Shown here piece after piece: positions 1 through 64,000 of a stretch of 64,000 bases of DNA. Below the pieces are notes generated by a model. That model did no database searches. It was not told where the DNA came from and worked only from the letters and a program-made list of their open reading frames with translations. Source of the stretch: Helicobacter pylori (GTDB taxonomy: Bacteria > Campylobacterota > Campylobacteria > Campylobacterales > Helicobacteraceae); contig NZ_LT635477.1 in the NCBI RefSeq assembly GCF_900120335.1, positions 1,488,001 through 1,552,000 of the forward strand, in the 5' to 3' direction. Position numbers and translations under genes: made by a program. Within the stretch, counting starts at the first letter, position 1, and each line of letters opens with the position of its first letter.

Positions 1-44
1 GCTATGGCATTATGTTTGATCTTATTAATAGCAGAGGAGTGGCA

Positions 45-731
45 ATGGGATACACAAGCAAATTAGCTTTAAAGATTTGTTTGGTAGGTTTGTGTTTATT
101 TAGCACCCTTAGTGCAGAACACCTTGAGCAAAAAGGGAATTATATTTATAAGGGAGAGGAGGCTTATAATAATAAGGAATATGAGCGAGCGGCTTCTTTT
201 TATAAGAGCGCTATTAAAAATGGTGAGTCGCTTGCTTATGTTCTTTTGGGGATCATGTATGAAAATGGTAGGGGTGTACCTAAAGATTACAAGAAAGCGG
301 TTGAATATTTCCAAAAAGCGGTTGATAACGATATACCTAGAGGGTATAACAATTTGGGCGTGATGTATAAAGAGGGTAAGGGAGTTCCTAAAGATGAAAA
401 GAAAGCGGTTGAGTATTTTAGAATAGCTACAGAGAAAGGTTATACTAACGCTTATATCAACTTAGGCATCATGTATATGGAGGGCAGGGGAGTTCCAAGT
501 AACTATGCAAAAGCGACAGAATATTTTAGAAAAGCGATGCATAAGGGCAATGTGGAAGCTTATATTCTCCTAGGGGATATTTATTATAGCGGGAATGATC
601 AATTGGGTATTGAGCCGGACAAAGATAAGGCTGTTGTCTATTATAAAATGGCGGCTGATATAAGTTCTTCTAGTGCTTATGAAGGGTTGTCAGAGTCTTA
701 TCAGGTATGGGTTAGGCGTAGAAAAAGATAA
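45..731 (+). CDS. Sel1-repeat secreted protein (HcpX-like, C-terminus altered)
   Basis: A secreted solenoid protein of the Helicobacter cysteine-rich/Sel1 family, corresponding in position to HP1117. The ATG at 45 is preferred over the ATG at 12 because it has an AGAGGAG ribosome site and opens directly into a signal peptide ending around LSAEH. About five Sel1 units follow, with the pattern LGIMYENGRGVPKDYKKAVEY repeated at roughly 36-residue spacing; unlike HcpC it has almost no repeat cysteines. An extra G near 704-705 shifts the frame and gives a stop at 729-731. The original frame continues after the stop to 813-815 and encodes a plausible Sel1 tail (KAEEYMQKACDF), because the A7 run at 730-736 is one base short and restores the frame. 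The function in H. pylori is unknown; the family is exported and immunogenic. The family call is strong. Confidence 0.85.
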   Translation: MGYTSKLALKICLVGLCLFSTLSAEHLEQKGNYIYKGEEAYNNKEYERAASFYKSAIKNGESLAYVLLGIMYENGRGVPKDYKKAVEYFQKAVDNDIPRGYNNLGVMYKEGKGVPKDEKKAVEYFRIATEKGYTNAYINLGIMYMEGRGVPSNYAKATEYFRKAMHKGNVEAYILLGDIYYSGNDQLGIEPDKDKAVVYYKMAADISSSSAYEGLSESYQVWVRRRKR

Positions 732-840
732 AAAAAGGCTGAAGAATACATGCAAAAAGCATGCGATTTTGACATTGATAAAAATTGTAAGAAAAGGAAT
801 ACTTCAAGCCGATAACTCTCAAACTTGGGCTTGATTCAAG

Positions 841-1024
841 GATTTTTGTTTTATTTTAAGTAGCATGTGTCTTTGAACAATTGATTTGAAGCGATAGATT
901 AAAAAGTATTGCGTTTTTCATGGCTGAGTAGCCTTATAGCAAAAACTTTAGCCAAAATATTGCTCGCTATAACCTTGCTCTGTTTTTGCCTTAAATACTC
1001 CCCCTGTCTTAACAAACCCCCTAA
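841..1024 (+). other. Interval with a possible membrane-segment coding remnant
   Basis: No intact gene is visible. One frame from a TTG near 914 to the TAG at 1044-1046 reads as a hydrophobic peptide (IAKTLAKILLAITLLCFCLK) that could be a lost N-terminal membrane segment of the large protein beginning downstream. Joining the two would need a frameshift around 1022-1044. This is inference from the translation only. Confidence 0.35.
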
Positions 1025-1120
1025 ATTTACAAACTCCAAGCAATAGCGAGCGGATTTCATAAGCTTTTTAAAAACGACGCTAAGATCGCTGAAAGCCTAA
1101 AACCCGCTATTACGAAAAAC

Positions 1121-3604
1121 TTGAGCCAAGGGTTAGCGACCACTTTGAGCGGAGCGTTAAAATACCAGTGGACTAAATTCACGCTAGGGACTTTATACCG
1201 CAACGCGCCCGATCGCATTTTAGGGATTAAACTCCCCAAAGCCTTGAATGAAGCCACCGCAGGCGCGGCCTTAAAGTATCACCTAAAAAGAGCGTTAGAA
1301 AGAAGCCACTCTATAAGCGATTTTAGTAAGAATTTAGAATTGAGCGCCAAAAACGCTAAATTTAGCAACAACACGCTTAAAATCATTGAAGAGCTTACTA
1401 ACGGAATCAAGCAAGCCAGCGAAGAAATCAAAGAAAAAGCGTTTGATTTTTCTAATAAAAAACTCACTAACGAGCAAATCAAAGAGCTATTAAATAACGC
1501 AGAAATCCCTACAAGCGGGAGAGACGCTATCACTTTTGGAGTGAATAACCTAAACCCTGAAATGGTTGAATTCCTGCACAAAAACAACAAAAAAATGATT
1601 ATAGAAAAAGCCTCTAACAAAGAATTAGAACTTTTAAAAGACGCTAACTTTAAACACCCTGAAAACATAAGATCGAGTTTAGATCATGATGCTATCGCTC
1701 ACATACTCAAAAGGCATGGCGTTAATTCTGTCAATGTTAAAAATGGAGAAAGCCCTATCACTTACGAGGATATAGCGAATTATAGATATATCGTTAATAA
1801 CGCTGATGCCATTCTTAGGACTATAGACAAATACAATCAAGAAGCTATCACGGCGTTTAAACAAATTAACGGCTATACGGTAGTGGTAGAGCAAGCGGTC
1901 AATAAGAAAAATGAATTAGTTTTAAAAACGATGTATAAGAACAATGGGAGTTATAAAAATAATGATGTTTATAAAGAATTTTCAAGCACCTCACTCAACG
2001 CTAATGCGAAGGTGCCCCATGGGTTGAGTTCCCATGGTGGTGCTACAGATAATCCTACACCAAAACCGCTAAATAGTCAAGAGGATTTATTAAAAAGAAC
2101 AGAAAATTCAAACGAAACCACACCAAAACCTACAAATTTATCCCCACTAGAGCAAGCCAACGCCGAAAAGTTAGCGAAGTTAGAAAGCGAAGCCAAAGAA
2201 AGCGAACAGGAATTTTTAAAAGCTAAAGAGCAAGAATTAAAGCGTAAAGAAGCGTTAAAAAAGAAATTAGAACACGAGCGAGGGAATGCGGGCAATATTG
2301 AAAGCCAGACTAAAATAGAAGTAGGAGAAGATATACCCGCATCAATCCAAGCGCAGATCCCCAAAAGCCGAGTGAGGTTGAACGAACGAGAGATTTACGA
2401 TCTGGATTATGCGATCGTGAAAGCTAAAGATCTAAAACCAAGCTTTACCACAGGCGGGGCACAAAAGAGAACGGACATGAACGAAGAACAGATTAAAAGC
2501 ATAGCGGAGGATTTTGATCCTAAAAAGATATTTGGGAGCGGAGGTTTTGAGGATTTACCAATCATTCTACATGATGGGCAAGTGATCGCAGGGAACCACC
2601 GCATCCAAGGCATGCTAAACTTCACGCCAAAAAGCAGATACATTTACAACAAAGCGATCAAGGAATACTATCATATAGACTTAGCGCCGGACGAATTGTT
2701 AGTAAGAGTGCCAAACAAGCGCCTAGACAACACCGAGATCAACAATTTAGCGGCTTCAAGCAATCAAGGACGCTTTAACAGCGAGAGCGATCATGCAATA
2801 GCGGTTTTAAGCCATTACGAAGCGAAATTGAAAGAATTAGAAAAGAAATTAGACGCTGATAGCATCTACTCCTTAAAAAACATCGTCGCTAAAAACCTTA
2901 ATTTTGACAAAGCCACCCACCCTAATGTGGGCGATAGTAATTTAGCGCTTTTAATGTTCAACATGCCAAGGACTAAAACGCAAGGGATAGAATTACTCAA
3001 CCGCTGGCAAAAAGAGTTTTCTAACGACATTAAAAGCTATGAAAAGGTTAAAAAAATGTTTGTAGATAACGCCGGAAGCTTTCACAATCTCATCCACGAC
3101 ATGAACTTCCCTAACGTGAGTTTAAACGCTTATTTAAGCGATATTATGGATCGCAGTTTTGCCAATTTAAAGAATTACCCAAGCACGAGCGAGAGCTTGA
3201 AAGACTTGAGCGAGAAATTCTATAAAACGAGTTCTTTAGACATGTTTGAAAAGAGCGATCAAAGCGCGAGCGATATCAGCGAGATTTTAGGAGGTGCGAT
3301 CGCGCGATTTGCGAGGTTTGATGATCCTTCTAAGGCGTTATTTGAAGCGTTAAAGAGTGATAACATTAAAAAAGGCTTGAAAGAGTTTAAAATAGCAGAT
3401 ATTACCAAAGACATGTTTAACCCTGATAGTAAGGAATTTAAGGACATTGACATTTACGACTTCACGCATTACCTTTTAATGGTCAATAGAGAGCCGAATG
3501 AAAACAATCCCGTATTAAACCGCTTAGTTCAAGCCGTTAAAGACATGCAAAAAGAAAGCGAGAAAGGGATAAAAAAACAAAAACTTGAAAAAGTCAAGGA
3601 GTAA
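1121..3604 (+). CDS. Polyvalent-type protein: PBECR-like nuclease plus ParB/DdrB-like domain (DUF3519 family), N-terminus probably lost
   Basis: An 827-residue protein from a TTG start; coding-like sequence continues in frame back to about 1025, where a TAA blocks it, so the natural N-terminus is probably missing. Around residues 185-290 there is a segment with HILKRHG and following beta-rich sequence. It resembles the phage-encoded barnase/EndoU/colicin E5-D/RelE-like nuclease (PBECR) domains. A charged coiled linker follows (residues about 330-400). Residues about 425-640 contain QVIAGNHRIQGM and NVGDSNLALLMFNMP, like ParB/DdrB-type domains. Such multidomain proteins are carried by conjugative elements and phages and are thought to protect the incoming element. 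It matches the position of HP1116 and looks like a relic of a plasticity-zone element. Domain calls are from motif memory and were not searched. Confidence 0.65.
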   Translation: MSQGLATTLSGALKYQWTKFTLGTLYRNAPDRILGIKLPKALNEATAGAALKYHLKRALERSHSISDFSKNLELSAKNAKFSNNTLKIIEELTNGIKQASEEIKEKAFDFSNKKLTNEQIKELLNNAEIPTSGRDAITFGVNNLNPEMVEFLHKNNKKMIIEKASNKELELLKDANFKHPENIRSSLDHDAIAHILKRHGVNSVNVKNGESPITYEDIANYRYIVNNADAILRTIDKYNQEAITAFKQINGYTVVVEQAVNKKNELVLKTMYKNNGSYKNNDVYKEFSSTSLNANAKVPHGLSSHGGATDNPTPKPLNSQEDLLKRTENSNETTPKPTNLSPLEQANAEKLAKLESEAKESEQEFLKAKEQELKRKEALKKKLEHERGNAGNIESQTKIEVGEDIPASIQAQIPKSRVRLNEREIYDLDYAIVKAKDLKPSFTTGGAQKRTDMNEEQIKSIAEDFDPKKIFGSGGFEDLPIILHDGQVIAGNHRIQGMLNFTPKSRYIYNKAIKEYYHIDLAPDELLVRVPNKRLDNTEINNLAASSNQGRFNSESDHAIAVLSHYEAKLKELEKKLDADSIYSLKNIVAKNLNFDKATHPNVGDSNLALLMFNMPRTKTQGIELLNRWQKEFSNDIKSYEKVKKMFVDNAGSFHNLIHDMNFPNVSLNAYLSDIMDRSFANLKNYPSTSESLKDLSEKFYKTSSLDMFEKSDQSASDISEILGGAIARFARFDDPSKALFEALKSDNIKKGLKEFKIADITKDMFNPDSKEFKDIDIYDFTHYLLMVNREPNENNPVLNRLVQAVKDMQKESEKGIKKQKLEKVKE

Positions 3605-3613
3605 ATTAAAAAA

Positions 3614-4035
3614 ATGAAAGAAATGAAACCATTTGACATTATCTTAGAAGCGAGAAGGATACTTGATAAACGCATCAAAACGCTTTTACTTTTTTTCTGG
3701 TCTTAATATGGTGTGTTTGGGCGTGAGTTTTACCAATAAGCCTCATTTGTGGCTTTGGTTTTTAGTGGTAGGTTGTTATTTAGTTTATGAGTGGCAAAAG
3801 AAACAGAAAGATTTTCAAAAAGCTAAAAGTTTGAAATTTGACAGCGTTAGCGAATTAGAAAAGGATTTGAACATGGAAGTAACTAATGATGAATGGGATA
3901 CCATTAAAAAACTTAATAAAAAGTTAAAAATGTTTTTTAATGTATGCTTTTTATGTTTTTTTATTAATGAGTTATCTCATTGTGGGGGTGCGCGTTACTC
4001 TCTCTCTTATAGATAATCATGGAGTGTTAAAATGA
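3614..4035 (+). pseudogene. Small two-membrane-segment protein, broken by two homopolymer frameshifts
   Basis: The ATG at 3614 lies just after the preceding stop and begins MKEMKPFDIILEARRILDKR. The frame then ends early because an A4 run at 3677-3680 has one base too many. The next frame carries the body (FYFFSGLNMVCLGVSF, then a membrane segment LWLWFLVVGCYLVYEW and a charged middle). A second +1 shift in the T7 run at about 3956-3962 diverts the end to a stop at 4014-4016. Restoring it gives a second membrane segment (LLMSYLIVGVRVTLSLID) whose stop TGA overlaps the next ATG as ATGA. That overlap is good evidence for the original reading frame. The function is unknown; it probably belonged to the same element as its neighbours. 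Confidence 0.7.
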
Positions 4036-4649
4036 ATTACCCTAATTTGCCTAATAGCGCGCTAGAAATAACCGAGCAGCCTGGAGTGAAAGAAATCACT
4101 AACGAGCTTTTAAAGCAATTACAGAACGCTTTAAAAGGTAATCATCTTTTCACTGAGCAAGTGGAACTGAGCCTTAAAGGGATCGTTAGGATTTTAGAAG
4201 TGCTTTTGAGTTTGGATTTTTTCAAGAATGCGAACGAGATTGATAGCAGTTTGAGAAATTCCATTGAGTGGCTGACTAACGCCGGCGAGAGCTTGAAATT
4301 AAAAATGAAAGAATACGAGCGCTTTTTCAATGATTTCAATACAAGCATGCACGCTAACGAGCAAGAAGTAACCAACACCTTAAACGCTAACACCGAGAAC
4401 ATCAAAAGCGAAATTAAAAAGCTAGAAAATCAATTGATAGAAGAGGCGAGAATGCTTTTAACGAGCTATCAAATCTTTTTAAACCAAGCCAGAGATAACG
4501 CTAATCATCAAATCACAGAAAACAAAACCCAAAGCCTTGAAGCGATTACACAAGCGAAAAACAACGCTAACAACGAAATAAGCACGAATAAAACGCAAGC
4601 AATCAATAACATTAACGAAGCTAAAAAACGATCATTATCAAAACATTGA
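4032..4649 (+). CDS. Coiled-coil protein of the element remnant
   Basis: A 205-residue protein with no recognisable enzymatic motif. Residues about 1-95 form a helical domain and the remainder is a long coiled coil. The C-terminus carries near-repeats of about 15 residues (ITENKTQSLEAITQAKNNAN, then STNKTQAINNINEAKK). The gene starts by ATGA overlap with the reconstructed end of the upstream membrane-protein pseudogene, so the two were once co-translated. The protein stops abruptly after NEAKKRSLSKH, just before the uvrB promoter; the repeat is cut off, suggesting that the right end of the element was deleted here. This is HP1115 by position. Function unknown. Confidence 0.6.
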   Translation: MNYPNLPNSALEITEQPGVKEITNELLKQLQNALKGNHLFTEQVELSLKGIVRILEVLLSLDFFKNANEIDSSLRNSIEWLTNAGESLKLKMKEYERFFNDFNTSMHANEQEVTNTLNANTENIKSEIKKLENQLIEEARMLLTSYQIFLNQARDNANHQITENKTQSLEAITQAKNNANNEISTNKTQAINNINEAKKRSLSKH

Positions 4650-4686
4650 TTTTTTTGAGATTGAATAAGGCGTGTTAAAAACCTAC

Positions 4687-4692
4687 TATAAT
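4687..4692 (+). promoter_or_regulatory. uvrB promoter -10 box
   Basis: TATAAT, 26 bases before the preferred uvrB ATG at 4719. It is a perfect sigma-80 type -10 box; H. pylori promoters usually lack a clear -35. Confidence 0.7.
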
Positions 4693-4718
4693 ACCCCTAA
4701 AAAATGCGAGTTTTAAAG

Positions 4719-6695
4719 ATGCCTTTATTTGATTTAAAAAGCCCTTATCCACCAGCAGGCGATCAGCCCCAAGCCATAGAAGCTTTAACGAAAAGCTTGA
4801 AAAATAACAACCATTATCAAACTCTAGTGGGGGTTACAGGGAGCGGTAAGACTTACACGATGGCTAATACCATCGCTCAAACCAATAAACCCACTTTGAT
4901 CATGAGCCATAATAAGACCTTATGCGCGCAGCTTTATAGCGAGTTTAAGGCGTTTTTCCCACACAATAGGGTGGAGTATTTTATCTCCCACTTTGATTAC
5001 TACCAGCCTGAGAGCTATATCCCTAGGAGGGATTTATTCATTGAAAAAGACAGCTCTATTAACGATGACTTGGAGCGTTTGAGATTGAGTGCGACCACTT
5101 CGCTTTTAGGTTATGATGATGTGATTGTGATAGCGAGCGTTTCGGCTAATTATGGTTTGGGTAACCCTGAAGAATATCTAAAAGTCATGGAAAAAATCAA
5201 AGTGGGCGAGAAGCGCGCTTACAAGAACTTTTTATTAAAGCTAGTGGAAATGGGTTATAGCCGTAATGAAGTGGTGTTTGATAGGGGGAGCTTTAGAGCG
5301 ACTGGGGAATGCGTGGATATTTTCCCCGCTTATAATGACGCTGAATTTATTAGAATTGAATTTTTTGGCGATGAGATAGAAAGGATTGCTGTCTTTGACG
5401 CCTTAGAAAGAAATGAAATCAAGCGTTTGGATTCTGTCATGCTTTATGCGGCCAGTCAGTTTGCCGTAGGGAGTGAGAGGTTGAATTTAGCCATTAAAAG
5501 CATTGAAGATGAACTCGCTTTAAGATTGAAATTTTTTAAAGAGCAGGATAAAATGCTTGAATACAACCGCCTCAAACAACGCACCGAGCATGATTTAGAA
5601 ATGATTAGCGCGACCGGTGTGTGTAAGGGCATTGAAAATTACGCGCGCCATTTTACAGGTAAAGCCCCTAACGAAACGCCTTTTTGCTTGTTTGATTATT
5701 TAGGGATATTTGAGCGGGAGTTTTTAGTCATTGTGGATGAAAGCCATGTGAGTTTGCCGCAATTTGGGGGGATGTATGCAGGAGATATGAGCAGGAAAAG
5801 CGTTTTAGTGGAATATGGTTTTAGATTGCCTAGCGCTTTAGACAACCGCCCTTTAAAGTTTGATGAATTTATCCATAAAAATTGCCAGTTCCTTTTTGTG
5901 TCCGCTACGCCCAATAAGCTAGAATTAGAGCTTTCTCAAAAGAATGTCGCTGAGCAAATCATTCGCCCTACAGGGCTTTTAGACCCCAAATTTGAAGTGC
6001 GAGACAGCGATAAGCAAGTCCAGGATTTATTTGATGAAATCAAGTCAGTGGTGGCTAGAGGTGAAAGGGTGCTCATCACCACGCTCACTAAAAAAATGGC
6101 AGAAGAATTGTGTAAATATTATGCTGAATGGGGCTTGAAGGTGCGTTACATGCATAGTGAAATTGATGCGATTGAAAGGAATCACATTATCCGCTCTTTA
6201 AGGCTTAAGGAATTTGATGTTTTAATAGGGATCAATCTTTTAAGAGAGGGGTTGGATTTGCCTGAAGTTTCTTTAGTAGCGATCATGGATGCGGATAAAG
6301 AAGGGTTTTTAAGGAGCGAAACAAGCCTCATTCAAACCATGGGGCGAGCCGCTAGAAACGCTAATGGTAAGGTTTTATTATACGCTAAAAAGATCACTCA
6401 AAGCATGCAAAAAGCCTTTGAGATCACGAGTTACAGGCGCGCCAAGCAAGAAGAGTTTAATAAAATCCATAACATCACCCCCAAAACCGTTACGCGCGCT
6501 TTAGAAGAGGAGTTGAAATTAAGAGACGATGAAATCAAAATCGCTAAAGCTTTAAAAAAGGACAAGATGCCTAAAAGTGAAAGGGAAAAAATCATTAAAG
6601 AATTGGATAAAAAAATGCGAGAGTGCGCGAAAAATTTGGATTTTGAAGAAGCGATGCGTTTGAGAGACGAAATCACTCAATTAAGAACGCTTTAA
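4719..6695 (+). CDS. uvrB: Excinuclease ABC subunit B
   Basis: UvrB is the DNA-damage-verifying helicase-like subunit of nucleotide excision repair; it receives the lesion from UvrA and recruits UvrC. The start at 4719 ([20 protein letters not shown]) gives 658 residues, the normal length. A GTG or ATG further upstream (4704) would place the start too close to the -10 box. Visible motifs are Walker A ([10 protein letters not shown]), the beta-hairpin region (YYQPESYIP), DEAD-like VIVDESHVS, helicase motifs [19 protein letters not shown] and [12 protein letters not shown], the QTMGRAARN motif VI and a C-terminal UVR domain ([12 protein letters not shown]) that contacts UvrC. It is transcribed alone, between an element remnant and a convergent outer membrane protein gene. 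Confidence 0.98.
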
Positions 6696-6719
6696 AAACT
6701 ATCGCTTAAAAACTGCACT

Positions 6720-7553
6720 TTAAAAACTATAAGTGTAGTTGAAATAAACCGAGTAATTGCGTCTGAAATCAACTTGATACAACAAGCTGTTGATCCCGTA
6801 TTCTAAAAATCGTAAAACTTTTAAGACATTTTCACTATTATTGCTAATGTTATTCATGGAATAATAATGGTTAAAATAATAAGTAGGGATTTTAATCCCA
6901 AAGCCAAATTGGTTATGCTCATTCCCTAAACGAACCCCTAAATTTACCAAAAACTGGAAGCCGTTTGAATTCACTTTCCCGCCAAAAGTGTTTTGAAGAA
7001 GAGTTTGATACAATAACGCATCGCTCAATCTGTCATACACTCCAGCAAAAGCGATCCCCAAATTGAACCCGGCAAAAAACTTATCCCCATTATAAGCGTT
7101 AAGCAATAAATCCATATAAGTGCCATAAGTGGAAATGATAACAGACTGCGATTCTTTTGGGCCATAAAGAGAGGCGCTCAAATCATAAAACAGCCCCCAC
7201 CTGAAGCCAAACCATTTCGTTTCTTCATGCTTACCCACCCACTTATAGCCCACTTGAACGCCAAGACCATTAGACACATACGAATTTTTAAAAACAGGGC
7301 TTAGACTATCGCTGAAAATAATCTGACTTTTATTAAATCGTTGGGATAAATTCAAGTTGCTAGAGTTGTGCTGAATGCTCCCTAACTGATACCCAAGCCC
7401 CAGATAAAACGCCGATCTATCCGCATAGCGTTTGATGGGCGAAACCACCTTTTTATTAAAAAAAGTATAATCCCCTTTAGTCAAAACATCTTTAAAGCTC
7501 TCTGCATTAAGCGCGTAAAAAAGCCCTAAAATTAACCATAACGCTCGTTTCAA
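6720..7553 (-). CDS. horI: Hor-family outer membrane protein
   Basis: A 277-residue beta-barrel outer membrane protein of the H. pylori Hop/Hor superfamily, corresponding to HP1113. A signal peptide (MKRALWLILGLFYALNAES) is followed by the family segment AFYLGLGYQLGSIQ, and the chain ends in FNYTYSF, the alternating aromatic C-terminus that BamA recognises. It shares KWVGKHEETKWFGFRWGLFY-like text with the protein encoded at 12733-13395, so the two are paralogues. The function is not established; members are porins or adhesins. The symbol horI is from memory. Its upstream region holds one copy of the dispersed intergenic repeat. Confidence 0.85.
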   Translation of the reverse strand: MKRALWLILGLFYALNAESFKDVLTKGDYTFFNKKVVSPIKRYADRSAFYLGLGYQLGSIQHNSSNLNLSQRFNKSQIIFSDSLSPVFKNSYVSNGLGVQVGYKWVGKHEETKWFGFRWGLFYDLSASLYGPKESQSVIISTYGTYMDLLLNAYNGDKFFAGFNLGIAFAGVYDRLSDALLYQTLLQNTFGGKVNSNGFQFLVNLGVRLGNEHNQFGFGIKIPTYYFNHYYSMNNISNNSENVLKVLRFLEYGINSLLYQVDFRRNYSVYFNYTYSF

Positions 7554-7850
7554 AAAAGCCCTTTGATTGAAATTTTAATTTTTTACAAATTGGTTTTAAA
7601 CTTTATTGTATCGTTTTAAACTTTATTTAAACTCATTTTCTTAAGGGGATAGGGGGTATTTTGAAATAATTCCCCTAAAACCCCCAAAAAAACCCTAACC
7701 TTTCAAGAGCGTTTTTTTAAGAAGCTATCGTTTGATTAAAATCAAGCTTTTTGATTATATTTATTCTAAAAACGCTTTGAGTTTTTTTAAATTCTGCAAT
7801 CAATAATCCATAAGAACAAAGCCAAAAAAATTTTAGGCTAAAAACGCGCC
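7554..7850. repeat. Intergenic region with dispersed repeat copy A
   Basis: No gene is seen in these 297 bases. The core at 7629-7672 contains AAGGGGATAGGGGGTATTTT, followed by a C-rich run of CCCTAAAA-like text, then CTATCGTTTGATTAAAATCAAGC with a T run (7721-7752), and a tail rich in AAACGCTTT. The same core recurs at 25837-25880, 53751-53794 and 54827-54870, and the wider arrangement is shared by the first three copies. The region lies directly upstream of the outer membrane protein gene on the minus strand and may contain its promoter. The TTGAT/ATCAA hairpin followed by T5 could act as a plus-strand terminator. Confidence 0.65.
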
Positions 7851-9173
7851 TTATCCAAACACCCTTTTAAAAATCGCCCCCACATTTTTAGTGTAATAGC
7901 TGTAATCAAAACATGCTTTGATTTCGTCCTCGCTCAAATATTTTTTCAAGCGTTCATCGTTGAGTAGGGCGTTTAAAAACAAATTTTCATCAGCGTTTTT
8001 AAAAGCGCCTTGTTGCAAAATCTCCCATATTTTCATCGCATTTTCTTGCACGATAGAATAACTTTCTTCTCGGCTCAAACCTTTTTTGGGCAATTCCAAT
8101 AACACCCGTTGCGAAAAGACTAACCCTCCACTCAAAGCTAAATTTTTAAGCATGTTTTTAGGGTAAACCACCAAATTTTCAATCACGCTATTTAGGCGGC
8201 TGAGCATAAAATCGCTAGTGATAAACAGATCAGGCAAGGCAAAACGCTCCACAGAGCTATGGCTCATGTCCCTTTCATGCCATAAGGCGACATTTTCTAG
8301 CATGGGGGTAGTAAAAGAGCGAATTACCCTGCAAAGCCCGGTGATATTCTCGCTCAATATGGGGTTTCTTTTGTGAGGCATCGCAGAGCTTCCTTTTTGC
8401 CCTGTTAAAAAAGCTTCTTCCACTTCATAGACTTCACTGCGTTGCAAATGGCGGATATTGACAGCAATTTTTTCACAACTGCTCGCTAAAAGAGCCAGAT
8501 CGCATGCAAGCCTGGCGTAGCGGTCTCTTTGAATGACTTGATTGCTGATATTGGCGGTTTTTAAGCCTAAAAATCCGCACGCTAATTCTTCTAATTCTAA
8601 AGGGGCGTGCGCGAAATTCCCCATAGCCCCACTGATCGCTCCCACGCTGATAAATTCCATCGTTAAATCTAAGGCTTTTAAATGCCGTTTGATTTCATCA
8701 GCAAAAAGGGCTAACACTAAGCCAAAAGTAATGGGTTCGCCAAACACCCCATGGCTTCTGCCTACCATTAGCGTGTCTTGATGCTCTAAAGCCCTGTTTT
8801 TAAGGGTTTCATAGAGGTTTTTAACGCCTTTTTGAATGAGTTTTAAGCTTTTGGTCATCAATAACGCCATAGCCGTATCAATGCAATCGCTAGAAGTGAT
8901 CCCATAATGAAAGAAGCGGGACTCTTCGCCCAAGCTTTCAGCCACGCAAGTAGTGAAAGCGATTAAATCATGCTTAGTGGTTTTTTCAATTTCTTTGATG
9001 TGCTCAAGATTGAATGCCGCTTTTAAGCAGATTTTTTCACAATCGCTATCTTGGATTTGCCCAAGCTTGTTCCACGCCCTAACGACAGCTTTTTCTACTT
9101 CTAAATAGGTTTCAAATTTGGTTTGCTCATTCCATAGGGCTTTCATTTCTTCATTCGCATAGCGTTCTAACAC
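7851..9173 (-). CDS. purB: Adenylosuccinate lyase
   Basis: PurB catalyses two fumarate-releasing steps of purine synthesis: SAICAR to AICAR, and adenylosuccinate to AMP. The fumarase/aspartase superfamily signature is visible as SSAMPHKRNPILSEN, with GRSHGVFGEPITFG and SSDCIDTAMALL earlier. A TTG at 9179 is possible, but the AAGGA ribosome site sits six bases before the GTG at 9173 and that start gives 440 residues, the expected size. It is transcribed leftwards downstream of the porCDAB operon with a gap of about 110 bases, so it could be partly co-transcribed. Confidence 0.96.
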   Translation of the reverse strand: MLERYANEEMKALWNEQTKFETYLEVEKAVVRAWNKLGQIQDSDCEKICLKAAFNLEHIKEIEKTTKHDLIAFTTCVAESLGEESRFFHYGITSSDCIDTAMALLMTKSLKLIQKGVKNLYETLKNRALEHQDTLMVGRSHGVFGEPITFGLVLALFADEIKRHLKALDLTMEFISVGAISGAMGNFAHAPLELEELACGFLGLKTANISNQVIQRDRYARLACDLALLASSCEKIAVNIRHLQRSEVYEVEEAFLTGQKGSSAMPHKRNPILSENITGLCRVIRSFTTPMLENVALWHERDMSHSSVERFALPDLFITSDFMLSRLNSVIENLVVYPKNMLKNLALSGGLVFSQRVLLELPKKGLSREESYSIVQENAMKIWEILQQGAFKNADENLFLNALLNDERLKKYLSEDEIKACFDYSYYTKNVGAIFKRVFG

Positions 9174-9284
9174 CGACAATCCTTAAATCAAAATGGGATT
9201 ATGTTACTTTAAAGGGGTTTAAAGAATCAAGGGGATATAAAGAAGCGCAAGGCACAAGAAAGCCCTTTGATTTCAAATTAAGAG

Positions 9285-10229
9285 CTATACTTTAGCTTCT
9301 TCTCTGCGTTGCAAGTATTCCCAACGCTCATTCACATCTTTTTGCAATTCTTCAATGATGTGTTCGTTTTCTTTTTTGAAAAGGTGTTTGAAACGCTTTT
9401 GAGCCCCTAAATAATCCCTTACAGGAATGATATTTCTTGGGCGGTAAGTGATTTTCAATTCCCTGCCATTAAAGACTTCAAACAAGGGGAACATCAAGCT
9501 ATCCACAGCCATATCCGCTAATTCAATGGTCTTATTGGAATCAAATTTCCATTCAGTCGTGCATGGGCTAAGAGCGTTGATAAAGCAAGGCCCTTCAGTG
9601 TCTAGCGCGGTTTTAATCTTTTTATTCATGTCTTTCCATTTGTTAGGAGAGAGTTGCGCTACATAAGGGACTCCATGGCTTGCCATGATATTGACGATGT
9701 CTTTTTTCTTTTCTTTTTTACCAAAGCTAACCGATCCCGCTGGCGTGGTAGAAGTGCTAGCCCCTAATGGCGTAGAACCGCTTCTTTGACCGCCTGTATT
9801 GGCGTAGTTTTCATTATCCAAGCAGATGTAAGTCATGTCATGCCCTCTTTCCATGCAACCGCTGATGAATTGAAAACCAATATCATAACTAGCCCCATCG
9901 CCTCCAAACGCCACGAATTTCGGTCTTTGACCTTGATAGCGACCCTTATTCACTAAAGCCTTATACATCGCTTCCACCCCCGAAATAGCGGTAGAGCCGT
10001 TTTCAAAACCGATATGAATCCAAGGCACATCCCATGAAGTGTGCGGGTACACAGCCGAGCATACCTCTAAACAACCGGTAGAATTGCCTAAAACAATAGG
10101 CCCATCTACAGCGTTTAAAACTTCGCGCACAATGATGCCATGCCCACAACCGGGACAAAGCAAGTGCGAGCCTTGAAATTTCTCAGCGCTTTGGCTAAAA
10201 CCTTTGAGTGTTTTGACTTCTTTTACCAT
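9285..10229 (-). CDS. porB: Pyruvate:ferredoxin oxidoreductase beta subunit
   Basis: The thiamine-diphosphate subunit of the four-subunit pyruvate oxidoreductase, which makes acetyl-CoA and CO2 from pyruvate and passes electrons to flavodoxin in H. pylori. The TPP site is visible as FGGDGASYDIGFQFISG followed by NENYANTGGQRSGSTP; the N-terminal LLCPGCGHG carries the cysteines typical of beta subunits. It is the last gene of the porC-porD-porA-porB operon, 12 bases after porA with an AAGGAAA ribosome site. POR is essential in H. pylori, is oxygen sensitive, and replaces pyruvate dehydrogenase. Confidence 0.97.
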   Translation of the reverse strand: MVKEVKTLKGFSQSAEKFQGSHLLCPGCGHGIIVREVLNAVDGPIVLGNSTGCLEVCSAVYPHTSWDVPWIHIGFENGSTAISGVEAMYKALVNKGRYQGQRPKFVAFGGDGASYDIGFQFISGCMERGHDMTYICLDNENYANTGGQRSGSTPLGASTSTTPAGSVSFGKKEKKKDIVNIMASHGVPYVAQLSPNKWKDMNKKIKTALDTEGPCFINALSPCTTEWKFDSNKTIELADMAVDSLMFPLFEVFNGRELKITYRPRNIIPVRDYLGAQKRFKHLFKKENEHIIEELQKDVNERWEYLQRREEAKV

Positions 10230-10241
10230 GATATTTCCTTT

Positions 10242-11465
10242 TTAAAAAAAGCTCATTTTAGGACCGTGCAAGCCTACGAATTGTTGGGTAGGGTGCGTGA
10301 GCGTGCCTTTAAGAGCGTCTTCATTGATTTCTTCAAAAATCTCGCATAAATGCGCAATCGTCATATCCCTTTCGCCTAAACCATAAATGTAGTTAGACAC
10401 CACGGGGTGTTTAGTCCCTTGCGTTTGATACACCGCGCTCGTTACTTCATTAAACATCGCCCCCATAGCGCCCGCTGGAGAGCTTTTGTCTAAAATCGCT
10501 AAAGCTTTAAGGTTTTTCAAATCCTGCCCCAATCTTTCATAGGGGAAGGGGCGTAAGGAATGGATGGTGGCCACGCCGGCCTTAATGCCTTTTTTACGCA
10601 TTTCTTTAGCCGCTACGATAGCGGATTCATAAGTAGTGCCTAACGCAAAGATAGCGATTTCAGCGTCTTCTAGCTGGAAAGTTTTAGTCAAATGGTATTG
10701 CCTGCCTGTGAGTTTAGCGAAATCATTGAACACTTCTTCAATCACAGAAGACGCGCTCATGATCGCATGGTGGAGTTGGGCTTTATGCTCATAATGCCAT
10801 TCTTCTTCAGCTTGCGCGCCATAGCTTACCGGTTTATCAAAATCCAAAAGGGAATGCTTGGTTTGGTATTCGCCTACGAATTGATAAGCCACTGCATCGC
10901 TCAAAGGGCGGACATTTTGCACGGTGTGCGAGCATAAAAAGCCATCTTGATTGACAATAGTAGGCACGCGCACCTTTTGGTGCTCTGCGATTTTAAACGC
11001 CATTAAAGTGAAATCGTAAGCTTCTTGAGGGTTGCATGTGCATAAACTGATCCAGCCAGAATCCCTGCTTAAATACATATCAGAATGATCGCCATGGATA
11101 TTTAAAGGGGCTGCTAGAGCGCGATTGACCAAATTCAAAACGATAGGCAAACGCATGCCAGAAGCCTGGTATAAAACCTCTACCATCAACGCCAAACCTT
11201 GAGAGCTAGTCGCAGTGCTGACCCTACCACCAGCAGCGGCAGCTCCCACGCATGCGCTCATGGCGGCATGCTCAGATTCCACTAAAACGAATTCGCCATC
11301 AACATAGCCATTATCCTTAAACGAGCCGTAATTTTGCACAATGGGCGTTGATGGGGTGATAGGATAGGCTGCGATGACATCAATTTGAGCCTGTCTTAAA
11401 GCGTTAGAGCTAGCGGTATTGCCGTCCCACACCTCTATCTCTTGTAATTCAATACTTCTTGCCAT
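10242..11465 (-). CDS. porA: Pyruvate:ferredoxin oxidoreductase alpha subunit
   Basis: The 407-residue alpha subunit forms the catalytic core with the beta subunit. N-terminal pyrimidine-binding domain motifs are seen as AYPITPSTPI, VESEHAAMSACVGAAAAGGR and TATSSQGLALM. The C-terminal half (IFALGTTYESAIVAAKEMR) is the transketolase C-like domain. The family is shared with 2-oxoglutarate and 2-oxoisovalerate oxidoreductases; the assignment to pyruvate rests on the four-gene order and on knowledge of H. pylori HP1110. It lies 9 bases after porD. Confidence 0.97.
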   Translation of the reverse strand: MARSIELQEIEVWDGNTASSNALRQAQIDVIAAYPITPSTPIVQNYGSFKDNGYVDGEFVLVESEHAAMSACVGAAAAGGRVSTATSSQGLALMVEVLYQASGMRLPIVLNLVNRALAAPLNIHGDHSDMYLSRDSGWISLCTCNPQEAYDFTLMAFKIAEHQKVRVPTIVNQDGFLCSHTVQNVRPLSDAVAYQFVGEYQTKHSLLDFDKPVSYGAQAEEEWHYEHKAQLHHAIMSASSVIEEVFNDFAKLTGRQYHLTKTFQLEDAEIAIFALGTTYESAIVAAKEMRKKGIKAGVATIHSLRPFPYERLGQDLKNLKALAILDKSSPAGAMGAMFNEVTSAVYQTQGTKHPVVSNYIYGLGERDMTIAHLCEIFEEINEDALKGTLTHPTQQFVGLHGPKMSFF

Positions 11466-11474
11466 ATTTTTTCC

Positions 11475-11867
11475 TTATGATTTTTTCTTTTCTTGTTTTT
11501 GCGGCCATTGAGTGAGAGCGGTGGCAGGCTCAATTTGTTCTTCAAACATCCATAGGGATTTAGGGTTAGTGGGGCAGACATCCACGCACACGCCACAGCC
11601 CTTACAATGAGAATAATCCACGCCTTTTAATTTGCCCTCTCTTGAAAGAATGGCAGCGTCTGGGCAATAAACCCAACAATTAAAGCAATTGATACAAATA
11701 GTATTGTTATGCACAGGCTTAGCCACGCGCCAATGAGCCACTGAAGTGGTGAAGTAACTCTGTTCGGTGTAATGGCGCTCATCATTGTGTTTTTCCATTT
11801 CGCTTTGTGCGTTCTTTTCAAAAGGGAAGAGCACCGCTCCCATTTCAAATTCATTCCAATCTTTCAT
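11475..11867 (-). CDS. porD: Pyruvate:ferredoxin oxidoreductase delta (ferredoxin) subunit
   Basis: A 130-residue two-[4Fe-4S] ferredoxin subunit. Two cluster motifs are visible: CINCFNCWVYCPD and CKGCGVCVDVCPTNP, each CxxCxxCxxxCP. It carries electrons from the TPP site in the alpha/beta subunits to the external acceptor. The N-terminal extension of about 50 residues before the first cluster is normal in this group. It sits between porC and porA in one operon. Confidence 0.96.
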   Translation of the reverse strand: MKDWNEFEMGAVLFPFEKNAQSEMEKHNDERHYTEQSYFTTSVAHWRVAKPVHNNTICINCFNCWVYCPDAAILSREGKLKGVDYSHCKGCGVCVDVCPTNPKSLWMFEEQIEPATALTQWPQKQEKKKS

Positions 11868-11882
11868 CTTTAATCCTTAATG

Positions 11883-12443
11883 TTATTGAACTTCTTCATA
11901 AGCTCTTTGGATAGCGAGCATGTTAGCGTCAATGACTTCTTGCGTGAGCTTTTTGCCTAAAACTTTTTTAAAAGCTTCTTTAAAAGCCTCAATTTCAAGC
12001 ATGCCAGACACTTTCATTAAAGCCCCTAGCATGGGCGTGTTAGGGATAGGGCGTTTTAAGGTTTCCATAGAGATTTTTAAACAATCCACTAAAAACACCT
12101 TACGGGTTTTTAATTCAGGTTTTTTTTCAAACAATTCTTCTTTGTTAAGGTAGCTAGTGATGATATAGGTCGTGTCTTCTTTTTCATTAGCGAAAATGTT
12201 TTCAATGAAAACCAAACCAGGGTCAATCACCAGCACATAATCCGGTTGCATGAAACGCTCATGGTTTAAAATAGGCTCATCATCAACGCGGTTATAAGCC
12301 ATCATAGCAGCCCCCCTTTTAGCTGAACCATAGGAAGCGAACGCTTGCACTTCTTTGCCTGTTTTTGAAATCACATCAGCTAGTCCCTTAGCACCGGTGA
12401 TAGCGCCTTGACCAGCTCGCGCATGCCATCTAATTTGAAACAT
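11883..12443 (-). CDS. porC: Pyruvate:ferredoxin oxidoreductase gamma subunit
   Basis: The gamma subunit (also called porG), which holds the complex together and binds coenzyme A. The ATG at 12443 gives MFQIRWHARAGQGAITGAKG and 186 residues; a longer reading to 12503 overlaps the promoter and has no ribosome site, while AAGGAGA precedes 12443. The motif RWHARAGQGAITG is diagnostic for the family. It is the first gene of the operon that continues with porD, porA and porB. Confidence 0.96.
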   Translation of the reverse strand: MFQIRWHARAGQGAITGAKGLADVISKTGKEVQAFASYGSAKRGAAMMAYNRVDDEPILNHERFMQPDYVLVIDPGLVFIENIFANEKEDTTYIITSYLNKEELFEKKPELKTRKVFLVDCLKISMETLKRPIPNTPMLGALMKVSGMLEIEAFKEAFKKVLGKKLTQEVIDANMLAIQRAYEEVQ

Positions 12444-12494
12444 GGTAATATGTCTCCTTAATATCGTATAAAATAAATTGAATTTAGCCCAAAT

Positions 12495-12500
12495 ATTATA
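12495..12500 (-). promoter_or_regulatory. porCDAB promoter -10 box
   Basis: On the minus strand this reads TATAAT within CTTGTATAATATTT, about 50 bases before the porC start. It is the only good box in the gap and should drive the four-gene operon. Confidence 0.65.
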
Positions 12501-12732
12501 CAAGAAAAACTATTAATGTGTCTTATAACAATATCTTTTTAGGAATTTTTATAGGAAAATGGGGGCATACCCACAAGAATTATGGCTATTTTATGGCTAT
12601 TTATCCTAAAAAGATAGGCGTTCTTAATAAAAACCACTAATATTTATTTTAAACTTTGTTATTATTAGGGCGTGATTTAATTTTAGTTTGTATAGGGCAA
12701 GTGTGGGGTAGGATAACAAAAGGAATTGGGTT

Positions 12733-13395
12733 ATGAATAAAACAACAATTAAAATATTAATGGGCATGGCGTTATTATCATCGCTTCAAGCCACAGAGGC
12801 AGAGCTTGATGAAAAATCAAAAAAACCTAAATTTGCGGATAGGAATACGTTTTATTTAGGGGTTGGGTATCAGCTTAGCGCGATCAACACGTCTTTTAGC
12901 ACCAGTTCTATAGATAAATCGTATTTCATGACCGGCAATGGCTTTGGCGTGGTGTTAGGGGGGAAATTTGTGGCTAAAACGCAAGCTGTAGAGCATGTGG
13001 GTTTTCGTTACGGATTGTTTTATGATCAGACCTTTTCTTCTCACAAATCCTATATTTCTACCTATGGTTTAGAATTTAGCGGTTTGTGGGACGCTTTCAA
13101 TTCGCCAAAGATGTTTTTAGGGTTGGAGTTTGGTTTAGGCATCGCTGGGGCGACTTACATGCCAGGAGGGGCCATGCATGGGATTATCGCTCAACATTTA
13201 GGCAAAGAAAACTCGCTTTTCCAATTGCTTGTGAAAGTGGGTTTTCGTTTTGGCTTTTTCCACAATGAAATCACTTTCGGGTTGAAATTCCCTGTCATTC
13301 CTAACAAAAAAACGGAAATAACTGACGGCTTGAGCGCGACCACTTTATGGCAACGCCTACCGGTAGCTTATTTCAATTATATCTATAATTTTTAG
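12733..13395 (+). CDS. horH: Hor-family outer membrane protein
   Basis: A 220-residue outer membrane beta-barrel protein corresponding to HP1107. It has a signal peptide (MNKTTIKILMGMALLSSLQA), the family segment NTFYLGVGYQLSAINTSF, and ends YFNYIYNF, the aromatic terminus of Hop/Hor proteins. It is clearly related to the protein at 6720-7553 (GFRYGLFYDQ, STYGLEF, FLGLEFGLGIAG). AAAGGAATT gives a ribosome site before the ATG. It stops 6 bases before the convergent gene's end. Specific function unknown; the symbol is from memory. Confidence 0.85.
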   Translation: MNKTTIKILMGMALLSSLQATEAELDEKSKKPKFADRNTFYLGVGYQLSAINTSFSTSSIDKSYFMTGNGFGVVLGGKFVAKTQAVEHVGFRYGLFYDQTFSSHKSYISTYGLEFSGLWDAFNSPKMFLGLEFGLGIAGATYMPGGAMHGIIAQHLGKENSLFQLLVKVGFRFGFFHNEITFGLKFPVIPNKKTEITDGLSATTLWQRLPVAYFNYIYNF

Positions 13396-13401
13396 ATATA
13401 G

Positions 13402-14709
13402 TTATTTAGAGGTTTTAGATTTGACAAAATCAATCAACTCTCTTGTGTCTATGGCTAGGGTTAAAAATTGCTGATACATCACAAACCACTTGCCCCCCTT
13501 GCCATACAAATGGTACCCATCGCCCCCACCCACAAAGCTAAAAAACGCATCCGCTCGCACGCTTATCCATTTGTTTTTATAAAGATAATAAAGGCCTATC
13601 ATGTCAAAATTAGGGGCTCTATACCATGGCAATCCGGTATAAAGGGATTGGCCATAAGTGGCGTAAAAGTGCATTTGGGGTTTGTTGGAAAAATAGTATC
13701 TGTTAAAAATCCCAAAGCCTTTGTATTGCGCTTGAGCGTAAAATTCCCCCCCAAAGCTGTTATAAAATTGAGCGTTTTTGCACTCGCTAGCATAACGCAC
13801 GCAATAATGGGTTTGAGACGACTGCGTGCCAAAGGTCATGAAAATATTGTCCATATAGGGCATGAGATTTTTAAAATCCGCTTTTAAATAAGCATGGTAA
13901 TAAACCCTGTCTAAAACGGTAGGGTTAGAGTATTTTCCTATTTCTCCGCCTTGTGGGTTATTTTTTTGACTGAAATAGGGGTAGCCATTGGGCCATTGTG
14001 GGGTTACATCGCCTGGTTTTAAGTAGGAATTCCCACCGTAAGGGTAGTTATCCCCCATGCTATGAGAGCTGGCGTTATGAAAAATGACAAGCTGCCCCCC
14101 CAAACCTAAATACCCTTTAAGAAACTGAAATTCTGAAGAAACAAAATACAAGAATTGGTTAAAATCGTAATTTTTCTTTTTGGGCTGGTTGTTCCAATTA
14201 CGCCCCCCATACCAATCCACAACGCCCTCAAACCACCCATTCCACCAGCGGTTAGGATCGTAAGCCGGTTTGAATTGGAACGCTCCTCCCCTAAAAGTAG
14301 GGTCTATAAACCAAAAAAGTTTTTTAAAAGCGCTTAAAGGGTAATGCCCTATTTGATAGCTTCGCGGCACAATGCCTAAAAAAAACCTCAAATTTTTCCC
14401 TATGTATTGGTAATACATGGTAACCCCCCACGAATAAGGGAAATAGCTATAATGCGTGTGCAAATTTTGAATGAACCACGCTCCAAACATCAAGGCCTGT
14501 CTTTTGTCCAATTGGACGCCAATTTGAGGCATGAGACGGGCTTGCATTTTGGTTAGGCTATTCCAATAGGGGTTATTTGGAGGGGAAGCCAGATTGAAAT
14601 TAAAGCTCATGAACTTCAAATCATAGACAAAACTAGCCGCTTTCATTAAGGGTGGTATGAAAAAACCTGAAAATAACAACGCGCAAAGAGATTTTTTTAA
14701 GGAAGTCAA
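13402..14709 (-). CDS. Aromatic-rich putative outer membrane protein, family not recognised
   Basis: A 435-residue protein matching HP1106. It begins with a signal peptide (MTSLKKSLCALLFSGFFIPP, cleavage near MKAAS). The mature chain is extremely rich in Tyr, Trp, Phe, Gly and Asn (for example PNRWWNGWFEGVVDWYGGRN) with alternating strand-like segments, as in outer membrane barrels of the porin/alginate-export type. It does not end in the usual Hop aromatic motif but in a lysine-rich helix (LIDFVKSKTSK). Two cysteines near the middle (HYCVRYASEC) may form a disulfide. I cannot name the family. Being next to glycosyltransferases and another outer membrane protein suggests an envelope role. Confidence 0.7.
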   Translation of the reverse strand: MTSLKKSLCALLFSGFFIPPLMKAASFVYDLKFMSFNFNLASPPNNPYWNSLTKMQARLMPQIGVQLDKRQALMFGAWFIQNLHTHYSYFPYSWGVTMYYQYIGKNLRFFLGIVPRSYQIGHYPLSAFKKLFWFIDPTFRGGAFQFKPAYDPNRWWNGWFEGVVDWYGGRNWNNQPKKKNYDFNQFLYFVSSEFQFLKGYLGLGGQLVIFHNASSHSMGDNYPYGGNSYLKPGDVTPQWPNGYPYFSQKNNPQGGEIGKYSNPTVLDRVYYHAYLKADFKNLMPYMDNIFMTFGTQSSQTHYCVRYASECKNAQFYNSFGGEFYAQAQYKGFGIFNRYYFSNKPQMHFYATYGQSLYTGLPWYRAPNFDMIGLYYLYKNKWISVRADAFFSFVGGGDGYHLYGKGGKWFVMYQQFLTLAIDTRELIDFVKSKTSK

Positions 14710-14775
14710 ACTAAAACACAGCCCCTTTCATCAACGCCTTTTAAAAATGGTGGCAAAAATAAGATAAAATTTTAA

Positions 14776-15355
14776 ATTAATTTGCTTTAAAAACAGCATA
14801 AAAACCAAAAAACAGAACCCTTTCAAGTTCGGTTTTTTTTTTTTTTTTTTTTTTGGATAAAATAGCCATTAAAAAAGGGTGTTTCATTTTTTATGACTTC
14901 AGCTTCAAGCCATTCATTTAAAGAACAAGATTTTCATATTCCTATCGCTTTCGCTTTTGATAAGAATTACCTCATTCCTGCGGGCGCGTGTCTTTATTCC
15001 TTGCTAGAAAGCATCGCTAAGGCTAATAAAAAAATCCGTTACACCTTACACGCTCTAGTGGTAGGCTTGAATGAAGAAGATAGAGCAAAGCTTAATCAAA
15101 TCGCAGAGCCTTTTAAAGAATTTGCTGTTTTAGAAGTGAGAGATATTGAACCTTTTTTAGACGCTATCCCTAACCCTTTTGATGAGGATTTTACTAAGCG
15201 TTTTTCTAAAATGGTATTAGTGAAATATTTTCTAGCGGATTTATTCCCCAAATATTCTAAAATGGTGTGGAGCGATGTGGACGTTATCTTTTGCAATGAA
15301 TTTAGCGCTGATTTCTTAAACATTAAAGAAGATGATGAGAATTATTTTTATGGGG
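14776..15355 (+). repeat. Upstream copy of a duplicated promoter and GT8 N-terminal segment
   Basis: From the TTTGCTTTAAAAACAGCATA stretch before the gene to about codon 155, this segment is nearly identical to 16114-16685. The duplication therefore includes the promoter, the poly-T tract and the catalytic N-terminal half of the glycosyltransferase. Confidence 0.85.
14833..14854 (+). promoter_or_regulatory. Poly-T (T22) tract in the promoter of the first GT8 gene
   Basis: Twenty-two consecutive T, followed after GGA by TAAAAT (14858-14863), a likely -10 box, and 38 bases before the ATG. Slipped-strand changes would alter the distance between upstream contacts and the -10 box, the same logic as other H. 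pylori promoter tracts. Confidence 0.75.
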
Positions 15356-16089
15356 TTTTAGAAGTTGAAAAGCACCACATGATGGAAGGGTTTTTGTTTT
15401 GCAATTTAGATTACCAACGCAAGAAAAATTTCACCTTAAGAATGCATGATCTTTTAAAGGGGAATGAGGCTAAAGGGGAGTTGGATTTCACGAAATGGTG
15501 TTGGCCTAACATGAAGGCTTTAGGGATTGAATATTGCGTTTTCCCTTATTATTACACCATTAAAGATTTTTCTAACGCGTATTTAAACGAGAATTACAAG
15601 AAAACCATTTTAGAGGCGCGAGAAAACCCTATCATTATCCACTATGACGCTTGGTGGGGGGCGGTGAAGCCTTGGGATTACCCTTTTGGTTTGAAAGCGG
15701 ATTTGTGGCTGAACGCTTTGGCTAAAACCCCCTTTATGAGCGATTACACTAAAAAAATGCACACCAATGAGAGCTTTTATACCACAAAAATGGCTGAGCA
15801 ACATTATTTTTCTTCAGTAAAATCTTCAAAAGAAGTTCTTTTCAAAACCCCGTATTTGTTTTTCAAATCGTATCTGTTTGTTGTGTTTAAAGAAAGGAAA
15901 ATCCATTTAAGGATTTTTGCATTAATTTGTGGTTTAGTGAAAAAATTTTTCAATAAGCTTATTTATTTTGTGTTTTTGATGCCTAAAGCGTTAGCTAAAA
16001 GGGTGGTTAGTAAGATCCTTAGAATTTTAGGACTTCATGGGATTGTTAAAAAAATCCTAATCCAACTCAAGCTTTTAAGAAAGGGCTAG
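14893..16089 (+). CDS. Glycosyltransferase family 8 (LPS biosynthesis type), copy 1
   Basis: A 398-residue retaining glycosyltransferase of the GT8 family, likely adding galactose or glucose to lipopolysaccharide in the cytoplasm. Visible: HIPIAFAFDKNYLIPAGACL at the nucleotide-sugar-binding start, then KMVWSDVDVIFCNEF with the metal-binding DxD, and HYDAWWGAVKPWDYPFG as the conserved C-terminal catalytic region. A basic amphipathic tail (VKKILIQLKLLRKG) probably holds it to the inner membrane. The neighbour at 16222 is a mosaic paralogue: the first 155 residues and the PFGLKADLWLNALAKTPFMS block match, and the segment between differs. It corresponds to HP1105 or its duplicate. Expression is probably phase variable through the T22 tract. 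Confidence 0.88.
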   Translation: MTSASSHSFKEQDFHIPIAFAFDKNYLIPAGACLYSLLESIAKANKKIRYTLHALVVGLNEEDRAKLNQIAEPFKEFAVLEVRDIEPFLDAIPNPFDEDFTKRFSKMVLVKYFLADLFPKYSKMVWSDVDVIFCNEFSADFLNIKEDDENYFYGVLEVEKHHMMEGFLFCNLDYQRKKNFTLRMHDLLKGNEAKGELDFTKWCWPNMKALGIEYCVFPYYYTIKDFSNAYLNENYKKTILEARENPIIIHYDAWWGAVKPWDYPFGLKADLWLNALAKTPFMSDYTKKMHTNESFYTTKMAEQHYFSSVKSSKEVLFKTPYLFFKSYLFVVFKERKIHLRIFALICGLVKKFFNKLIYFVFLMPKALAKRVVSKILRILGLHGIVKKILIQLKLLRKG

Positions 16090-16113
16090 AGTAAAGGGGT
16101 TAAAACCTTTTTT

Positions 16114-16685
16114 AAATCAATTTGCTTTAAAAACAGCATAAAAACCAAAAACAGAACCCTTTCAAGTTCGGTTTTTTTTTTTTGGATAAAATAGCCATTA
16201 AAAAAGGGTGTTTAATTTTTTATGACTTCAGCTTCAAACCATTCTTTTAAAGAACAAGATTTTCATATTCCTATCGCTTTCGCTTTTGATAAGAATTACC
16301 TCATTGCTGCAGGTGCATGCATTTATTCCTTGTTAGAGAGCATCGCTAAGGCTAATAAAAAAATCCGTTACACCTTACACGCTTTAGTGGTAGGCTTGAA
16401 TGAAGAAGATAAAGCAAAACTTAACCAAATCACAGAGTCTTTTAAAGAATTTGCTGTTTTAGAAGTAAAAGATATTGAACCTTTTTTAGACACTATCCCT
16501 AACCCTTTTGATGAGGATTTCACCAAGCGTTTTTCTAAAATGGTATTAGTGAAATATTTTCTAGCGGATTTATTCCCCAAATATTCTAAAATGGTGTGGA
16601 GCGATGTGGACGTTATTTTTTGTAATGAATTTAGCGCTGATTTCTTAAGCATTAAAGAAAATGATGAGAATTATTTTTATGGGGT
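16114..16685 (+). repeat. Downstream copy of the duplicated promoter and GT8 N-terminal segment
   Basis: Second copy of 14776-15355. Differences include a shorter A run (A5 instead of A6 in ACCAAAAACAG), a T12 instead of T22 tract and scattered substitutions, mostly synonymous or conservative. Confidence 0.85.
16172..16183 (+). promoter_or_regulatory. Poly-T (T12) tract in the promoter of the second GT8 gene
   Basis: Twelve T, then GGA and TAAAAT, again 38 bases before the ATG. It is exactly 10 bases shorter than the tract of the first copy. Confidence 0.75.
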
Positions 16686-17388
16686 TTATGACAAAATATA
16701 CCCGTATGAAGGCTTTTTTTATTGCAACTTAACTTACCAGCGAAAAAATCAATTTTGTAAAAAAATATTAGAAATCATACGCGCGCAAAAAATAGATAAA
16801 GAACCGCAACTGACAGAATTTTGTCGTTCAAAGATCGCGCCATTAAAAATAGAGTATTGCATTTTCCCACACTATTATAGGCTTTCTGAAGAGCATTTAA
16901 AGGGCGTGGCCAATGCAATTTATCATAACACCATTAAACAAGCCCTAAGAGAACCTATCGTTATACAATATGACTCTCATCCTTATTTTCAAATCAAGCC
17001 TTGGACATATCCTTTTGGTTTGAAAGCGGATTTATGGCTGAACGCTTTGGCTAAAACCCCATTTATGAGCGATTGGTCTTATTTGATCACAGGGGGTGGG
17101 GAGATAGGTGGAGAAAAATGGTACCACTACCATAGCATTGCCGCTTATCATTACTACTTTCCTTTATGGAAAGCAGAAGAACAGATTGCCCATGACGCTC
17201 TTAAGACATTTTTAAAACATTATTTTTTACACATTCATGAGATTCCCCAAAACGCAAGGCGAAGACTATTTAAATACTGCATTTCAATACCGCTCAAGAG
17301 CTTTATTAGTAAAACCCTTAAAATCCTAAAACTCCATGCACTAGCCAAAAAAATCCTAACCCAACTCAAGCTCTTAAAAAAGAGCTAG
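16222..17388 (+). CDS. Glycosyltransferase family 8 (LPS biosynthesis type), copy 2
   Basis: A 388-residue GT8 enzyme, paralogous to the gene just upstream. The nucleotide-sugar and DxD region (WSDVDVIFCNEFSADFL) is nearly identical to copy 1. From about residue 155 (after NYFYGV) it diverges: YDKIYPYEGFFYCNLTYQRK replaces the corresponding part, which is where acceptor or sugar choice is usually set. Identity returns at KPWTYPFGLKADLWLNALAK and again in the basic C-terminal helix (HALAKKILTQLKLLKK). It probably acts on lipopolysaccharide with different specificity from copy 1. The promoter has its own poly-T tract. Convergent with the alcohol dehydrogenase gene. Confidence 0.88.
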   Translation: MTSASNHSFKEQDFHIPIAFAFDKNYLIAAGACIYSLLESIAKANKKIRYTLHALVVGLNEEDKAKLNQITESFKEFAVLEVKDIEPFLDTIPNPFDEDFTKRFSKMVLVKYFLADLFPKYSKMVWSDVDVIFCNEFSADFLSIKENDENYFYGVYDKIYPYEGFFYCNLTYQRKNQFCKKILEIIRAQKIDKEPQLTEFCRSKIAPLKIEYCIFPHYYRLSEEHLKGVANAIYHNTIKQALREPIVIQYDSHPYFQIKPWTYPFGLKADLWLNALAKTPFMSDWSYLITGGGEIGGEKWYHYHSIAAYHYYFPLWKAEEQIAHDALKTFLKHYFLHIHEIPQNARRRLFKYCISIPLKSFISKTLKILKLHALAKKILTQLKLLKKS

Positions 17389-17400
17389 AGTAAAAAGCCT

Positions 17401-18453
17401 TTAATCAAACGATTTTTTCATGTCAATCACATAGCGGAATTTCGCTTTCCCATGGGTTAGGTTATGATAAGCGGTGTCAATATCCTTGCCTAAAATCAAA
17501 TCCACTTCAGGGTAAATATTGTGTTTGATAGAAAAATCCATCATCTCTTGGGTTTCTTTAATGCCCCCAATCAATGAGCCATAAACCTTGCGATTGCCCA
17601 AATGGATAAATTCAAAAACATTGAGTGCTGGAGCGACTTCTACAGGAGGGAGTCCCACAAGGGCTAATTCGCCGCTATAAGTTAAGAGCTTGAGGTAGTC
17701 TTTTAGATCATAATGGGTAGGAATGGTTGAAATGATAAAATCCAATTCTTCTTTGCATTGCTTAGGGTCCGTGTAAAAATGTTTAACCCCCATATTTAAA
17801 GCGTCCTGCTTTTTGTGTTCGTTTCTTGCAAAAACGCTCACTTCAGCCCCCATAGCCACAGCGTATTTGACCGCCATGCTTCCTAGCCCGCCAAACCCAG
17901 CGACGCCCACTTTTGTGCCTTTAGTAACCTTAGAAAATTTTAAGGGCGAATAAGTGGTGATGCCTGCACACAATAATGGGGCTACTTTTTCTAAAGGAGC
18001 GTTTTTATCCACGCTAATCACATAGTTTTCATCCACGACAATATTATTAGAGTATCCGCCCATGTGGGGTTCATTGTCATGGAAATAATCCAAACAATCG
18101 TAAGTGAACACCGTTTTATGGTTGGCGCAAAATTGCTCTTGGTGTTCTTTACAGGGCTTACATGTTTTGCATGAATTGACAAAACAGCCCACGCCCACCA
18201 CATCGCCAACCTTAAATTTCTTAACTTCCTTACCCACTTCCTTGATCACCCCAGCAATTTCATGCCCAGGAACCATGGGATAAATGCCTTCTTTCCATTC
18301 GCTATAAGCGCTATGAATATCGCTATGGCAAATCCCTGCATAAAGAATGTCAATCAGCACATCTTTAGGGCCTACAGCATGGCGACTAAAGTCATGGGGC
18401 TTGAAATGCCCGTCTTTAGAAAAAATAGCAAAACCTTTAGATGGAACTCTCAT
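17401..18453 (-). CDS. Zinc-dependent NADP alcohol dehydrogenase (cinnamyl alcohol dehydrogenase type)
   Basis: A 350-residue medium-chain dehydrogenase matching HP1104 (HpCAD), a broad aldehyde reductase. The ATG at 18453 has AAGGAG at ideal spacing, so the six-residue longer start is rejected. The catalytic zinc site is seen in GICHSD and PGHEIAG, the structural zinc site in CKTCKPCKEHQEQFC, and the nucleotide-binding loop in GVAGFGGLGSMAVKYA. The family reduces benzaldehyde-like and aliphatic aldehydes using NADPH; the physiological substrate is not known from sequence. A TACAAT box lies at 18484-18489 on the minus strand. Confidence 0.93.
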   Translation of the reverse strand: MRVPSKGFAIFSKDGHFKPHDFSRHAVGPKDVLIDILYAGICHSDIHSAYSEWKEGIYPMVPGHEIAGVIKEVGKEVKKFKVGDVVGVGCFVNSCKTCKPCKEHQEQFCANHKTVFTYDCLDYFHDNEPHMGGYSNNIVVDENYVISVDKNAPLEKVAPLLCAGITTYSPLKFSKVTKGTKVGVAGFGGLGSMAVKYAVAMGAEVSVFARNEHKKQDALNMGVKHFYTDPKQCKEELDFIISTIPTHYDLKDYLKLLTYSGELALVGLPPVEVAPALNVFEFIHLGNRKVYGSLIGGIKETQEMMDFSIKHNIYPEVDLILGKDIDTAYHNLTHGKAKFRYVIDMKKSFD

Positions 18454-18622
18454 AAAAACTCCTTGTTTCATTAAAATACCGCTATTGTATCGTTTTTATG
18501 GTTTGCTTATGTTTCTATAGGTTTAACTAATTTTGTAGCTGTTGGTTATATGGTATCGTTGCTTGGCGCGCTTAAACGCACCCCTTACGCTAATCGCTTT
18601 TATCTTAAAGCGCTACTATTTG

Positions 18623-19633
18623 CTAAATTCTATCATGCAGTAAATAATTTTCTAACGCAATGCCCGCCCCATCAAGTCCGGGAGTTTTTTTCATCACGAC
18701 ATGCACAGGGATGGAAGCGAGAAACGCCCCCATGCGCCCTTTCGTTTCAAAACGCGCTCTAAAGGGCGAAGTTTTAAAATAATCAATGAATCGCGGGATA
18801 ATCCCCCCACACAAATACACGCCCCCTCTAGCCCCCAAAGTGAGAGCCACATCAGCAGCGAGCGTGCCTAGCATGGAGCAAAAAGTGTCCAAGGTCAATC
18901 GGCATATAGGGTAATCCCCATTCAAAGCGCGTTCGCTAATGATTTGTGGGGTTAATTCAGCCTTGCTCAATTTCGCCACTTTTTCTAAGCCTTTTCGTTT
19001 GGATAAAGCTTCATAAATCAGCACCAAGCCGCTCCCGCTCAAAAACCTTTCCGCGCTCACATGGTTGAATTTAGAGCGGGCGTATTGCCACACTAAAATT
19101 TCTAAATCATCAAAAGGGGCAAAGCTCACATGCCCTCCTTCGCCGGGCAAGACTTTCAAAGAGCCATCGCTGTTTTGGATAAGAGTGCTTACCCCAAGCC
19201 CCGTTCCAGGCCCTAAAATCGCTTTAGGGGCGTTGATTTCACACTTAATCCCGCCTATTTGGGCCAGATCGTTTTCTTGCATCGCGCTAATGGCATAGGC
19301 TTGCGCGACAAAATCATTGATGACAAGCAATTTTTGTAAAGTCAAACATTGCCGTGTCGTTTCAATAGAAAAAGTCCAGTGGTTGTTCGTCATTTGGACA
19401 AAATCCCCCATGATGGGCGTAGCCACAGCAAAAGAGCCATAAATAGGGCGCAGTTTAAGGCTTTCTTTGCATTTAGAAAGGTAAAATCGCACCGCATCGC
19501 TCAAGCTTTCAAAATCTTCGCACCTCAAGACTTCAACGCATTCAATCTGTCGTGGGGCGACTTCCAAACCAAAGCGCGCGTTCGTGCCGCCAATATCGGC
19601 TAAGAGTCTTGGGTAAGTTTCAGTTTTTGGCAT
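18623..19633 (-). CDS. glk: Glucokinase
   Basis: Glk phosphorylates glucose with ATP and feeds the Entner-Doudoroff and pentose phosphate routes. The ATG at 19633 with GGAGGT upstream gives 336 residues; the longer form is a shadow extension into the preceding gene. Visible motifs are [15 protein letters not shown] (phosphate 1), [22 protein letters not shown] and GGVYLCGGI. The start overlaps the end of pgl by 14 bases, so translation is coupled in the zwf-pgl-glk operon. Confidence 0.96.
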
Positions 19634-20303
19634 AAAACACCTCCGTGGTAACTTTTTTAGAATGTAAAATCCGAGCAATCGGCAGAGAATAGGGGGCGTT
19701 TTCTTTTAAAGCTTTTTCTAAAACCTCCCTTTTTTCTGCTCCGCTAATACTCAAGAAAAGTTTTTCGCAATTTTCTAAGGCGTTGATAGACATGCTCAAG
19801 CGTTCATAAGGAGCGTTAGCGGGCTTAGTCAAAACGATATTTTCTTTTTCTTCGTTTAAAAAAGCGCTCGTTTCAGGAAAAAGGCTAGCCGTATGCCCGT
19901 CAGTCCCCATGCCCAAAATGGCCAAATGGGGCTGTTTGAAATGCTGGTTAGCAAAATCTAAAAGTTCGTTTGTATCGCCAGAAATCTTTTCAGGCAAAAG
20001 CGGAGTGAAAGAAGTTTTTAAGGCGTTATTTTGCAACAAGTAGTCATGCAATAATTTGGTGTTGCTATCCTTGTGGCTTGTGTCTATAATGCGTTCATCT
20101 ACCAAGCTGACTAAACACTCATGCCATTTGAGATCTAAAACGCTCAATTTTTGCAACAAGCTAATGGGCGAACGGCCCCCAGAAAAAGCGACAGAAACTT
20201 GATGATGCTTTTTTAAGGCGGCGTTAAAAAATTCTTTAAAACGCTCTATTAAAGCCTTGTGGCAATCTTCTAAACTTTCAAATTCAAACAATTGATAGCC
20301 CAT
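19620..20303 (-). CDS. pgl: 6-phosphogluconolactonase
   Basis: Hydrolyses 6-phosphogluconolactone to 6-phosphogluconate. The 227-residue protein (HP1102, annotated devB in older work) shows the DevB/SOL family pattern: [33 protein letters not shown] and [20 protein letters not shown]. It lies 9 bases after zwf and overlaps glk, the natural order of substrate flow. Confidence 0.95.
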
Positions 20304-20312
20304 GAAATCCCT

Positions 20313-21590
20313 TTATTGATAGAGTGGTTTTAAAAATTCTGATTCGTTGAGATTGTGGCTTTCATAGGAATATAAGGGCGTGGCGTTATTGATAAAACCC
20401 TCTATGAGCGTGTCAATAAAAACCCATGACGCTTCTAATTCCAACTGGTGGGCGAAATTATTGTGGTTATTTTGTATCGCATCATAGAGCAATTTAGCGT
20501 AGGGCTGTAAAAATTCTTGTTCGTTGTGGGTTTCTAAAATAAGGGGGTTTTGATGATCTTTTAGGGTGAGGGTGATTTTATCTTGAGAGAGGAAAAATTC
20601 CAGCGTATTGACTGCATTAAAATGGATTTTCACGCTCGCTTGGTTGTGGGGCATTTTTTTAGCGTGCTTAATATAGAAAGGCACGCCTTTAAATTTAGGC
20701 GTATCCAAAAAGGCTTTAATAGCGACAAAAGTCTCTGTCTGGCTCTCTTTATTGACCTTATTTTCATTCCTATAGCCTTGATATTGGGCCCGAATAACCT
20801 GTTTTTTAAAATCTTTAGGGGGTTGTAAGGTTTTTAAAACTTTGATTTTTTCTTGCCTTAAGTCTTTTAAATCGTTGGGTAAATCTGTAGCGATAAGGGA
20901 TAAAACTTGCAAGAGGTGGTTTTGAACCATATCCCTTAAAGCCCCGATTTTATCGTAAAATTCGCCCCTTTCTTCCACCCCCAAAGTCTCATACACGCAG
21001 ATTTCAACCGCACTGATTTGATCCCATAAAATGTTTAAGATAGGGTTATTTAAGCGCAATTCAAGGATATTTTGAACGCCCTTTTTCCCTAAATAATGAT
21101 CGATTCTAAAAATTTGCTCTTCTTTAAAAAAAGCGCTAATGCTTTGAAAAATCTCTTTACAAGTCTTTAAATCATGCCCTAAAGGTTTTTCTAAAATCAA
21201 ACGAGTGTTAGCGTGATTGAGCGCGTTTTGGGCTAAATTTTGAGCGGTCGTTGCAAAAAAACTAGGGGAGATAGAAAAGTAGAAGATCAAGGGCTTATTG
21301 TTTGTAGCGATTTTACTCAATTCTTCAAAGTCTTTAGGGTTATCCAAACGGACGCGCAAATAACTGATATGGGCTAAAAATCCCTCACCCTTTTCTCTTG
21401 AATGCAGTTGTGTCTTTTCACAAAGGAGCGTTAAAAATTCTTCATTAGACAGCTCCTTACGCCCCGATGCGATAATCTTAGAATCGTTTTTAAAACCATA
21501 ATGAATATAAATTTCATAGAGCGAAACAAAGAGCTTTCGCATGGCTAAATCCCCAGTCGCGCCAAAAAGAACCAAATCAAAATCCAGCAT
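20313..21590 (-). CDS. zwf: Glucose-6-phosphate 1-dehydrogenase
   Basis: Oxidises glucose-6-phosphate to the lactone with NADP. At 425 residues it is shorter than the usual 480-500, as in other Helicobacter. The nucleotide-binding LVLFGATGDLAMRKLF and the active-site RIDHYLGKKGVQN with LEKPLGHDL are intact. The ATG at 21590 is chosen over an in-frame TTG one codon earlier. It begins the leftward zwf-pgl-glk operon, divergent from edd with a gap of about 65 bases that must hold both promoters. Confidence 0.95.
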   Translation of the reverse strand: MLDFDLVLFGATGDLAMRKLFVSLYEIYIHYGFKNDSKIIASGRKELSNEEFLTLLCEKTQLHSREKGEGFLAHISYLRVRLDNPKDFEELSKIATNNKPLIFYFSISPSFFATTAQNLAQNALNHANTRLILEKPLGHDLKTCKEIFQSISAFFKEEQIFRIDHYLGKKGVQNILELRLNNPILNILWDQISAVEICVYETLGVEERGEFYDKIGALRDMVQNHLLQVLSLIATDLPNDLKDLRQEKIKVLKTLQPPKDFKKQVIRAQYQGYRNENKVNKESQTETFVAIKAFLDTPKFKGVPFYIKHAKKMPHNQASVKIHFNAVNTLEFFLSQDKITLTLKDHQNPLILETHNEQEFLQPYAKLLYDAIQNNHNNFAHQLELEASWVFIDTLIEGFINNATPLYSYESHNLNESEFLKPLYQ

Positions 21591-21655
21591 CAATAACCCT
21601 TTTAGAGTGTTTTTAAGTTATTATTATATATTAAATCTTAATTGAAGGGGTGTTC

Positions 21656-23482
21656 ATGCCTAAGCATTCTTTAGAACAAATCAAAGAAAAAATTACAGAG
21701 CGTAGCAAAAAAACCAGAGAGCTTTATTTAGAAAATATCTTTAACCCTAAAAACCAGCCCAAGATTGAGAGCTTGGGTTGCGCGAATATTGCCCATGTTA
21801 CGGCGAGCATGCCAGAGCATTTAAAAATGCCTTTAGGTTCGCATAAAAGAAAGCATTTTGCGATTATCACCGCTTATAACGACATGCTTTCAGCCCACCA
21901 ACCTTTTAAAAATTACCCTGATCTGATTAAAAAAGAGTTGCAAGAGCATAACGCCTATGCGAGCGTCGCTAGTGGGGTGCCAGCGATGTGTGATGGTATC
22001 ACGCAGGGTTATGAGGGCATGGAATTGAGCTTGTTCAGCAGAGATGTGATCGCATTAAGCACCGCCGTAGGGTTAAGCCATAATGTTTTTGACGGGGCGT
22101 TTTTTTTGGGCGTGTGCGATAAAATCGTGCCAGGCTTGCTCATAGGAGCGTTAAGCTTTGGGAATTTAGCGAGCGTGTTTGTGCCAAGCGGGCCTATGGT
22201 GAGCGGGATAGAAAATTATAAAAAAGCCAAAGCGCGCCAGGATTTTGCAATGGGAAAGATCAACAGAGAAGAGCTTTTAAAAGTGGAAATGCAAAGCTAT
22301 CATGATGTGGGCACTTGCACTTTTTATGGCACGGCTAATTCTAATCAAATGATGATGGAATTTATGGGGTTGCATGTGGCTAATTCTAGTTTTATCAACC
22401 CTAACAACCCCTTACGAAAGGTTTTAGTAGAAGAGAGCGCTAAAAGATTAGCGAGCGGGAAAGTCCTGCCTTTAGCCAAACTCATTGATGAAAAAAGCAT
22501 TCTTAACGCTCTTATAGGCTTGATGGCAACAGGGGGTTCTACTAACCACACTTTGCATTTGATCGCTATCGCTAGATCTTGTGGGGTGATCCTCAATTGG
22601 AACGATTTTGACGCAGTTTCTAACCTCATACCCCTTTTAGCTAAAGTCTATCCTAACGGATCAGCGGATGTGAACGCTTTTGAAGCCTGTGGGGGCTTAG
22701 CGTTTGTGATCAAAGAATTGTTAAAAGAGGGGCTTTTATTTGAAGACACGCATACCATTATGGATACAGAAACGCAAAAAGGCATGCAAAATTACACCAA
22801 AACCCCCTTTTTAGAAAACGACCACTTGGCGTATAAAGACGCCATCAATCATAGCCTGAATACGGATATTTTACGCCCTGTGAGCGAGCCTTTTGCCGCT
22901 AATGGGGGGCTTAAAATCTTAAAAGGTAATTTAGGGCGGGCCGTGATTAAAATCTCAGCCATTAAAGATGAGCATAGGAAAGTTAAGGCTAGAGCGATTG
23001 TTTTTAAAACCCAAAGCGAGTTTTTAGAACGCTTTAAAAATAAAGAATTAGAAAGGGATTTTGTCGCTGTCTTGCCTTTCCAAGGGCCTAAATCTAATGG
23101 CATGCCAGAATTGCACAAACTCACCACGAATTTAGGGGCTTTGCAGGATATGGGCTATAAGGTCGCGCTCGTTACGGATGGGCGCATGAGCGGGGCGAGC
23201 GGGAAAGTGCCTAGCGCGATTCATTTAAGCCCTGAGGGGGCGTTAAACGGGGCGATCATTAAGATTAAAGATGGCGATTGGATAGAATTAGACGCTCCTA
23301 ATAATGCCTTGAATGTGCTTGAAAAGGATTTTGAAAAGAGAGGCATCAACCCCTTGTTTTTAGAAACCTTAGAAAATTTAGAAAAGCCTACTTTTGGGTT
23401 GGGTAGGGAATTATTTACAAGCTTGAGATTGAATGTTAATACCGCTGAAGAGGGTGGCATGAGTTTTGGCATAAAAATATAA
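21656..23482 (+). CDS. edd: Phosphogluconate dehydratase
   Basis: Edd dehydrates 6-phosphogluconate to 2-keto-3-deoxy-6-phosphogluconate, the first committed Entner-Doudoroff step. The ATG at 21656 follows GAAGGGG and gives 608 residues, typical of Edd. It belongs to the IlvD/Edd family; cluster-ligand contexts are visible as SGVPAMCDGITQGYEGME, VGTCTFYGTANSNQMMME and ATGGSTNHTLHLIAIA, with GRMSGASGKVPSAIHLSPE near the C-terminus. It is an iron-sulfur enzyme sensitive to oxidants. eda follows after 10 bases. Confidence 0.96.
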   Translation: MPKHSLEQIKEKITERSKKTRELYLENIFNPKNQPKIESLGCANIAHVTASMPEHLKMPLGSHKRKHFAIITAYNDMLSAHQPFKNYPDLIKKELQEHNAYASVASGVPAMCDGITQGYEGMELSLFSRDVIALSTAVGLSHNVFDGAFFLGVCDKIVPGLLIGALSFGNLASVFVPSGPMVSGIENYKKAKARQDFAMGKINREELLKVEMQSYHDVGTCTFYGTANSNQMMMEFMGLHVANSSFINPNNPLRKVLVEESAKRLASGKVLPLAKLIDEKSILNALIGLMATGGSTNHTLHLIAIARSCGVILNWNDFDAVSNLIPLLAKVYPNGSADVNAFEACGGLAFVIKELLKEGLLFEDTHTIMDTETQKGMQNYTKTPFLENDHLAYKDAINHSLNTDILRPVSEPFAANGGLKILKGNLGRAVIKISAIKDEHRKVKARAIVFKTQSEFLERFKNKELERDFVAVLPFQGPKSNGMPELHKLTTNLGALQDMGYKVALVTDGRMSGASGKVPSAIHLSPEGALNGAIIKIKDGDWIELDAPNNALNVLEKDFEKRGINPLFLETLENLEKPTFGLGRELFTSLRLNVNTAEEGGMSFGIKI

Positions 23483-23492
23483 AGGAGATAAA

Positions 23493-24119
23493 ATGCAAGA
23501 TAAAATAATAGAGGTTTTACAAATCAGCCCCATTGTCCCTGTGGTGGTGGTTGAAAATATAAAAGACGCTGTGCCTTTAGCGCAAAGCCTGATAGAGGGG
23601 GGTATTCCAATCATAGAAGTAACTTTGCGCTCCAGTTGCGCTTTAGAAGCCATAGAGCTTATCGCTAAGAATGTGCCAGAAATGCGCGTGGGTGCTGGCA
23701 CGATACTCAATCTCACTCAATTAGAGCAGGCTCAAAATAGGGGGGCAGAGTTTTTGATTAGCCCGGGTCTTACGATAAAGCTTTTAGAACACGCAAAGAA
23801 AAAAGGCATGCCCCTAATACCTGGGGTTTCTAGCAGCAGTGAAGTCATGCAAGCCTTAGAATTGGGTTATAACGCTTTGAAATTTTTCCCGGCAGAGTAT
23901 TGCGGGGGCGTTAAGCTTTTAAACGCTTTTAACGGCCCTTTTAAAGGGGTGAAATTTTGCCCCACTGGGGGGGTTAGCGTGGATAACATGCGTTCTTATT
24001 TGGCTTTAGAAAACGTTGTGTGCGTGGGGGGGAGCTGGCTTACCCCTAAAGACTTGGTTCAAAACAAAGAGTGGGATAAAATCACAGAAATTTGCAAGCG
24101 GGCGTTAGCTTTAAGATAA
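23493..24119 (+). CDS. eda: KDPG/KHG aldolase
   Basis: Splits 2-keto-3-deoxy-6-phosphogluconate into pyruvate and glyceraldehyde-3-phosphate. The 208-residue class I aldolase shows VEVTLRSSCALEAI-type active-site text, GAGTILNLTQLEQA and the Schiff-base lysine in GYNALKFFPAEYCGG. AAAGGAGATAAA is a strong ribosome site. It forms an operon with edd. Two G7 runs (23967-23973 and 24026-24032) encode family-conserved glycines. Confidence 0.96.
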   Translation: MQDKIIEVLQISPIVPVVVVENIKDAVPLAQSLIEGGIPIIEVTLRSSCALEAIELIAKNVPEMRVGAGTILNLTQLEQAQNRGAEFLISPGLTIKLLEHAKKKGMPLIPGVSSSSEVMQALELGYNALKFFPAEYCGGVKLLNAFNGPFKGVKFCPTGGVSVDNMRSYLALENVVCVGGSWLTPKDLVQNKEWDKITEICKRALALR

Positions 24120-24157
24120 CAAAGAGATCATGGCGTTTTGTATTTGCTTAATAACAC

Positions 24158-24163
24158 TATAAT
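24158..24163 (+). promoter_or_regulatory. hcpC promoter -10 box
   Basis: TATAAT inside ACACTATAATAAAA, 25 bases before the hcpC ATG. An equivalent box precedes the neighbouring Hcp gene at 25160-25165. Confidence 0.65.
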
Positions 24164-24188
24164 AAAATTTTTAATAAGGAGATACATC

Positions 24189-25061
24189 ATGTTAGAAAAT
24201 GTCAAAAAATCCCTTTTTAGGGTTTTGTGCTTGGGCGCGTTGTGTTTAGGGGGGCTAATGGCAGAGCAAGACCCTAAAGAGCTTGTCGGTTTGGGGGCAA
24301 AGAGCTACAAAGAGCAGGATTTCACTCAGGCTAAGAAATATTTTGAAAAAGCTTGCGATTTGAAAGAAAATAGCGGGTGTTTTAATTTAGGGGTGCTTTA
24401 TTATCAAGGGCAAGGGGTGGAAAAGAATTTGAAAAAAGCCGCTTCATTTTACTCTAAAGCTTGCGATTTAAATTACAGCAATGGGTGTCATTTGCTAGGG
24501 AATTTATATTATAGCGGGCAAGGCGTGTCCCAAAACACCAATAAAGCCTTACAATACTACTCTAAAGCGTGCGATTTGAAATACGCTGAAGGGTGCGCGA
24601 GCTTAGGGGGGATCTACCATGATGGCAAAGTGGTTACTAGGGATTTTAAAAAAGCGGTGGAATATTTCACTAAAGCGTGCGATTTGAACGATGGCGATGG
24701 TTGCACGATATTAGGGAGCTTGTATGATGCAGGCAGAGGCACGCCTAAGGATTTGAAAAAGGCGCTCGCTTCGTATGACAAAGCTTGCGATTTAAAAGAC
24801 AGCCCAGGGTGTTTTAACGCAGGGAATATGTATCATCATGGCGAAGGCGCGGCGAAGAATTTTAAAGAGGCCCTCGCTCGTTATTCTAAGGCATGCGAGT
24901 TGGAAAATGGCGGAGGGTGTTTCAATTTAGGGGCTATGCAATACAATGGCGAAGGTATAGCAAGGAATGAAAAGCAAGCCATAGAAAACTTTAAAAAAGG
25001 CTGTAAATTAGGCGCTAAAGGGGCATGCGATATTCTCAAGCAGCTCAAAATCAAAGTTTAG
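24189..25061 (+). CDS. hcpC: Helicobacter cysteine-rich protein C
   Basis: HcpC (HP1098) is a secreted 290-residue Sel1/TPR-like solenoid that elicits antibodies in infected people. AAGGAG precedes the ATG at 24189. A signal peptide ([16 protein letters not shown]) is followed by about seven 36-residue repeats, each with a cysteine pair (for example [20 protein letters not shown]), which form one disulfide per repeat. The signal-peptide region contains a G6 run read in frame. Its neighbour downstream is a shorter paralogue. The molecular target is not established from sequence. Confidence 0.96.
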
Positions 25062-25075
25062 TTTGAATAAGGCTT

Positions 25076-25106
25076 AATCAAACGGCTTTCGTTTGATTGG
25101 TTTTTA
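25076..25106 (+). terminator. Intrinsic terminator after hcpC
   Basis: A perfect 9-bp stem AATCAAACG / CGTTTGATT around a GCTTT loop, followed by GGTTTTTA. Confidence 0.75.
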
Positions 25107-25159
25107 TGCTTTTTAAGATTTTGATGAACGCATAGACCCCACAAGCTAATCTTTCTGGC

Positions 25160-25165
25160 TATAAT
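25160..25165 (+). promoter_or_regulatory. Hcp paralogue promoter -10 box
   Basis: TATAAT within GGCTATAATAAAATTTTG, 24 bases before the ATG at 25190, closely matching the hcpC upstream region. Confidence 0.65.
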
Positions 25166-25189
25166 AAAATTTTGAATAGGAGAAGTGTC

Positions 25190-25730
25190 ATGCTAAAAAA
25201 TGTCAAAAAAGCCCTTTTTAGGGTCTTATGTTTGGGTGCATTGTGTTTAGGGGGGGTTAATGGCAGAGCCAAATGCTAAAGAGCTTGTTGATTTGGGTAG
25301 AAATAGTTACAGTAAGCAAGATTTTACTCAAGCTAAGAAATATTTTGAAAAAGCTTGCGAGTTGAAAGATGGTGTGGGGTGTTTTAATTTAGGGGTGCTT
25401 TATGATAATGGGCATGGAGTGGGAAAGGATTTGAAAAAGGCTGCTCAGCTTTACTTTAAAGCATGCGAATTGAATGATGGTTCTGGGTGCTTTAATGCGG
25501 GGAATATATATCGTCGTGGCGATGGCGTAGCGAAGAATCTTAAAGAGGCTCTCGCTCGTTATTCTAAGGCATGCGAATTGAATGATGGTGATGGGTGTTC
25601 TGCTTTAGGATTGATGCAATACGATGGCATAGGCATAGCAAAAGATAAAGAGCAAGCGATAGAAAACTTTAAAAAGAGTTGCAAATTAGGAGATGAAAAG
25701 ATATGCGATATTCTCAACCATTTAAAATAA
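25190..25730 (+). pseudogene. Hcp-family paralogue, out of frame at a G7 tract (phase OFF or broken)
   Basis: From the ATG at 25190 (AGGAGAAG ribosome site) the sequence encodes a signal peptide almost identical to that of HcpC ([20 protein letters not shown]). The frame then breaks at a run of seven G (25250-25256) and ends within ten codons. HcpC has six G at the same place, read as LGGLMAE. With six G this gene would continue as [17 protein letters not shown] into an intact 156-residue region of about four Sel1 repeats with paired cysteines. The body is undamaged, which suggests reversible slippage and not decay. An internal ATG at 25261 could give an unexported product but has no clear ribosome site. 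Confidence 0.8.
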
Positions 25731-25753
25731 AAGTTTAGCCCCAACAAAGCTAG

Positions 25754-25780
25754 GCTAAACGGCTTTCGTTTAGCTGATTT
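25754..25780 (+). terminator. Intrinsic terminator after the Hcp paralogue
   Basis: An 8-bp stem GCTAAACG / CGTTTAGC with the same GCTTT loop as the hcpC terminator, followed by TGATTT. The shared loop suggests that the whole hcpC transcription unit was duplicated. Confidence 0.65.
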
Positions 25781-26045
25781 CAATCTTTCTTATTGTTTTA
25801 TTTTTTGTTTTATCGTTTTAAATTTTGTTTTATGGTAAAACTCATTTTTAAAGGGGATAGGGGGTATTTTGAAATAATTCTCTCCTGCAAACTAAAAACC
25901 CCACAGCCCCTATAAAATCGCTTCAAAAAACTATCGCTTGGCTAGCGTCAAACTCTTTTATGGTTTGTTTAAAAAACGCTTTTTAGTATTTTTTAGATTT
26001 TAAGATCAATATTTAACCAAAACAAATCCTTTATTTTTGAACCCC
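25781..26045. repeat. Intergenic region with dispersed repeat copy B
   Basis: No gene is seen. The repeat core lies at 25837-25880 (AAGGGGATAGGGGGTATTTT again). The CTATCG motif, a T-rich stretch and AAAACGCTTTTTAG follow, in the order also seen at 7629-7790. The gap separates two convergent genes and coincides with the point where HP1098-type gene order passes to HP0357-type order. Confidence 0.65.
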
Positions 26046-26798
26046 TTAAGGGTTTTTATGGGTGGGTAGGGGAGCGAAAGTTTGGCTTGTGGGCATGATT
26101 TCTATGCGGTTGATATTGACATGCAAGGGTTGTTCATAAATCCATAGCACGATGTTAGCAATATCTTGTGGTTTGAGATAAAGGGTGTTTTCATAGACGG
26201 ATTGGGCTTTGATTTTATCGCCTTTAAAACGCACCATGCTGAATTCGGTTTCGCCGCACAAACCGGGTTCAACATTACTCACTCTAATGTTAGTGCCAGC
26301 CAAATCCGCTCGCAAATTTAAAGAAAATTGCTTCACAAACGCCTTGCTCGCTCCATAGACATTCCCTCCAGGATAGGCGTAAGTGCCAGCGATAGAACCA
26401 AGATTGATGATGGTCCCTTGGTCATGCTCTATCATAGAGGGCAAGATCAAACGAGTGAGATACAACAGCCCCTTGATGTTCGTGTCTATCATGATTTCCC
26501 AGTCGTCTAACTCGCATTCATAAGCCTTGTTCAAGCCTAGCGCTAAGCCGGCGTTATTGATTAGAGCGTCAATGCGATCCGTCATAGAAAAAATCGTTTC
26601 TATCGCTCGCTTAGTTTCAGGCTTGTTTTTAAGATCAAAACACAAGGGAATGAAACGCTTAGGGTAAGCGAGTTGCAATTTTTGTAAATTCTCTTTTCGC
26701 CTCCCTGTGCCAAAAACCACATGGTTTTTTTGTAAAAACGCTTTAGCGATTTCTAATCCAAACCCTGAAGTCGCCCCGCTAACTAAAATGTGCGCCAT
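26046..26798 (-). CDS. Short-chain dehydrogenase/reductase
   Basis: A 250-residue classical SDR oxidoreductase (HP0357 by position). The Rossmann GATSGFGLEIAKAF, the NNAGLALGL motif, the catalytic serine region NLGSIAGTYAYPGG and the YGASK active site are all intact. The sequence resembles the YdfG-type NADP-dependent serine/3-hydroxy acid dehydrogenases (GRRKENLQKL after the second strand favours NADP). The substrate cannot be fixed from sequence. It ends the leftward unit with the AsmA-like gene 17 bases upstream. Confidence 0.9.
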   Translation of the reverse strand: MAHILVSGATSGFGLEIAKAFLQKNHVVFGTGRRKENLQKLQLAYPKRFIPLCFDLKNKPETKRAIETIFSMTDRIDALINNAGLALGLNKAYECELDDWEIMIDTNIKGLLYLTRLILPSMIEHDQGTIINLGSIAGTYAYPGGNVYGASKAFVKQFSLNLRADLAGTNIRVSNVEPGLCGETEFSMVRFKGDKIKAQSVYENTLYLKPQDIANIVLWIYEQPLHVNINRIEIMPTSQTFAPLPTHKNP

Positions 26799-26815
26799 TT
26801 CTGTCCTTTAAAATT

Positions 26816-28351
26816 TTAAAAAAGCCCCTTAAGCCCTTTTTCAAGCTTTTCTTTGAGCTTATCATCTTTAAATAAATGATCTAAACCTTTTTTAAGGGTG
26901 TCGTTTTTCAAGATTTCTTTCAAGCCTTGTTGCAGGTTTTGCTGAATGGTTTTTTCGTTTAAAATGAGGGAAAATTTTGGCTGGTGCATGTTGCCTTGAA
27001 GTTTCATTTTAAAAATGAATTTTAAGATTTCCGCATCCATGAGCATGTCCATTTGTTTGGTGTTTAAATCCAACAAGCCGTTATGGATTTTCAATTGGGT
27101 TTTGGGGCTTTTTAAACTCAAATCAGAGAGCAGGCGTTGCTGGTTGATTTGGCTTACCAGATTGGCATCGTGATAAATTTCTTTAGTAATATCAAAACGA
27201 GAAATGGAATAAAGGAAATCGCTGAATGCATTTTTGAGGAATCTTGCGTTTTTGAGATTGGCTTTCAACACGCCTTGCTTAGAGATAAGGTCATAATCCA
27301 AGTTAGCGTCTGCAATGGATTGGAAAAATTTAGGGTAATGGAATAAGTCTAGGGCTTTTAAAGTGGAAATATTGGAAAAACGGGCTTTCAAATCTTTATT
27401 TAAAAGCGTGAAATCCAACGCGCCGTCTAGTAAATTTGAATGGCCATTGACTTTTAAGAGTTTGGGGCTTTGCTCTATATCGCCTTTTAAAGTCAAGCTC
27501 CCTTTTAAGGGGTGGTTGATCATGTTTTGGAGTTTGGCTAGGTTGGATATTTCTAAAGTGTAGGGGGCGTTGAGTTTTAAAACAGAGAAAAGATATTCGC
27601 TTTTTAGGGCTGTGAAATTAACTAAAGGGCTAGTTAGGGTGGTATCGCTGATGGCTTTGTTTTCTTTAAAATCGCTTGAGTGCGAGAGGTTGAAGATAAG
27701 CGTGTCTTTAAGGTTTAAATGAAAGATTTGATTGATTAGGGCGTTATTGATTAAAGCGTCATTAGCTGTTAGAGTCAAATGCCCTTCTAAGGGCTTTAGA
27801 GAGTTAAAATCCGCTTGTAAGGATACTTTTGCGTTCGCATAAGCGGGGCGATTGATTAAATAAAGCAAATCTTCTAAATTGGCGTCTTTTGCGTTCAAAC
27901 TTAAGTGAGAAAGTTTGAAATCATCTAAAAGGGCGTTATAGGCAGTGTGGGATTGAGCCGCATTAGAGACGCCTTGAATCACAAGGGCTTTTCTATGCCC
28001 TTTAATGTTCCCAGAAGTAACAATAGCCCCCCTTAAAGGGTAGGGTATCAAATCCTTGAAAGAGCGTAAATTTTTAATATCTATATAGTAATCCAAATTT
28101 ACGCTTTGCTTTAAAAGTGAAAAATCCCCCTTAAGAATGAGCGTGGAATCGTCGTTGGCTTGAGCTTTGAAATCCAAAGAGTTGAATCCCAATTTAAAGG
28201 TTTTAACGCTCAAATAACGCTCGTTCGGGTTGATTTTTTTCTCTATATACGAAGCGATGATTTTATTCCCCCATTCTGTAAAAAGGATAAGATAGGTTGT
28301 TAAAAGGCCGATTAAAAGAAGCGCAAGTAGGGTATAAAGAAATTTTTTCAT
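26816..28351 (-). CDS. AsmA-like envelope protein
   Basis: A 511-residue protein with one N-terminal membrane anchor (LLALLLIGLLTTYLILF) and a long periplasmic body of repeated beta-strand segments, such as LILKGDFSLLKQSVNLDYYI and LTLKGDIEQSPKLLKVNG. That pattern is typical of AsmA/TamB/DUF748-type proteins that bridge the inner and outer membranes and move phospholipid. The C-terminus has LQGNMHQPKFSLILNEK, then an amphipathic tail. Corresponds to HP0358. The family call is by pattern only. Confidence 0.65.
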   Translation of the reverse strand: MKKFLYTLLALLLIGLLTTYLILFTEWGNKIIASYIEKKINPNERYLSVKTFKLGFNSLDFKAQANDDSTLILKGDFSLLKQSVNLDYYIDIKNLRSFKDLIPYPLRGAIVTSGNIKGHRKALVIQGVSNAAQSHTAYNALLDDFKLSHLSLNAKDANLEDLLYLINRPAYANAKVSLQADFNSLKPLEGHLTLTANDALINNALINQIFHLNLKDTLIFNLSHSSDFKENKAISDTTLTSPLVNFTALKSEYLFSVLKLNAPYTLEISNLAKLQNMINHPLKGSLTLKGDIEQSPKLLKVNGHSNLLDGALDFTLLNKDLKARFSNISTLKALDLFHYPKFFQSIADANLDYDLISKQGVLKANLKNARFLKNAFSDFLYSISRFDITKEIYHDANLVSQINQQRLLSDLSLKSPKTQLKIHNGLLDLNTKQMDMLMDAEILKFIFKMKLQGNMHQPKFSLILNEKTIQQNLQQGLKEILKNDTLKKGLDHLFKDDKLKEKLEKGLKGLF

Positions 28352-28457
28352 GTTTGTTTGTCCTTGAAATAAATTGAATGGAATATATTAGCTTGTTTTG
28401 TCATGGTTTCTAATATTTTTTATAAAGCCTTAACGGAAGGTTTGAATTGAGATAATA

Positions 28458-28809
28458 AAAAATTGAGCGCTCAAAACCCCAATTTTTCCAACAACACGCT
28501 TAAAATTATTGAAAGACTCAATAGTGGCGTAAAGCTTAGCAGTAGGCGATTTAGGTAACGGAAACAAGAATTTTTATAGCGGTAGGAATTTGACAGATTT
28601 TAGAGATGCTAGGCCACTACCTAGCACTCTTATTTAAAGAGATACTATCTCAAAAAGATTTAACAAGTCAAGAGGTTTTATTAAAAAGAACAGAAAATTT
28701 AAACGAATTGACCAAAGAGCCTACACATTTAAGCCCCCTAGAGCAAGCCAACGCCAAAAAGCTTGCGAAATTACAAAGCGAACAACTACAAAGCGAACAA
28801 GATTTTTAA
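28458..28809 (+). pseudogene. Second, heavily degraded copy of the polyvalent-protein gene
   Basis: Several blocks match the gene at 1121-3604 in order. Near 28465-28530, LSAQNPNFSNNTLKIIERL matches LSAKNAKFSNNTLKIIEEL. A middle block reads GNKNFYSGRNLTDFRDAR. At 28672-28809, VLLKRTENLNELTKEPTHLS and PLEQANAKKLAKLQSEQ match DLLKRTENSNETTPKPTNLS and PLEQANAEKLAKLESE. Stops and deletions separate the blocks; only a 67-codon piece remains open (28606-28809, possibly annotated as HP0359). It sits just before the tRNA-Ile/Ala pair. Confidence 0.75.
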
Positions 28810-28978
28810 AATATACAAGGCAAACAAAAATCTAAAAAACTCAATCCAACTTGATCTTTGAATTTTAATTAAAAAGACTTGCGGTGTTAAAAAGGATAAT
28901 CTAATCGCTCAAGAATTTCCTAAACAAACATGATTAACACGATGATGAAAAGAGTTGTATCAAAAAAGAGAAATACAA

Positions 28979-29054
28979 TGGTGGAGAATAGCGGGATCGA
29001 ACCGCTGACCTCCTGCGTGCAAAGCAGGCGCTCTCCCAGCTGAGCTAATTCCCC
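28979..29054 (-). tRNA. tRNA-Ala(TGC)
   Basis: On the minus strand a complete 76-base cloverleaf: acceptor GGGGAAT pairing with ATTCTCC (one G-T), D-arm AGCTCAGCTGGGAGAGC, anticodon loop CTTTGCACG with TGC, T-arm with GGTTCGATCC, and an encoded CCA. It follows tRNA-Ile by 17 bases. Confidence 0.96.
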
Positions 29055-29071
29055 AAAGGTTGTAAAAGAAA

Positions 29072-29148
<77 letters not shown>

Positions 29149-29224
29149 TTTAAAGTCAATAAAGATGAAATTATAAATTAAATTTTCTTAAGAAATCCTT
29201 AAATGATGGATGGGATTAAAATGT

Positions 29225-29230
29225 TATAAT
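29225..29230 (+). promoter_or_regulatory. galE promoter, extended -10
   Basis: ATGTTATAATAG contains TGnTATAAT-type extended -10, 32 bases before the galE ATG. Confidence 0.7.
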
Positions 29231-29262
29231 AGCTGTTATTTTTTCATCTTAAAAGGGGTTTT

Positions 29263-30297
29263 ATGGCGTTATTATTCACAGGGGCGTGCGGGTATATAGG
29301 CTCACATACCGCAAGGGCGTTTTTAGAAAAAACCAAAGAAAACATCATTATTATAGATGACTTAAGCACCGGTTTTTTAGAGCATATCAAAGCGTTAGAG
29401 CGTTACTACCCTAATAGGGTTGCGTTTATTCAAGCGAATTTGAATGAAACCCACAAATTAGACGCCTTTTTGAATAAGCAACAGCTAAAAGATCCTATTG
29501 AAGCTGTCTTGCATTTTGGGGCTAAAATCTCAGTAGAAGAATCCATGCGCTTGCCTTTAGAATACTACACTAACAACACGCTTAACACTTTAGAGCTTGT
29601 CAAACTTTGCTTAAAACATGCAATCAAGCGTTTTATTTTTTCTTCCACGGCCGTGGTTTATGGCGAGTCTGGTTCAAGCTTGAATGAAGAAAGCCCCTTA
29701 AACCCCATTAATCCTTATGGAGCGTCTAAAATGATGAGCGAAAGGATTTTGTTAGACGCTTCTAAAGTAGCGGATTTCAATTGCGTTATTTTGCGCTATT
29801 TCAATGTGGCTGGGGCATGCATGCACAATGATTATACCACCCCCTACACTTTAGGACAGCGCACGCTCAACGCCACGCATTTGATCAAAATCGCATGCGA
29901 ATGCGCGGTGGGTAAAAGGAAAAAAATGGGGATTTTTGGCACTAATTACCCCACGAGAGACGGCACTTGCATTAGGGATTATATCCATGTAGATGATTTG
30001 GCTAACGCGCATTTAGCGAGCTATCACACTCTTTTAGAAAAAAATAAGAGCGAGATCTATAATGTCGGCTACAATCAAGGCCATAGCGTGAAAGAAGTGA
30101 TAGAAAAGGTTAAAGAAATCTCAAATAAGGATTTTTTAGTGGAAATTTTAGACAAACGACAGGGCGATCCAGCAAGCCTTATTGCCAATAATTCTAAAAT
30201 CCTACAAAACACCCCTTTCAAACCCCTTTATAACAACCTAGATACGATTATCAAAAGCGCTCTAGATTGGGAAGAACACCTTTTAAGATTTCAATAA
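29263..30297 (+). CDS. galE: UDP-glucose 4-epimerase
   Basis: Interconverts UDP-glucose and UDP-galactose, supplying galactose for lipopolysaccharide and Lewis antigens. The 344-residue extended SDR shows FTGACGYIGSHTARAF, the catalytic YGASK in NPINPYGASKMMSERI, and TRDGTCIRDYIHVDDLANAH, which is diagnostic of GalE. AAAGGGG precedes the ATG. It ends with a 7-base overlap with the convergent truA gene. Confidence 0.96.
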   Translation: MALLFTGACGYIGSHTARAFLEKTKENIIIIDDLSTGFLEHIKALERYYPNRVAFIQANLNETHKLDAFLNKQQLKDPIEAVLHFGAKISVEESMRLPLEYYTNNTLNTLELVKLCLKHAIKRFIFSSTAVVYGESGSSLNEESPLNPINPYGASKMMSERILLDASKVADFNCVILRYFNVAGACMHNDYTTPYTLGQRTLNATHLIKIACECAVGKRKKMGIFGTNYPTRDGTCIRDYIHVDDLANAHLASYHTLLEKNKSEIYNVGYNQGHSVKEVIEKVKEISNKDFLVEILDKRQGDPASLIANNSKILQNTPFKPLYNNLDTIIKSALDWEEHLLRFQ

Positions 30298-31019
30298 TAC
30301 ACCCTGTGCAAATACAAGCCATTAGCCATTATGGGCGTTCTTATGGTGGCTTTAATGTTATGGATTTGCGCTTGAATTTCAGCGAGTGCGATTTTTTCTA
30401 AGGAATATTGAACGCATGCTTGAATGATCAAACGCACGCTGGAGCGTAAAAACGCATCGCCAATGATTTTAAACACCACGCACTCATGCCCCATGATAAA
30501 GGTTTTATAAGCCAAAGCGTTAAAAATGATGCGATTAGGATTGGTTGCAGCGCCGCCTTCTTTTTTAAACATGGAAAAATCATGCTTACCTATAAATTGC
30601 TTTAAAGCGGTGTTTAATGAATCTAGTGAGCCATAATCCCCACAAGCGATATAGGGCGCTAAAAAAGGCGTTTTTAAATTCTTCGTCAAAAGGTAACGAT
30701 ACGCTCTTTTTTGAGCGTCAAAACGCGCATGGAAGTTTTTTTCTTCTAGTTTTTTTAAGACAATATGCGGGGCGAGTTTGGGGGCTAGATAATGAAATAA
30801 TTTAGCGGCATTCCAGTGTTTTGGAGCGTGAAAAGACAACACTTGATTGTTTGCATGCACGCCTTTATCCGTGCGCCCAGCCGCAACCACAACGCTTTTA
30901 ATCCCTAGCACGTTTAAAGCGCTCTCTATTTTATCCTGAACGCCGAGTTTGTTAGGCTGTTTGGCATAGCCTAGAAAATACGCCCCATCATAAGCGATAG
31001 TAGCCTTAAAACAACGCAT
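30291..31019 (-). CDS. truA: tRNA pseudouridine synthase A
   Basis: Forms pseudouridine at positions 38-40 of tRNA anticodon stems. The catalytic aspartate is in AAGRTDKGVHANNQV, preceded by the family opening ATIAYDGAYFLGYAKQPN. C-terminal FLRSSVRLIIQACV and the closing ANGLYLHRVYY agree with TruA. At 242 residues it is normal length. The start abuts the stop of the LptF/G-type permease, so both are likely in one transcript. Confidence 0.95.
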   Translation of the reverse strand: MRCFKATIAYDGAYFLGYAKQPNKLGVQDKIESALNVLGIKSVVVAAGRTDKGVHANNQVLSFHAPKHWNAAKLFHYLAPKLAPHIVLKKLEEKNFHARFDAQKRAYRYLLTKNLKTPFLAPYIACGDYGSLDSLNTALKQFIGKHDFSMFKKEGGAATNPNRIIFNALAYKTFIMGHECVVFKIIGDAFLRSSVRLIIQACVQYSLEKIALAEIQAQIHNIKATIRTPIMANGLYLHRVYY

Positions 31020-32057
31020 TTAATAACGCTTTAAAATGAATTTTCTAAACAACAAATAAGAGGCAAACGCCCAAATAAAGGGGAAGAAAAAGGTCATCAA
31101 AAACAAATCCGTAGAAATCACATGCACCATTAAAAAATAAACCCCAACCGCTCCAAGGACATAAAAATAACTCCAATTCGTTTTGAATCGCGGGTTGGCG
31201 ATGCCAAATAAGGGGATTAAAAACACGCTCGCTAAAGGGAATAAGGAAACTAAAATCGCTTGAGAAAAACGCCGTTTTTGATTTTTATTAGCGTTTTTAC
31301 CAAAAGCCCTTTTCCAATAGCCCAAATAATCCGTGCCTTGCAAATAAGCCGCATCATTAGAATTGAAAGACTTGAGCTTGTTGCGTAAATGCAATTCTTC
31401 AAAATCAACCTTACGCATTTTATCGCCTTGAGTGAAATACGCATGCCCGTTATACAAATTCAATTCAAACACGCCGTTTTGATTGTTGATATTGCCTTTT
31501 TGAGCTAGAATAAAGCTTTCTTGAGAGAGGCTTTTATTAGAAAAAAGCACCAAATTATCATAGGAATTGTTCTCAGCCTTATCCACATACACGAGCCAAT
31601 CGCCTAATTTTTGCCCGAATTCACCCGCTCTGATGTTAATGTCAATCTTGTCCTTTTTTTGACGCAAAAACCCGTAATAAGCGCTCTTAGAAGTGGGGAT
31701 TAAAATGAGGGAAAACGCTAATAAAATCGCGCTCACTAACAAACTTAAAGGCACAAACGCTTTAGTCATTTTTTTAGGCGAAACCCCTAAAGAGAAAAAC
31801 ACCAACAATTCATGGTCATAGCTAAGTCTTGAAAGCCCTAAAGCGCAAGCCGCAAAAAAAGTGATCGGCAAAATAAAAAAAATGGTTCCTGGCAAGGAAT
31901 ACAAAAAGAGTTGCACCAGATCCAAAAAGCTCACTTTAATCACGAGCGTTACGCTTGCAATACTGATTAATAGCACAATGGAAGAGATAAAAAACAGCAC
32001 TAAAAAGAAGGAGAAAAAGACCTGCGAAACCGCCATGAAAAGATAGTGTTTAACCAT
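31020..32057 (-). CDS. LptF/LptG-family lipopolysaccharide export permease
   Basis: A 345-residue inner membrane protein of the YjgP/YjgQ family (HP0362). There are three N-terminal membrane helices (SQVFFSFFLVLFFISSIVLL onward), a periplasmic beta-jellyroll of about residues 130-240 (GEFGQKLGDWLVYVDKAEN), and three C-terminal helices. With LptB it forms the ABC transporter that extracts lipopolysaccharide. The sequence does not tell me whether it is LptF or LptG. It lies between pcm and truA in a leftward gene run. Confidence 0.85.
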   Translation of the reverse strand: MVKHYLFMAVSQVFFSFFLVLFFISSIVLLISIASVTLVIKVSFLDLVQLFLYSLPGTIFFILPITFFAACALGLSRLSYDHELLVFFSLGVSPKKMTKAFVPLSLLVSAILLAFSLILIPTSKSAYYGFLRQKKDKIDINIRAGEFGQKLGDWLVYVDKAENNSYDNLVLFSNKSLSQESFILAQKGNINNQNGVFELNLYNGHAYFTQGDKMRKVDFEELHLRNKLKSFNSNDAAYLQGTDYLGYWKRAFGKNANKNQKRRFSQAILVSLFPLASVFLIPLFGIANPRFKTNWSYFYVLGAVGVYFLMVHVISTDLFLMTFFFPFIWAFASYLLFRKFILKRY

Positions 32058-32078
32058 GCTTTAATCTTTTTTCACTCT

Positions 32079-32708
32079 TTATTGCACCCCATCTACAACA
32101 GGCACAAACAAGCATTTTTCTAACACTTTTTGGACGCGCAAGGCGTTATTTTGTTTCACAAATCGTTTGATCACTTGCTCGTTGTTTTCTTGAATGGGCG
32201 CAACTAATATCCCGCCTTCTTCAAGCTGATCAATAAGCGCTTGGGGGATATTTTTAGCGCAAGCAGAGAATAAAATCCTATCATAGGGGGCGTATCGCTC
32301 CCAGCCCTTATTCCCATCAGCGAATTTGACATGAACGTTGTCTAAACCGAGAGTTTTAAGGCGCAAACGCGCTTCTATATACAGGCTTTCAATCCTTTCA
32401 ATGCTGAAAACGCGCCTGAAAATTTGAGACAGCACCGCCGCTTGATAGCCGCTCCCGCAGCCAATTTCTAGCACGCTGTCCACATGATCGATTTCTAAAT
32501 ATTGCGTCATTTTGGCCACGGTTAGGGGCGAAGAAATGTATTGTTGTGCTTGCATAGAAAGCGCGTTTAAAGTGTAGGCAAAATGCTTGAAGGGGGCTGG
32601 CACAAAAACCTCCCTTTCAATGCTCTCCATAGCTTTTCTCACTTTGGGGTGTAAATTGAAACGCTTATGGATTTCTTCACACATCAAATGGTTTTTGATA
32701 CTATTCAA
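32079..32708 (-). CDS. pcm: Protein-L-isoaspartate O-methyltransferase
   Basis: Uses S-adenosylmethionine to start repair of isomerised aspartate residues in aged proteins. The 209-residue sequence shows [20 protein letters not shown] and the SAM site [19 protein letters not shown], with [20 protein letters not shown] downstream, all characteristic of PIMT. The start is 9 bases after the nrdB stop, suggesting a shared transcript. Confidence 0.94.
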
Positions 32709-32717
32709 ACAAGCCCC

Positions 32718-33743
32718 TTAAAAATCATCAAAACTCACGCTCCCTTTGGCGTAATTGCTCACCCTAGCTTCAAAGAAATTGGAGCGTTGCTCATTGAAGC
32801 TTGAAAAGCTCTCTACCCATTTAATAGGGTGTTGGACGCCATAAACTTTAGCGATACCCACCTTACTCAAACGGCTATCCGCCAAAAACTGAATGTATTG
32901 CTCAATCAAGCTTGAAGTTAGCCCTAAAATCTTGCCTTGCGTGATATAATCCCCCCATGAGGCTTCAATTTCTACCGCTTTTTTAAACATCTCTATGACT
33001 TCATTAATCAATTGCGGCGTGAATAGATCCGCTCTTTCATTCCTTAAAGCGTTGATCATGTTTTGGAATAAAATCAAATGCGTTACCTCATCTCTTTGGA
33101 TAAAACGAATCATTTGCGCTGAGCCTAGCATTTTACCGCTCCTAGCCAGAGTGTAAAAATAACTAAACCCGCTATAAAAATAAATTCCCTCTAAAATTTG
33201 GTTAGCAAAAAGCGCTTTGAGAATGTTTTCTTCTGTGGGGTTTTTGGCTAATTCCATATACACCTGTGCGATATAATCGTTCTTGCTTTTTAATTGCATA
33301 TCGTTACGCCACATGTCATAAATTTCTTCAGTATTGGCGCTAATGCTTTCTACCATCACCGCATACGCATGGCTGTGTAGGGCTTCTTCATAAGCTTGAC
33401 GTACCAAACACAAATTGATCTCAGGACTGGTGATAAAGGGATTGATATTGTCAATCAAATTATTGGCTTGCAAGCTATCCATGAAAATGAGTTGCGCTAA
33501 GGCTCTGTCATAGCCGATCTTTTCTTCTGCGCTCAATTTCAAATAATCCCTTTTGTCATCGTTCATGCTCACTTCTTCAGCAAACCAGGTGTTAGCGAGC
33601 ATCGTTTTCCACAAATGATCCGCCCATTGATACTTGATCTTATTCAAATCAAACATGCTTGTAGGATTGCCCCCAAAAATCTTTCTTTCATTCACACTTT
33701 CTGTAGAATTAGGGTTATAAATCTTTTTGCGTGAAACTTCCAT
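32718..33743 (-). CDS. nrdB: Ribonucleotide reductase beta subunit (class Ia)
   Basis: Provides the tyrosyl-radical di-iron subunit that works with NrdA to make deoxyribonucleotides. In the 341 residues the iron ligands are visible as [15 protein letters not shown] (Glu, His) and [15 protein letters not shown] (Glu, His), with an N-terminal tryptophan/aspartate region ([20 protein letters not shown]). The C-terminal tail ends [12 protein letters not shown], the peptide that docks to NrdA. AAGGAACAG lies before the ATG. Confidence 0.96.
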
Positions 33744-33936
33744 TCTGTTCCTTGTTTTCCTTAAAACTATCTGATATAGTCTCGTTAGAATACCTTAAAA
33801 GAATTTAAAACTCCCTAAAGCCAGAAAAAACTCCAAATTTTAAAAAACTTCAATTTTTCAGTATTTTTAAAGGATTAAACAGCTAAAATACTGCTTCTTT
33901 ATTTTTTACTCTTATGCATGCGATGGCGTGCGGTGT

Positions 33937-34021
33937 GCGGAAGTGGCGAAATTGGTAGACGCACTAGACTTAGGATCTAGCGCCGCAAGGCATGAAGGTT
34001 CGATTCCTTTCTTCCGCACCA
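33937..34021 (+). tRNA. tRNA-Leu(TAG)
   Basis: An 85-base class II tRNA: acceptor GCGGAAG / CTTCCGC, D-arm TGGCGAAATTGGTAGACGCA, anticodon loop CTTAGGA with TAG, a long variable arm (CGCCGCAAGGCA), T-arm GGTTCGATTCC, encoded CCA. Confidence 0.97.
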
Positions 34022-34129
34022 TTTCATCAACGAATGGGAAGCAAAAGATTAAACAAAACAATCTAACTCAGTTTGATTAAAAGGCATGCGGTGAATAAAA
34101 TTTTAGAGGAATGACTAAGATTTGAAGCC

Positions 34130-35266
34130 CTAAATGAAACCCATTCTATTAAAACCCTCAAAAGTTTTTAAAACGCCATGAGCGATGCTTTTCACGCTCT
34201 CTAAATCTAAATTCGCATGACAAGGCAAGGAAATTTCAGCGTTATAAAAATCCTCTGCGCTTTTTAATGGGGCTGTGTTGAAGAGCTGTTGATACAATTG
34301 GTACTGGTAAATGGGCTTGTAATGCACTTGAACTAAAATGCCAAGTTTGTGCAAACTTTCTAAAATGAGTTTTTTGCATGTAAAAAATTTTTGGCACATT
34401 AAAATAGGATAAAGGTGGTTAGAGCTTTGGTGTTTTAACAAGGGGTGTAGGGGGGTGAAATAAGGGTTATCTTTAAAAATCTCATCATAGGTTAGAGCGA
34501 TTTCTTCTCTTTTTTGCATTAAAAAGGGGGCTTTTTTAAGTTGGCTCAAACCCAAAGCGCTTTGGATTTCATTCAAGCGGAAGTTATGCCCTATGCTTTT
34601 GACTTCGCCTTCAAAAAAATCTTTTTTGAGCATGCCATGAGAGCGAAACGATTTCATTTTTTCATGCAATTCGCTATCGTTAGTAACGACCGCTCCCCCT
34701 TCAGCCGTGGTGATAGGCTTAATGGCATGGAAACTGAACACGCTCGCTAACGCAAAACCTCCTACTTTTTTGTTTTGATACTCGCTCCCTAGAGCATGCG
34801 AGCTGTCAGAAAGAAAACTCAAAGAATGCTTTTTGCAAAGCCTTTGAATGCTTTCTATTTCCACGCTTTTACCGGCATAATCCACGCTCACCATGGCTTT
34901 GGTTTTTTTAGTAATAAGCTTTTCTAGGGCCAATTCATCTATATTGCCATCGTTTTTAACTTCGGCAAATACGGGTTTATAACCGCTTTCTAAGAGCATG
35001 TTAGCCGTCGCTACAAAGCTTATAGGGGTGGTGATTATTTCATTACGATCAGCGTTAAAATCGCTAAAATTCCTATAGAGCGTTAAAAGGGCTGAAGTCG
35101 CGCTATTAAACACTAACGCATGCTTAACGCCCAAAAACTCGCATAAAGCTTCTTCAAATAAGAGAGAATATTTGCCCTGCGTGAGTTGTTTGGAATTTAA
35201 AACTTCTAAAACAGCCTTTTTATCTTCTTCGTCTAAACAAGGCTCGCTATAAGCAAACTTTTTCAA
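34130..35266 (-). CDS. pseC: UDP-4-amino-4,6-dideoxy-N-acetyl-beta-L-altrosamine transaminase
   Basis: PseC is the PLP-dependent aminotransferase of the pseudaminic acid pathway; pseudaminic acid decorates flagellins and is required for motility. The 378-residue sequence matches HP0366: VFNSATSALLTLY, PISFVATANMLLESG, the SDSSHALGSEY aspartate-serine region, and the PLP lysine in SFHAIKPITTAEGG. NFRLNEIQSALGLSQL is the DegT/DnrJ family signature. The C-terminus (FEGFNRMGFI) differs slightly from the form I remember, perhaps from strain variation. It overlaps the upstream gene by 4 bases. Confidence 0.94.
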   Translation of the reverse strand: MKKFAYSEPCLDEEDKKAVLEVLNSKQLTQGKYSLLFEEALCEFLGVKHALVFNSATSALLTLYRNFSDFNADRNEIITTPISFVATANMLLESGYKPVFAEVKNDGNIDELALEKLITKKTKAMVSVDYAGKSVEIESIQRLCKKHSLSFLSDSSHALGSEYQNKKVGGFALASVFSFHAIKPITTAEGGAVVTNDSELHEKMKSFRSHGMLKKDFFEGEVKSIGHNFRLNEIQSALGLSQLKKAPFLMQKREEIALTYDEIFKDNPYFTPLHPLLKHQSSNHLYPILMCQKFFTCKKLILESLHKLGILVQVHYKPIYQYQLYQQLFNTAPLKSAEDFYNAEISLPCHANLDLESVKSIAHGVLKTFEGFNRMGFI

Positions 35267-35865
35267 GCGAGCAAGTCTTGCAAGCGAGATGGGGTGATCT
35301 TGCTTGTGTCATGGACATCTTGGAATTTTTGAGCGTTCAATCTTGTTTTATCTAAGGTGTTGTATTCCTTGTTCAAATGATTCGTTTCAGCGAGCTGTTT
35401 TTTCCACTGGTGCAAAGAGTTTTGAATGCTTTCTTTTTCACTTTCTAATGATTTTGAAAATTTTTCCAAAGCCTTCGTGTCATCAATATCAATATTGCTA
35501 GGGAGTTTCAAACTATCGTTGCCTGATTTTTGGTTGAAAGAATCAATCGCTTTATCCAAACGGCTTTTAAAACGCTCAAAATCGCTTCGATCTTTTTCAT
35601 TGTTATGAGCGTAAGATTTAGAAATCCCTACCAATTCTTTAGCGTCTTTATCCATGCCTTTTAAGCTTTTAAGACGGCTTTCTAAATCCCCTATGGCTAG
35701 GTTATCCTGCTTGGCTTGTTTGGCTAATTTGATCTTTTCATCATTCTCTGAAAGATTTTGAATTTCCTTATTTTCTTCTTTTCTTGCGTGCGGACTAACC
35801 CTTTGACTATGGTAATCCCTCATCGTTAAAGGCGGGTTATAATGATTTGAAATCTTAGACATCCT
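35263..35865 (-). CDS. Helical protein of unknown function, coupled to pseC
   Basis: A 200-residue protein (HP0367 by position), almost wholly charged helix with long coiled-coil segments (LGNLAIGDLESRLKSL-like and KSLESEKESIQNSLHQWKKQ). It has no signal peptide or membrane segment. The ATG at 35865 is preceded by GGAGG at 5 bases, which decides against the longer ATG and TTG starts. Its stop overlaps the pseC ATG by 4 bases (ATGA-type), so the two are translated together. It may serve flagellar glycosylation, but no family is recognised. Confidence 0.7.
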   Translation of the reverse strand, partial: RMSKISNHYNPPLTMRDYHSQRVSPHARKEENKEIQNLSENDEKIKLAKQAKQDNLAIGDLESRLKSLKGMDKDAKELVGISKSYAHNNEKDRSDFERFKSRLDKAIDSFNQKSGNDSLKLPSNIDIDDTKALEKFSKSLESEKESIQNSLHQWKKQLAETNHLNKEYNTLDKTRLNAQKFQDVHDTSKITPSRLQDLLA

Positions 35866-35954
35866 ATCCTCCATTTCGTTTGATTTTCTTAAAGATAAGA
35901 CAAGCAAACTCTATTCCTAAAATATTTTGATCCACTCAATTCTATCTAAAAATA

Positions 35955-36488
35955 TTAATCTAACTCTAAAATCCTCTCTAACTCTTTGATGAGGTTTGCA
36001 ATTTCTTTCAGTTCTTTAAGATTGAGGGTGAGCTTATCATTGACTTGATTATCAGGATTGATTGGCACCAATTGCTTTTTAAACTCATTTTGTTTCATAC
36101 AATATTTTCTTTCTTTATGAATGTAATGGATTTCATCTTTTTTAAAAATTCTATAAAGCAATTGGTCTTCGCACACTCCTAAGCAAATCAAAAAATCATA
36201 GTTGTATCGTGGGTTTATACCATTGAATTGAAAAGTGTTGTTGGTTCTGCTTTTTGCGCTGTTTTGACCTCAAAAGACACACCGCTTTTTGTCATAATAT
36301 CGTATTCATCATGAATAATGCCATCATTGATCACTTCATCTATAGCGTTAAAACTCTTCGCCAATCTGCCCTATAGCGTTGGCTTCAAAATCTCTAATTT
36401 TTGAAAAAATAGCGTTGTAATCTTGCCCTAAATTCAATTCTTTATGTTTTTTTTCAATAATTTTTAAAAAAGTTTGTTCCAAATCCAT
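35955..36488 (-). pseudogene. Decayed type II restriction endonuclease, partner of the adjacent methyltransferase
   Basis: Reading leftwards, an ATG at 36488 overlaps the methyltransferase stop as TGATG. It runs MDLEQTFLKIIEKKHKELNL to IGQIGEEF and stops because of an extra T in the TTTT near 36349-36353. Restoring that frame gives HDEYDIMTKSGVSFEVKTAQ, a PD-(D/E)xK nuclease core (Asp, then EVK). A second, opposite shift of one missing base near 36236-36245 leads to FQFNGINPRYNYDFLICLGV and on to the stop at 35955. The reconstructed enzyme would be about 178 residues. Translational coupling to an adenine methyltransferase and the catalytic motif support restriction activity; specificity unknown. 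Confidence 0.72.
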
Positions 36489-37450
36489 CAATTATCCTTT
36501 AAACTATCCAAATGATCATGTAGGGCTTGAAAAATATGGCTTTTTCCTAAATGATAGCAAGAATTAGTCGCTAAACTTGCGTATTTTGTCCAATCAATTT
36601 CTTTGAATAGTTTTTTTAATTTAGCGTTTAAAACCTTGTCAGCACTGGTGAATACCACAGCAATACCAGATTGATACTTAACTTCTTCAAAGTTCTCTAC
36701 AATTTGTGTGCTTTTATAAAAAGTTGATGAAATGTAAAAAGACGCTTTTTGATTAAAAATCCACTCTTTACCGCATTCTCTGTTTTTAGCCAATGAAACC
36801 GTGAAAACCTTGATATATTCGCCAAAGGGTTCTTTATGGCGATTCTTATACCAAGAAAATTCATTTTTTTTATTTTGATACTTTTTACTCCAAATTTGAA
36901 ACACGCAATGCACATCCACTTCTTTATTTTTAAAATCTATAAACGCATTTTTTTCTAAGCGTTCGCTATAAAGCAGATTTAAACCTTTCACACGATACTT
37001 AATAGAGCCTTTTCCTTGACTTTCAAAGAACATGGGTAGGATAAAACACACAAAATCACAATTTCTAGCATGGTTGATAAATTCTAACGCCATAACCCCA
37101 CGATGCCCAAAAGGAGGGTTGCCCAAGCAAATCACTTTTTGATGTGTGGGCAATTTATAATTTAAAAAATCGCATTGAATGAAACCATCTCTTTTAGGTT
37201 CAATATCTATACCGATGCGTCTATTTTTAGGGAATAAGTCATAAAACACCCCATCGCCTGCGCTTGGCTCTAAAAAAATAAAGTCATCTGGATTTTCGTA
37301 TTTTTTAATAACTTCACAAGCTTTTTGGAAGCATTTTAAAGCCACACTAGGTTTAGTGAAATACTGATCTAGAACATTGCTAGAATTTTCTTTCATCTCA
37401 TTGCCATTGACATAGCGTTTAGAGGTAATTTCTTTAAACAGGGTTTGCAT
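36488..37450 (-). CDS. N6-adenine DNA methyltransferase, probably type II gamma class
   Basis: A 320-residue SAM-dependent methyltransferase, the HP0369/HP0368 locus, intact here. Motif X (LDQYFTKPSVALKCFQKA), motif I (FLEPSAGDGVFYDLF) and the catalytic NPPF (VICLGNPPFGHRGVM) occur in the gamma order. The C-terminal half (residues about 150-320) would be the target recognition domain. Flanking sequence shows the remains of its restriction partner, so it is probably an orphan methyltransferase that still marks the genome. It sits between accC and the pseC group with lower GC than its neighbours, compatible with horizontal gain. Recognition site unknown. Confidence 0.85.
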   Translation of the reverse strand: MQTLFKEITSKRYVNGNEMKENSSNVLDQYFTKPSVALKCFQKACEVIKKYENPDDFIFLEPSAGDGVFYDLFPKNRRIGIDIEPKRDGFIQCDFLNYKLPTHQKVICLGNPPFGHRGVMALEFINHARNCDFVCFILPMFFESQGKGSIKYRVKGLNLLYSERLEKNAFIDFKNKEVDVHCVFQIWSKKYQNKKNEFSWYKNRHKEPFGEYIKVFTVSLAKNRECGKEWIFNQKASFYISSTFYKSTQIVENFEEVKYQSGIAVVFTSADKVLNAKLKKLFKEIDWTKYASLATNSCYHLGKSHIFQALHDHLDSLKDN

Positions 37451-37542
37451 GAAAAAATTTTACTACAAAATTATAAAACTTAATGCTGACTTTTTCTGAT
37501 CGCTTAAAACCCTTAAATCATGCTTAAGAAAATCCTTAAAAC

Positions 37543-38910
37543 TTAAAAATTTTCTTCTAAATACTTCGTGTGGATTTTTGCTTGCCTGAAATCCGCATTT
37601 TCAAGCATTTCAATATGAAAAGGAATGGTCGTTTTAATGCCTTCTACTTTAAATTCCTTTAAAGCCCTTTTCATCTTAGCGATCGCTCTTTCTCTGTTTT
37701 CACCCCACACGATGAGCTTGCCAATCATAGAATCATAGTTCGTAGGCACGACATAATTGGCATGCGCGTGCGAATCAAGGCGCACATTCACCCCACCAGG
37801 GGCGATCCATTCAGTGATTTTACCCGGGCTTGGGTAGAATTTTTTAGGATCTTCTGCCGTGATTCGGCATTCTATCGCATGCCCTTTGAGAGAAAAGCTT
37901 TCTTGTTTGGGCAATTTTTCGCCTTGAGCGATTTTAATCATCCACTCAATGAGGTTTAACCCGCTCACCATTTCGCTAATGGTGTGTTCCACTTGCAAAC
38001 GAGTGTTCATCTCCATGAAATAAAAATCTTTCATGTTAGAATCAAGCAAAAATTCAAAAGTCCCAGCCCCCACATAGCCGATGTATTTAGCGGCCTTAAT
38101 CGCTGTTTCTAGCAAACGCTTACGAACGCCCTCTTCTAAAACCACCGCCGGGGTTTCTTCAATGAGCTTTTGCTGGCGTCTTTGCACCGAACAATCCCTT
38201 TCGCCCACATGAATGACATTGCCATGCTTGTCGGCTAGAATTTGGACTTCAATGTGCTTGGGCTTGTTGATGAATTTTTCTAAATACACGCTCCCATCGC
38301 CAAACGCGCTCAAAGCTTCTGTTTCTGCGGCTAGATAAAGGTTTTTAAGCTTGGATTTATCTCCTACGACACGCATTCCCCTTCCGCCCCCACCAGCGGC
38401 CGCTTTAATGATGACAGGATAACCGATTTTATCAGCGATTTCTTCGGCTTCCTGATAGCTTTTAAGCAGCCCTTCACTACCCTCAATCACAGGCATGCCG
38501 GCTTCTTTCATCACGATTTTGGCTTTAGCTTTATCGCTCATTAAAGCCATGACTTTCGCGCTTGGGCCAATAAATTCCAAAGAATGGTGCGAGCAAATTT
38601 CTACAAAGTTTTGATTTTCACTCAAAAACCCATACCCGGGGAAAATCGCATCGGCTTCAAACAATTCCGCCGCGCTGATGATCGCAGGGATATTCAAGTA
38701 ACTCTCGCTGGATTTTGCCCCCCCTATACACACTTTTGCGCTAGCCGTATTGAGGTAGTGGGCGTCCTTGTCAGCGATAGAATAAATGGCTATGGATTCT
38801 TTACCCATTTCTTGAATGGTTTGGATCGCTCTTAAAGCGATCTCGCCTCTATTAGCGATCAAAATGCGTGAAAGCTCTTTTTTTTCTACCTTTTTATTTT
38901 CTTTATTCAT
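37543..38910 (-). CDS. accC: Biotin carboxylase subunit of acetyl-CoA carboxylase
   Basis: Carboxylates the biotin on AccB using ATP and bicarbonate, the first half of malonyl-CoA formation. The 455-residue sequence has ILIANRGEIALRAIQTIQEM at the start, the ATP-grasp loop KAAAGGGGRGMRVV, HIEVQILADKHGNVIHVGER, QKLIEETPA and the ENTRLQVEH-type motif MEMNTRLQVEHTISEMV. The extra 15 N-terminal residues are lysine rich. It is 5 bases after accB, forming the usual accBC operon. Confidence 0.97.
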   Translation of the reverse strand: MNKENKKVEKKELSRILIANRGEIALRAIQTIQEMGKESIAIYSIADKDAHYLNTASAKVCIGGAKSSESYLNIPAIISAAELFEADAIFPGYGFLSENQNFVEICSHHSLEFIGPSAKVMALMSDKAKAKIVMKEAGMPVIEGSEGLLKSYQEAEEIADKIGYPVIIKAAAGGGGRGMRVVGDKSKLKNLYLAAETEALSAFGDGSVYLEKFINKPKHIEVQILADKHGNVIHVGERDCSVQRRQQKLIEETPAVVLEEGVRKRLLETAIKAAKYIGYVGAGTFEFLLDSNMKDFYFMEMNTRLQVEHTISEMVSGLNLIEWMIKIAQGEKLPKQESFSLKGHAIECRITAEDPKKFYPSPGKITEWIAPGGVNVRLDSHAHANYVVPTNYDSMIGKLIVWGENRERAIAKMKRALKEFKVEGIKTTIPFHIEMLENADFRQAKIHTKYLEENF

Positions 38911-38915
38911 GGGTT

Positions 38916-39398
38916 TTAAAGCTTTTCCACTTTGATGAGTTTTGTGCCGTATTCTACCGGCTGAGCGTCTCCCACTTCAATAGAAACCACCTTACAAGGG
39001 TATTCCACTTCAATTTCATTCATGATTTTCATCGCTTCCACAATGCCAATAATTTGCCCTTTTTTAAGCGTATCGCCCGCTTTGACATAAGGCTCAGCCC
39101 CAGGGGAGGGCGCATGATAAAAAGTGCCTACCATGGGCGAAAGCACGAAATCTTCTTTTTTATCCACAATAGGGGTGCATACCATAGGCACAGGGGTTTG
39201 AACGCTTGGCATGCTCGCTTCTACCATGATGGGGGCTTGGATGGAGGTTTGAGAATGAGCGGGATTTAGCGCATTTTTTTTCGCATAAGCGGATTCTTTA
39301 TCCAAAACCAACTCAAAATGCTCATGCTTTAATTTCAAATGCCCTAAATCAGAAGCTTTAAATTCTTTGATCAACTCTTCAATTTCAGAAAGGTTCAT
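38916..39398 (-). CDS. accB: Biotin carboxyl carrier protein
   Basis: Carries biotin between AccC and the AccAD transferase. The 160 residues contain a short N-terminal helical domain, a Pro/Val-rich flexible linker (ASMPSVQTPVPMVCTP) and the C-terminal biotinyl domain with the target lysine in IVEAMKIMNEIEVE. PMVGTFYHAPSPGAEPYVKA is typical of bacterial AccB. A divergent promoter region of about 130 bases separates it from dcd. Confidence 0.96.
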   Translation of the reverse strand: MNLSEIEELIKEFKASDLGHLKLKHEHFELVLDKESAYAKKNALNPAHSQTSIQAPIMVEASMPSVQTPVPMVCTPIVDKKEDFVLSPMVGTFYHAPSPGAEPYVKAGDTLKKGQIIGIVEAMKIMNEIEVEYPCKVVSIEVGDAQPVEYGTKLIKVEKL

Positions 39399-39484
39399 AA
39401 CGATCTATTCCTTATATTATTTTAAAATATGCCACAAACACATAATCTTACTAACCATAAGCGTTTTTAGCAAAAAATTATTGT

Positions 39485-39490
39485 TATAAT
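39485..39490 (+). promoter_or_regulatory. dcd promoter, extended -10
   Basis: TGTTATAAT, 37 bases before the dcd ATG. It overlaps the AT-rich near-palindrome TAATAACATAATTATTA (39487-39503), which resembles a Fur-type box but is not strong evidence for one. Confidence 0.55.
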
Positions 39491-39527
39491 AACATAATTA
39501 TTAACAAACTTTAAAGGCTTTGTGCGT

Positions 39528-40094
39528 ATGGGATTAAAAGCGGATTCTTGGATTAAAAAAATGAGTTTAGAGCACGGCATGATTAGCCCTTTTTGCGAAA
39601 AACAAGTCGGTAAGAACGTGATCAGCTATGGTTTGAGCAGTTACGGGTATGATATTAGAGTGGGGAGTGAGTTCATGCTCTTTGATAACAAAAACGCTTT
39701 AATTGACCCTAAAAACTTTGATCCTAACAATGCGACTAAAATTGATGCGAGCAAAGAGGGTTTTTTTATCTTGCCCGCTAACGCGTTCGCCCTAGCCCAT
39801 ACGATAGAGTATTTTAAAATGCCTAAAGACACTTTAGCGATTTGTTTAGGCAAAAGCACTTACGCCAGGTGCGGGATTATCGTGAATGTTACGCCTTTTG
39901 AGCCGGAATTTGAAGGCTACATCACGATTGAAATTTCTAACACTACTAATTTACCGGCTAAAGTCTATGCCAATGAGGGGATCGCACAGGTGGTGTTTTT
40001 ACAAGGCGATGAAGTGTGCGAGCAAAGCTATAAAGACAGAGGCGGTAAGTATCAAGGGCAAGTGGGCATCACTTTGCCTAAAATTTTGAAATGA
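39528..40094 (+). CDS. dcd: dCTP deaminase
   Basis: Converts dCTP to dUTP, the route to dTMP when no dCMP pathway is used. The ATG at 39528 gives 188 residues; the GTG two codons earlier is less likely. Motifs include [40 protein letters not shown] (active-site region) and [20 protein letters not shown]. The trimeric Dcd/dUTPase family also includes bifunctional enzymes; the length and motifs favour plain Dcd. Confidence 0.95.
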
Positions 40095-40262
40095 TTTGAA
40101 GAAAGATAAAAGCATTTATCCTTTGGGCGTTGTTTATTTTTTAATACAAACAATACCGCAATTTCTTAAAAATGTATTACAATACGAAATTTCAGTTTCT
40201 ATTGAGTTACAGACTCTTTGAGAACAAAACGCTAAACCGTTTAGGAAATTTAGGAAATTACC

Positions 40263-42380
40263 ATGCTAAGGCTCGTTAGTAAAACGATTTGTTTGTCTTT
40301 AATCGGCTTGTTCAACCCTTTAGAAGCCTTTCAAAAACACCAAAAAGACGGCTTTTTTATAGAAGCCGGGTTTGAAACCGGGCTATTAGAAGGCGCGCAA
40401 ACTAAAGAAGAAACAATAACCCAAAACACCCAAAACACTCAAAAAATCTATGAAAACCCCCTAACCTACCCCCAAACTAAAGAACAACCCAAAGAACAAA
40501 ACAAAAGCGATACAGCCACCCCACAAAGCGTCTATGGGAGATACTACATACCCCAAAGCACCATTTTAGAAAAAGCAACCGAACTATTCACTACGGACAA
40601 TATAGAAAATGGCTTAACTTTTTATTCTCAAAGCCCTGTGTATGCGAATATGGTTAATGGGAGCGTAACCATACAAAACTTTCTGCCTTACAATTTAAAC
40701 AATGTTGAACTTAGTTTTAAAGACGCTCAAGGCAAGGTAATCAATTTAGGCGTGATAGAGACTATCCCTAAAGATTCTCAAATCATTCTGCCTGCAAGCT
40801 TGTTTAATGATTCAGAGTTTGAACAAGCTGATAGCTTTAATTACCAACAACTTCAAGCCACTGCCACACAATTTTCTGATGCTAACACGCAAAGTTTGTT
40901 TGAAAAGCTCAGCCAAATCACAACCAATGTAACGATGAGTTATGAAAACGCCGATACCAACAATTTTAAAGGTAATTGCCATGATTGTGTGTCAGATTTC
41001 ACCCCACAAACCGCAGAAGAATTGACCAATTTGATGTTGGATATGATTGCGGTGTTTGACTCTAAATCTTGGGAAGAAGCCGTTTTAAACGCTCCTTTCC
41101 AATTTTCTAACAGCTCATCAGAGTGCGGCTCTGACTTTCCTAAGTGCGTGAATCCTTTCAATAACGGGCGTGTCGCTCCCATCTATGAAAAATACGTGCT
41201 AACCCCACAATCCGTTATAGATGCGTTTAGAAGAACGATCAATCTTGAAGTGAATATCCTAAAATCAGGGTTTGTAGGGCTAGGGTATGAACTTGATGAT
41301 AATGATGGTAATCTTGGGATAGAAGCTTCTGCCTTAAATCCTGAAAAATTGTTTGGTAAAACTTTGAACAAAGTTGATATTGTGGAATTAAGAGACATTA
41401 TCCATGAATTTAGCCACACTAAAGGCTATACGCATAATGGGAACATGACTTATCAAAGGGTGCGCTTGTGTCAAGAAAACGGCGGAGCCATACAAGAATG
41501 TGAGGGTGGAAAAGAAGAATTAGTCAATGGGAAAGAAGAATTAAAATTTACAAATGGTAAAGAAGTGAAAGATCAGGATGGTTACACCTATGATGTATGT
41601 TCTTTTTATAAGGACAACTACCAAGTCTATACAGCGGGCAATTACCCCAATTCCATCTACACCAATTGCGCTCAAGTCCCCGCTGGGCTTATAGGGGTTA
41701 CTACCGCTGTTTGGCAACAGCTCATCAATCAAAACGCCCTCCCCATTAATTTCGCTAACCTAAATAGCCAAACCAGCCATTTAAACGCTGGGTTGAATGC
41801 GCAAAATTTTGCAACCTCTATGGTCAGTGCGATCACGCAAAATTTTTCCACCACTTCCACCACCACTTACCACTCTTCAAGTAAAAATTTTAGAAGCCCT
41901 ATTTTAGGGGTTAATGTTAAAATAGGCTACCAACATTATTTCAATGACTACATCGGGTTAGCCTATTACGGCATCATCAAATACAACTACGCTCAAGCTA
42001 ACGATGAAAAAATCCAGCAATTAAGCTATGGTGGGGGAATGGATGTGCTGTTTGATTTCATCACCACTTACACCAATAAAAAGCAAGACCATCCAACTAA
42101 AAAAGTTTTTGCTTCTTCTTTTGGGGTGTTTGGGGGGTTAAGGGGCTTATACAATAGCTACTATGTCTTCAATCAAGTCAAAGGAAGCGGTAATTTAGAT
42201 ATAGTAACCGGGTTTAATTACCGCTACAAGCATTCTAAATATTCCATAGGCGTTAGCGTTCCTTTAATCCAAAGCGGTATTAAGATCGCTTCTAATAATG
42301 GTATCTATGCAGACTCTGTTATTTTGAATGAAGGGGGCAGTCATTTTAAGGTGTTTTTTAATTACGGGTGGATTTTTTAA
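40263..42380 (+). CDS. homC: Hom-family outer membrane protein HomC
   Basis: A 705-residue outer membrane protein (HP0373) of the Helicobacter outer membrane (Hom) group. A signal peptide (SKTICLSLIGLFNPLEAFQ) is followed by a Thr/Gln/Asn-rich variable passage, with the repeat-like TQNTQNTQ coming from CCCAAAACA repeats at about 40420-40445. A large extracellular N-terminal domain has four cysteines in pairs (NCHDCVSDF; ECGSDFPKC). The C-terminal barrel (VKIGYQHYFNDYIGLAYYGI) ends VFFNYGWIF with a terminal phenylalanine. homC alleles differ strongly between strains. Adhesin function is suspected, not shown. Confidence 0.9.
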   Translation: MLRLVSKTICLSLIGLFNPLEAFQKHQKDGFFIEAGFETGLLEGAQTKEETITQNTQNTQKIYENPLTYPQTKEQPKEQNKSDTATPQSVYGRYYIPQSTILEKATELFTTDNIENGLTFYSQSPVYANMVNGSVTIQNFLPYNLNNVELSFKDAQGKVINLGVIETIPKDSQIILPASLFNDSEFEQADSFNYQQLQATATQFSDANTQSLFEKLSQITTNVTMSYENADTNNFKGNCHDCVSDFTPQTAEELTNLMLDMIAVFDSKSWEEAVLNAPFQFSNSSSECGSDFPKCVNPFNNGRVAPIYEKYVLTPQSVIDAFRRTINLEVNILKSGFVGLGYELDDNDGNLGIEASALNPEKLFGKTLNKVDIVELRDIIHEFSHTKGYTHNGNMTYQRVRLCQENGGAIQECEGGKEELVNGKEELKFTNGKEVKDQDGYTYDVCSFYKDNYQVYTAGNYPNSIYTNCAQVPAGLIGVTTAVWQQLINQNALPINFANLNSQTSHLNAGLNAQNFATSMVSAITQNFSTTSTTTYHSSSKNFRSPILGVNVKIGYQHYFNDYIGLAYYGIIKYNYAQANDEKIQQLSYGGGMDVLFDFITTYTNKKQDHPTKKVFASSFGVFGGLRGLYNSYYVFNQVKGSGNLDIVTGFNYRYKHSKYSIGVSVPLIQSGIKIASNNGIYADSVILNEGGSHFKVFFNYGWIF

Positions 42381-42463
42381 ATTTTAAAACTTTGCTTTAC
42401 TTGAAGTTTTTTAGCAAAAAATTAAGTTTTTAGAATTTGTTTTTAAAACTTTTGCAATGCCCC

Positions 42464-43144
42464 CTAAATTTGCGCGATACTCGCTACAAACACGCACGCG
42501 CTCTCAGACTTTAGCACCATATCTAACGGGATGCGATAAATTTCACGCTCTTTAAAATACTCCCTTTCTTGTTCGCTAAAGCCTCCTTCAGGCCCTATGA
42601 TAATACCCTTTTCAAAATTCGCGCTTGCGGGTAAGGTTTCGCCGTTAAAATCCAAAACGCTCGCTTTTGGGTAGGTGTTTAACATTTCTTTGGTGTTTGG
42701 AAACGCTTCCAATTCCATTAAAACGCTGCGGCCACATTGCTCGCAAGAATGGATCAAAATCTTTTGGAAGCGCTCTAATTTGGCGCTGTCTATTTTTTCA
42801 TTACGCTGGCTAAAATCCGCATAGAACAAACTCAACTTGCTCACGCCTAACTGGTTTAAAAAAGGCAAAATTTTTTCAACGCTTTTGATTTCAATCACGC
42901 TTAAAATCAAATGCGTTTTTTTATTAGCCATAATCTCTAATGGTTGTGCACCCACTAGCCTTAAAAGGGCGTGTTTTTTAGTGATTTCTGCATGCTCATA
43001 GGTGTATAAAAAGCCGTCTTTTAAATTCCTTAAATCCAAACGACTCGCGCTTTTGATACGCCTTGAACGGTATAAATGGATGTAACTCTCGCTTTCTATT
43101 TTTAAAGTAGGCTCTTTGGCTAAAGGGTGGTAGACAAAACGCAT
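42464..43144 (-). CDS. rsmE: 16S rRNA m3U1498 methyltransferase
   Basis: RsmE methylates N3 of U1498 in the small ribosomal subunit with SAM, as a SPOUT-fold enzyme. The 226-residue sequence carries the diagnostic knot segment IIGPEGGFSEQEREYFKE, the N-terminal PUA-like portion (RRIKSASRLDLRNLKDG) and ESACVFVASIA at the end. The start directly follows the stop of the upstream membrane-protein gene, so the two are coupled. Confidence 0.92.
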   Translation of the reverse strand: MRFVYHPLAKEPTLKIESESYIHLYRSRRIKSASRLDLRNLKDGFLYTYEHAEITKKHALLRLVGAQPLEIMANKKTHLILSVIEIKSVEKILPFLNQLGVSKLSLFYADFSQRNEKIDSAKLERFQKILIHSCEQCGRSVLMELEAFPNTKEMLNTYPKASVLDFNGETLPASANFEKGIIIGPEGGFSEQEREYFKEREIYRIPLDMVLKSESACVFVASIAQI

Positions 43145-43576
43145 TCAAATGCCCATTAACACAACAATAAGAATCGTTTCTAAAAAATACAGGATTTTAG
43201 CTTTTTTGATATAGGCTTTCATCCTTTCTTTTTTGGTGATAGCGAATTTCACGCTTTTATGGCGTTTGATTTCTGCTATCAGCATCAACAATAACCCTAA
43301 AAGCATGACAACAGCGCTAAAAGAAAATTCAAATTGTTGCATCGCCCAAATAAAAACCCCACTCAAAAGAGCGATGCTTAAAAGAATGTAAATCGCTGGC
43401 ATGACAAGATAGATTTTTCGGTTCAATTGGATGAAATTTTTTTCTTTAAAAAGGGTGTAAAGATTGATCATAAACGCTAGGGCGAGCAAGGCGGCAAAAA
43501 AGGCATGGATCAGCAAAGATTGAGCCATCACAGAAGAATCTTGTGTATTTAATGCTTGCAAACTCATCTCTAACAT
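43145..43576 (-). CDS. Four-helix inner membrane protein, unknown function
   Basis: A 143-residue protein (HP0375 by position). It has four predicted membrane helices (SLLIHAFFAALLALAFMIN, YLVMPAIYILLSIALLSGVF, SFSAVVMLLGLLLMLIAEI and the C-terminal FLETILIVVLMGI) and a basic loop (KRHKSVKFAITKKERMKAYI). No family is recognised beyond small conserved membrane proteins of Campylobacterota. It is translated immediately before rsmE and transcribed divergently from hemH. Confidence 0.7.
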   Translation of the reverse strand: MLEMSLQALNTQDSSVMAQSLLIHAFFAALLALAFMINLYTLFKEKNFIQLNRKIYLVMPAIYILLSIALLSGVFIWAMQQFEFSFSAVVMLLGLLLMLIAEIKRHKSVKFAITKKERMKAYIKKAKILYFLETILIVVLMGI

Positions 43577-43631
43577 TAACTTCTTTCTAACGATTTATTT
43601 TTTATTAATCGTTTTATTTTAGCATGCACTA

Positions 43632-44639
43632 ATGAATTTGATCAATGAAAAGCTTAATAATTTAGAAAATAACGCCGCAAAATCCCCCAAAGAAGCGGTT
43701 GTTCTTTTGAATATGGGAGGGCCTAACAGCCTTTATGAAGTGGGGGTGTTTTTAAAAAACATGTTTGATGACCCCTTTATCCTTACCATTAAAAATAATT
43801 TCATGCGTAAAATGGTGGGTAAAATGATCGTCAGTAGCCGCATAGAAAAATCCAAAAAAATCTATGAAAAATTAGGAGGCAAATCCCCTTTAACACCTAT
43901 CACATTCGCCCTTACAGAGCGTTTGAACGAATTGGATCCTTCTCGTTTTTACACTTATGCGATGCGTTATACCCCCCCTTATGCGTCTATGGTTTTGCAA
44001 GATTTAGCCTTAAAAGAAATAGAAAGCCTGGTGTTTTTTTCCATGTATCCGCAATATTCTAGCACCACCACGCTTTCTAGTTTCAATGACGCTTTTAGCG
44101 CTCTCAAATCCTTAGAAACTTTCCGCCCCAAGGTGCGAGTGATAGAACGCTTTTATGCTGACAAAAAGCTTAATGAAATCATTTTAAACACGATTTTAAG
44201 CACCCTAAACAACCGCAAAAGCCAGGATTTTGTCTTAATCTTTTCCGTCCATGGATTGCCTAAAAGCATTGTTGATGCCGGCGATACTTACCAGCAAGAA
44301 TGCGAACACCATGTGAGTTTGTTAAAAGAGTTGATGCAGCAAAAAAATATCCCTTTTAAAGAGGTTTTACTCTCTTATCAATCCAAGCTAGGGCCTATGA
44401 AATGGCTAGAGCCAAGCACTGAAGAATTGATAGAAAAGCACCGCAAGTCTAATATCATTATCTACCCTTTAGCTTTCACGATTGACAATTCTGAAACGCT
44501 TTATGAATTAGACATGCAATACCGCTTGATGGCAGAGCGCTTAGCGGTTAAGGAATATTTGGTTTGCCCATGCTTAAACGATTCCATAGAGTTTGCAAAA
44601 TTTATCATTGAATTAGTGAAAAACCTTAAAAGTGAGTGA
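43632..44639 (+). CDS. hemH: Ferrochelatase
   Basis: Inserts ferrous iron into protoporphyrin IX, the last step of heme synthesis. The 335-residue sequence shows [12 protein letters not shown] at the start, the catalytic-histidine region [18 protein letters not shown], and [18 protein letters not shown], a ferrochelatase signature, with [18 protein letters not shown]. The two following genes for cytochrome c maturation make this a heme-use cluster. Confidence 0.95.
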
Positions 44640-44712
44640 AATCTGCATAAAAAAGCGATTATTATAGTAAAATACCGGGTTTTCAAATCTATTAAACAAT
44701 AAAGGTTATTAC

Positions 44713-45384
44713 ATGTTTTCACTTTCTTATGTTTCCAAGAAATTTTTAAGCGTGTTGCTGTTGATTTCGCTGTTTTTAAGCGCTTGCAAATCCAACAATA
44801 AAGACAAATTAGACGAAAATCTTTTAAGCTCCGGCTCTCAAAGCTCCAAAGAATTGAACGATGAGCGAGACAATATAGACAAAAAGAGCTACGCTGGTTT
44901 AGAAGATGTTTTTTTAGACAACAAGTCCATTAGCCCTAATGATAAATACATGCTTTTAGTTTTTGGGCGCAATGGTTGCTCCTATTGCGAAAGGCTTAAA
45001 AAAGATCTCAAAAATGTCAAAGAATTGCGCAACTATATTAAAGAGCATTTTAGCGCTTACTATGTCAATATCAGCTATTCTAAAGAGCATAATTTTAAAG
45101 TCGGCGATAAGGATAAAAATGATGAAAAAGAAATCAAAATGTCCACCGAAGAATTAGCACAAATTTATGCCGTCCAATCCACCCCTACGATTGTTTTATC
45201 CGATAAAACCGGCAAAACCATCTATGAATTGCCGGGCTATATGCCTTCTGTGCAATTTTTAGCCGTGTTAGAATTTATCGGCGATGGGAAGTATCAAGAC
45301 ACGAAAAACGATGAGGATCTCACTAAAAAATTAAAGGCTTACATCAAGTATAAAACCAACCTTTCTAAGAGCAAGTCCAGCTAG
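44713..45384 (+). CDS. CcmG-like periplasmic thiol:disulfide protein (Dsb family)
   Basis: A 223-residue thioredoxin-fold protein matching HP0377, described in the literature as an unusual CcmG that also has isomerase activity. It has a signal with a lipobox-like end (LISLFLSAC), a charged linker, then a thioredoxin domain with the active site NGCSYCERLKKDLKN and cis-Pro in VQSTPTIVLS. It probably keeps apocytochrome c cysteines reduced for heme attachment. The next gene encodes the cytochrome c synthase, which supports this role. Confidence 0.9.
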   Translation: MFSLSYVSKKFLSVLLLISLFLSACKSNNKDKLDENLLSSGSQSSKELNDERDNIDKKSYAGLEDVFLDNKSISPNDKYMLLVFGRNGCSYCERLKKDLKNVKELRNYIKEHFSAYYVNISYSKEHNFKVGDKDKNDEKEIKMSTEELAQIYAVQSTPTIVLSDKTGKTIYELPGYMPSVQFLAVLEFIGDGKYQDTKNDEDLTKKLKAYIKYKTNLSKSKSS

Positions 45385-45393
45385 AGAATGAGA

Positions 45394-48204
45394 ATGAAAA
45401 ACCTTAAGAGCTTGCTCTCTTTTTTGTTCGCTTCTTTTTGGGTCGCTATCCCTTTAATCGCGCTCTACGCTTGTGCGTGCGCGATAGCCACTTTTATAGA
45501 AAACGATTACGGCACGAGCGCGAGTAAGGCTATCGTGTATAACACCCCTTGGTTTAATTTTTTGCATGCGTATTTGTTGGTGGTTTTAATAGGCACATTC
45601 ATCAATTCTAAAGCTTTAGAGCGCAAAAGGTATGCGAGCCTTTTTTTCCACAGCTCCTTGATTTTCATCATTTTAGGGGCAGCGATCACGCGCTTTTTTG
45701 GCGTGGAAGGCCTTATGCATGTGCGAGAAAACAGCACGCAAAGCTCTTTTGAAAGCGCGGACACTTACCTTAATATCACCCTAAATGACGAAAAAAAACT
45801 TTCTTTAAAAACGCCTTTAACCTTTTATTATTCCAAACGATTAAAACCCATTCATACCACATTAGATCACAAGCCTTTGATTTTAGAACCTTTAGAGATT
45901 TACAAGCAAAACGCCATTAAAAAAGATGACGCTACCATTTTAGTGTTGAAAGCGACTTATAACGGCGTGAGCCACAAATTCAACCTCATTAAAAACAACA
46001 GGAATGAAGGCATAGAAGAAAGCGAGATGTTTAAAGACGACAAGCTCTCTTTAAGTTTTGGATCCGCTTATATTGAATTGCCCTTTCAAATCAAACTGAA
46101 GCGTTTTGAATTAGAGCGCTACGCTGGCTCTATGAGTCCCTCATCTTACGCTTCAGAAGTGGAAGTGTTGAAATTGGATAACACCTTAATCAAACCTTAT
46201 AGGATTTTCATGAACCATGTCTTAGATTATGAAGGCTATCGCTTTTTCCAATCTTCCTACGACATGGATGAAAAAGGCACGATCCTTTCTGTCAATAAAG
46301 ATCCGGGTAAAATCCCCACTTATTTAGGGTATGCGATGCTTATTTTGGGGGCTTTGTGGTTGCTTTTGGATAAAAAGGGGCGTTTTTTAAAGCTTTCACG
46401 CTTTTTAAAATCCCAACAAATCGCTAGTTTCTTATTCGCTTTAATTCTAGTCAGCCCTTTTACTTCTTCGTTCGCCAATGAAGGCCAAATTGACATGCAT
46501 GGGGGCAAAAGCGCTAAAATTGAGCGACAAAAGATAGAAAATCCCACCAATAAAGAAGATTCTAAAAGCACGATTTTAGAGCGTTTGAAACGTTTAAGAG
46601 AGTATTCCAAAGACCACTTAAAAGCCTTTCAAAGGCTTCAAGTCCAAGATTTTGATGGGCGTATCAAACCCCTTGATACCATCAGCATTGAATACATTCA
46701 TAAGATTTTAAGGAAAGATGATTTTCAAGGGCTAAACGCCATGCAGGTGCTTTTAGGGATCATGTTTTTCCCTAACGATTGGCGTAGCGTTAAGATGATT
46801 TACGCTTCCAATAAAGCCTTAAGAAAGCTTATCGGCACGCCTTTAGACGAAAGCCGTATCGCTTTTAGAGATGCGTTTGATAGCCGTGGGTATAAATTAA
46901 AAAATTTGGTTGAAGAAGTCAATCAAAAATCCCCCAATGCGCGCAACGAGTTGGATAAAGACGCGCTAAAAGTAGATGAACGCATCAACTTAGTCTATAC
47001 GCTTTTTAGCGCTCAATTTTTACGCATTTTCCCTAGCGATAAAACCACCGCTTGGCTCTCGCCCATTGAAGCGATCAACAGCCCCAATAAGGAAATTTCA
47101 AGCGTGGCAACGGAGTTCTTAAAAAATATTTTTAGCGGGTTTGATGACGCTTTAAAAACCAACCAATGGGATAAAGTAGGAAAAACCCTAAAAGATTTAA
47201 GCGTCTATCAGCAAGAGCATGCCAAAAACCTCTATTTATCTTCTTCTAAAGTGGATTCTGAAATTTTCTTAAACCACACCAATTTTTTTAACAGCCTGAC
47301 CTTGCCTTATATCTTTCTTGGGTTGTTGCTTTTTATCGTTGTGATCAGCTCTTTGGTTAAAAACACGACTCCAAATATTTGGCTCACTAAAATCCTTTAT
47401 ATGGCTATCTTGCTTTGCGCGATCGCTCATTCTATGGGGTTAATCTTGCGTTGGTATGTGAGCGGGCATTCGCCTTGGAGTAACGCTTATGAATCCATGC
47501 TTTATATCGCATGGGCTTCTGTTATCGCAGGGTTTGTTTTACGCTCCAAACTCGCGCTATCGGCTTCTAGCTTTTTGGCCGGTATCGCGCTCTTTGTGGC
47601 TCATTTAGGCTTTATGGACCCTCAAATCGGCCCTTTAGTGCCGGTGTTAAAATCCTATTGGCTCAATATCCATGTCTCTATCATCACCGCTAGTTATGGC
47701 TTTTTGGGCTTGTGTTTTGTGCTAGGGATTTTAAGTTTGGTTTTGTTTATTTTGCGCAAACAAGGGCGTTTCAATTTGGACAAAACCATCCTTTCCATTA
47801 GCGCTATCAATGAAATGAGCATGATTTTAGGCCTGTTCATGCTCACAGCCGGGAATTTTTTAGGCGGGGTGTGGGCGAATGAATCTTGGGGGCGCTATTG
47901 GGGGTGGGACCCTAAAGAAACTTGGGCGTTGATTTCTATTTGCGTCTATGCCTTGATCTTGCATTTGCGTTTTTTAGGCTCTCAAAATTGGCCCTTTATT
48001 TTAGCGAGCAGCAGCGCGCTAGGGTTTTATTCGGTTTTAATGACTTATTTTGGCGTGAATTACTACCTTTCTGGCTTGCACAGCTATGCCGCAGGCGATC
48101 CCTTGCCGATCCCTACTTTTTTATACTTTTTGGTAGCGATACCTTTCGCTCTCGTGATCTTGGCGTATTTCAAACGCCATTTGAGTTTGCCTAAATTGGT
48201 TTAA
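45394..48204 (+). CDS. ccsBA: Fused cytochrome c synthase CcsBA (system II)
   Basis: Exports heme and joins it to CXXCH motifs of apocytochromes. The 936-residue protein fuses CcsB (N-terminal ResB-like part with membrane segments and a large periplasmic domain) to CcsA (C-terminal membrane helices). The heme-handling WWD region is intact: GVWANESWGRYWGWDPKETW. Conserved histidines flank it, for example in AILLCAIAHSMGLILRWYVS and FLGSQNWPF after LILHLRF. The ATG at 45394 rather than 45388 gives the length I recall for HP0378; both are possible. It follows the CcmG-like gene by under 10 bases. Confidence 0.93.
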   Translation: MKNLKSLLSFLFASFWVAIPLIALYACACAIATFIENDYGTSASKAIVYNTPWFNFLHAYLLVVLIGTFINSKALERKRYASLFFHSSLIFIILGAAITRFFGVEGLMHVRENSTQSSFESADTYLNITLNDEKKLSLKTPLTFYYSKRLKPIHTTLDHKPLILEPLEIYKQNAIKKDDATILVLKATYNGVSHKFNLIKNNRNEGIEESEMFKDDKLSLSFGSAYIELPFQIKLKRFELERYAGSMSPSSYASEVEVLKLDNTLIKPYRIFMNHVLDYEGYRFFQSSYDMDEKGTILSVNKDPGKIPTYLGYAMLILGALWLLLDKKGRFLKLSRFLKSQQIASFLFALILVSPFTSSFANEGQIDMHGGKSAKIERQKIENPTNKEDSKSTILERLKRLREYSKDHLKAFQRLQVQDFDGRIKPLDTISIEYIHKILRKDDFQGLNAMQVLLGIMFFPNDWRSVKMIYASNKALRKLIGTPLDESRIAFRDAFDSRGYKLKNLVEEVNQKSPNARNELDKDALKVDERINLVYTLFSAQFLRIFPSDKTTAWLSPIEAINSPNKEISSVATEFLKNIFSGFDDALKTNQWDKVGKTLKDLSVYQQEHAKNLYLSSSKVDSEIFLNHTNFFNSLTLPYIFLGLLLFIVVISSLVKNTTPNIWLTKILYMAILLCAIAHSMGLILRWYVSGHSPWSNAYESMLYIAWASVIAGFVLRSKLALSASSFLAGIALFVAHLGFMDPQIGPLVPVLKSYWLNIHVSIITASYGFLGLCFVLGILSLVLFILRKQGRFNLDKTILSISAINEMSMILGLFMLTAGNFLGGVWANESWGRYWGWDPKETWALISICVYALILHLRFLGSQNWPFILASSSALGFYSVLMTYFGVNYYLSGLHSYAAGDPLPIPTFLYFLVAIPFALVILAYFKRHLSLPKLV

Positions 48205-48213
48205 AAGATAAAG

Positions 48214-49518
48214 ATGTTCCAACCCTTACTAGACGCCTTTATAGAAAGCGCTCCAATTAAAAAAAAAATTACCTTTAAATCTCCCCCCCTAAAAATCGCT
48301 GTGGCGAATTGGTGGGGAGGCGCTGAAGAATTTAAAAAGAGCGCTCTGTATTTCATCTTAAGCCAACGCTACAAAATCACCCTCCACCAAAACCCCAACG
48401 AATTTTCCGATCTTGTCTTTGGCAGTCCTATTGGATCAGCCAGAAAAATTCTCTTTTATCAAAACACTAAAAGGGTGTTTTACACCGGTGAAAACGAAGT
48501 CCCTAATTTCAACCTCTTTGATTACGCCATAGGCTTTGATGAATTGGATTTTAGAGATCGTTATTTGAGAATGCCTTTATATTACGCTAGCTTGCATTAC
48601 AAAGCCGAGAGCGTGAATGACACCACCGCGCCCTACAAACTCAAAGACAACAGCCTTTATACTTTAAAAAAGCCCTCCCATCATTTTAAAGAAAAACACC
48701 CCCATTTATGCGCAGTAGTGAATGATGAGAGCGATCCTTTGAAAAGAGGGTTTGCGAGCTTTGTCGCAAGCAACCCTAACGCTCCTATAAGGAACGCTTT
48801 CTATGACGCTTTAAATTCTATTGAGCCAGTTACTGGGGGAGGGAGCGTGAGAAACACTTTAGGCTATAACGTCAAAAACAAAAGCGAGTTTTTAAGCCAA
48901 TACAAATTCAATCTGTGTTTTGAAAACACTCAAGGCTATGGCTATGTTACTGAAAAAATCATTGACGCTTATTTCAGCCACACCATTCCTATTTATTGGG
49001 GGAGTCCTAGCGTGGCGAAAGACTTTAACCCTAAAAGTTTTGTGAACGTTTGTGATTTTAAAGATTTTGATGAAGCGATTGATTACGTGAGGTACTTGCA
49101 CACGCACCCAAACGCTTATTTAGACATGCTCTATGAAAACCCTTTAAATGAAATTGATGGGAAAGCTTACTTTTACCAAGATTTGAGTTTTAAAAAAATC
49201 CTGGATTTTTTTAAAACGATTTTAGAAAACGACACGATCTATCACAATAACCCTTTTGTTTTCTATCGTGATTTGAATGAGCCGTTAATATCTATTGATG
49301 ATTTGAGGGTTAATTACGATGATTTGAGGGTTAATTATGATGATTTGAGGGTTAATTATGATGATTTGAGGGTTAATTATGATCGCCTTTTACAAAACGC
49401 CTCGCCTTTATTAGAACTCTCTCAAAACACCACTTTTAAAATCTATCGCAAAGCCTATCAAAAATCCTTACCTTTGTTGCGCGCTGTAAGAAAGTTGGTT
49501 AAAAAAATGGGTTTGTAA
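48214..49518 (+). CDS. futA: Alpha-1,3-fucosyltransferase
   Basis: Transfers fucose from GDP-fucose to N-acetylglucosamine of lipopolysaccharide, making Lewis x-type antigens that mimic host glycans. The 434-residue GT10 sequence (HP0379) shows KFNLCFENTQGYGYVTEKII and YFSHTIPIYWGSPSVAKDFN, the GDP-fucose region. Four perfect heptads DDLRVNY (49297-49380) link it to a basic amphipathic C-terminus (RAVRKLVKKMGL) that attaches to the membrane. An A10 run (48259-48268) and a C7 run (48283-48289) near the start are known-type slippage sites; both are in frame here, so this allele is ON. Confidence 0.94.
   Translation: MFQPLLDAFIESAPIKKKITFKSPPLKIAVANWWGGAEEFKKSALYFILSQRYKITLHQNPNEFSDLVFGSPIGSARKILFYQNTKRVFYTGENEVPNFNLFDYAIGFDELDFRDRYLRMPLYYASLHYKAESVNDTTAPYKLKDNSLYTLKKPSHHFKEKHPHLCAVVNDESDPLKRGFASFVASNPNAPIRNAFYDALNSIEPVTGGGSVRNTLGYNVKNKSEFLSQYKFNLCFENTQGYGYVTEKIIDAYFSHTIPIYWGSPSVAKDFNPKSFVNVCDFKDFDEAIDYVRYLHTHPNAYLDMLYENPLNEIDGKAYFYQDLSFKKILDFFKTILENDTIYHNNPFVFYRDLNEPLISIDDLRVNYDDLRVNYDDLRVNYDDLRVNYDRLLQNASPLLELSQNTTFKIYRKAYQKSLPLLRAVRKLVKKMGL
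48259..48268 (+). repeat. A10 slippage tract within futA
   Basis: Ten A encoding part of IKKKIT, followed 14 bases later by C7 (48283-48289) encoding SPPL. Any length change that is not a multiple of three truncates the fucosyltransferase after a few dozen residues. Confidence 0.8.
49297..49380 (+). repeat. Four 21-bp tandem repeats (heptads) in futA
   Basis: Four copies of GATGATTTGAGGGTTAATTA plus one base, encoding DDLRVNY. The first copy ends in C and the others in T. The count sets the distance of the catalytic domain from the membrane and the preferred length of O-chain acceptor in this enzyme family. Confidence 0.92.
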
Positions 49519-49530
49519 AATTGGGGGTAA

Positions 49531-50877
49531 TCAAACCCCTTGCGCTATCATCGCAGACGCCACTTTTCTAAAACCAGCGATATTAGCCCCTAAAACGAAA
49601 TTAGTAGGGTCTTTAAACTCTTTAGCGGTTTGAGAAACATTCTTATAAATCTCTTTCATAATATGGTGTAATTTCGCATCCACCACTTCAAAACTCCAAG
49701 GGTGCATGCTCGCGTTTTGCGCCATTTCCAAGCCGCTCACGCTCACCCCCCCAGCATTAGCCGCCTTGCCTATACCATAAGAAATCTTAGCCTGTAAGAA
49801 CAATTCAATCGCTTCATTGCTTGAGGGCATGTTCGCCCCTTCAGCCACGCATTTACACCCATTAGAAAGGAGGGTTTTAGCGTCTAAAACGCTCAATTCA
49901 TTCTCAGTCGCGCTAGGAAAAGCCGCAAAACAGGGCACATGCCACACCGCATTCCCCCCTTTGGGGTAATTCTCTGTTGGGGTGTATTTCGCGCTAGTTT
50001 TTTCTAAAGCGTATTCTTTGATCCTCCCACGACGCGCCTCTTTAATCTCTTTTAAAAGCTCTAAATCAATGCCGTCTTTATCATAAATCATGCCATTAGA
50101 ATCGCTCGCCGTTACCGGTTTGGCTCCTATTTGAAGCAATTTTTCAATGGTATAAATAGCGACATTACCGCTCCCAGAAACGCTGCAAACCTTGCCCTCT
50201 AAAGAGCTGTTCCTTTCTTGCAGCATTTCTTCTGCAAAATACACGCACCCATAACCGGTAGCTTCTTTTCTGCACAAGCTCCCCCCATAAGTGAGCCCTT
50301 TACCGGTCAATACGCCCTCAAAACGATTGACTAATTTTTTATATTGCCCAAACAGATAGCCAATCTCTCTTTCGCCCACTCCAATATCCCCAGCTGGCAC
50401 ATCAGTCGTGGCTCCAATGTGGCGGTATAATTCGTTCATGAACGCCTGGCAAAAACGCATGATCTCATGCTCGCTCTTCCCTTTAGGGTCAAAATCGCTC
50501 CCCCCCTTAGCGCCCCCCATAGCCAAAGTGGTGAGCGAATTTTTCAACACTTGCTCAAAGCCTAAAAACTTGATCACGCTTTCATTCACGCTAGGGTGGA
50601 ATCTCAAGCCCCCTTTATAAGGGCCAATAGCCGAATTGAATTCAACCCTACACCCCCGATTGACTTGGATTTGATGGTTATCATCTAGCCAACACACCCT
50701 AAAAAAAATCTCCCTTTCAGGCTCAACCAAACGCTCTAAAATCGCATGCTTTTCATAGCTTTTATCGCTGTCTAAAAGGGGTTTTAAAGAAGTGATAGCT
50801 TCATAGACGGCTTGATGGAATTCTTTTTGATAGGGGTATTTTTTCTGTAAAGACTGGAGAATTTTTTCAACATACAT
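49531..50877 (-). CDS. gdhA: NADP-specific glutamate dehydrogenase
   Basis: Makes glutamate from 2-oxoglutarate and ammonia, important where urease supplies ammonia. The ATG at 50877 gives 448 residues and has AAAGGA upstream; the start three codons earlier is rejected. Motifs include YKGGLRFHPSVNESVIKFLG, the catalytic lysine in TTLAMGGAKGGSDFDPKGKS, and VSGSGNVAIYTIEKLLQIGA for NADP. TGTTACAAT (50910-50918 on the minus strand) is a good extended -10 site. Confidence 0.96.
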   Translation of the reverse strand: MYVEKILQSLQKKYPYQKEFHQAVYEAITSLKPLLDSDKSYEKHAILERLVEPEREIFFRVCWLDDNHQIQVNRGCRVEFNSAIGPYKGGLRFHPSVNESVIKFLGFEQVLKNSLTTLAMGGAKGGSDFDPKGKSEHEIMRFCQAFMNELYRHIGATTDVPAGDIGVGEREIGYLFGQYKKLVNRFEGVLTGKGLTYGGSLCRKEATGYGCVYFAEEMLQERNSSLEGKVCSVSGSGNVAIYTIEKLLQIGAKPVTASDSNGMIYDKDGIDLELLKEIKEARRGRIKEYALEKTSAKYTPTENYPKGGNAVWHVPCFAAFPSATENELSVLDAKTLLSNGCKCVAEGANMPSSNEAIELFLQAKISYGIGKAANAGGVSVSGLEMAQNASMHPWSFEVVDAKLHHIMKEIYKNVSQTAKEFKDPTNFVLGANIAGFRKVASAMIAQGV

Positions 50878-50943
50878 GAGCGGCATCCTTTATTGTTTTA
50901 AGTGTTTTTATTGTAACACTAAAAGGGTAATTAAGTTTTAACC

Positions 50944-51774
50944 TTATCTTAAAAAACTTTTTAAAACGCCCACAAACCCTCTATCAAAGCCGCTCAAATC
51001 CTTGTAAAACTCTGCATCATAACCGCAAAACTCCAAGCATTCTTTCAAGCTTTTTAACTGGTCATACCCCATTTCACAAACCAAAAAAGGGATCTTTAAT
51101 TTAGCGGCTAAAAAAACGATTTCTTTTAAGATTTCATCGCCTTTAACCCCCCCAAAAAGGGCTTCGTGCGGTTCTTTGAGGACGGATTTTTCCAAAGGAT
51201 AATTTCTAGCGATATAAGGCGGGTTAGAGACAAGCATTTCTATCGTTGGCATGCGATCCCAAAGGCGCGTTTGTTTTAAAAAAACACGCTCTTTTAAACA
51301 AAAGCGTTCAATATTTTTTAACGCCACTTCTAAAGCGTTTGGTGAAATATCGCTCGCATAAATAGAGAGATTAGGGTTTTCTAAAGCCAAACTCACGGAC
51401 ACGCAAGCACTCCCTATGCCGATTTCGCCTATTTCTTTTAAGTGGTATTGAGAAATAATATCAAGGGCTTTTTGGACTAAAATCTCCGTTTCAGGCCGTG
51501 GGATTAAAACATGCTCATTCACAAAAAAAGAGCGCCCATAAAAATCACAGCTTTCTAATAAATACTCTATGGGGCAGTCATTCAAACGCTTTTCTACCAA
51601 TTCAAAAAAGCGTGCCTCTTCTTTGTGGCTTAATTCCAAATGCTCATGCGTGTGCAAAAAAACCCTTTCTTTTTGCAAGACAAAGCCTAATAAAATTTCA
51701 GACTCTAACCCCCCCCTAAAGCCTTTTGGCGATAATTCTTTTTTGGCTTTATTTAGGGCTTGTGAAAGGGTCAT
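50944..51774 (-). CDS. prmC: Peptide chain release factor glutamine methyltransferase
   Basis: PrmC (HemK) methylates the glutamine of the GGQ motif in release factors RF1 and RF2. The 276-residue sequence has IPRPETEILVQKALDI, the SAM site IGEIGIGSACVSVSLAL and the catalytic MLVSNPPYIARNYPLE. An unusual feature is a G8 run on the coding strand (51709-51716) at codons about 20-22 (GFRGGLESE). The start overlaps the preceding protease gene by 4 bases. Confidence 0.94.
   Translation of the reverse strand: MTLSQALNKAKKELSPKGFRGGLESEILLGFVLQKERVFLHTHEHLELSHKEEARFFELVEKRLNDCPIEYLLESCDFYGRSFFVNEHVLIPRPETEILVQKALDIISQYHLKEIGEIGIGSACVSVSLALENPNLSIYASDISPNALEVALKNIERFCLKERVFLKQTRLWDRMPTIEMLVSNPPYIARNYPLEKSVLKEPHEALFGGVKGDEILKEIVFLAAKLKIPFLVCEMGYDQLKSLKECLEFCGYDAEFYKDLSGFDRGFVGVLKSFLR
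51709..51716 (-). repeat. G8 tract (coding strand) in prmC
   Basis: Eight C on the plus strand, read as AGG GGG GGG TTA on the coding strand, near the start of prmC. In frame in this sequence. Confidence 0.6.
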
Positions 51775-52994
51775 TCAATTTCATAATCCAAAGCTTTCAA
51801 GCGCTCTAATAGCGGCGGGTGCGTGAAATGCAAGAAAACATAAAAAGGGTGCGAATAGGGGAACGCTTTATTTTCATTCACAATGGACACTAACGCTTTG
51901 GCTAAAACCTCTTTAGAGCTTAAACTCGCCCCAAACTTGTCCGCATTGTATTCGTTCTTGCGGCTAAAAAACCCGATCAAAGGCATGGCGTAAAAGGAAA
52001 ACACCGGCAAAAACAAGAGTAAAATCGCAATCAAACTCGCTGGCGTTTGCGAGACATTAAAGCCTTCAAAAACCAACGGCGGCAAATGAGCGATCAGAGC
52101 AAAAACAAGAGCGAGCAAGCCTCCCATAATCCCTAAGCTTTTCAACAAATCCTTATTTTTAAAATGCCCTAACTCATGCCCTAAAATGGCTAAAAGTCCT
52201 TCTGTCCCAACCTTAGAGATCAAAGTGTCAAACAACACCACCCGCTTGTTTTTACCCAAGCCCCCAAAATACGCATTCAGTCGCCCATCCCTCTTGCTAG
52301 CGTCCATCACAAAGATACCTTGAGATTTAAAACCCACCTTATCCATCATGCTTTCAATTTGACTTTCCAAATCCCGGTTATTCAAGGGGGTGAATTGGTT
52401 GAAAAGCTGAGCGATTTTAGGGTAAAAAAGATTAGCCAGCATCATAAAAACAAACATGACAAAAAACGAGCTAATCTCCCAATGCTCCACATGTTCAATG
52501 ATCATAATGAGAGCGTAAATCAACAACAACCCCACGCCTAAAGTGAGCGATAACCCTTTGAAAAAATCCTTAAAAAACAACGACAAACTCACCTTAGAAA
52601 AGCCAAATTCCTTATCCAAATGCATGGTGGTGTAGTAGCTAATGGGTAAAGCTAAAACGCTTTGAATCGCTAAAAACAACAAGGCAAAAACCAAGTAACC
52701 TAGCGTTTCAGGAAGGTTTAAATAATGCGTCAAATCTTCTAAATGCGTCAAACCAAAAAAGACCCAACCAGCAAAGATGATTCCGTCTAAAATTTGAGAA
52801 ATAATGGATAATTGCATTTTCCTAATGGCATAATTTCCTGCTTCTTCATAATCCTTTTGTGGGAGTAAAACAGGTTTTTCGCAGAGCTTTTGGCGGATAA
52901 ATTTCAATTGCAAAATATCGCCCACAATGTAAGGAGTCGTAAAAAAGAGCAAATAAAAAATACAGATTATCATATCTATCCATATATCAAGCAT
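51771..52994 (-). CDS. M48-family membrane zinc endopeptidase (Ste24/CAAX protease type)
   Basis: A 407-residue inner membrane metalloprotease (HP0382). The zinc site is in ILGHELGHFKNKDLL (HExxH), with the third ligand in the RKNEYNADKFGAS region. The protein has several membrane helices (YLLFFTTPYIVGDI, ALLFLAIQSVLALPISYY, FMMLANLFYP, LLALVFALIAHLPPL). The N-terminal layout and DASKRDGRLNAYFGGLGKNK match Ste24-type and not the shorter HtpX enzymes. The role in bacteria is probably membrane protein quality control. It begins the unit that continues into prmC. Confidence 0.9.
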   Translation of the reverse strand: MLDIWIDMIICIFYLLFFTTPYIVGDILQLKFIRQKLCEKPVLLPQKDYEEAGNYAIRKMQLSIISQILDGIIFAGWVFFGLTHLEDLTHYLNLPETLGYLVFALLFLAIQSVLALPISYYTTMHLDKEFGFSKVSLSLFFKDFFKGLSLTLGVGLLLIYALIMIIEHVEHWEISSFFVMFVFMMLANLFYPKIAQLFNQFTPLNNRDLESQIESMMDKVGFKSQGIFVMDASKRDGRLNAYFGGLGKNKRVVLFDTLISKVGTEGLLAILGHELGHFKNKDLLKSLGIMGGLLALVFALIAHLPPLVFEGFNVSQTPASLIAILLLFLPVFSFYAMPLIGFFSRKNEYNADKFGASLSSKEVLAKALVSIVNENKAFPYSHPFYVFLHFTHPPLLERLKALDYEIE

Positions 52995-53169
52995 ATTCTA
53001 AACTCCTTTTTTTGAATGAATTTACCAATAAAAGTGTAGGAATTATAACAATTTTTCAAAAATTTACCATAAAATTAAATAAATATGGTAGAAAAAAGGG
53101 TTGCGTTTGAGCGTTTTTAATCCAATCATAAAAAAGCCGTGTTATCCAACTTGCTATATAAGGTTCGTC

Positions 53170-53694
53170 ATGCCCCATTCTTTAAAAAAGCGTTTTTTAA
53201 TCGTTTATACCCTTTCCACCTTGCTTTTAGTGGGGGTTTTGTTAGCGTTGTTTTTCTTTTATGCGAAAAATAACCTTTTGGAAAACACCCAAATACGCAT
53301 GCAATACACCGCTGATGCGATCGCTAAAAGCCTTTTAGAATTAAATAATGCCTCTTCTTTAGAGCCTTTAAAAATCTTAGAAGAACGATTCAAAAACACC
53401 CCCTTTGTTTTGTTGGACGCAGACAACCAAGTCAAGTTTTCTAATATCGGGGCGTTTGTGGCCTCTTTTAAAAATGACGCCTTGATCAAAACCCCTTATT
53501 TTGCGCTTAAAAAACAGGGCTTTTACCTCACAGACAGCGCCCCAACTAACCGATTAGGGGTTTCTAAAATCATTATTGCAGAAGAAGAAATTCAAAAAAC
53601 CTTTATCCCCCTTTATAAAATGATAGGCTATGTGTTTTTGGGCGCGAGTTTGTTTGTTGCGCTAATAGCCATGTGGCTTTATAAAATCCCATAA
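53170..53694 (+). CDS. Sensor-like membrane protein without a kinase domain
   Basis: A 174-residue protein (HP0383 by position). A basic start (MPHSLKKRFLIVYTLSTLL) leads into one membrane helix and then a periplasmic domain of about 100 residues (QIRMQYTADAIAKSLLELNN, FVLLDADNQVKFSNIGAFVA). A second helix follows (MIGYVFLGASLFVALIAMWL), and the chain ends at YKIP. This is the exact plan of the N-terminal half of sensor kinases, but no HAMP, His-box or ATPase domain follows. The ATG at 53170 is chosen because AAGG lies 7-8 bases upstream. Function unknown. Confidence 0.65.
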   Translation: MPHSLKKRFLIVYTLSTLLLVGVLLALFFFYAKNNLLENTQIRMQYTADAIAKSLLELNNASSLEPLKILEERFKNTPFVLLDADNQVKFSNIGAFVASFKNDALIKTPYFALKKQGFYLTDSAPTNRLGVSKIIIAEEEIQKTFIPLYKMIGYVFLGASLFVALIAMWLYKIP

Positions 53695-53971
53695 AACGAT
53701 GGATTTGTTTTTATTGAATGCAGACAACTAAAAACCTTACTTTATTTTTAAAACTCATTTTCTTAAGAGGATAGGGGGTATTTTGAAATCATTCCCCCCA
53801 TGCAACCCCCAACTAAAACCCCCTAACCCCAAAAAAGCGCTTTTTTAAGAAGTTATCACCCAACTAGAACGTTAAGATCTTTTATTACCTGTTTTAAAAA
53901 ATGCTTTGAACCTTTTTAAAACCCTATTATCAACGCTCATGAAAAGCCATTAAAAAGTCAGAATTAAAAAA
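53695..53971. repeat. Intergenic region with dispersed repeat copy C
   Basis: No gene is seen between two converging genes. The core (53751-53794) reads AAAACTCATTTTCTTAAGAG then GATAGGGGGTATTTTGAAAT. A CCCCC-rich segment, a GTTATC motif in place of CTATC, and an AAATGCTTTGAA tail follow, as in copies A and B. Confidence 0.65.
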
Positions 53972-54718
53972 TCACTTCTCTACCAACGCAGGCTTATTTT
54001 TAAAGCTTTTAGCCGCATTTTCAAGCTGTTTTAGGGCTTCTTCTTTGGTTTTATAAGGGCCAATCAAATAATGCGTGAGGGAGTCTTTTTTCTCCATTTG
54101 GTAAGGGAAATTTTTGAGCGTTTGCAAAAAATCCTTACTGGGCGAATTTAAAAAAGCCCCAATTTGCAAGTAATACCCTTTAGGGATCTTTGTGTCTTTT
54201 AAGCTAGGTTTTGTTAAACTCTTTTTATTCTCGCTTTTAGGCGGTTCTTTTTTTAAGGGTTGGGATTTGTTGAGAACCATTTCATGCTCATGGGCTTTCT
54301 TGATTTTTCTTTTCACCTTTTTGCCCTCTATATAAAAATCGTATAAATCATGGATTCTTTGTTTCACATAAGCTTCATAGCAATTCTTATAAATCGGGCT
54401 GTTTTCAATAGAAGCTTTGGGGCTTATTAGCATGACCAACGCCACGCATTCTTCATGGGCGACTCCTAGCCATTCCTCTTCGCTTTGTTCTAGGATTTCT
54501 TTAATTTTAGGGAACTCATACTGCGTGCTTTTTCCCATATTGTCTAACATTTTGATAAGGTCTTCATAGGCTTGATCGAGCCTTAATTGGATAGGGGGTA
54601 AATTTTTAGGGGTATTTTGAACGCTTTTAGGAGCTGCTTTTTTATCGTCTAAACCAACAGCATTCCTTAAAAAGAGAAAAACCAACAACAGAGTTATTTT
54701 GAATATACTTTTTTGCAT
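53972..54718 (-). CDS. Secreted SPOR-domain protein
   Basis: A 248-residue envelope protein (HP0384 by position). A signal peptide (KITLLLVFLFLRNAVG) is followed by a helical domain with three cysteines (EECVALVMLI, NCYEAYVK), a basic linker (KKVKRKIKKAHEHE) and a C-terminal SPOR domain (YYLQIGAFLNSPSKDFLQTL, HYLIGPYKTKEEALKQLENA). SPOR domains bind peptidoglycan stripped of stem peptides at division sites, so a role in septal wall processing is likely. The exact partner is unknown. Confidence 0.82.
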   Translation of the reverse strand: MQKSIFKITLLLVFLFLRNAVGLDDKKAAPKSVQNTPKNLPPIQLRLDQAYEDLIKMLDNMGKSTQYEFPKIKEILEQSEEEWLGVAHEECVALVMLISPKASIENSPIYKNCYEAYVKQRIHDLYDFYIEGKKVKRKIKKAHEHEMVLNKSQPLKKEPPKSENKKSLTKPSLKDTKIPKGYYLQIGAFLNSPSKDFLQTLKNFPYQMEKKDSLTHYLIGPYKTKEEALKQLENAAKSFKNKPALVEK

Positions 54719-54826
54719 TTATTATTCCCTGCAAGCTCTCTATCTTGTTGTTTTATGGTAATCAAAAATACCAAATACCGCCATAAGAACTGCTTAAAAA
54801 TAGGATTTAGCTGCTTGATTTTATGG

Positions 54827-54870
54827 TAAAAGTCATTACCTTAAGGGGATAGGGGTATTTTGCGATAATT
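54827..54870. repeat. Dispersed repeat copy D (core only)
   Basis: A shorter, diverged copy in the divergent promoter gap: TTAAGGGGATAGGGGTATTT (one G fewer) preceded by TATGGTAAAAGTCATTACC, close to copy B (TATGGTAAAACTCATTTTT). The flanking C-rich and CTATC parts are missing. Confidence 0.55.
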
Positions 54871-54882
54871 TAATAGCTTTGA

Positions 54883-54888
54883 TATAAT
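54883..54888 (+). promoter_or_regulatory. -10 box for the small-gene/priA operon
   Basis: TATAAT within TTTGATATAATAACT, 26 bases before the first ATG at 54915. Confidence 0.65.
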
Positions 54889-54914
54889 AACTTTTAAAAA
54901 CCATAGAAAGGCTT

Positions 54915-55145
54915 ATGATGCAATCTTTAAGTTTATTGAACCAGTTGGGCGCTAAAATTGATGAATTGATTGAAAAAATCCAAAAACAAGAAGAAGAGTT
55001 GAACGCTTTACGCCAAGCAAACACCACCCTGAATGCGCAAAATGAAGAAAAAGACATTCAAATCGCTATTTTATACGATGAATTGAGCGCTAAAGATAAG
55101 GGTATTCAAGGTCTTTATGACAAAATCTCTGATTTATTGTCATAA
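54915..55145 (+). CDS. Small coiled-coil protein
   Basis: A 76-residue protein (HP0385 by position) that is one long coiled coil (LIEKIQKQEEELNALRQANT). In size and form it is like the division protein ZapB, but the similarity is only structural. GAAAGG precedes the start, which can be either of two adjacent ATGs. It heads an operon with another small gene and priA. Function unknown. Confidence 0.7.
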   Translation: MMQSLSLLNQLGAKIDELIEKIQKQEEELNALRQANTTLNAQNEEKDIQIAILYDELSAKDKGIQGLYDKISDLLS

Positions 55146-55157
55146 ACCATTAAAAAC

Positions 55158-55394
55158 ATGTCTTTAGAAAACGATAGCTTAGAAATCACTTATTTGGGCA
55201 AACGCTATAAAATCTCTCTCAATAACACCTTTAGCGATGAGATGAAACGCACCCTAAAGGAGCGTTTCCATAACCAAGAATTAAACGCCTTAGAGCTTTT
55301 AAAGGATTATTTGCATGAAAGTTGCCAGAACGAGTATTTGCACAATGAACTCCAAAAGCTTTTAGAAAAAATCTCATCATGTTCTATCACTTAA
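55158..55394 (+). CDS. Small conserved protein upstream of priA
   Basis: A 78-residue protein (HP0386). It starts with two short beta-strands ([17 protein letters not shown]) followed by helices ([20 protein letters not shown]). The strand-strand-helix pattern is vaguely like ZapA, which would fit a ZapB-like neighbour, but this is not supported by any motif. It overlaps the priA start by 16 bases, so translation is coupled. Confidence 0.6.
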
Positions 55395-57238
55395 TCGCTC
55401 CTTTAAAAAATAAAACCCCCCCTTTAACTTACTTTTCTAAAGAACGACACCTTAAAGGAGCGTTAGTCAATATCCCTTTAAGGAATAAAACGCTTTTGGG
55501 CGTCGTTCTTGAAGAAGTTTCAAAACCCTCTTTTGAATGCCTAGAGTTAGAAAAAACCCCTTATTTTTTACTCCCCTTTCAAATAGAGCTCGCTCTATTT
55601 ATCGCTCAATATTACTCGGCTAATCTTTCTTCAGTCTTAAGCCTTTTTGCCCCTTTTAAAGAATGCGATCTAGTGGGGTTAGAAAAAATTGAGCCTGTTC
55701 TTAATATATTAAGCCAAACGCAAACCAACGCTTTAAAAGAATTGCAAAAACATCCAGCAAGCTTGCTCTTTGGCGATACGGGCAGCGGGAAAACCGAAAT
55801 TTATATGCATGCAATCGCTCAAACTTTAGAGCAAAAAAAAAGCGCTTTATTGTTAGTGCCAGAAATCGCCCTCACCCCTCAAATGCAACAACGTCTTAAA
55901 AGGGTTTTTAAAGAAAATTTAGGCTTGTGGCATAGCAAACTCTCTCAAAATCAAAAAAAACAATTTTTAGAAAAGCTTTATTCGCAAGAAATCAAATTAG
56001 TGGTAGGCACACGAAGCGCGTTGTTTTTACCACTTAAGGAGTTGGGTTTAATCGTTGTAGATGAAGAGCATGACTTTTCTTATAAGTCTCATCAAAGCCC
56101 TATGTATAACGCTAGGGATTTATGCCTATATTTATCCCATAAATTCCCTATTCAAGTGGTTTTAGGCTCTGCTACGCCAAGTTTGAATAGTTACAAACGC
56201 TTTAAAGATAAGGCTTTAGTGCGCTTAAAGGGGCGCTACACCCCCACGCAAAAAAACATTATTTTTGAAAAAACGGAGCGTTTTATCACGCCCAAACTCC
56301 TAGAAGCGCTGCAACAAGTGATAGACAAAAACGAGCAAGCCATTATTTTTGTGCCTACAAGGGCTAATTTCAAAACCTTGCTGTGCCAAAATTGCTATAA
56401 AAGCGTTCAATGCCCCTTTTGCAGCGTGAATATGAGTTTGCATTTAAAGACCAACAAACTCATGTGCCATTATTGCCATTTTTCAAGCCCTATCCCTAAA
56501 ATTTGCAACGCATGCCAAAGCGAAGTTTTAGTGGGTAAAAGGATAGGCACCATGCAAGTGTTGAACGAATTAGAAGGCCTTTTGAAAGGCGCTAAAATAG
56601 CGATCTTAGATAAAGATCACACCAGCACGCCAAAAAAACTCCACAATATTTTAAACGATTTCAACGCTCAAAAAACCAATATCTTAATCGGCACGCAGAT
56701 GATAAGTAAGGGGCATGATTACGCTAAAGTGAGTTTAGCGGTTGTTTTAGGCATAGACAATATCATTAAATCTAATAGTTACAGGGCTTTAGAAGAAGGC
56801 GTGTCGCTGCTTTATCAAATCGCCGGGAGGAGCGCTAGGCAAATTTCTGGCCAAGTGTTCATTCAAAGCACCGAAACGGATCTATTAAAAAATTTCTTAG
56901 AAGATTATGAAGATTTTTTACAATACGAATTGCAAGAAAGGTGCGAACTCTATCCGCCTTTTTCAAGGCTGTGTTTGTTGGAATTCAAGCATAAAAACGA
57001 AGAAAAAGCCCAACAATTGAGCCTAAAAGCCTCTCAAACCCTTTCTTTGTGTTTAGAAAAGGGCGTAACGCTCTCTAATTTCAAAGCCCCCATTGAAAAA
57101 ATCGCCTCTTCTTACCGCTACCTTATTTTATTGCGTTCCAAAAACCCTTTAAGCCTAATCAAAAGCGTGCATGCGTTTTTAAAAACCGCCCCCAATATCC
57201 CTTGCAGCGTGAACATGGATCCTGTGGATATTTTTTAA
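55379..57238 (+). CDS. priA: Primosomal protein N' (replication restart helicase)
   Basis: PriA recognises abandoned forks and reloads the replicative helicase. The 619-residue sequence has an N-terminal DNA-binding domain, Walker [15 protein letters not shown], the Walker [19 protein letters not shown] with the PriA-specific aromatic loop, and [12 protein letters not shown]. The zinc-binding insertion carries eight cysteines ([32 protein letters not shown]), and [12 protein letters not shown] and QIAGRSARQ complete the helicase motifs. It is shorter than E. coli PriA (732), as usual in Campylobacterota. Confidence 0.96.
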
Positions 57239-57271
57239 AACACTCATGTTTGATATATTATTTTAAAAAAC

Positions 57272-58003
57272 TTAAGTTTTTCTGGCGGCTAACAGCGTGA
57301 AATTCACCCATTTAAACAGCGCTTCCACATGCTTAAACCCCACGCTTTCTAAAAGCGCGATATTTTCTTTTAAACTATAAGGCACAAGCACATTTTCTAA
57401 CGCTTCTCTTTTGAAAGCGATTTCATTGTGGCTATAACCCTGATTTTGTTTATAAAGGTAGTATAGTTCTATCATCTGCTTGTCTAATATCCGATCTTCG
57501 CTCATGATCTTTTCGCCCACCAATAAAACCCCATTCAACGCAAGGCTGTTATAAATCTTTTTGAGCAACACCTCTCTTTGCATGGGGCGGACAAATTGCA
57601 ACACAAAAAGCAATGAAAACGCGCTCGATTCTTTAAACTCAACCTCTAAAAAATCCATGCATTCAAAACGGACATTGTTAAAATCTTTTAATTTTTCTTG
57701 CGCTTTTTTGAGCATGGGCATGGAATTGTCAATCCCTACAAGCTCAATATCCTGTTGGATCTGTTGGTTAAGCGCGATAAAAAAGTTCCCGGTAGAACAG
57801 CCCAAATCATAAATCAAGGGCTTAGACAAGGGCTTAGGATAGATATTTTCTTTTAAATTTTGAGCGATAAAATACGCCCCCAGATTCAACATTTCATGAT
57901 AATAGGGGATGGAACGCTCCAGCATGTCATCAAAAACATGGGCGACTTTCTCATCAAAGCAAAAGCGTTTGTTTAGGGATTTGTTAAATAGAGTGTCTTT
58001 CAT
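57272..58003 (-). CDS. cmoA: Carboxy-S-adenosyl-L-methionine synthase
   Basis: CmoA makes carboxy-SAM from SAM and prephenate for the wobble-uridine modification cmo5U in tRNA, completed by CmoB. The 243-residue sequence shows the diagnostic [20 protein letters not shown], the SAM site [38 protein letters not shown] and [20 protein letters not shown]. Corresponds to HP0388. It is convergent with priA. Confidence 0.92.
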
Positions 58004-58054
58004 TCAAAAAAGAAGCGTGGTTTAAAAACCTTTAAACCACAATAGCAGTAACGC

Positions 58055-58696
58055 TTAAGCTTTTTTATGCACCAACTCATTGATGTAGTAATCCACTGAG
58101 CCTAAGCCTTCTTTTTTCGCCCATTCATAGCATTGAGAGACAAAATGCCAATTGATATGCCCATAGAATTTTTCCAAATACACAGGGCGTGCGTTTTTAT
58201 GATCAATGTAATAAGCATGCTCCCACACATCCACCACTAAAAGCGGCACTTTTTTATCCGTAACTGGGGTTTGCGCGTTGCTCGTTTGAATGATTTCAAT
58301 TTTTTGAGTGTCTAAATTATACGCTGCCCAATTCCAACCAGAGCCAAATAAAGTGGTTGCGCTCTTAATGAAGTCTTCTTTAAATTTTTCCAACGATCCG
58401 AAATCTTTTTCTAAAGCCCCTTTTAATTCATCGCTTAAAGCAGTCGCTTTGGGGCTTAGGCAATCCCAATAAAAATCGTGGTTATAAATTTGAGCGGCGT
58501 TATTAAACACGCCTCCGCTAGACTTCGTCAAAATAGCGAACAAAGAACTTTTCTCAAAATCCGTGCCTTTGATTAAGTTATTCAAATTATTCACATAAGC
58601 TTGATGGTGTTTCCCATGGTGGAAATCAAACGCTACAGGGCTTAAAAAATCTCCCATGCTGTCTTTAGCAAAAGGCAACTCTCGTAATGTAAACAT
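58055..58696 (-). CDS. sodB: Iron superoxide dismutase
   Basis: Dismutates superoxide in the cytoplasm; the sole SOD of H. pylori. The 213-residue sequence has metal ligands in FDFHHGKHHQAYVNNLN, QIYNHDFYWDCLSP and VVDVWEHAYYIDHKNARPVY. The FGSGWNWAAYN context and the residue pattern favour iron over manganese. In H. pylori, sodB is repressed by iron-free Fur; the upstream gap to tpx (about 220 bases) must hold this control, with TACAAT at 58724-58729 as a -10 candidate. Confidence 0.96.
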   Translation of the reverse strand: MFTLRELPFAKDSMGDFLSPVAFDFHHGKHHQAYVNNLNNLIKGTDFEKSSLFAILTKSSGGVFNNAAQIYNHDFYWDCLSPKATALSDELKGALEKDFGSLEKFKEDFIKSATTLFGSGWNWAAYNLDTQKIEIIQTSNAQTPVTDKKVPLLVVDVWEHAYYIDHKNARPVYLEKFYGHINWHFVSQCYEWAKKEGLGSVDYYINELVHKKA

Positions 58697-58918
58697 GTTT
58701 TCTCCTTGTGATCAGATAGCCGTATTGTAATCATTTTTTAACACTTTTTGGTAAATCTTTTCTTAAAAATTAAATCGTTATGCAAATTTTGTAGATTTTA
58801 AGGGGTTTTTTAAAATGAAAACGACTTTTTAAACAAATTCTCTTTAAATTTTTTAAAAGTTAATTTTAATTGACTACTATTCTAACGCAATTAGCAATTC
58901 ATTAGAAAGGATTTAACC

Positions 58919-59419
58919 ATGCAAAAAGTTACTTTTAAAGAAGAAACATACCAATTAGAAGGGAAAGCCTTAAAAGTGGGCGATAAAGCCCCTGATGTGA
59001 AATTGGTCAATGGCGATTTGCAAGAAGTCAATTTATTGAAGCAAGGCGTGCGTTTTCAAGTCGTTAGCGCGCTTCCTAGTCTAACCGGATCGGTTTGCTT
59101 GCTCCAAGCCAAACACTTCAATGAGCAAGCCGGCAAACTGCCTTCTGTGAGTTTTAGCGTTATTTCTATGGACTTGCCTTTTTCTCAAGGGCAAATTTGC
59201 GGCGCTGAAGGCATTAAGGACTTAAGAATTTTAAGCGATTTTAGGTATAAGGCTTTTGGGGAAAATTACGGCGTGCTGTTGGGCAAAGGCTCTTTGCAAG
59301 GCTTACTCGCTCGATCGGTGTTTGTTCTTGATGATAAGGGAGTGGTTATCTATAAAGAAATCGTTCAAAACATTTTAGAAGAGCCCAATTATGAAGCGCT
59401 TTTAAAAGTGTTGAAATAG
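58919..59419 (+). CDS. tpx: Thiol peroxidase
   Basis: An atypical 2-Cys peroxiredoxin that reduces hydroperoxides with thioredoxin. In the 166 residues the peroxidatic cysteine is Cys60 (ALPSLTGSVCLLQAKHF) and the resolving cysteine Cys94 (PFSQGQICGAEGIKDLRIL). The first motif departs from the usual PSIDTPVC, as expected for the Helicobacter form. GAAAGGATTT is the ribosome site. It is divergent from sodB, grouping two oxidative stress genes. Confidence 0.95.
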   Translation: MQKVTFKEETYQLEGKALKVGDKAPDVKLVNGDLQEVNLLKQGVRFQVVSALPSLTGSVCLLQAKHFNEQAGKLPSVSFSVISMDLPFSQGQICGAEGIKDLRILSDFRYKAFGENYGVLLGKGSLQGLLARSVFVLDDKGVVIYKEIVQNILEEPNYEALLKVLK

Positions 59420-59601
59420 GAAATTTAAAAGGAGGGGACTACGATCTAGTGAATCTCAATGCAAAAAGTCTCGCTTATTAAAAAGCGTTGGCGATAAAGA
59501 CTAAAAAATGAGAGGTTTTTTTAATCCGCTTAAAAAAGTTTCACGCTATTTTTAAAAGAAAATATTGAAAAAGACTCTGTTTTTAGTGCATTATAAGAAA
59601 C
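59420..59601. other. Gap after tpx, no gene seen
   Basis: A long imperfect inverted repeat lies here (AGTCT at 59467-59471 and AGACT at 59497-59501, with CGC and GCG inside), then TGAGAGGTTTTTTT. This could be a second terminator or a short RNA; nothing else is visible. Confidence 0.35.
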
Positions 59602-59623
59602 GCTTGACTAAAATCAAGCTTTT
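59602..59623 (+). terminator. Intrinsic terminator after tpx
   Basis: GCTTGA / TCAAGC stem with a six-base loop and five T following. It lies about 180 bases after the tpx stop and before the converging cheW gene. Confidence 0.6.
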
Positions 59624-59677
59624 TAATGGCATAAGTCTTTTTCAAAGCCCCCATAAGGGTTTGATAGAAAAAGGTTT

Positions 59678-60175
59678 TTAAAAGTCTTTTTTTAGGATTT
59701 CTTCCACTCTTAAAATGGTTACGAGTCTGTCGTTTTGTTTCCCAATGCCATAAGTTAAATTATTGTTATCGCTCAAAGTCTCTGGCACCGGGTCAATATC
59801 GGTTTGCTTGATGCGAATAGCTTCAGTCAAGCGATCAATAAAAAACCCAGCGATCTGATCGTTATGGCGTACCACCAAATAACGAGTGTCTTTGTTTTGT
59901 TTTTCGGCTTTCAAGCCAAACTTTAAACGCAAACTGATCAAAGGGAAGACATTACCCCTTAAATTGAACACGCCAAGCACATAGTTTGGGGTTTCAGGGA
60001 CTCGTGTGTAACCAATGGGTTTGACAATCTCTAGAATGTTCAAAATAGGAATGGCGTATTCTTCATCGCCAATAATAAAACCGATGAATTGCAAAATTTC
60101 TTCATTGTCTTCTTGTTTAGAGCCTGCACTAGCTTCTTTTTGTCTTTCAAATAAATCTTTCAATTGATTGCTCAC
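59678..60175 (-). CDS. cheW: Chemotaxis coupling protein CheW
   Basis: Couples chemoreceptors to the CheA kinase. The 165-residue single CheW domain follows a short acidic N-terminal stretch. Key segments are GFIIGDEEYAIPILNILEIV, VLGVFNLRGNVFPLISLRLK and AGFFIDRLTEAIRIKQTDID. The start overlaps the cheA stop by 4 bases (ATGA type), the last gene of the cheV-cheA-cheW operon. Confidence 0.96.
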   Translation of the reverse strand: MSNQLKDLFERQKEASAGSKQEDNEEILQFIGFIIGDEEYAIPILNILEIVKPIGYTRVPETPNYVLGVFNLRGNVFPLISLRLKFGLKAEKQNKDTRYLVVRHNDQIAGFFIDRLTEAIRIKQTDIDPVPETLSDNNNLTYGIGKQNDRLVTILRVEEILKKDF

Positions 60176-62634
60176 GATTCGCCTCCTTCTAATTTAATAC
60201 TGCGCTTCACTACGGTGGTTAAATATTCACCGCTATAAGGTTTGGTGATGTATTCAGTCATGCCGGATTCAACGCCACGCATTCTGTCCGTTTTAGTCAC
60301 CCGACTGGTAACGGCGATCAAGGGCAAGTTTTTGAATTTATTGTATTTGCGCACTTCAGAGGCGAAAGTGTAACCATCCATTTTAGGCATCTCAATATCC
60401 ACTAAAATAGCGTCCGGAATCTTATCGCCATTTTTAAGCATCTCTAAGCCCTCTAAGCCGTTAGTCGCCTCTAAGAGCGTGATGCCTAATGGTTTCAAAC
60501 ATTTGCGGATAATCGCTCTGTCCGTGCTGCTGTCATCAATCGCCAAGACAACATAATCGCTAGGAGAATTTTTACTTTTCGTGTTTTCTGATTCGTTCAT
60601 CAAGGTATTGATATTGACTTTAATGCTCTTTGCCATTTCCATCATCGCCCCCACATCTACAATGAGGGTGATTTTCCCATCGCCCCTCACCGTAGCGCCA
60701 GCAATGCCTCTAGTGTTTTTAAGATAGTAACCTAAAGACTTGATGACCACCTCTTCTTGACCGATCAAATAATCCACAATCACGCCAATTTTTTGATCGG
60801 CCAAGCCAATGATAACCACATACACATCAGAGTTGGACTCCAAAATAGCATCCACTTTAAAAATATCAGAAAGGCGCACCAAAGAAAGCACCTCATCTCT
60901 CAAACGCAACACGCTTTTGCCATCAACGGTGTAAATTTCATCCTGGCTGATGCACACGGTTTCTAAAACTGAAGAAAGCGGGATAGCGTAATATTCTTCT
61001 TGAACGCCCACGAGTAAAGCTTGAATGATAGCCAGAGTGAGAGGGATTTTAAGCTTTTGAGTCGTGCCTACCCCCACTTCTGAATCGATTTCAATGATCC
61101 CATTAAGCTTTTCAATATTGGTTTTCACCACATCCATGCCCACGCCTCTGCCTGAAACATTAGAAACGACTTTTGCGGTAGAAAAGCCTGGCTTGAAAAT
61201 GAGGTTAAACGCTTCCCTATCGCTCATGCTTTCAGCGTCTCTTTCGCTAATCACCCCTTTTTCAATTGCTTTTTCTTTAAGCATCACAGGGTCTAATCCC
61301 TTGCCATCATCAGAGATTTTAATCACAATATGATTGCCCTCATTATACGCGCTCAATTGCACCTTACCGGTTTCAGGCTTGTTAAGCTTTTTTCTTTCTT
61401 CTAAAGGCTCAATCCCATGATCGCATGAGTTACGGATAATGTGGATGAGTGGATCGCCAATCTCTTCTACAATGGATTTATCAAGCTCGGTTTCTTCGCC
61501 CTCAATAATCAATTCAATGCTCTTGCCTAATTCCCGGCTCAAATCCCTTACCATGCGAGGGAATTTATTGAACACCTTGCCCACTGGTTGCATCCGTGTT
61601 TTCATCACCGCAAGCTGTAAGTCTGTCGTTACTGCTGAAATAGAAGAGACTACCTGGTTTAATTCCTCTAAAAACTTTTCCCCATCATAGCGTTCTTCCA
61701 CATCGCTATAAATCCTGATCAAGCGATTCTTCCCTAACACAAGTTCGCCGATTAGATTCATCAAGTGATCCAAGCGGCGCACATCCACCCTAACGGTTTG
61801 CTCCACACCAATAGAGGGGGCTTTATTTTCTTCAGTATCGGCTTTAGCCTTAGCTTTAGTTTCGGTTTTAGGGGCTTTGGGGGTTTCTGTTTTAGGAGTT
61901 TCTGTTTTAGGAGTTTCTGTTTTAGGAGTTTCTTTTGCTGGGGCGACTTCTTGTTTAGGCTTGGCTTGATCTTCTTGCTTTTTTTGAGCCCTTCGTTCTT
62001 TATCGGCCTCTTGGCGTTTGTTAAGCAGCCGTTCAATTTCCGCTTCCACTTCTTCAGCGCTCATGTTAGCATAATCCAAATCCGGCTCATCGGCTAGCGG
62101 GTTATCGCTTGTAGGGTTTTCTGCAGTAGGGGTTTTATTTGCTTTAACTTCTTCTTTCGCTTTTTCTTTAATTTCTTTTTTTACTTCTTTTTCTGGGGTT
62201 TCTTTAGTCCCTGAAGTTTCTTTAGCGCCCTCTAAATTTTGGCTCGTAATGGCTTGAAGCTTTTTGACTACTTCTTCAATCTCGTTTTCCTTGCCGTTAT
62301 TGGTATCCGATCCGGTGTCTCTAATCGTTACGAGTAAGGTTTTCATCAAATCAATGGAGCGCAACACGACATCCATAATATCCGGCGTGATTTTAATTTC
62401 GCCCTTTCTAGCGCGATTCAAGACATCTTCCATGTTGTGCGTGAGGTGCGTGAGAATATTAAGATTCAAAAACGAGCTAGAGCCTTTAATGGTGTGAGCG
62501 ACTCTAAAAATGCGATTGAGCAAGTCCAAATCTTCAGGGTTATGCTCTAATTCCACCAGATCCTGATCCAACTGCTCATTCATTTCAAAGGCTTCAATCA
62601 AAAAGTCTTCCATTATTTCTTGCAAATCATCCAT
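60172..62634 (-). CDS. cheA: Chemotaxis histidine kinase CheA fused to a CheY-like receiver (CheAY)
   Basis: Phosphorylates CheY and CheV in response to receptor signals. Domains in order: HPt (residues about 1-105, AHTIKGSSSFLNLN with the phospho-His); a variable linker rich in Glu, Lys, Pro and Thr (about 140-270); dimerisation; kinase (IIRNSCDHGIEPL N-box, ISDDGKGLDPVM, FKPGFSTAKVVSNVSGRGVG); CheW-like regulatory domain; and C-terminal receiver (AIDDSSTDRAIIRKCLKPLG, DAILVDIEMPKMDGY, AVTSRVT). At 820 residues it is slightly longer than the 26695 form I recall, probably because of PKTET repeats in the linker (61883-61927). The receiver may act as a phosphate sink. Confidence 0.96.
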   Translation of the reverse strand: MDDLQEIMEDFLIEAFEMNEQLDQDLVELEHNPEDLDLLNRIFRVAHTIKGSSSFLNLNILTHLTHNMEDVLNRARKGEIKITPDIMDVVLRSIDLMKTLLVTIRDTGSDTNNGKENEIEEVVKKLQAITSQNLEGAKETSGTKETPEKEVKKEIKEKAKEEVKANKTPTAENPTSDNPLADEPDLDYANMSAEEVEAEIERLLNKRQEADKERRAQKKQEDQAKPKQEVAPAKETPKTETPKTETPKTETPKAPKTETKAKAKADTEENKAPSIGVEQTVRVDVRRLDHLMNLIGELVLGKNRLIRIYSDVEERYDGEKFLEELNQVVSSISAVTTDLQLAVMKTRMQPVGKVFNKFPRMVRDLSRELGKSIELIIEGEETELDKSIVEEIGDPLIHIIRNSCDHGIEPLEERKKLNKPETGKVQLSAYNEGNHIVIKISDDGKGLDPVMLKEKAIEKGVISERDAESMSDREAFNLIFKPGFSTAKVVSNVSGRGVGMDVVKTNIEKLNGIIEIDSEVGVGTTQKLKIPLTLAIIQALLVGVQEEYYAIPLSSVLETVCISQDEIYTVDGKSVLRLRDEVLSLVRLSDIFKVDAILESNSDVYVVIIGLADQKIGVIVDYLIGQEEVVIKSLGYYLKNTRGIAGATVRGDGKITLIVDVGAMMEMAKSIKVNINTLMNESENTKSKNSPSDYVVLAIDDSSTDRAIIRKCLKPLGITLLEATNGLEGLEMLKNGDKIPDAILVDIEMPKMDGYTFASEVRKYNKFKNLPLIAVTSRVTKTDRMRGVESGMTEYITKPYSGEYLTTVVKRSIKLEGGES
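61883..61927 (-). repeat. Three 15-bp tandem repeats in the CheA linker
   Basis: Three perfect copies of GTTTCTGTTTTAGGA on the plus strand, encoding PKTET on the coding strand. Because the unit is a multiple of three, slippage changes linker length without breaking the frame. Confidence 0.85.
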
Positions 62635-62691
62635 TTAAAACCCCTTTTTAGCGTTTGAGATAAGAGTATTTTACAATTTTATCAATAAAAA

Positions 62692-63630
62692 TTACGCATT
62701 CTTGTCTAAAATCTTAGAAATTTCTTCGGTGAATTTTTCTGCGTCAAACTTGACTAAATACGCCACAGCCCCCATTTCTTTAGCCCTTTCAGCGCTGTAA
62801 TTATCGCAAATAGAAGAATTAAAAATCACAGGAATATAAGCAAACCTGGGGTCTTTTTGGAGCTTGAATAAGAAATGATAGCCATCCATTTTAGGCATTT
62901 CAACATCTGAAATAATGAATTTCAAATGTTTCCTCAAATCGTCCCCATATTTTTTGAACAACATTTCTAATTTGTTCAACCCGTCTTCCCCATCCACAGC
63001 TTCCGTGATGCTAAAACCCAATTTGCTCAAATGGTTTTTTAAGGTTTTTCTCGCCGTTCTGCTATCGTCTAAAAACAACACTTCGCCTTCAAAATGCTGT
63101 TTGGGGGTGTCTTCCTTAGTGCTTTTAGCGTCTTCATTAAGCTTTAAATCGTCTAAAATGCTTTCTAAATCCAAAATAAGCAGGGTTTTGTCGTTTTCAA
63201 TGCGCGTGGTGCCGGTGATATTTTCTTTATTAATGCTATTAGAGGCGCTAAAGGATGCAGACTCCACATCTTTCCAGCTAATGCGCCTGATACGCCTGGC
63301 GGAATGGACTAAAAAGCCCATTTTAACGTTGTTAAATTCAGTGATGATGACGATTCTTTCATTTTCCTTGCTTTTATCCGGGACAATCCCTATCCATTTA
63401 GCCAAATCAATAAGCGGAATGATCGTGGAGCGCAAATCAAACACGCCGATAATGTAATCTAGATTAGTGGGGTATTCAAAAAGAGTAGGCATGGGGATGA
63501 TTTCTTGGACTTTAGCCACATTGATGCCATAAATCCCCTCATAAGGGACGCCCCCTTGCATGCCATAAATACGAAAATCCACGAGTTCTATCTCACTCAA
63601 TTTTAAATCGTTAGCTGTTTTTTCTGCCAT
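62692..63630 (-). CDS. cheV: Chemotaxis coupling protein CheV (CheW-receiver fusion)
   Basis: A 312-residue hybrid of a CheW domain (residues about 20-165: EGIYGINVAKVQEIIPMPTL, YIIGVFDLRSTIIPLIDLAK) and a C-terminal receiver (FLDDSRTARKTLKNHLSKLG, KFIISDVEMPKMDGYHFLFK with the phospho-acceptor Asp, AYLVKFDAEKF). This is the CheV3 position (HP0393). It modulates coupling or drains phosphate from CheA. It begins 58 bases before cheA in the same direction and follows the partial gene by one base. Confidence 0.95.
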   Translation of the reverse strand: MAEKTANDLKLSEIELVDFRIYGMQGGVPYEGIYGINVAKVQEIIPMPTLFEYPTNLDYIIGVFDLRSTIIPLIDLAKWIGIVPDKSKENERIVIITEFNNVKMGFLVHSARRIRRISWKDVESASFSASNSINKENITGTTRIENDKTLLILDLESILDDLKLNEDAKSTKEDTPKQHFEGEVLFLDDSRTARKTLKNHLSKLGFSITEAVDGEDGLNKLEMLFKKYGDDLRKHLKFIISDVEMPKMDGYHFLFKLQKDPRFAYIPVIFNSSICDNYSAERAKEMGAVAYLVKFDAEKFTEEISKILDKNA

Positions 63631-63631
63631 G

Positions 63632-64000
63632 TTAGGCGTCCTTATTTTGAGATGGTTCTAAAAGGCTTGATGATACCTTAAAAAGGCTTTGTTCGTAATA
63701 AAAGGAAGGCAGTGGGCAATAAATCGGCGCATTCAAGGGGATTTTTGTGCCGCTTTTGAGGTGAAAATGCCCCTCTATAATGCCGTCAATGCTATCAAGG
63801 TTGAGATCTTTAATATAGTTTTGATAGGCTTTTAGGCGCTTTTCAATAAAGGCTTTTAATTCTTTTGGCTCTAATTCCCAAAGACGGACGGGTTTTTGAT
63901 AGATGCGTTTTTTCAAAAAAGGGTATAAGGTTTTAAAGCTCGCGAAATTTAAAAAAGTTAGAAAAAATCTCGCCCAAGTGGAAGTGAGCTGCGTGATGTA
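63632..64000 (-). CDS. Conserved protein upstream of cheV, 5' end beyond the window
   Basis: The reading frame is open from the right edge of the window (beginning YITQLTSTWARFFLTFLNFA in frame) to the stop at 63632, so the gene is cut by the edge and the TTG at 63916 is not its real start. Visible are a helical region and the segment IIEGHFHLKSGTKIPLNAPI, then CPLPSFYYEQSLF. This is HP0394 by position, a conserved hypothetical of Campylobacterota next to the che operon. No function can be given. Its stop is one base before the cheV start. Confidence 0.7.
   Translation of the reverse strand, partial: YITQLTSTWARFFLTFLNFASFKTLYPFLKKRIYQKPVRLWELEPKELKAFIEKRLKAYQNYIKDLNLDSIDGIIEGHFHLKSGTKIPLNAPIYCPLPSFYYEQSLFKVSSSLLEPSQNKDA

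What the first reader, a model, noticed from the sequence alone, without database searches (positions are those of the whole stretch)
1025..4660. Relic of an integrative element carrying a toxin-type polyvalent protein between HP1117 and uvrB
Seen: an 827-codon gene without a natural N-terminus, containing HILKRHG and AGNHRIQGM motifs, a twice-frameshifted membrane gene ending in ATGA overlap with a coiled-coil gene that is cut off. Known: polyvalent proteins combining PBECR-type nuclease and ParB/DdrB-type domains are carried by phages and conjugative elements and delivered with the DNA. Inference: these three genes are one operon from an H. pylori plasticity-zone (TnPZ/tfs-type) element whose nuclease-bearing gene has outlived the rest. 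The still-open 2.5 kb frame suggests either recent truncation or selection for a cellular use.
Basis: partly seen in the sequence, partly recalled or inferred. Interest (0 to 1): 0.72.

Follow-up and report, generated by a model that had tools for sequence, protein, structure and literature searches.

The report
Phage-gene relic, duplicated and phage-refreshed
This stretch of the Helicobacter pylori chromosome is the leftover tail half of a virus-particle gene, kept at two fixed chromosomal sites that copy each other and swap sequence with related phages; the gene itself is already known, but the data show how a 'dead' phage gene can keep looking intact.

Summary
An 827-codon open frame lacking its N-terminal half, a twice-frameshifted membrane gene and a cut-off coiled-coil gene lie between HP1117 and uvrB. 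The domain call is right too (PBECR3, DUF3519, ddrB-ParB). The source is wrong: this is not a TnPZ/tfs element but a piece of a Schmidvirus-type H. pylori prophage, covering the C-terminal half of the ~200-kDa polyvalent virion protein (the known HP1116/jhp1044) plus the next genes. Window 1043-4460 recurs, 100% identical over 3,418 bp, at the HP0488 locus 0.98 Mb away. Both relic sites recur in ten other genomes with nested, site-specific junctions. Within a genome the copies are often ~100% identical. Between genomes they are about four times more diverged at silent sites than their neighbours and interleave with phage copies on a tree. One relic carries a block 94% identical to a different phage lineage. 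Frames stay open without ribosome-binding site or promoter excess, so I favour refreshment by recombination over a host function. The gene, the repeat, inversions between the copies and prophage splitting at this gene are already published; the quantification and the direct phage-to-relic replacement are added here.

The parts
12..731 (+). HP1117/hcpX-type Sel1-repeat gene, conserved left neighbour of locus U
   Evidence: Pfam Sel1 2.7e-38; same neighbour in ten other genomes
1043..4460 (+). 3,418-bp segment repeated 100% identically, in the same orientation, at the HP0488 locus (L009:10542-13959)
   Evidence: blastn
1043..1043 (.). left phage/chromosome junction of locus U (equivalent to phage locus L082:5923), shared by the U copies of other genomes
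   Evidence: junction mapping against five phages
1121..3604 (+). 827-codon open frame: C-terminal half of the phage polyvalent virion protein (HP1116/jhp1044; KHP30 ORF11, phiHP33 'JHP1044 mosaic', HPy1R gp12)
1439..2050 (+). variable cassette (about residues 107-310), replaced by at least four dissimilar alleles in relatives while both flanks are conserved
   Evidence: alignment, Pfam of other alleles
1610..1963 (+). PBECR3 (predicted RNase-fold) domain, residues 164-281, with HILKRHG
   Evidence: PF18812 1.5e-18
1811..2146 (+). DUF3519 domain, residues 231-342
   Evidence: PF12033 4.4e-31
2384..2713 (+). ddrB-like ParB domain, residues 422-531, with AGNHRIQGM
   Evidence: PF18763 5.7e-31; model pLDDT 80, top four PDB hits ParB
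3612..4035 (+). membrane-protein pseudogene, two frameshifts, last frame ends in ATGA overlap with the next gene
   Evidence: three-frame reading and comparison with relatives
4032..4649 (+). coiled-coil ('tail fiber') gene cut after about 200 of 426 residues
   Evidence: phrog_6438 2.7e-107, residues 1-200; 82% to the HPy1R tail fiber protein
4704..6695 (+). uvrB (HP1114), conserved right neighbour of locus U
   Evidence: same neighbour in other genomes

Best explanation
The segment is one of two fixed chromosomal relics of a Schmidvirus-type prophage: the C-terminal half of the polyvalent virion-protein gene plus the next genes. The relic at HP0488 (locus H) is slightly longer and encloses the one at HP1116 (locus U, this window), so U probably arose as a copy of H before these strains diverged. 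Because each relic is several kilobases of DNA homologous to infecting phages and to the other relic, homologous recombination works on it in three ways. (1) It homogenises H and U, giving the 3,418-bp perfect repeat here. (2) It occasionally crosses over between H and U, or with a prophage, inverting chromosome segments or leaving half-prophages joined to HP0487. (3) It replaces relic sequence with phage alleles, including the nuclease-type cassette and the ParB-containing block. This replacement, rather than expression in the host, would keep the frame open. Shown: phage origin, shared junctions, perfect repeat, flank exchange, mixed tree, one direct phage-to-relic replacement. Inferred: direction of copying, replacement as the cause of the open frame, absence of a host function.
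For: Phage homology 87-92% with phiHP33, DeM53M and KHP30. Perfect 3,418-bp repeat. H and U found with site-specific junctions in other genomes. Within-genome H/U identity 99.9-100% over 2.7-3.4 kb in 6 genomes, 97.6-99.1% over shorter tracts in 2, but 82-91% in 4. Flanks exchanged in G016. Half-prophages joined to HP0487 in L088 and L094. Relic dS 0.52-0.72 against 0.10-0.20 for four neighbouring genes. Relic and phage copies interleave, and copies group by genome, not by site. omega 0.074 for relics and 0.084 for phages; private N/S 34/42 against 60/59. The G024 relic at U carries a block 94% identical over 1,451 bp to the G026 prophage but only 38% identical in protein to other relics. No Shine-Dalgarno before any start in the first 300 residues and no promoter excess.
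Against: Apart from G024, recent phage donors were hardly seen: only one relic shares a tract of at least 120 bp at 97% with the phage loci compared, so refreshment leans on the diversity of the phage pool. No stop occurs in the 1,440-bp C-block in any relic that covers it, which also fits purifying selection in the host. Only about a dozen H. pylori-like genomes were available.
Confidence: 0.7

Rival explanations
1. Domesticated host gene: H. pylori expresses the truncated protein (ParB-like plus RNase-type domain) for its own use, for example against phages, and purifying selection in the host keeps the frame.
For: No stop in the C-block of all relics that cover it, while at 0.01 substitutions per site about 0.5 stops per lineage would be expected without constraint; omega 0.074; relics present in all H. 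pylori-like genomes examined although only one carries an intact Schmidvirus head gene. Published microarray data list HP1116 among genes associated with iron-deficiency strains (PMC5576686).
Against: No ribosome-binding site, and no ATG in the first 147 residues; no promoter excess; relic and phage alleles interleave; the cut-off coiled-coil gene is about as constrained (omega 0.114); whole blocks are swapped for 38%-identical phage versions; some copies are broken (G018, G021).
Confidence: 0.2
2. Recently decayed prophage: one recent integration and truncation between HP1117 and uvrB, still open because too little time has passed.
For: Open 2.5-kb frame; high identity to phages.
Against: The same junctions occur in the other genomes, whose neighbouring genes differ by dS 0.10-0.20, and no other half of the gene, no phage integrase and no head gene beyond a scrap are found in this genome.
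Confidence: 0.05
3. Part of a TnPZ/tfs integrative conjugative element.
For: A TnPZ does insert into HP0488 in strain Shi470 (PMC2731543), and type IV secretion genes lie about 7 kb from locus H in this genome.
Against: All close relatives are phages; none in plasmids; conserved chromosomal genes border both relics; HP0488 is a target of TnPZ, not a part of it.
Confidence: 0.02

Closest known systems
HP1116 / jhp1044 (and paralog HP0488 / jhp0440) of H. pylori
   Same: Same site between HP1117 and uvrB, same paralog pair sharing an identical repeat (1,430 bp in 26695; PMC3046158); recombination between them reported to invert about 590 kb within a patient (PMC6531487).
   Different: Here the perfect repeat is longer (3,418 bp) and includes the pseudogene and part of the cut-off gene; both copies lie in the same orientation with parental flanks.
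Polyvalent proteins of phages (2017, PMC5512222)
   Same: That paper names jhp1044 and its PBECR plus DdrB-ParB domains, mosaic across Helicobacter (pro)phages.
   Different: The window copy is only the C-terminal half and sits in a relic, not in a phage.
Schmidvirus phage gene: KHP30 ORF11, phiHP33 'JHP1044 mosaic', HPy1R gp12
   Same: 72-92% identical over the whole ORF; HPy1R gp12 was found in virions with 64 unique peptides, and gp13 (coiled-coil gene) with 21 (PMC9319048).
   Different: Phage genes are full length, 1,593-1,985 codons, in an intact phage genome.
Prophage splitting at the DUF3519 gene (H. pylori Genome Project, PMC11321410)
   Same: Reports that prophages often break at a gene homologous to a bacterial gene; L088 and L094 are such joints.
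   Different: The passages read treat the homolog as a bacterial gene; here the bacterial copy itself is phage-derived, at two fixed sites, and exchanges alleles with phages.
TnPZ / tfs elements
   Same: Also mobile elements of H. pylori; HP0488 is one of their insertion sites (PMC2731543).
   Different: No genes shared with the relic were found.

Membership tests
Polyvalent protein (phage type) | several conflict-type domains in one polypeptide, including PBECR and DdrB-ParB | tested here: met
   PF18812, PF12033, PF18763 above cut-offs; ParB-like fold, weak E-value
Polyvalent protein (phage type) | encoded by a phage or conjugative element | tested here: met
   133 phage records, none in plasmids
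Polyvalent protein (phage type) | carried in the particle and delivered with the DNA | not testable with these tools
   ortholog HPy1R gp12 found in virions by mass spectrometry (PMC9319048); delivery into the cell not shown
Polyvalent protein (phage type) | PBECR domain is an active RNase | not testable with these tools
   prediction only; HILKRHG is present, fold of this region not resolved (pLDDT about 35)
Schmidvirus prophage | gene order: polyvalent gene, (membrane gene), coiled-coil gene | tested here: met
   Pt11468_1 matches 3596-4628 in one piece; G024_H and L083 have the same order
Schmidvirus prophage | integrase and head genes present | tested here: not met
   no Schmidvirus integrase in the genome, head gene only as a 36-residue scrap: a relic, not a prophage
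TnPZ/tfs element | xerT recombinase and type IV secretion genes within the element | tested here: not met
   relic bordered by HP1117 and uvrB with no such genes between
TnPZ/tfs element | AAGAATG target repeats at the ends | not tested
   the heptanucleotide was not searched for

The most novel reading that the evidence does not exclude
The two relics are kept because they act as a homology trap: a stored, constantly refreshed piece of phage DNA through which resident prophages are split and inactivated by recombination, a recombination-based defence with chromosome inversion as a side effect.
Probability: 0.1. Interest if true: 0.7.

Novelty: already known. Interest (0 to 1): 0.38.

Why it matters
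It corrects the origin of the finding and gives a caution: an open reading frame with low dN/dS in a bacterial chromosome need not mean a working host gene, because a relic can borrow intact sequence from phages. It also explains in one picture why H. pylori chromosomes invert between HP0488 and HP1116 and why its prophages break at one gene, and makes both testable by removing two short segments.

Tried and rejected
Plasmid search with the ORF: no match. Search of genome contigs gave no confirmed relative, perhaps because near genomes are left out. AlphaFold of all 827 residues failed (pLDDT 40.5) and was not searched; only residues 410-560 were usable. Sequence search of solved structures: no relative. 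NCBIfam: no match for the ORF. Rfam: none. Search for tracts from recent phage donors: almost none. Relaxed constraint in relics judged by private mutations: no difference from phages. The primary phiHP33 paper is not held. TnPZ origin and recent truncation were considered and rejected.

Full report
What is there. The window lies in an H. pylori-type chromosome of 1,667,712 bp (G000:C1:1488001-1552000). Between the HP1117-type Sel1 gene (12-731) and uvrB (4704-6695) lie an 827-codon ORF (1121-3604, frame open from about 1025), a membrane-protein pseudogene read in three frames that ends in an ATGA overlap, and a coiled-coil gene (4032-4649).

Identity. The ORF has PBECR3 (residues 164-281), DUF3519 (231-342) and ddrB-ParB (422-531). 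Its relatives are tailed phages of Helicobacter: 133 phage records, the best at 92% (phiHP33), 90% (DeM53M) and 87% (KHP30), and no plasmid. In the phages it is the C-terminal half of one gene of 1,593-1,985 codons. The coiled-coil gene matches phage 'tail fiber' genes at up to 83% but stops near residue 200 of 426. In phage HPy1R the two corresponding proteins, gp12 (199.6 kDa, DdrB-ParB) and gp13, were found in phage particles with 64 and 21 unique peptides (PMC9319048). So this is the tail half of a virion-carried polyvalent protein gene and its neighbours. A model of residues 410-560 (pLDDT 80) has ParB structures as its four best PDB matches, with high probability for the first but a weak E-value (0.037).

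A second, identical copy. Window 1043-4460 occurs again at L009:10542-13959 (C1:513541-516958, the HP0488 locus), 100% identical over 3,418 bp including the pseudogene and part of the cut-off gene. That locus has HP0486/HP0487-type outer-membrane genes on the left and an HP0490-type channel gene on the right. I call it H and the window site U. The gene names HP0486, HP0487, HP0490 and HP1117 are my assignments from the literature's order and my own knowledge of strain 26695; the sequences were compared between the genomes here, not with that strain.

Other genomes. In the genus search 32 of 34 genomes have some match. Ten H. pylori-like genomes besides this one show relic sequence at both H and U, some split or shortened. 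Mapped on phages, the left junction of H is always near L082:5847-5850 and that of U near 5923; the right end of U is near 9745-9749 in most, and that of H reaches 10130 or has been shortened. U's segment is therefore nested inside H's, which suggests that U was copied from H before these strains diverged (inference). An intact Schmidvirus head gene is present in only one of the H. pylori-like genomes (G026), and this genome has neither the phage integrase nor the head gene beyond a scrap.

Exchange between the sites. H and U are 99.9-100% identical over 2.7-3.4 kb in G000, G018, G022, G025, G026 and G028, 97.6-99.1% over shorter tracts in G016 and (U against a second copy) G001, but 82-91% in G021, G023, G024 and G027. 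On a tree, copies group by genome, not by site. In G016 the flanks are exchanged (HP1117-relic-kch and HP0487-relic-uvrB), as a crossover between inverted copies would give. Published work reports the repeat (PMC3046158) and a 590-kb inversion by HP0488-HP1116 recombination within a patient (PMC6531487).

Exchange with phages. Relics and phage genes interleave on the tree. Silent divergence between genomes is 0.52-0.72 in the relic but 0.10-0.20 in uvrB, HP1117, HP0487 and kch, so the sites are inherited vertically while their content comes from an older pool. Direct case: the U relic of G024, with its normal flanks, holds a C-block 94% identical over 1,451 bp to the G026 prophage and only 38% identical in protein to other relics. 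Viral contigs L088 and L094 run from HP0486-HP0487 through the relic into the right half of a prophage, matching the report that prophages often break at this gene (PMC11321410). The central cassette (residues about 107-310) has at least four dissimilar alleles between conserved flanks, with PBECR1, PBECR2-like (below cut-off), PBECR3 or only DUF3519 matches, in line with the mosaicism described for jhp1044 (PMC5512222).

Why the frame is open. None of the relics covering residues 336-815 has a stop there, while about 0.5 stops per lineage are expected at only 0.01 substitutions per site without constraint. omega is 0.074 for relics and 0.084 for phages, and private mutations do not differ (34 N/42 S against 60 N/59 S, p 0.47). 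Yet there is no ATG before residue 148, no Shine-Dalgarno near the start and no promoter excess, and the truncated coiled-coil gene is about as constrained (omega 0.114). Small scraps of the same gene elsewhere, perhaps too short to be refreshed, are decayed (window 28454-28842; C1:941737). I therefore favour refreshment from phages over a host function, without excluding the latter.

Verdict. Observation confirmed; interpretation partly supported: right about a relic and its domains, wrong about the TnPZ source and about recent truncation. The object is already known as HP1116/jhp1044.

Noticed in passing
window 28454-28842: A short decayed fragment of the same phage gene (parts of residues 70-110 and 314-374, with stop codons) between a minus-strand ORF (26816-28351) and a galE-like ORF (29263-30297).
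   Followed up: partly
G000:C1:941737-941940 (L007, L074): A third, decayed scrap of the gene; similar scraps at about 0.75-0.96 Mb in G023, G025, G026, G027 and G028.
   Followed up: partly
G000:C1:205-306 (L109): A 36-residue scrap of the phage head gene with a stop codon, the only trace of the structural genes found in this genome.
   Followed up: no
L009:649-3128 (C1:503.6-506.1 kb): Type IV secretion genes (VirB4/CagE-type and VirB2-type matches) about 7 kb from locus H, probably a tfs/TnPZ element near the HP0488 relic.
   Followed up: partly
window 660-834: The HP1117-type gene appears frameshifted near its end: other genomes match only to residue 231 of the window ORF, and a second frame runs on to 834.
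   Followed up: no
G026:C1:166000-183000 (L110): An H. pylori prophage whose polyvalent protein has a strongly diverged C-terminal block (37-38% identity), a second phage lineage also seen in the G024 relic.
   Followed up: partly
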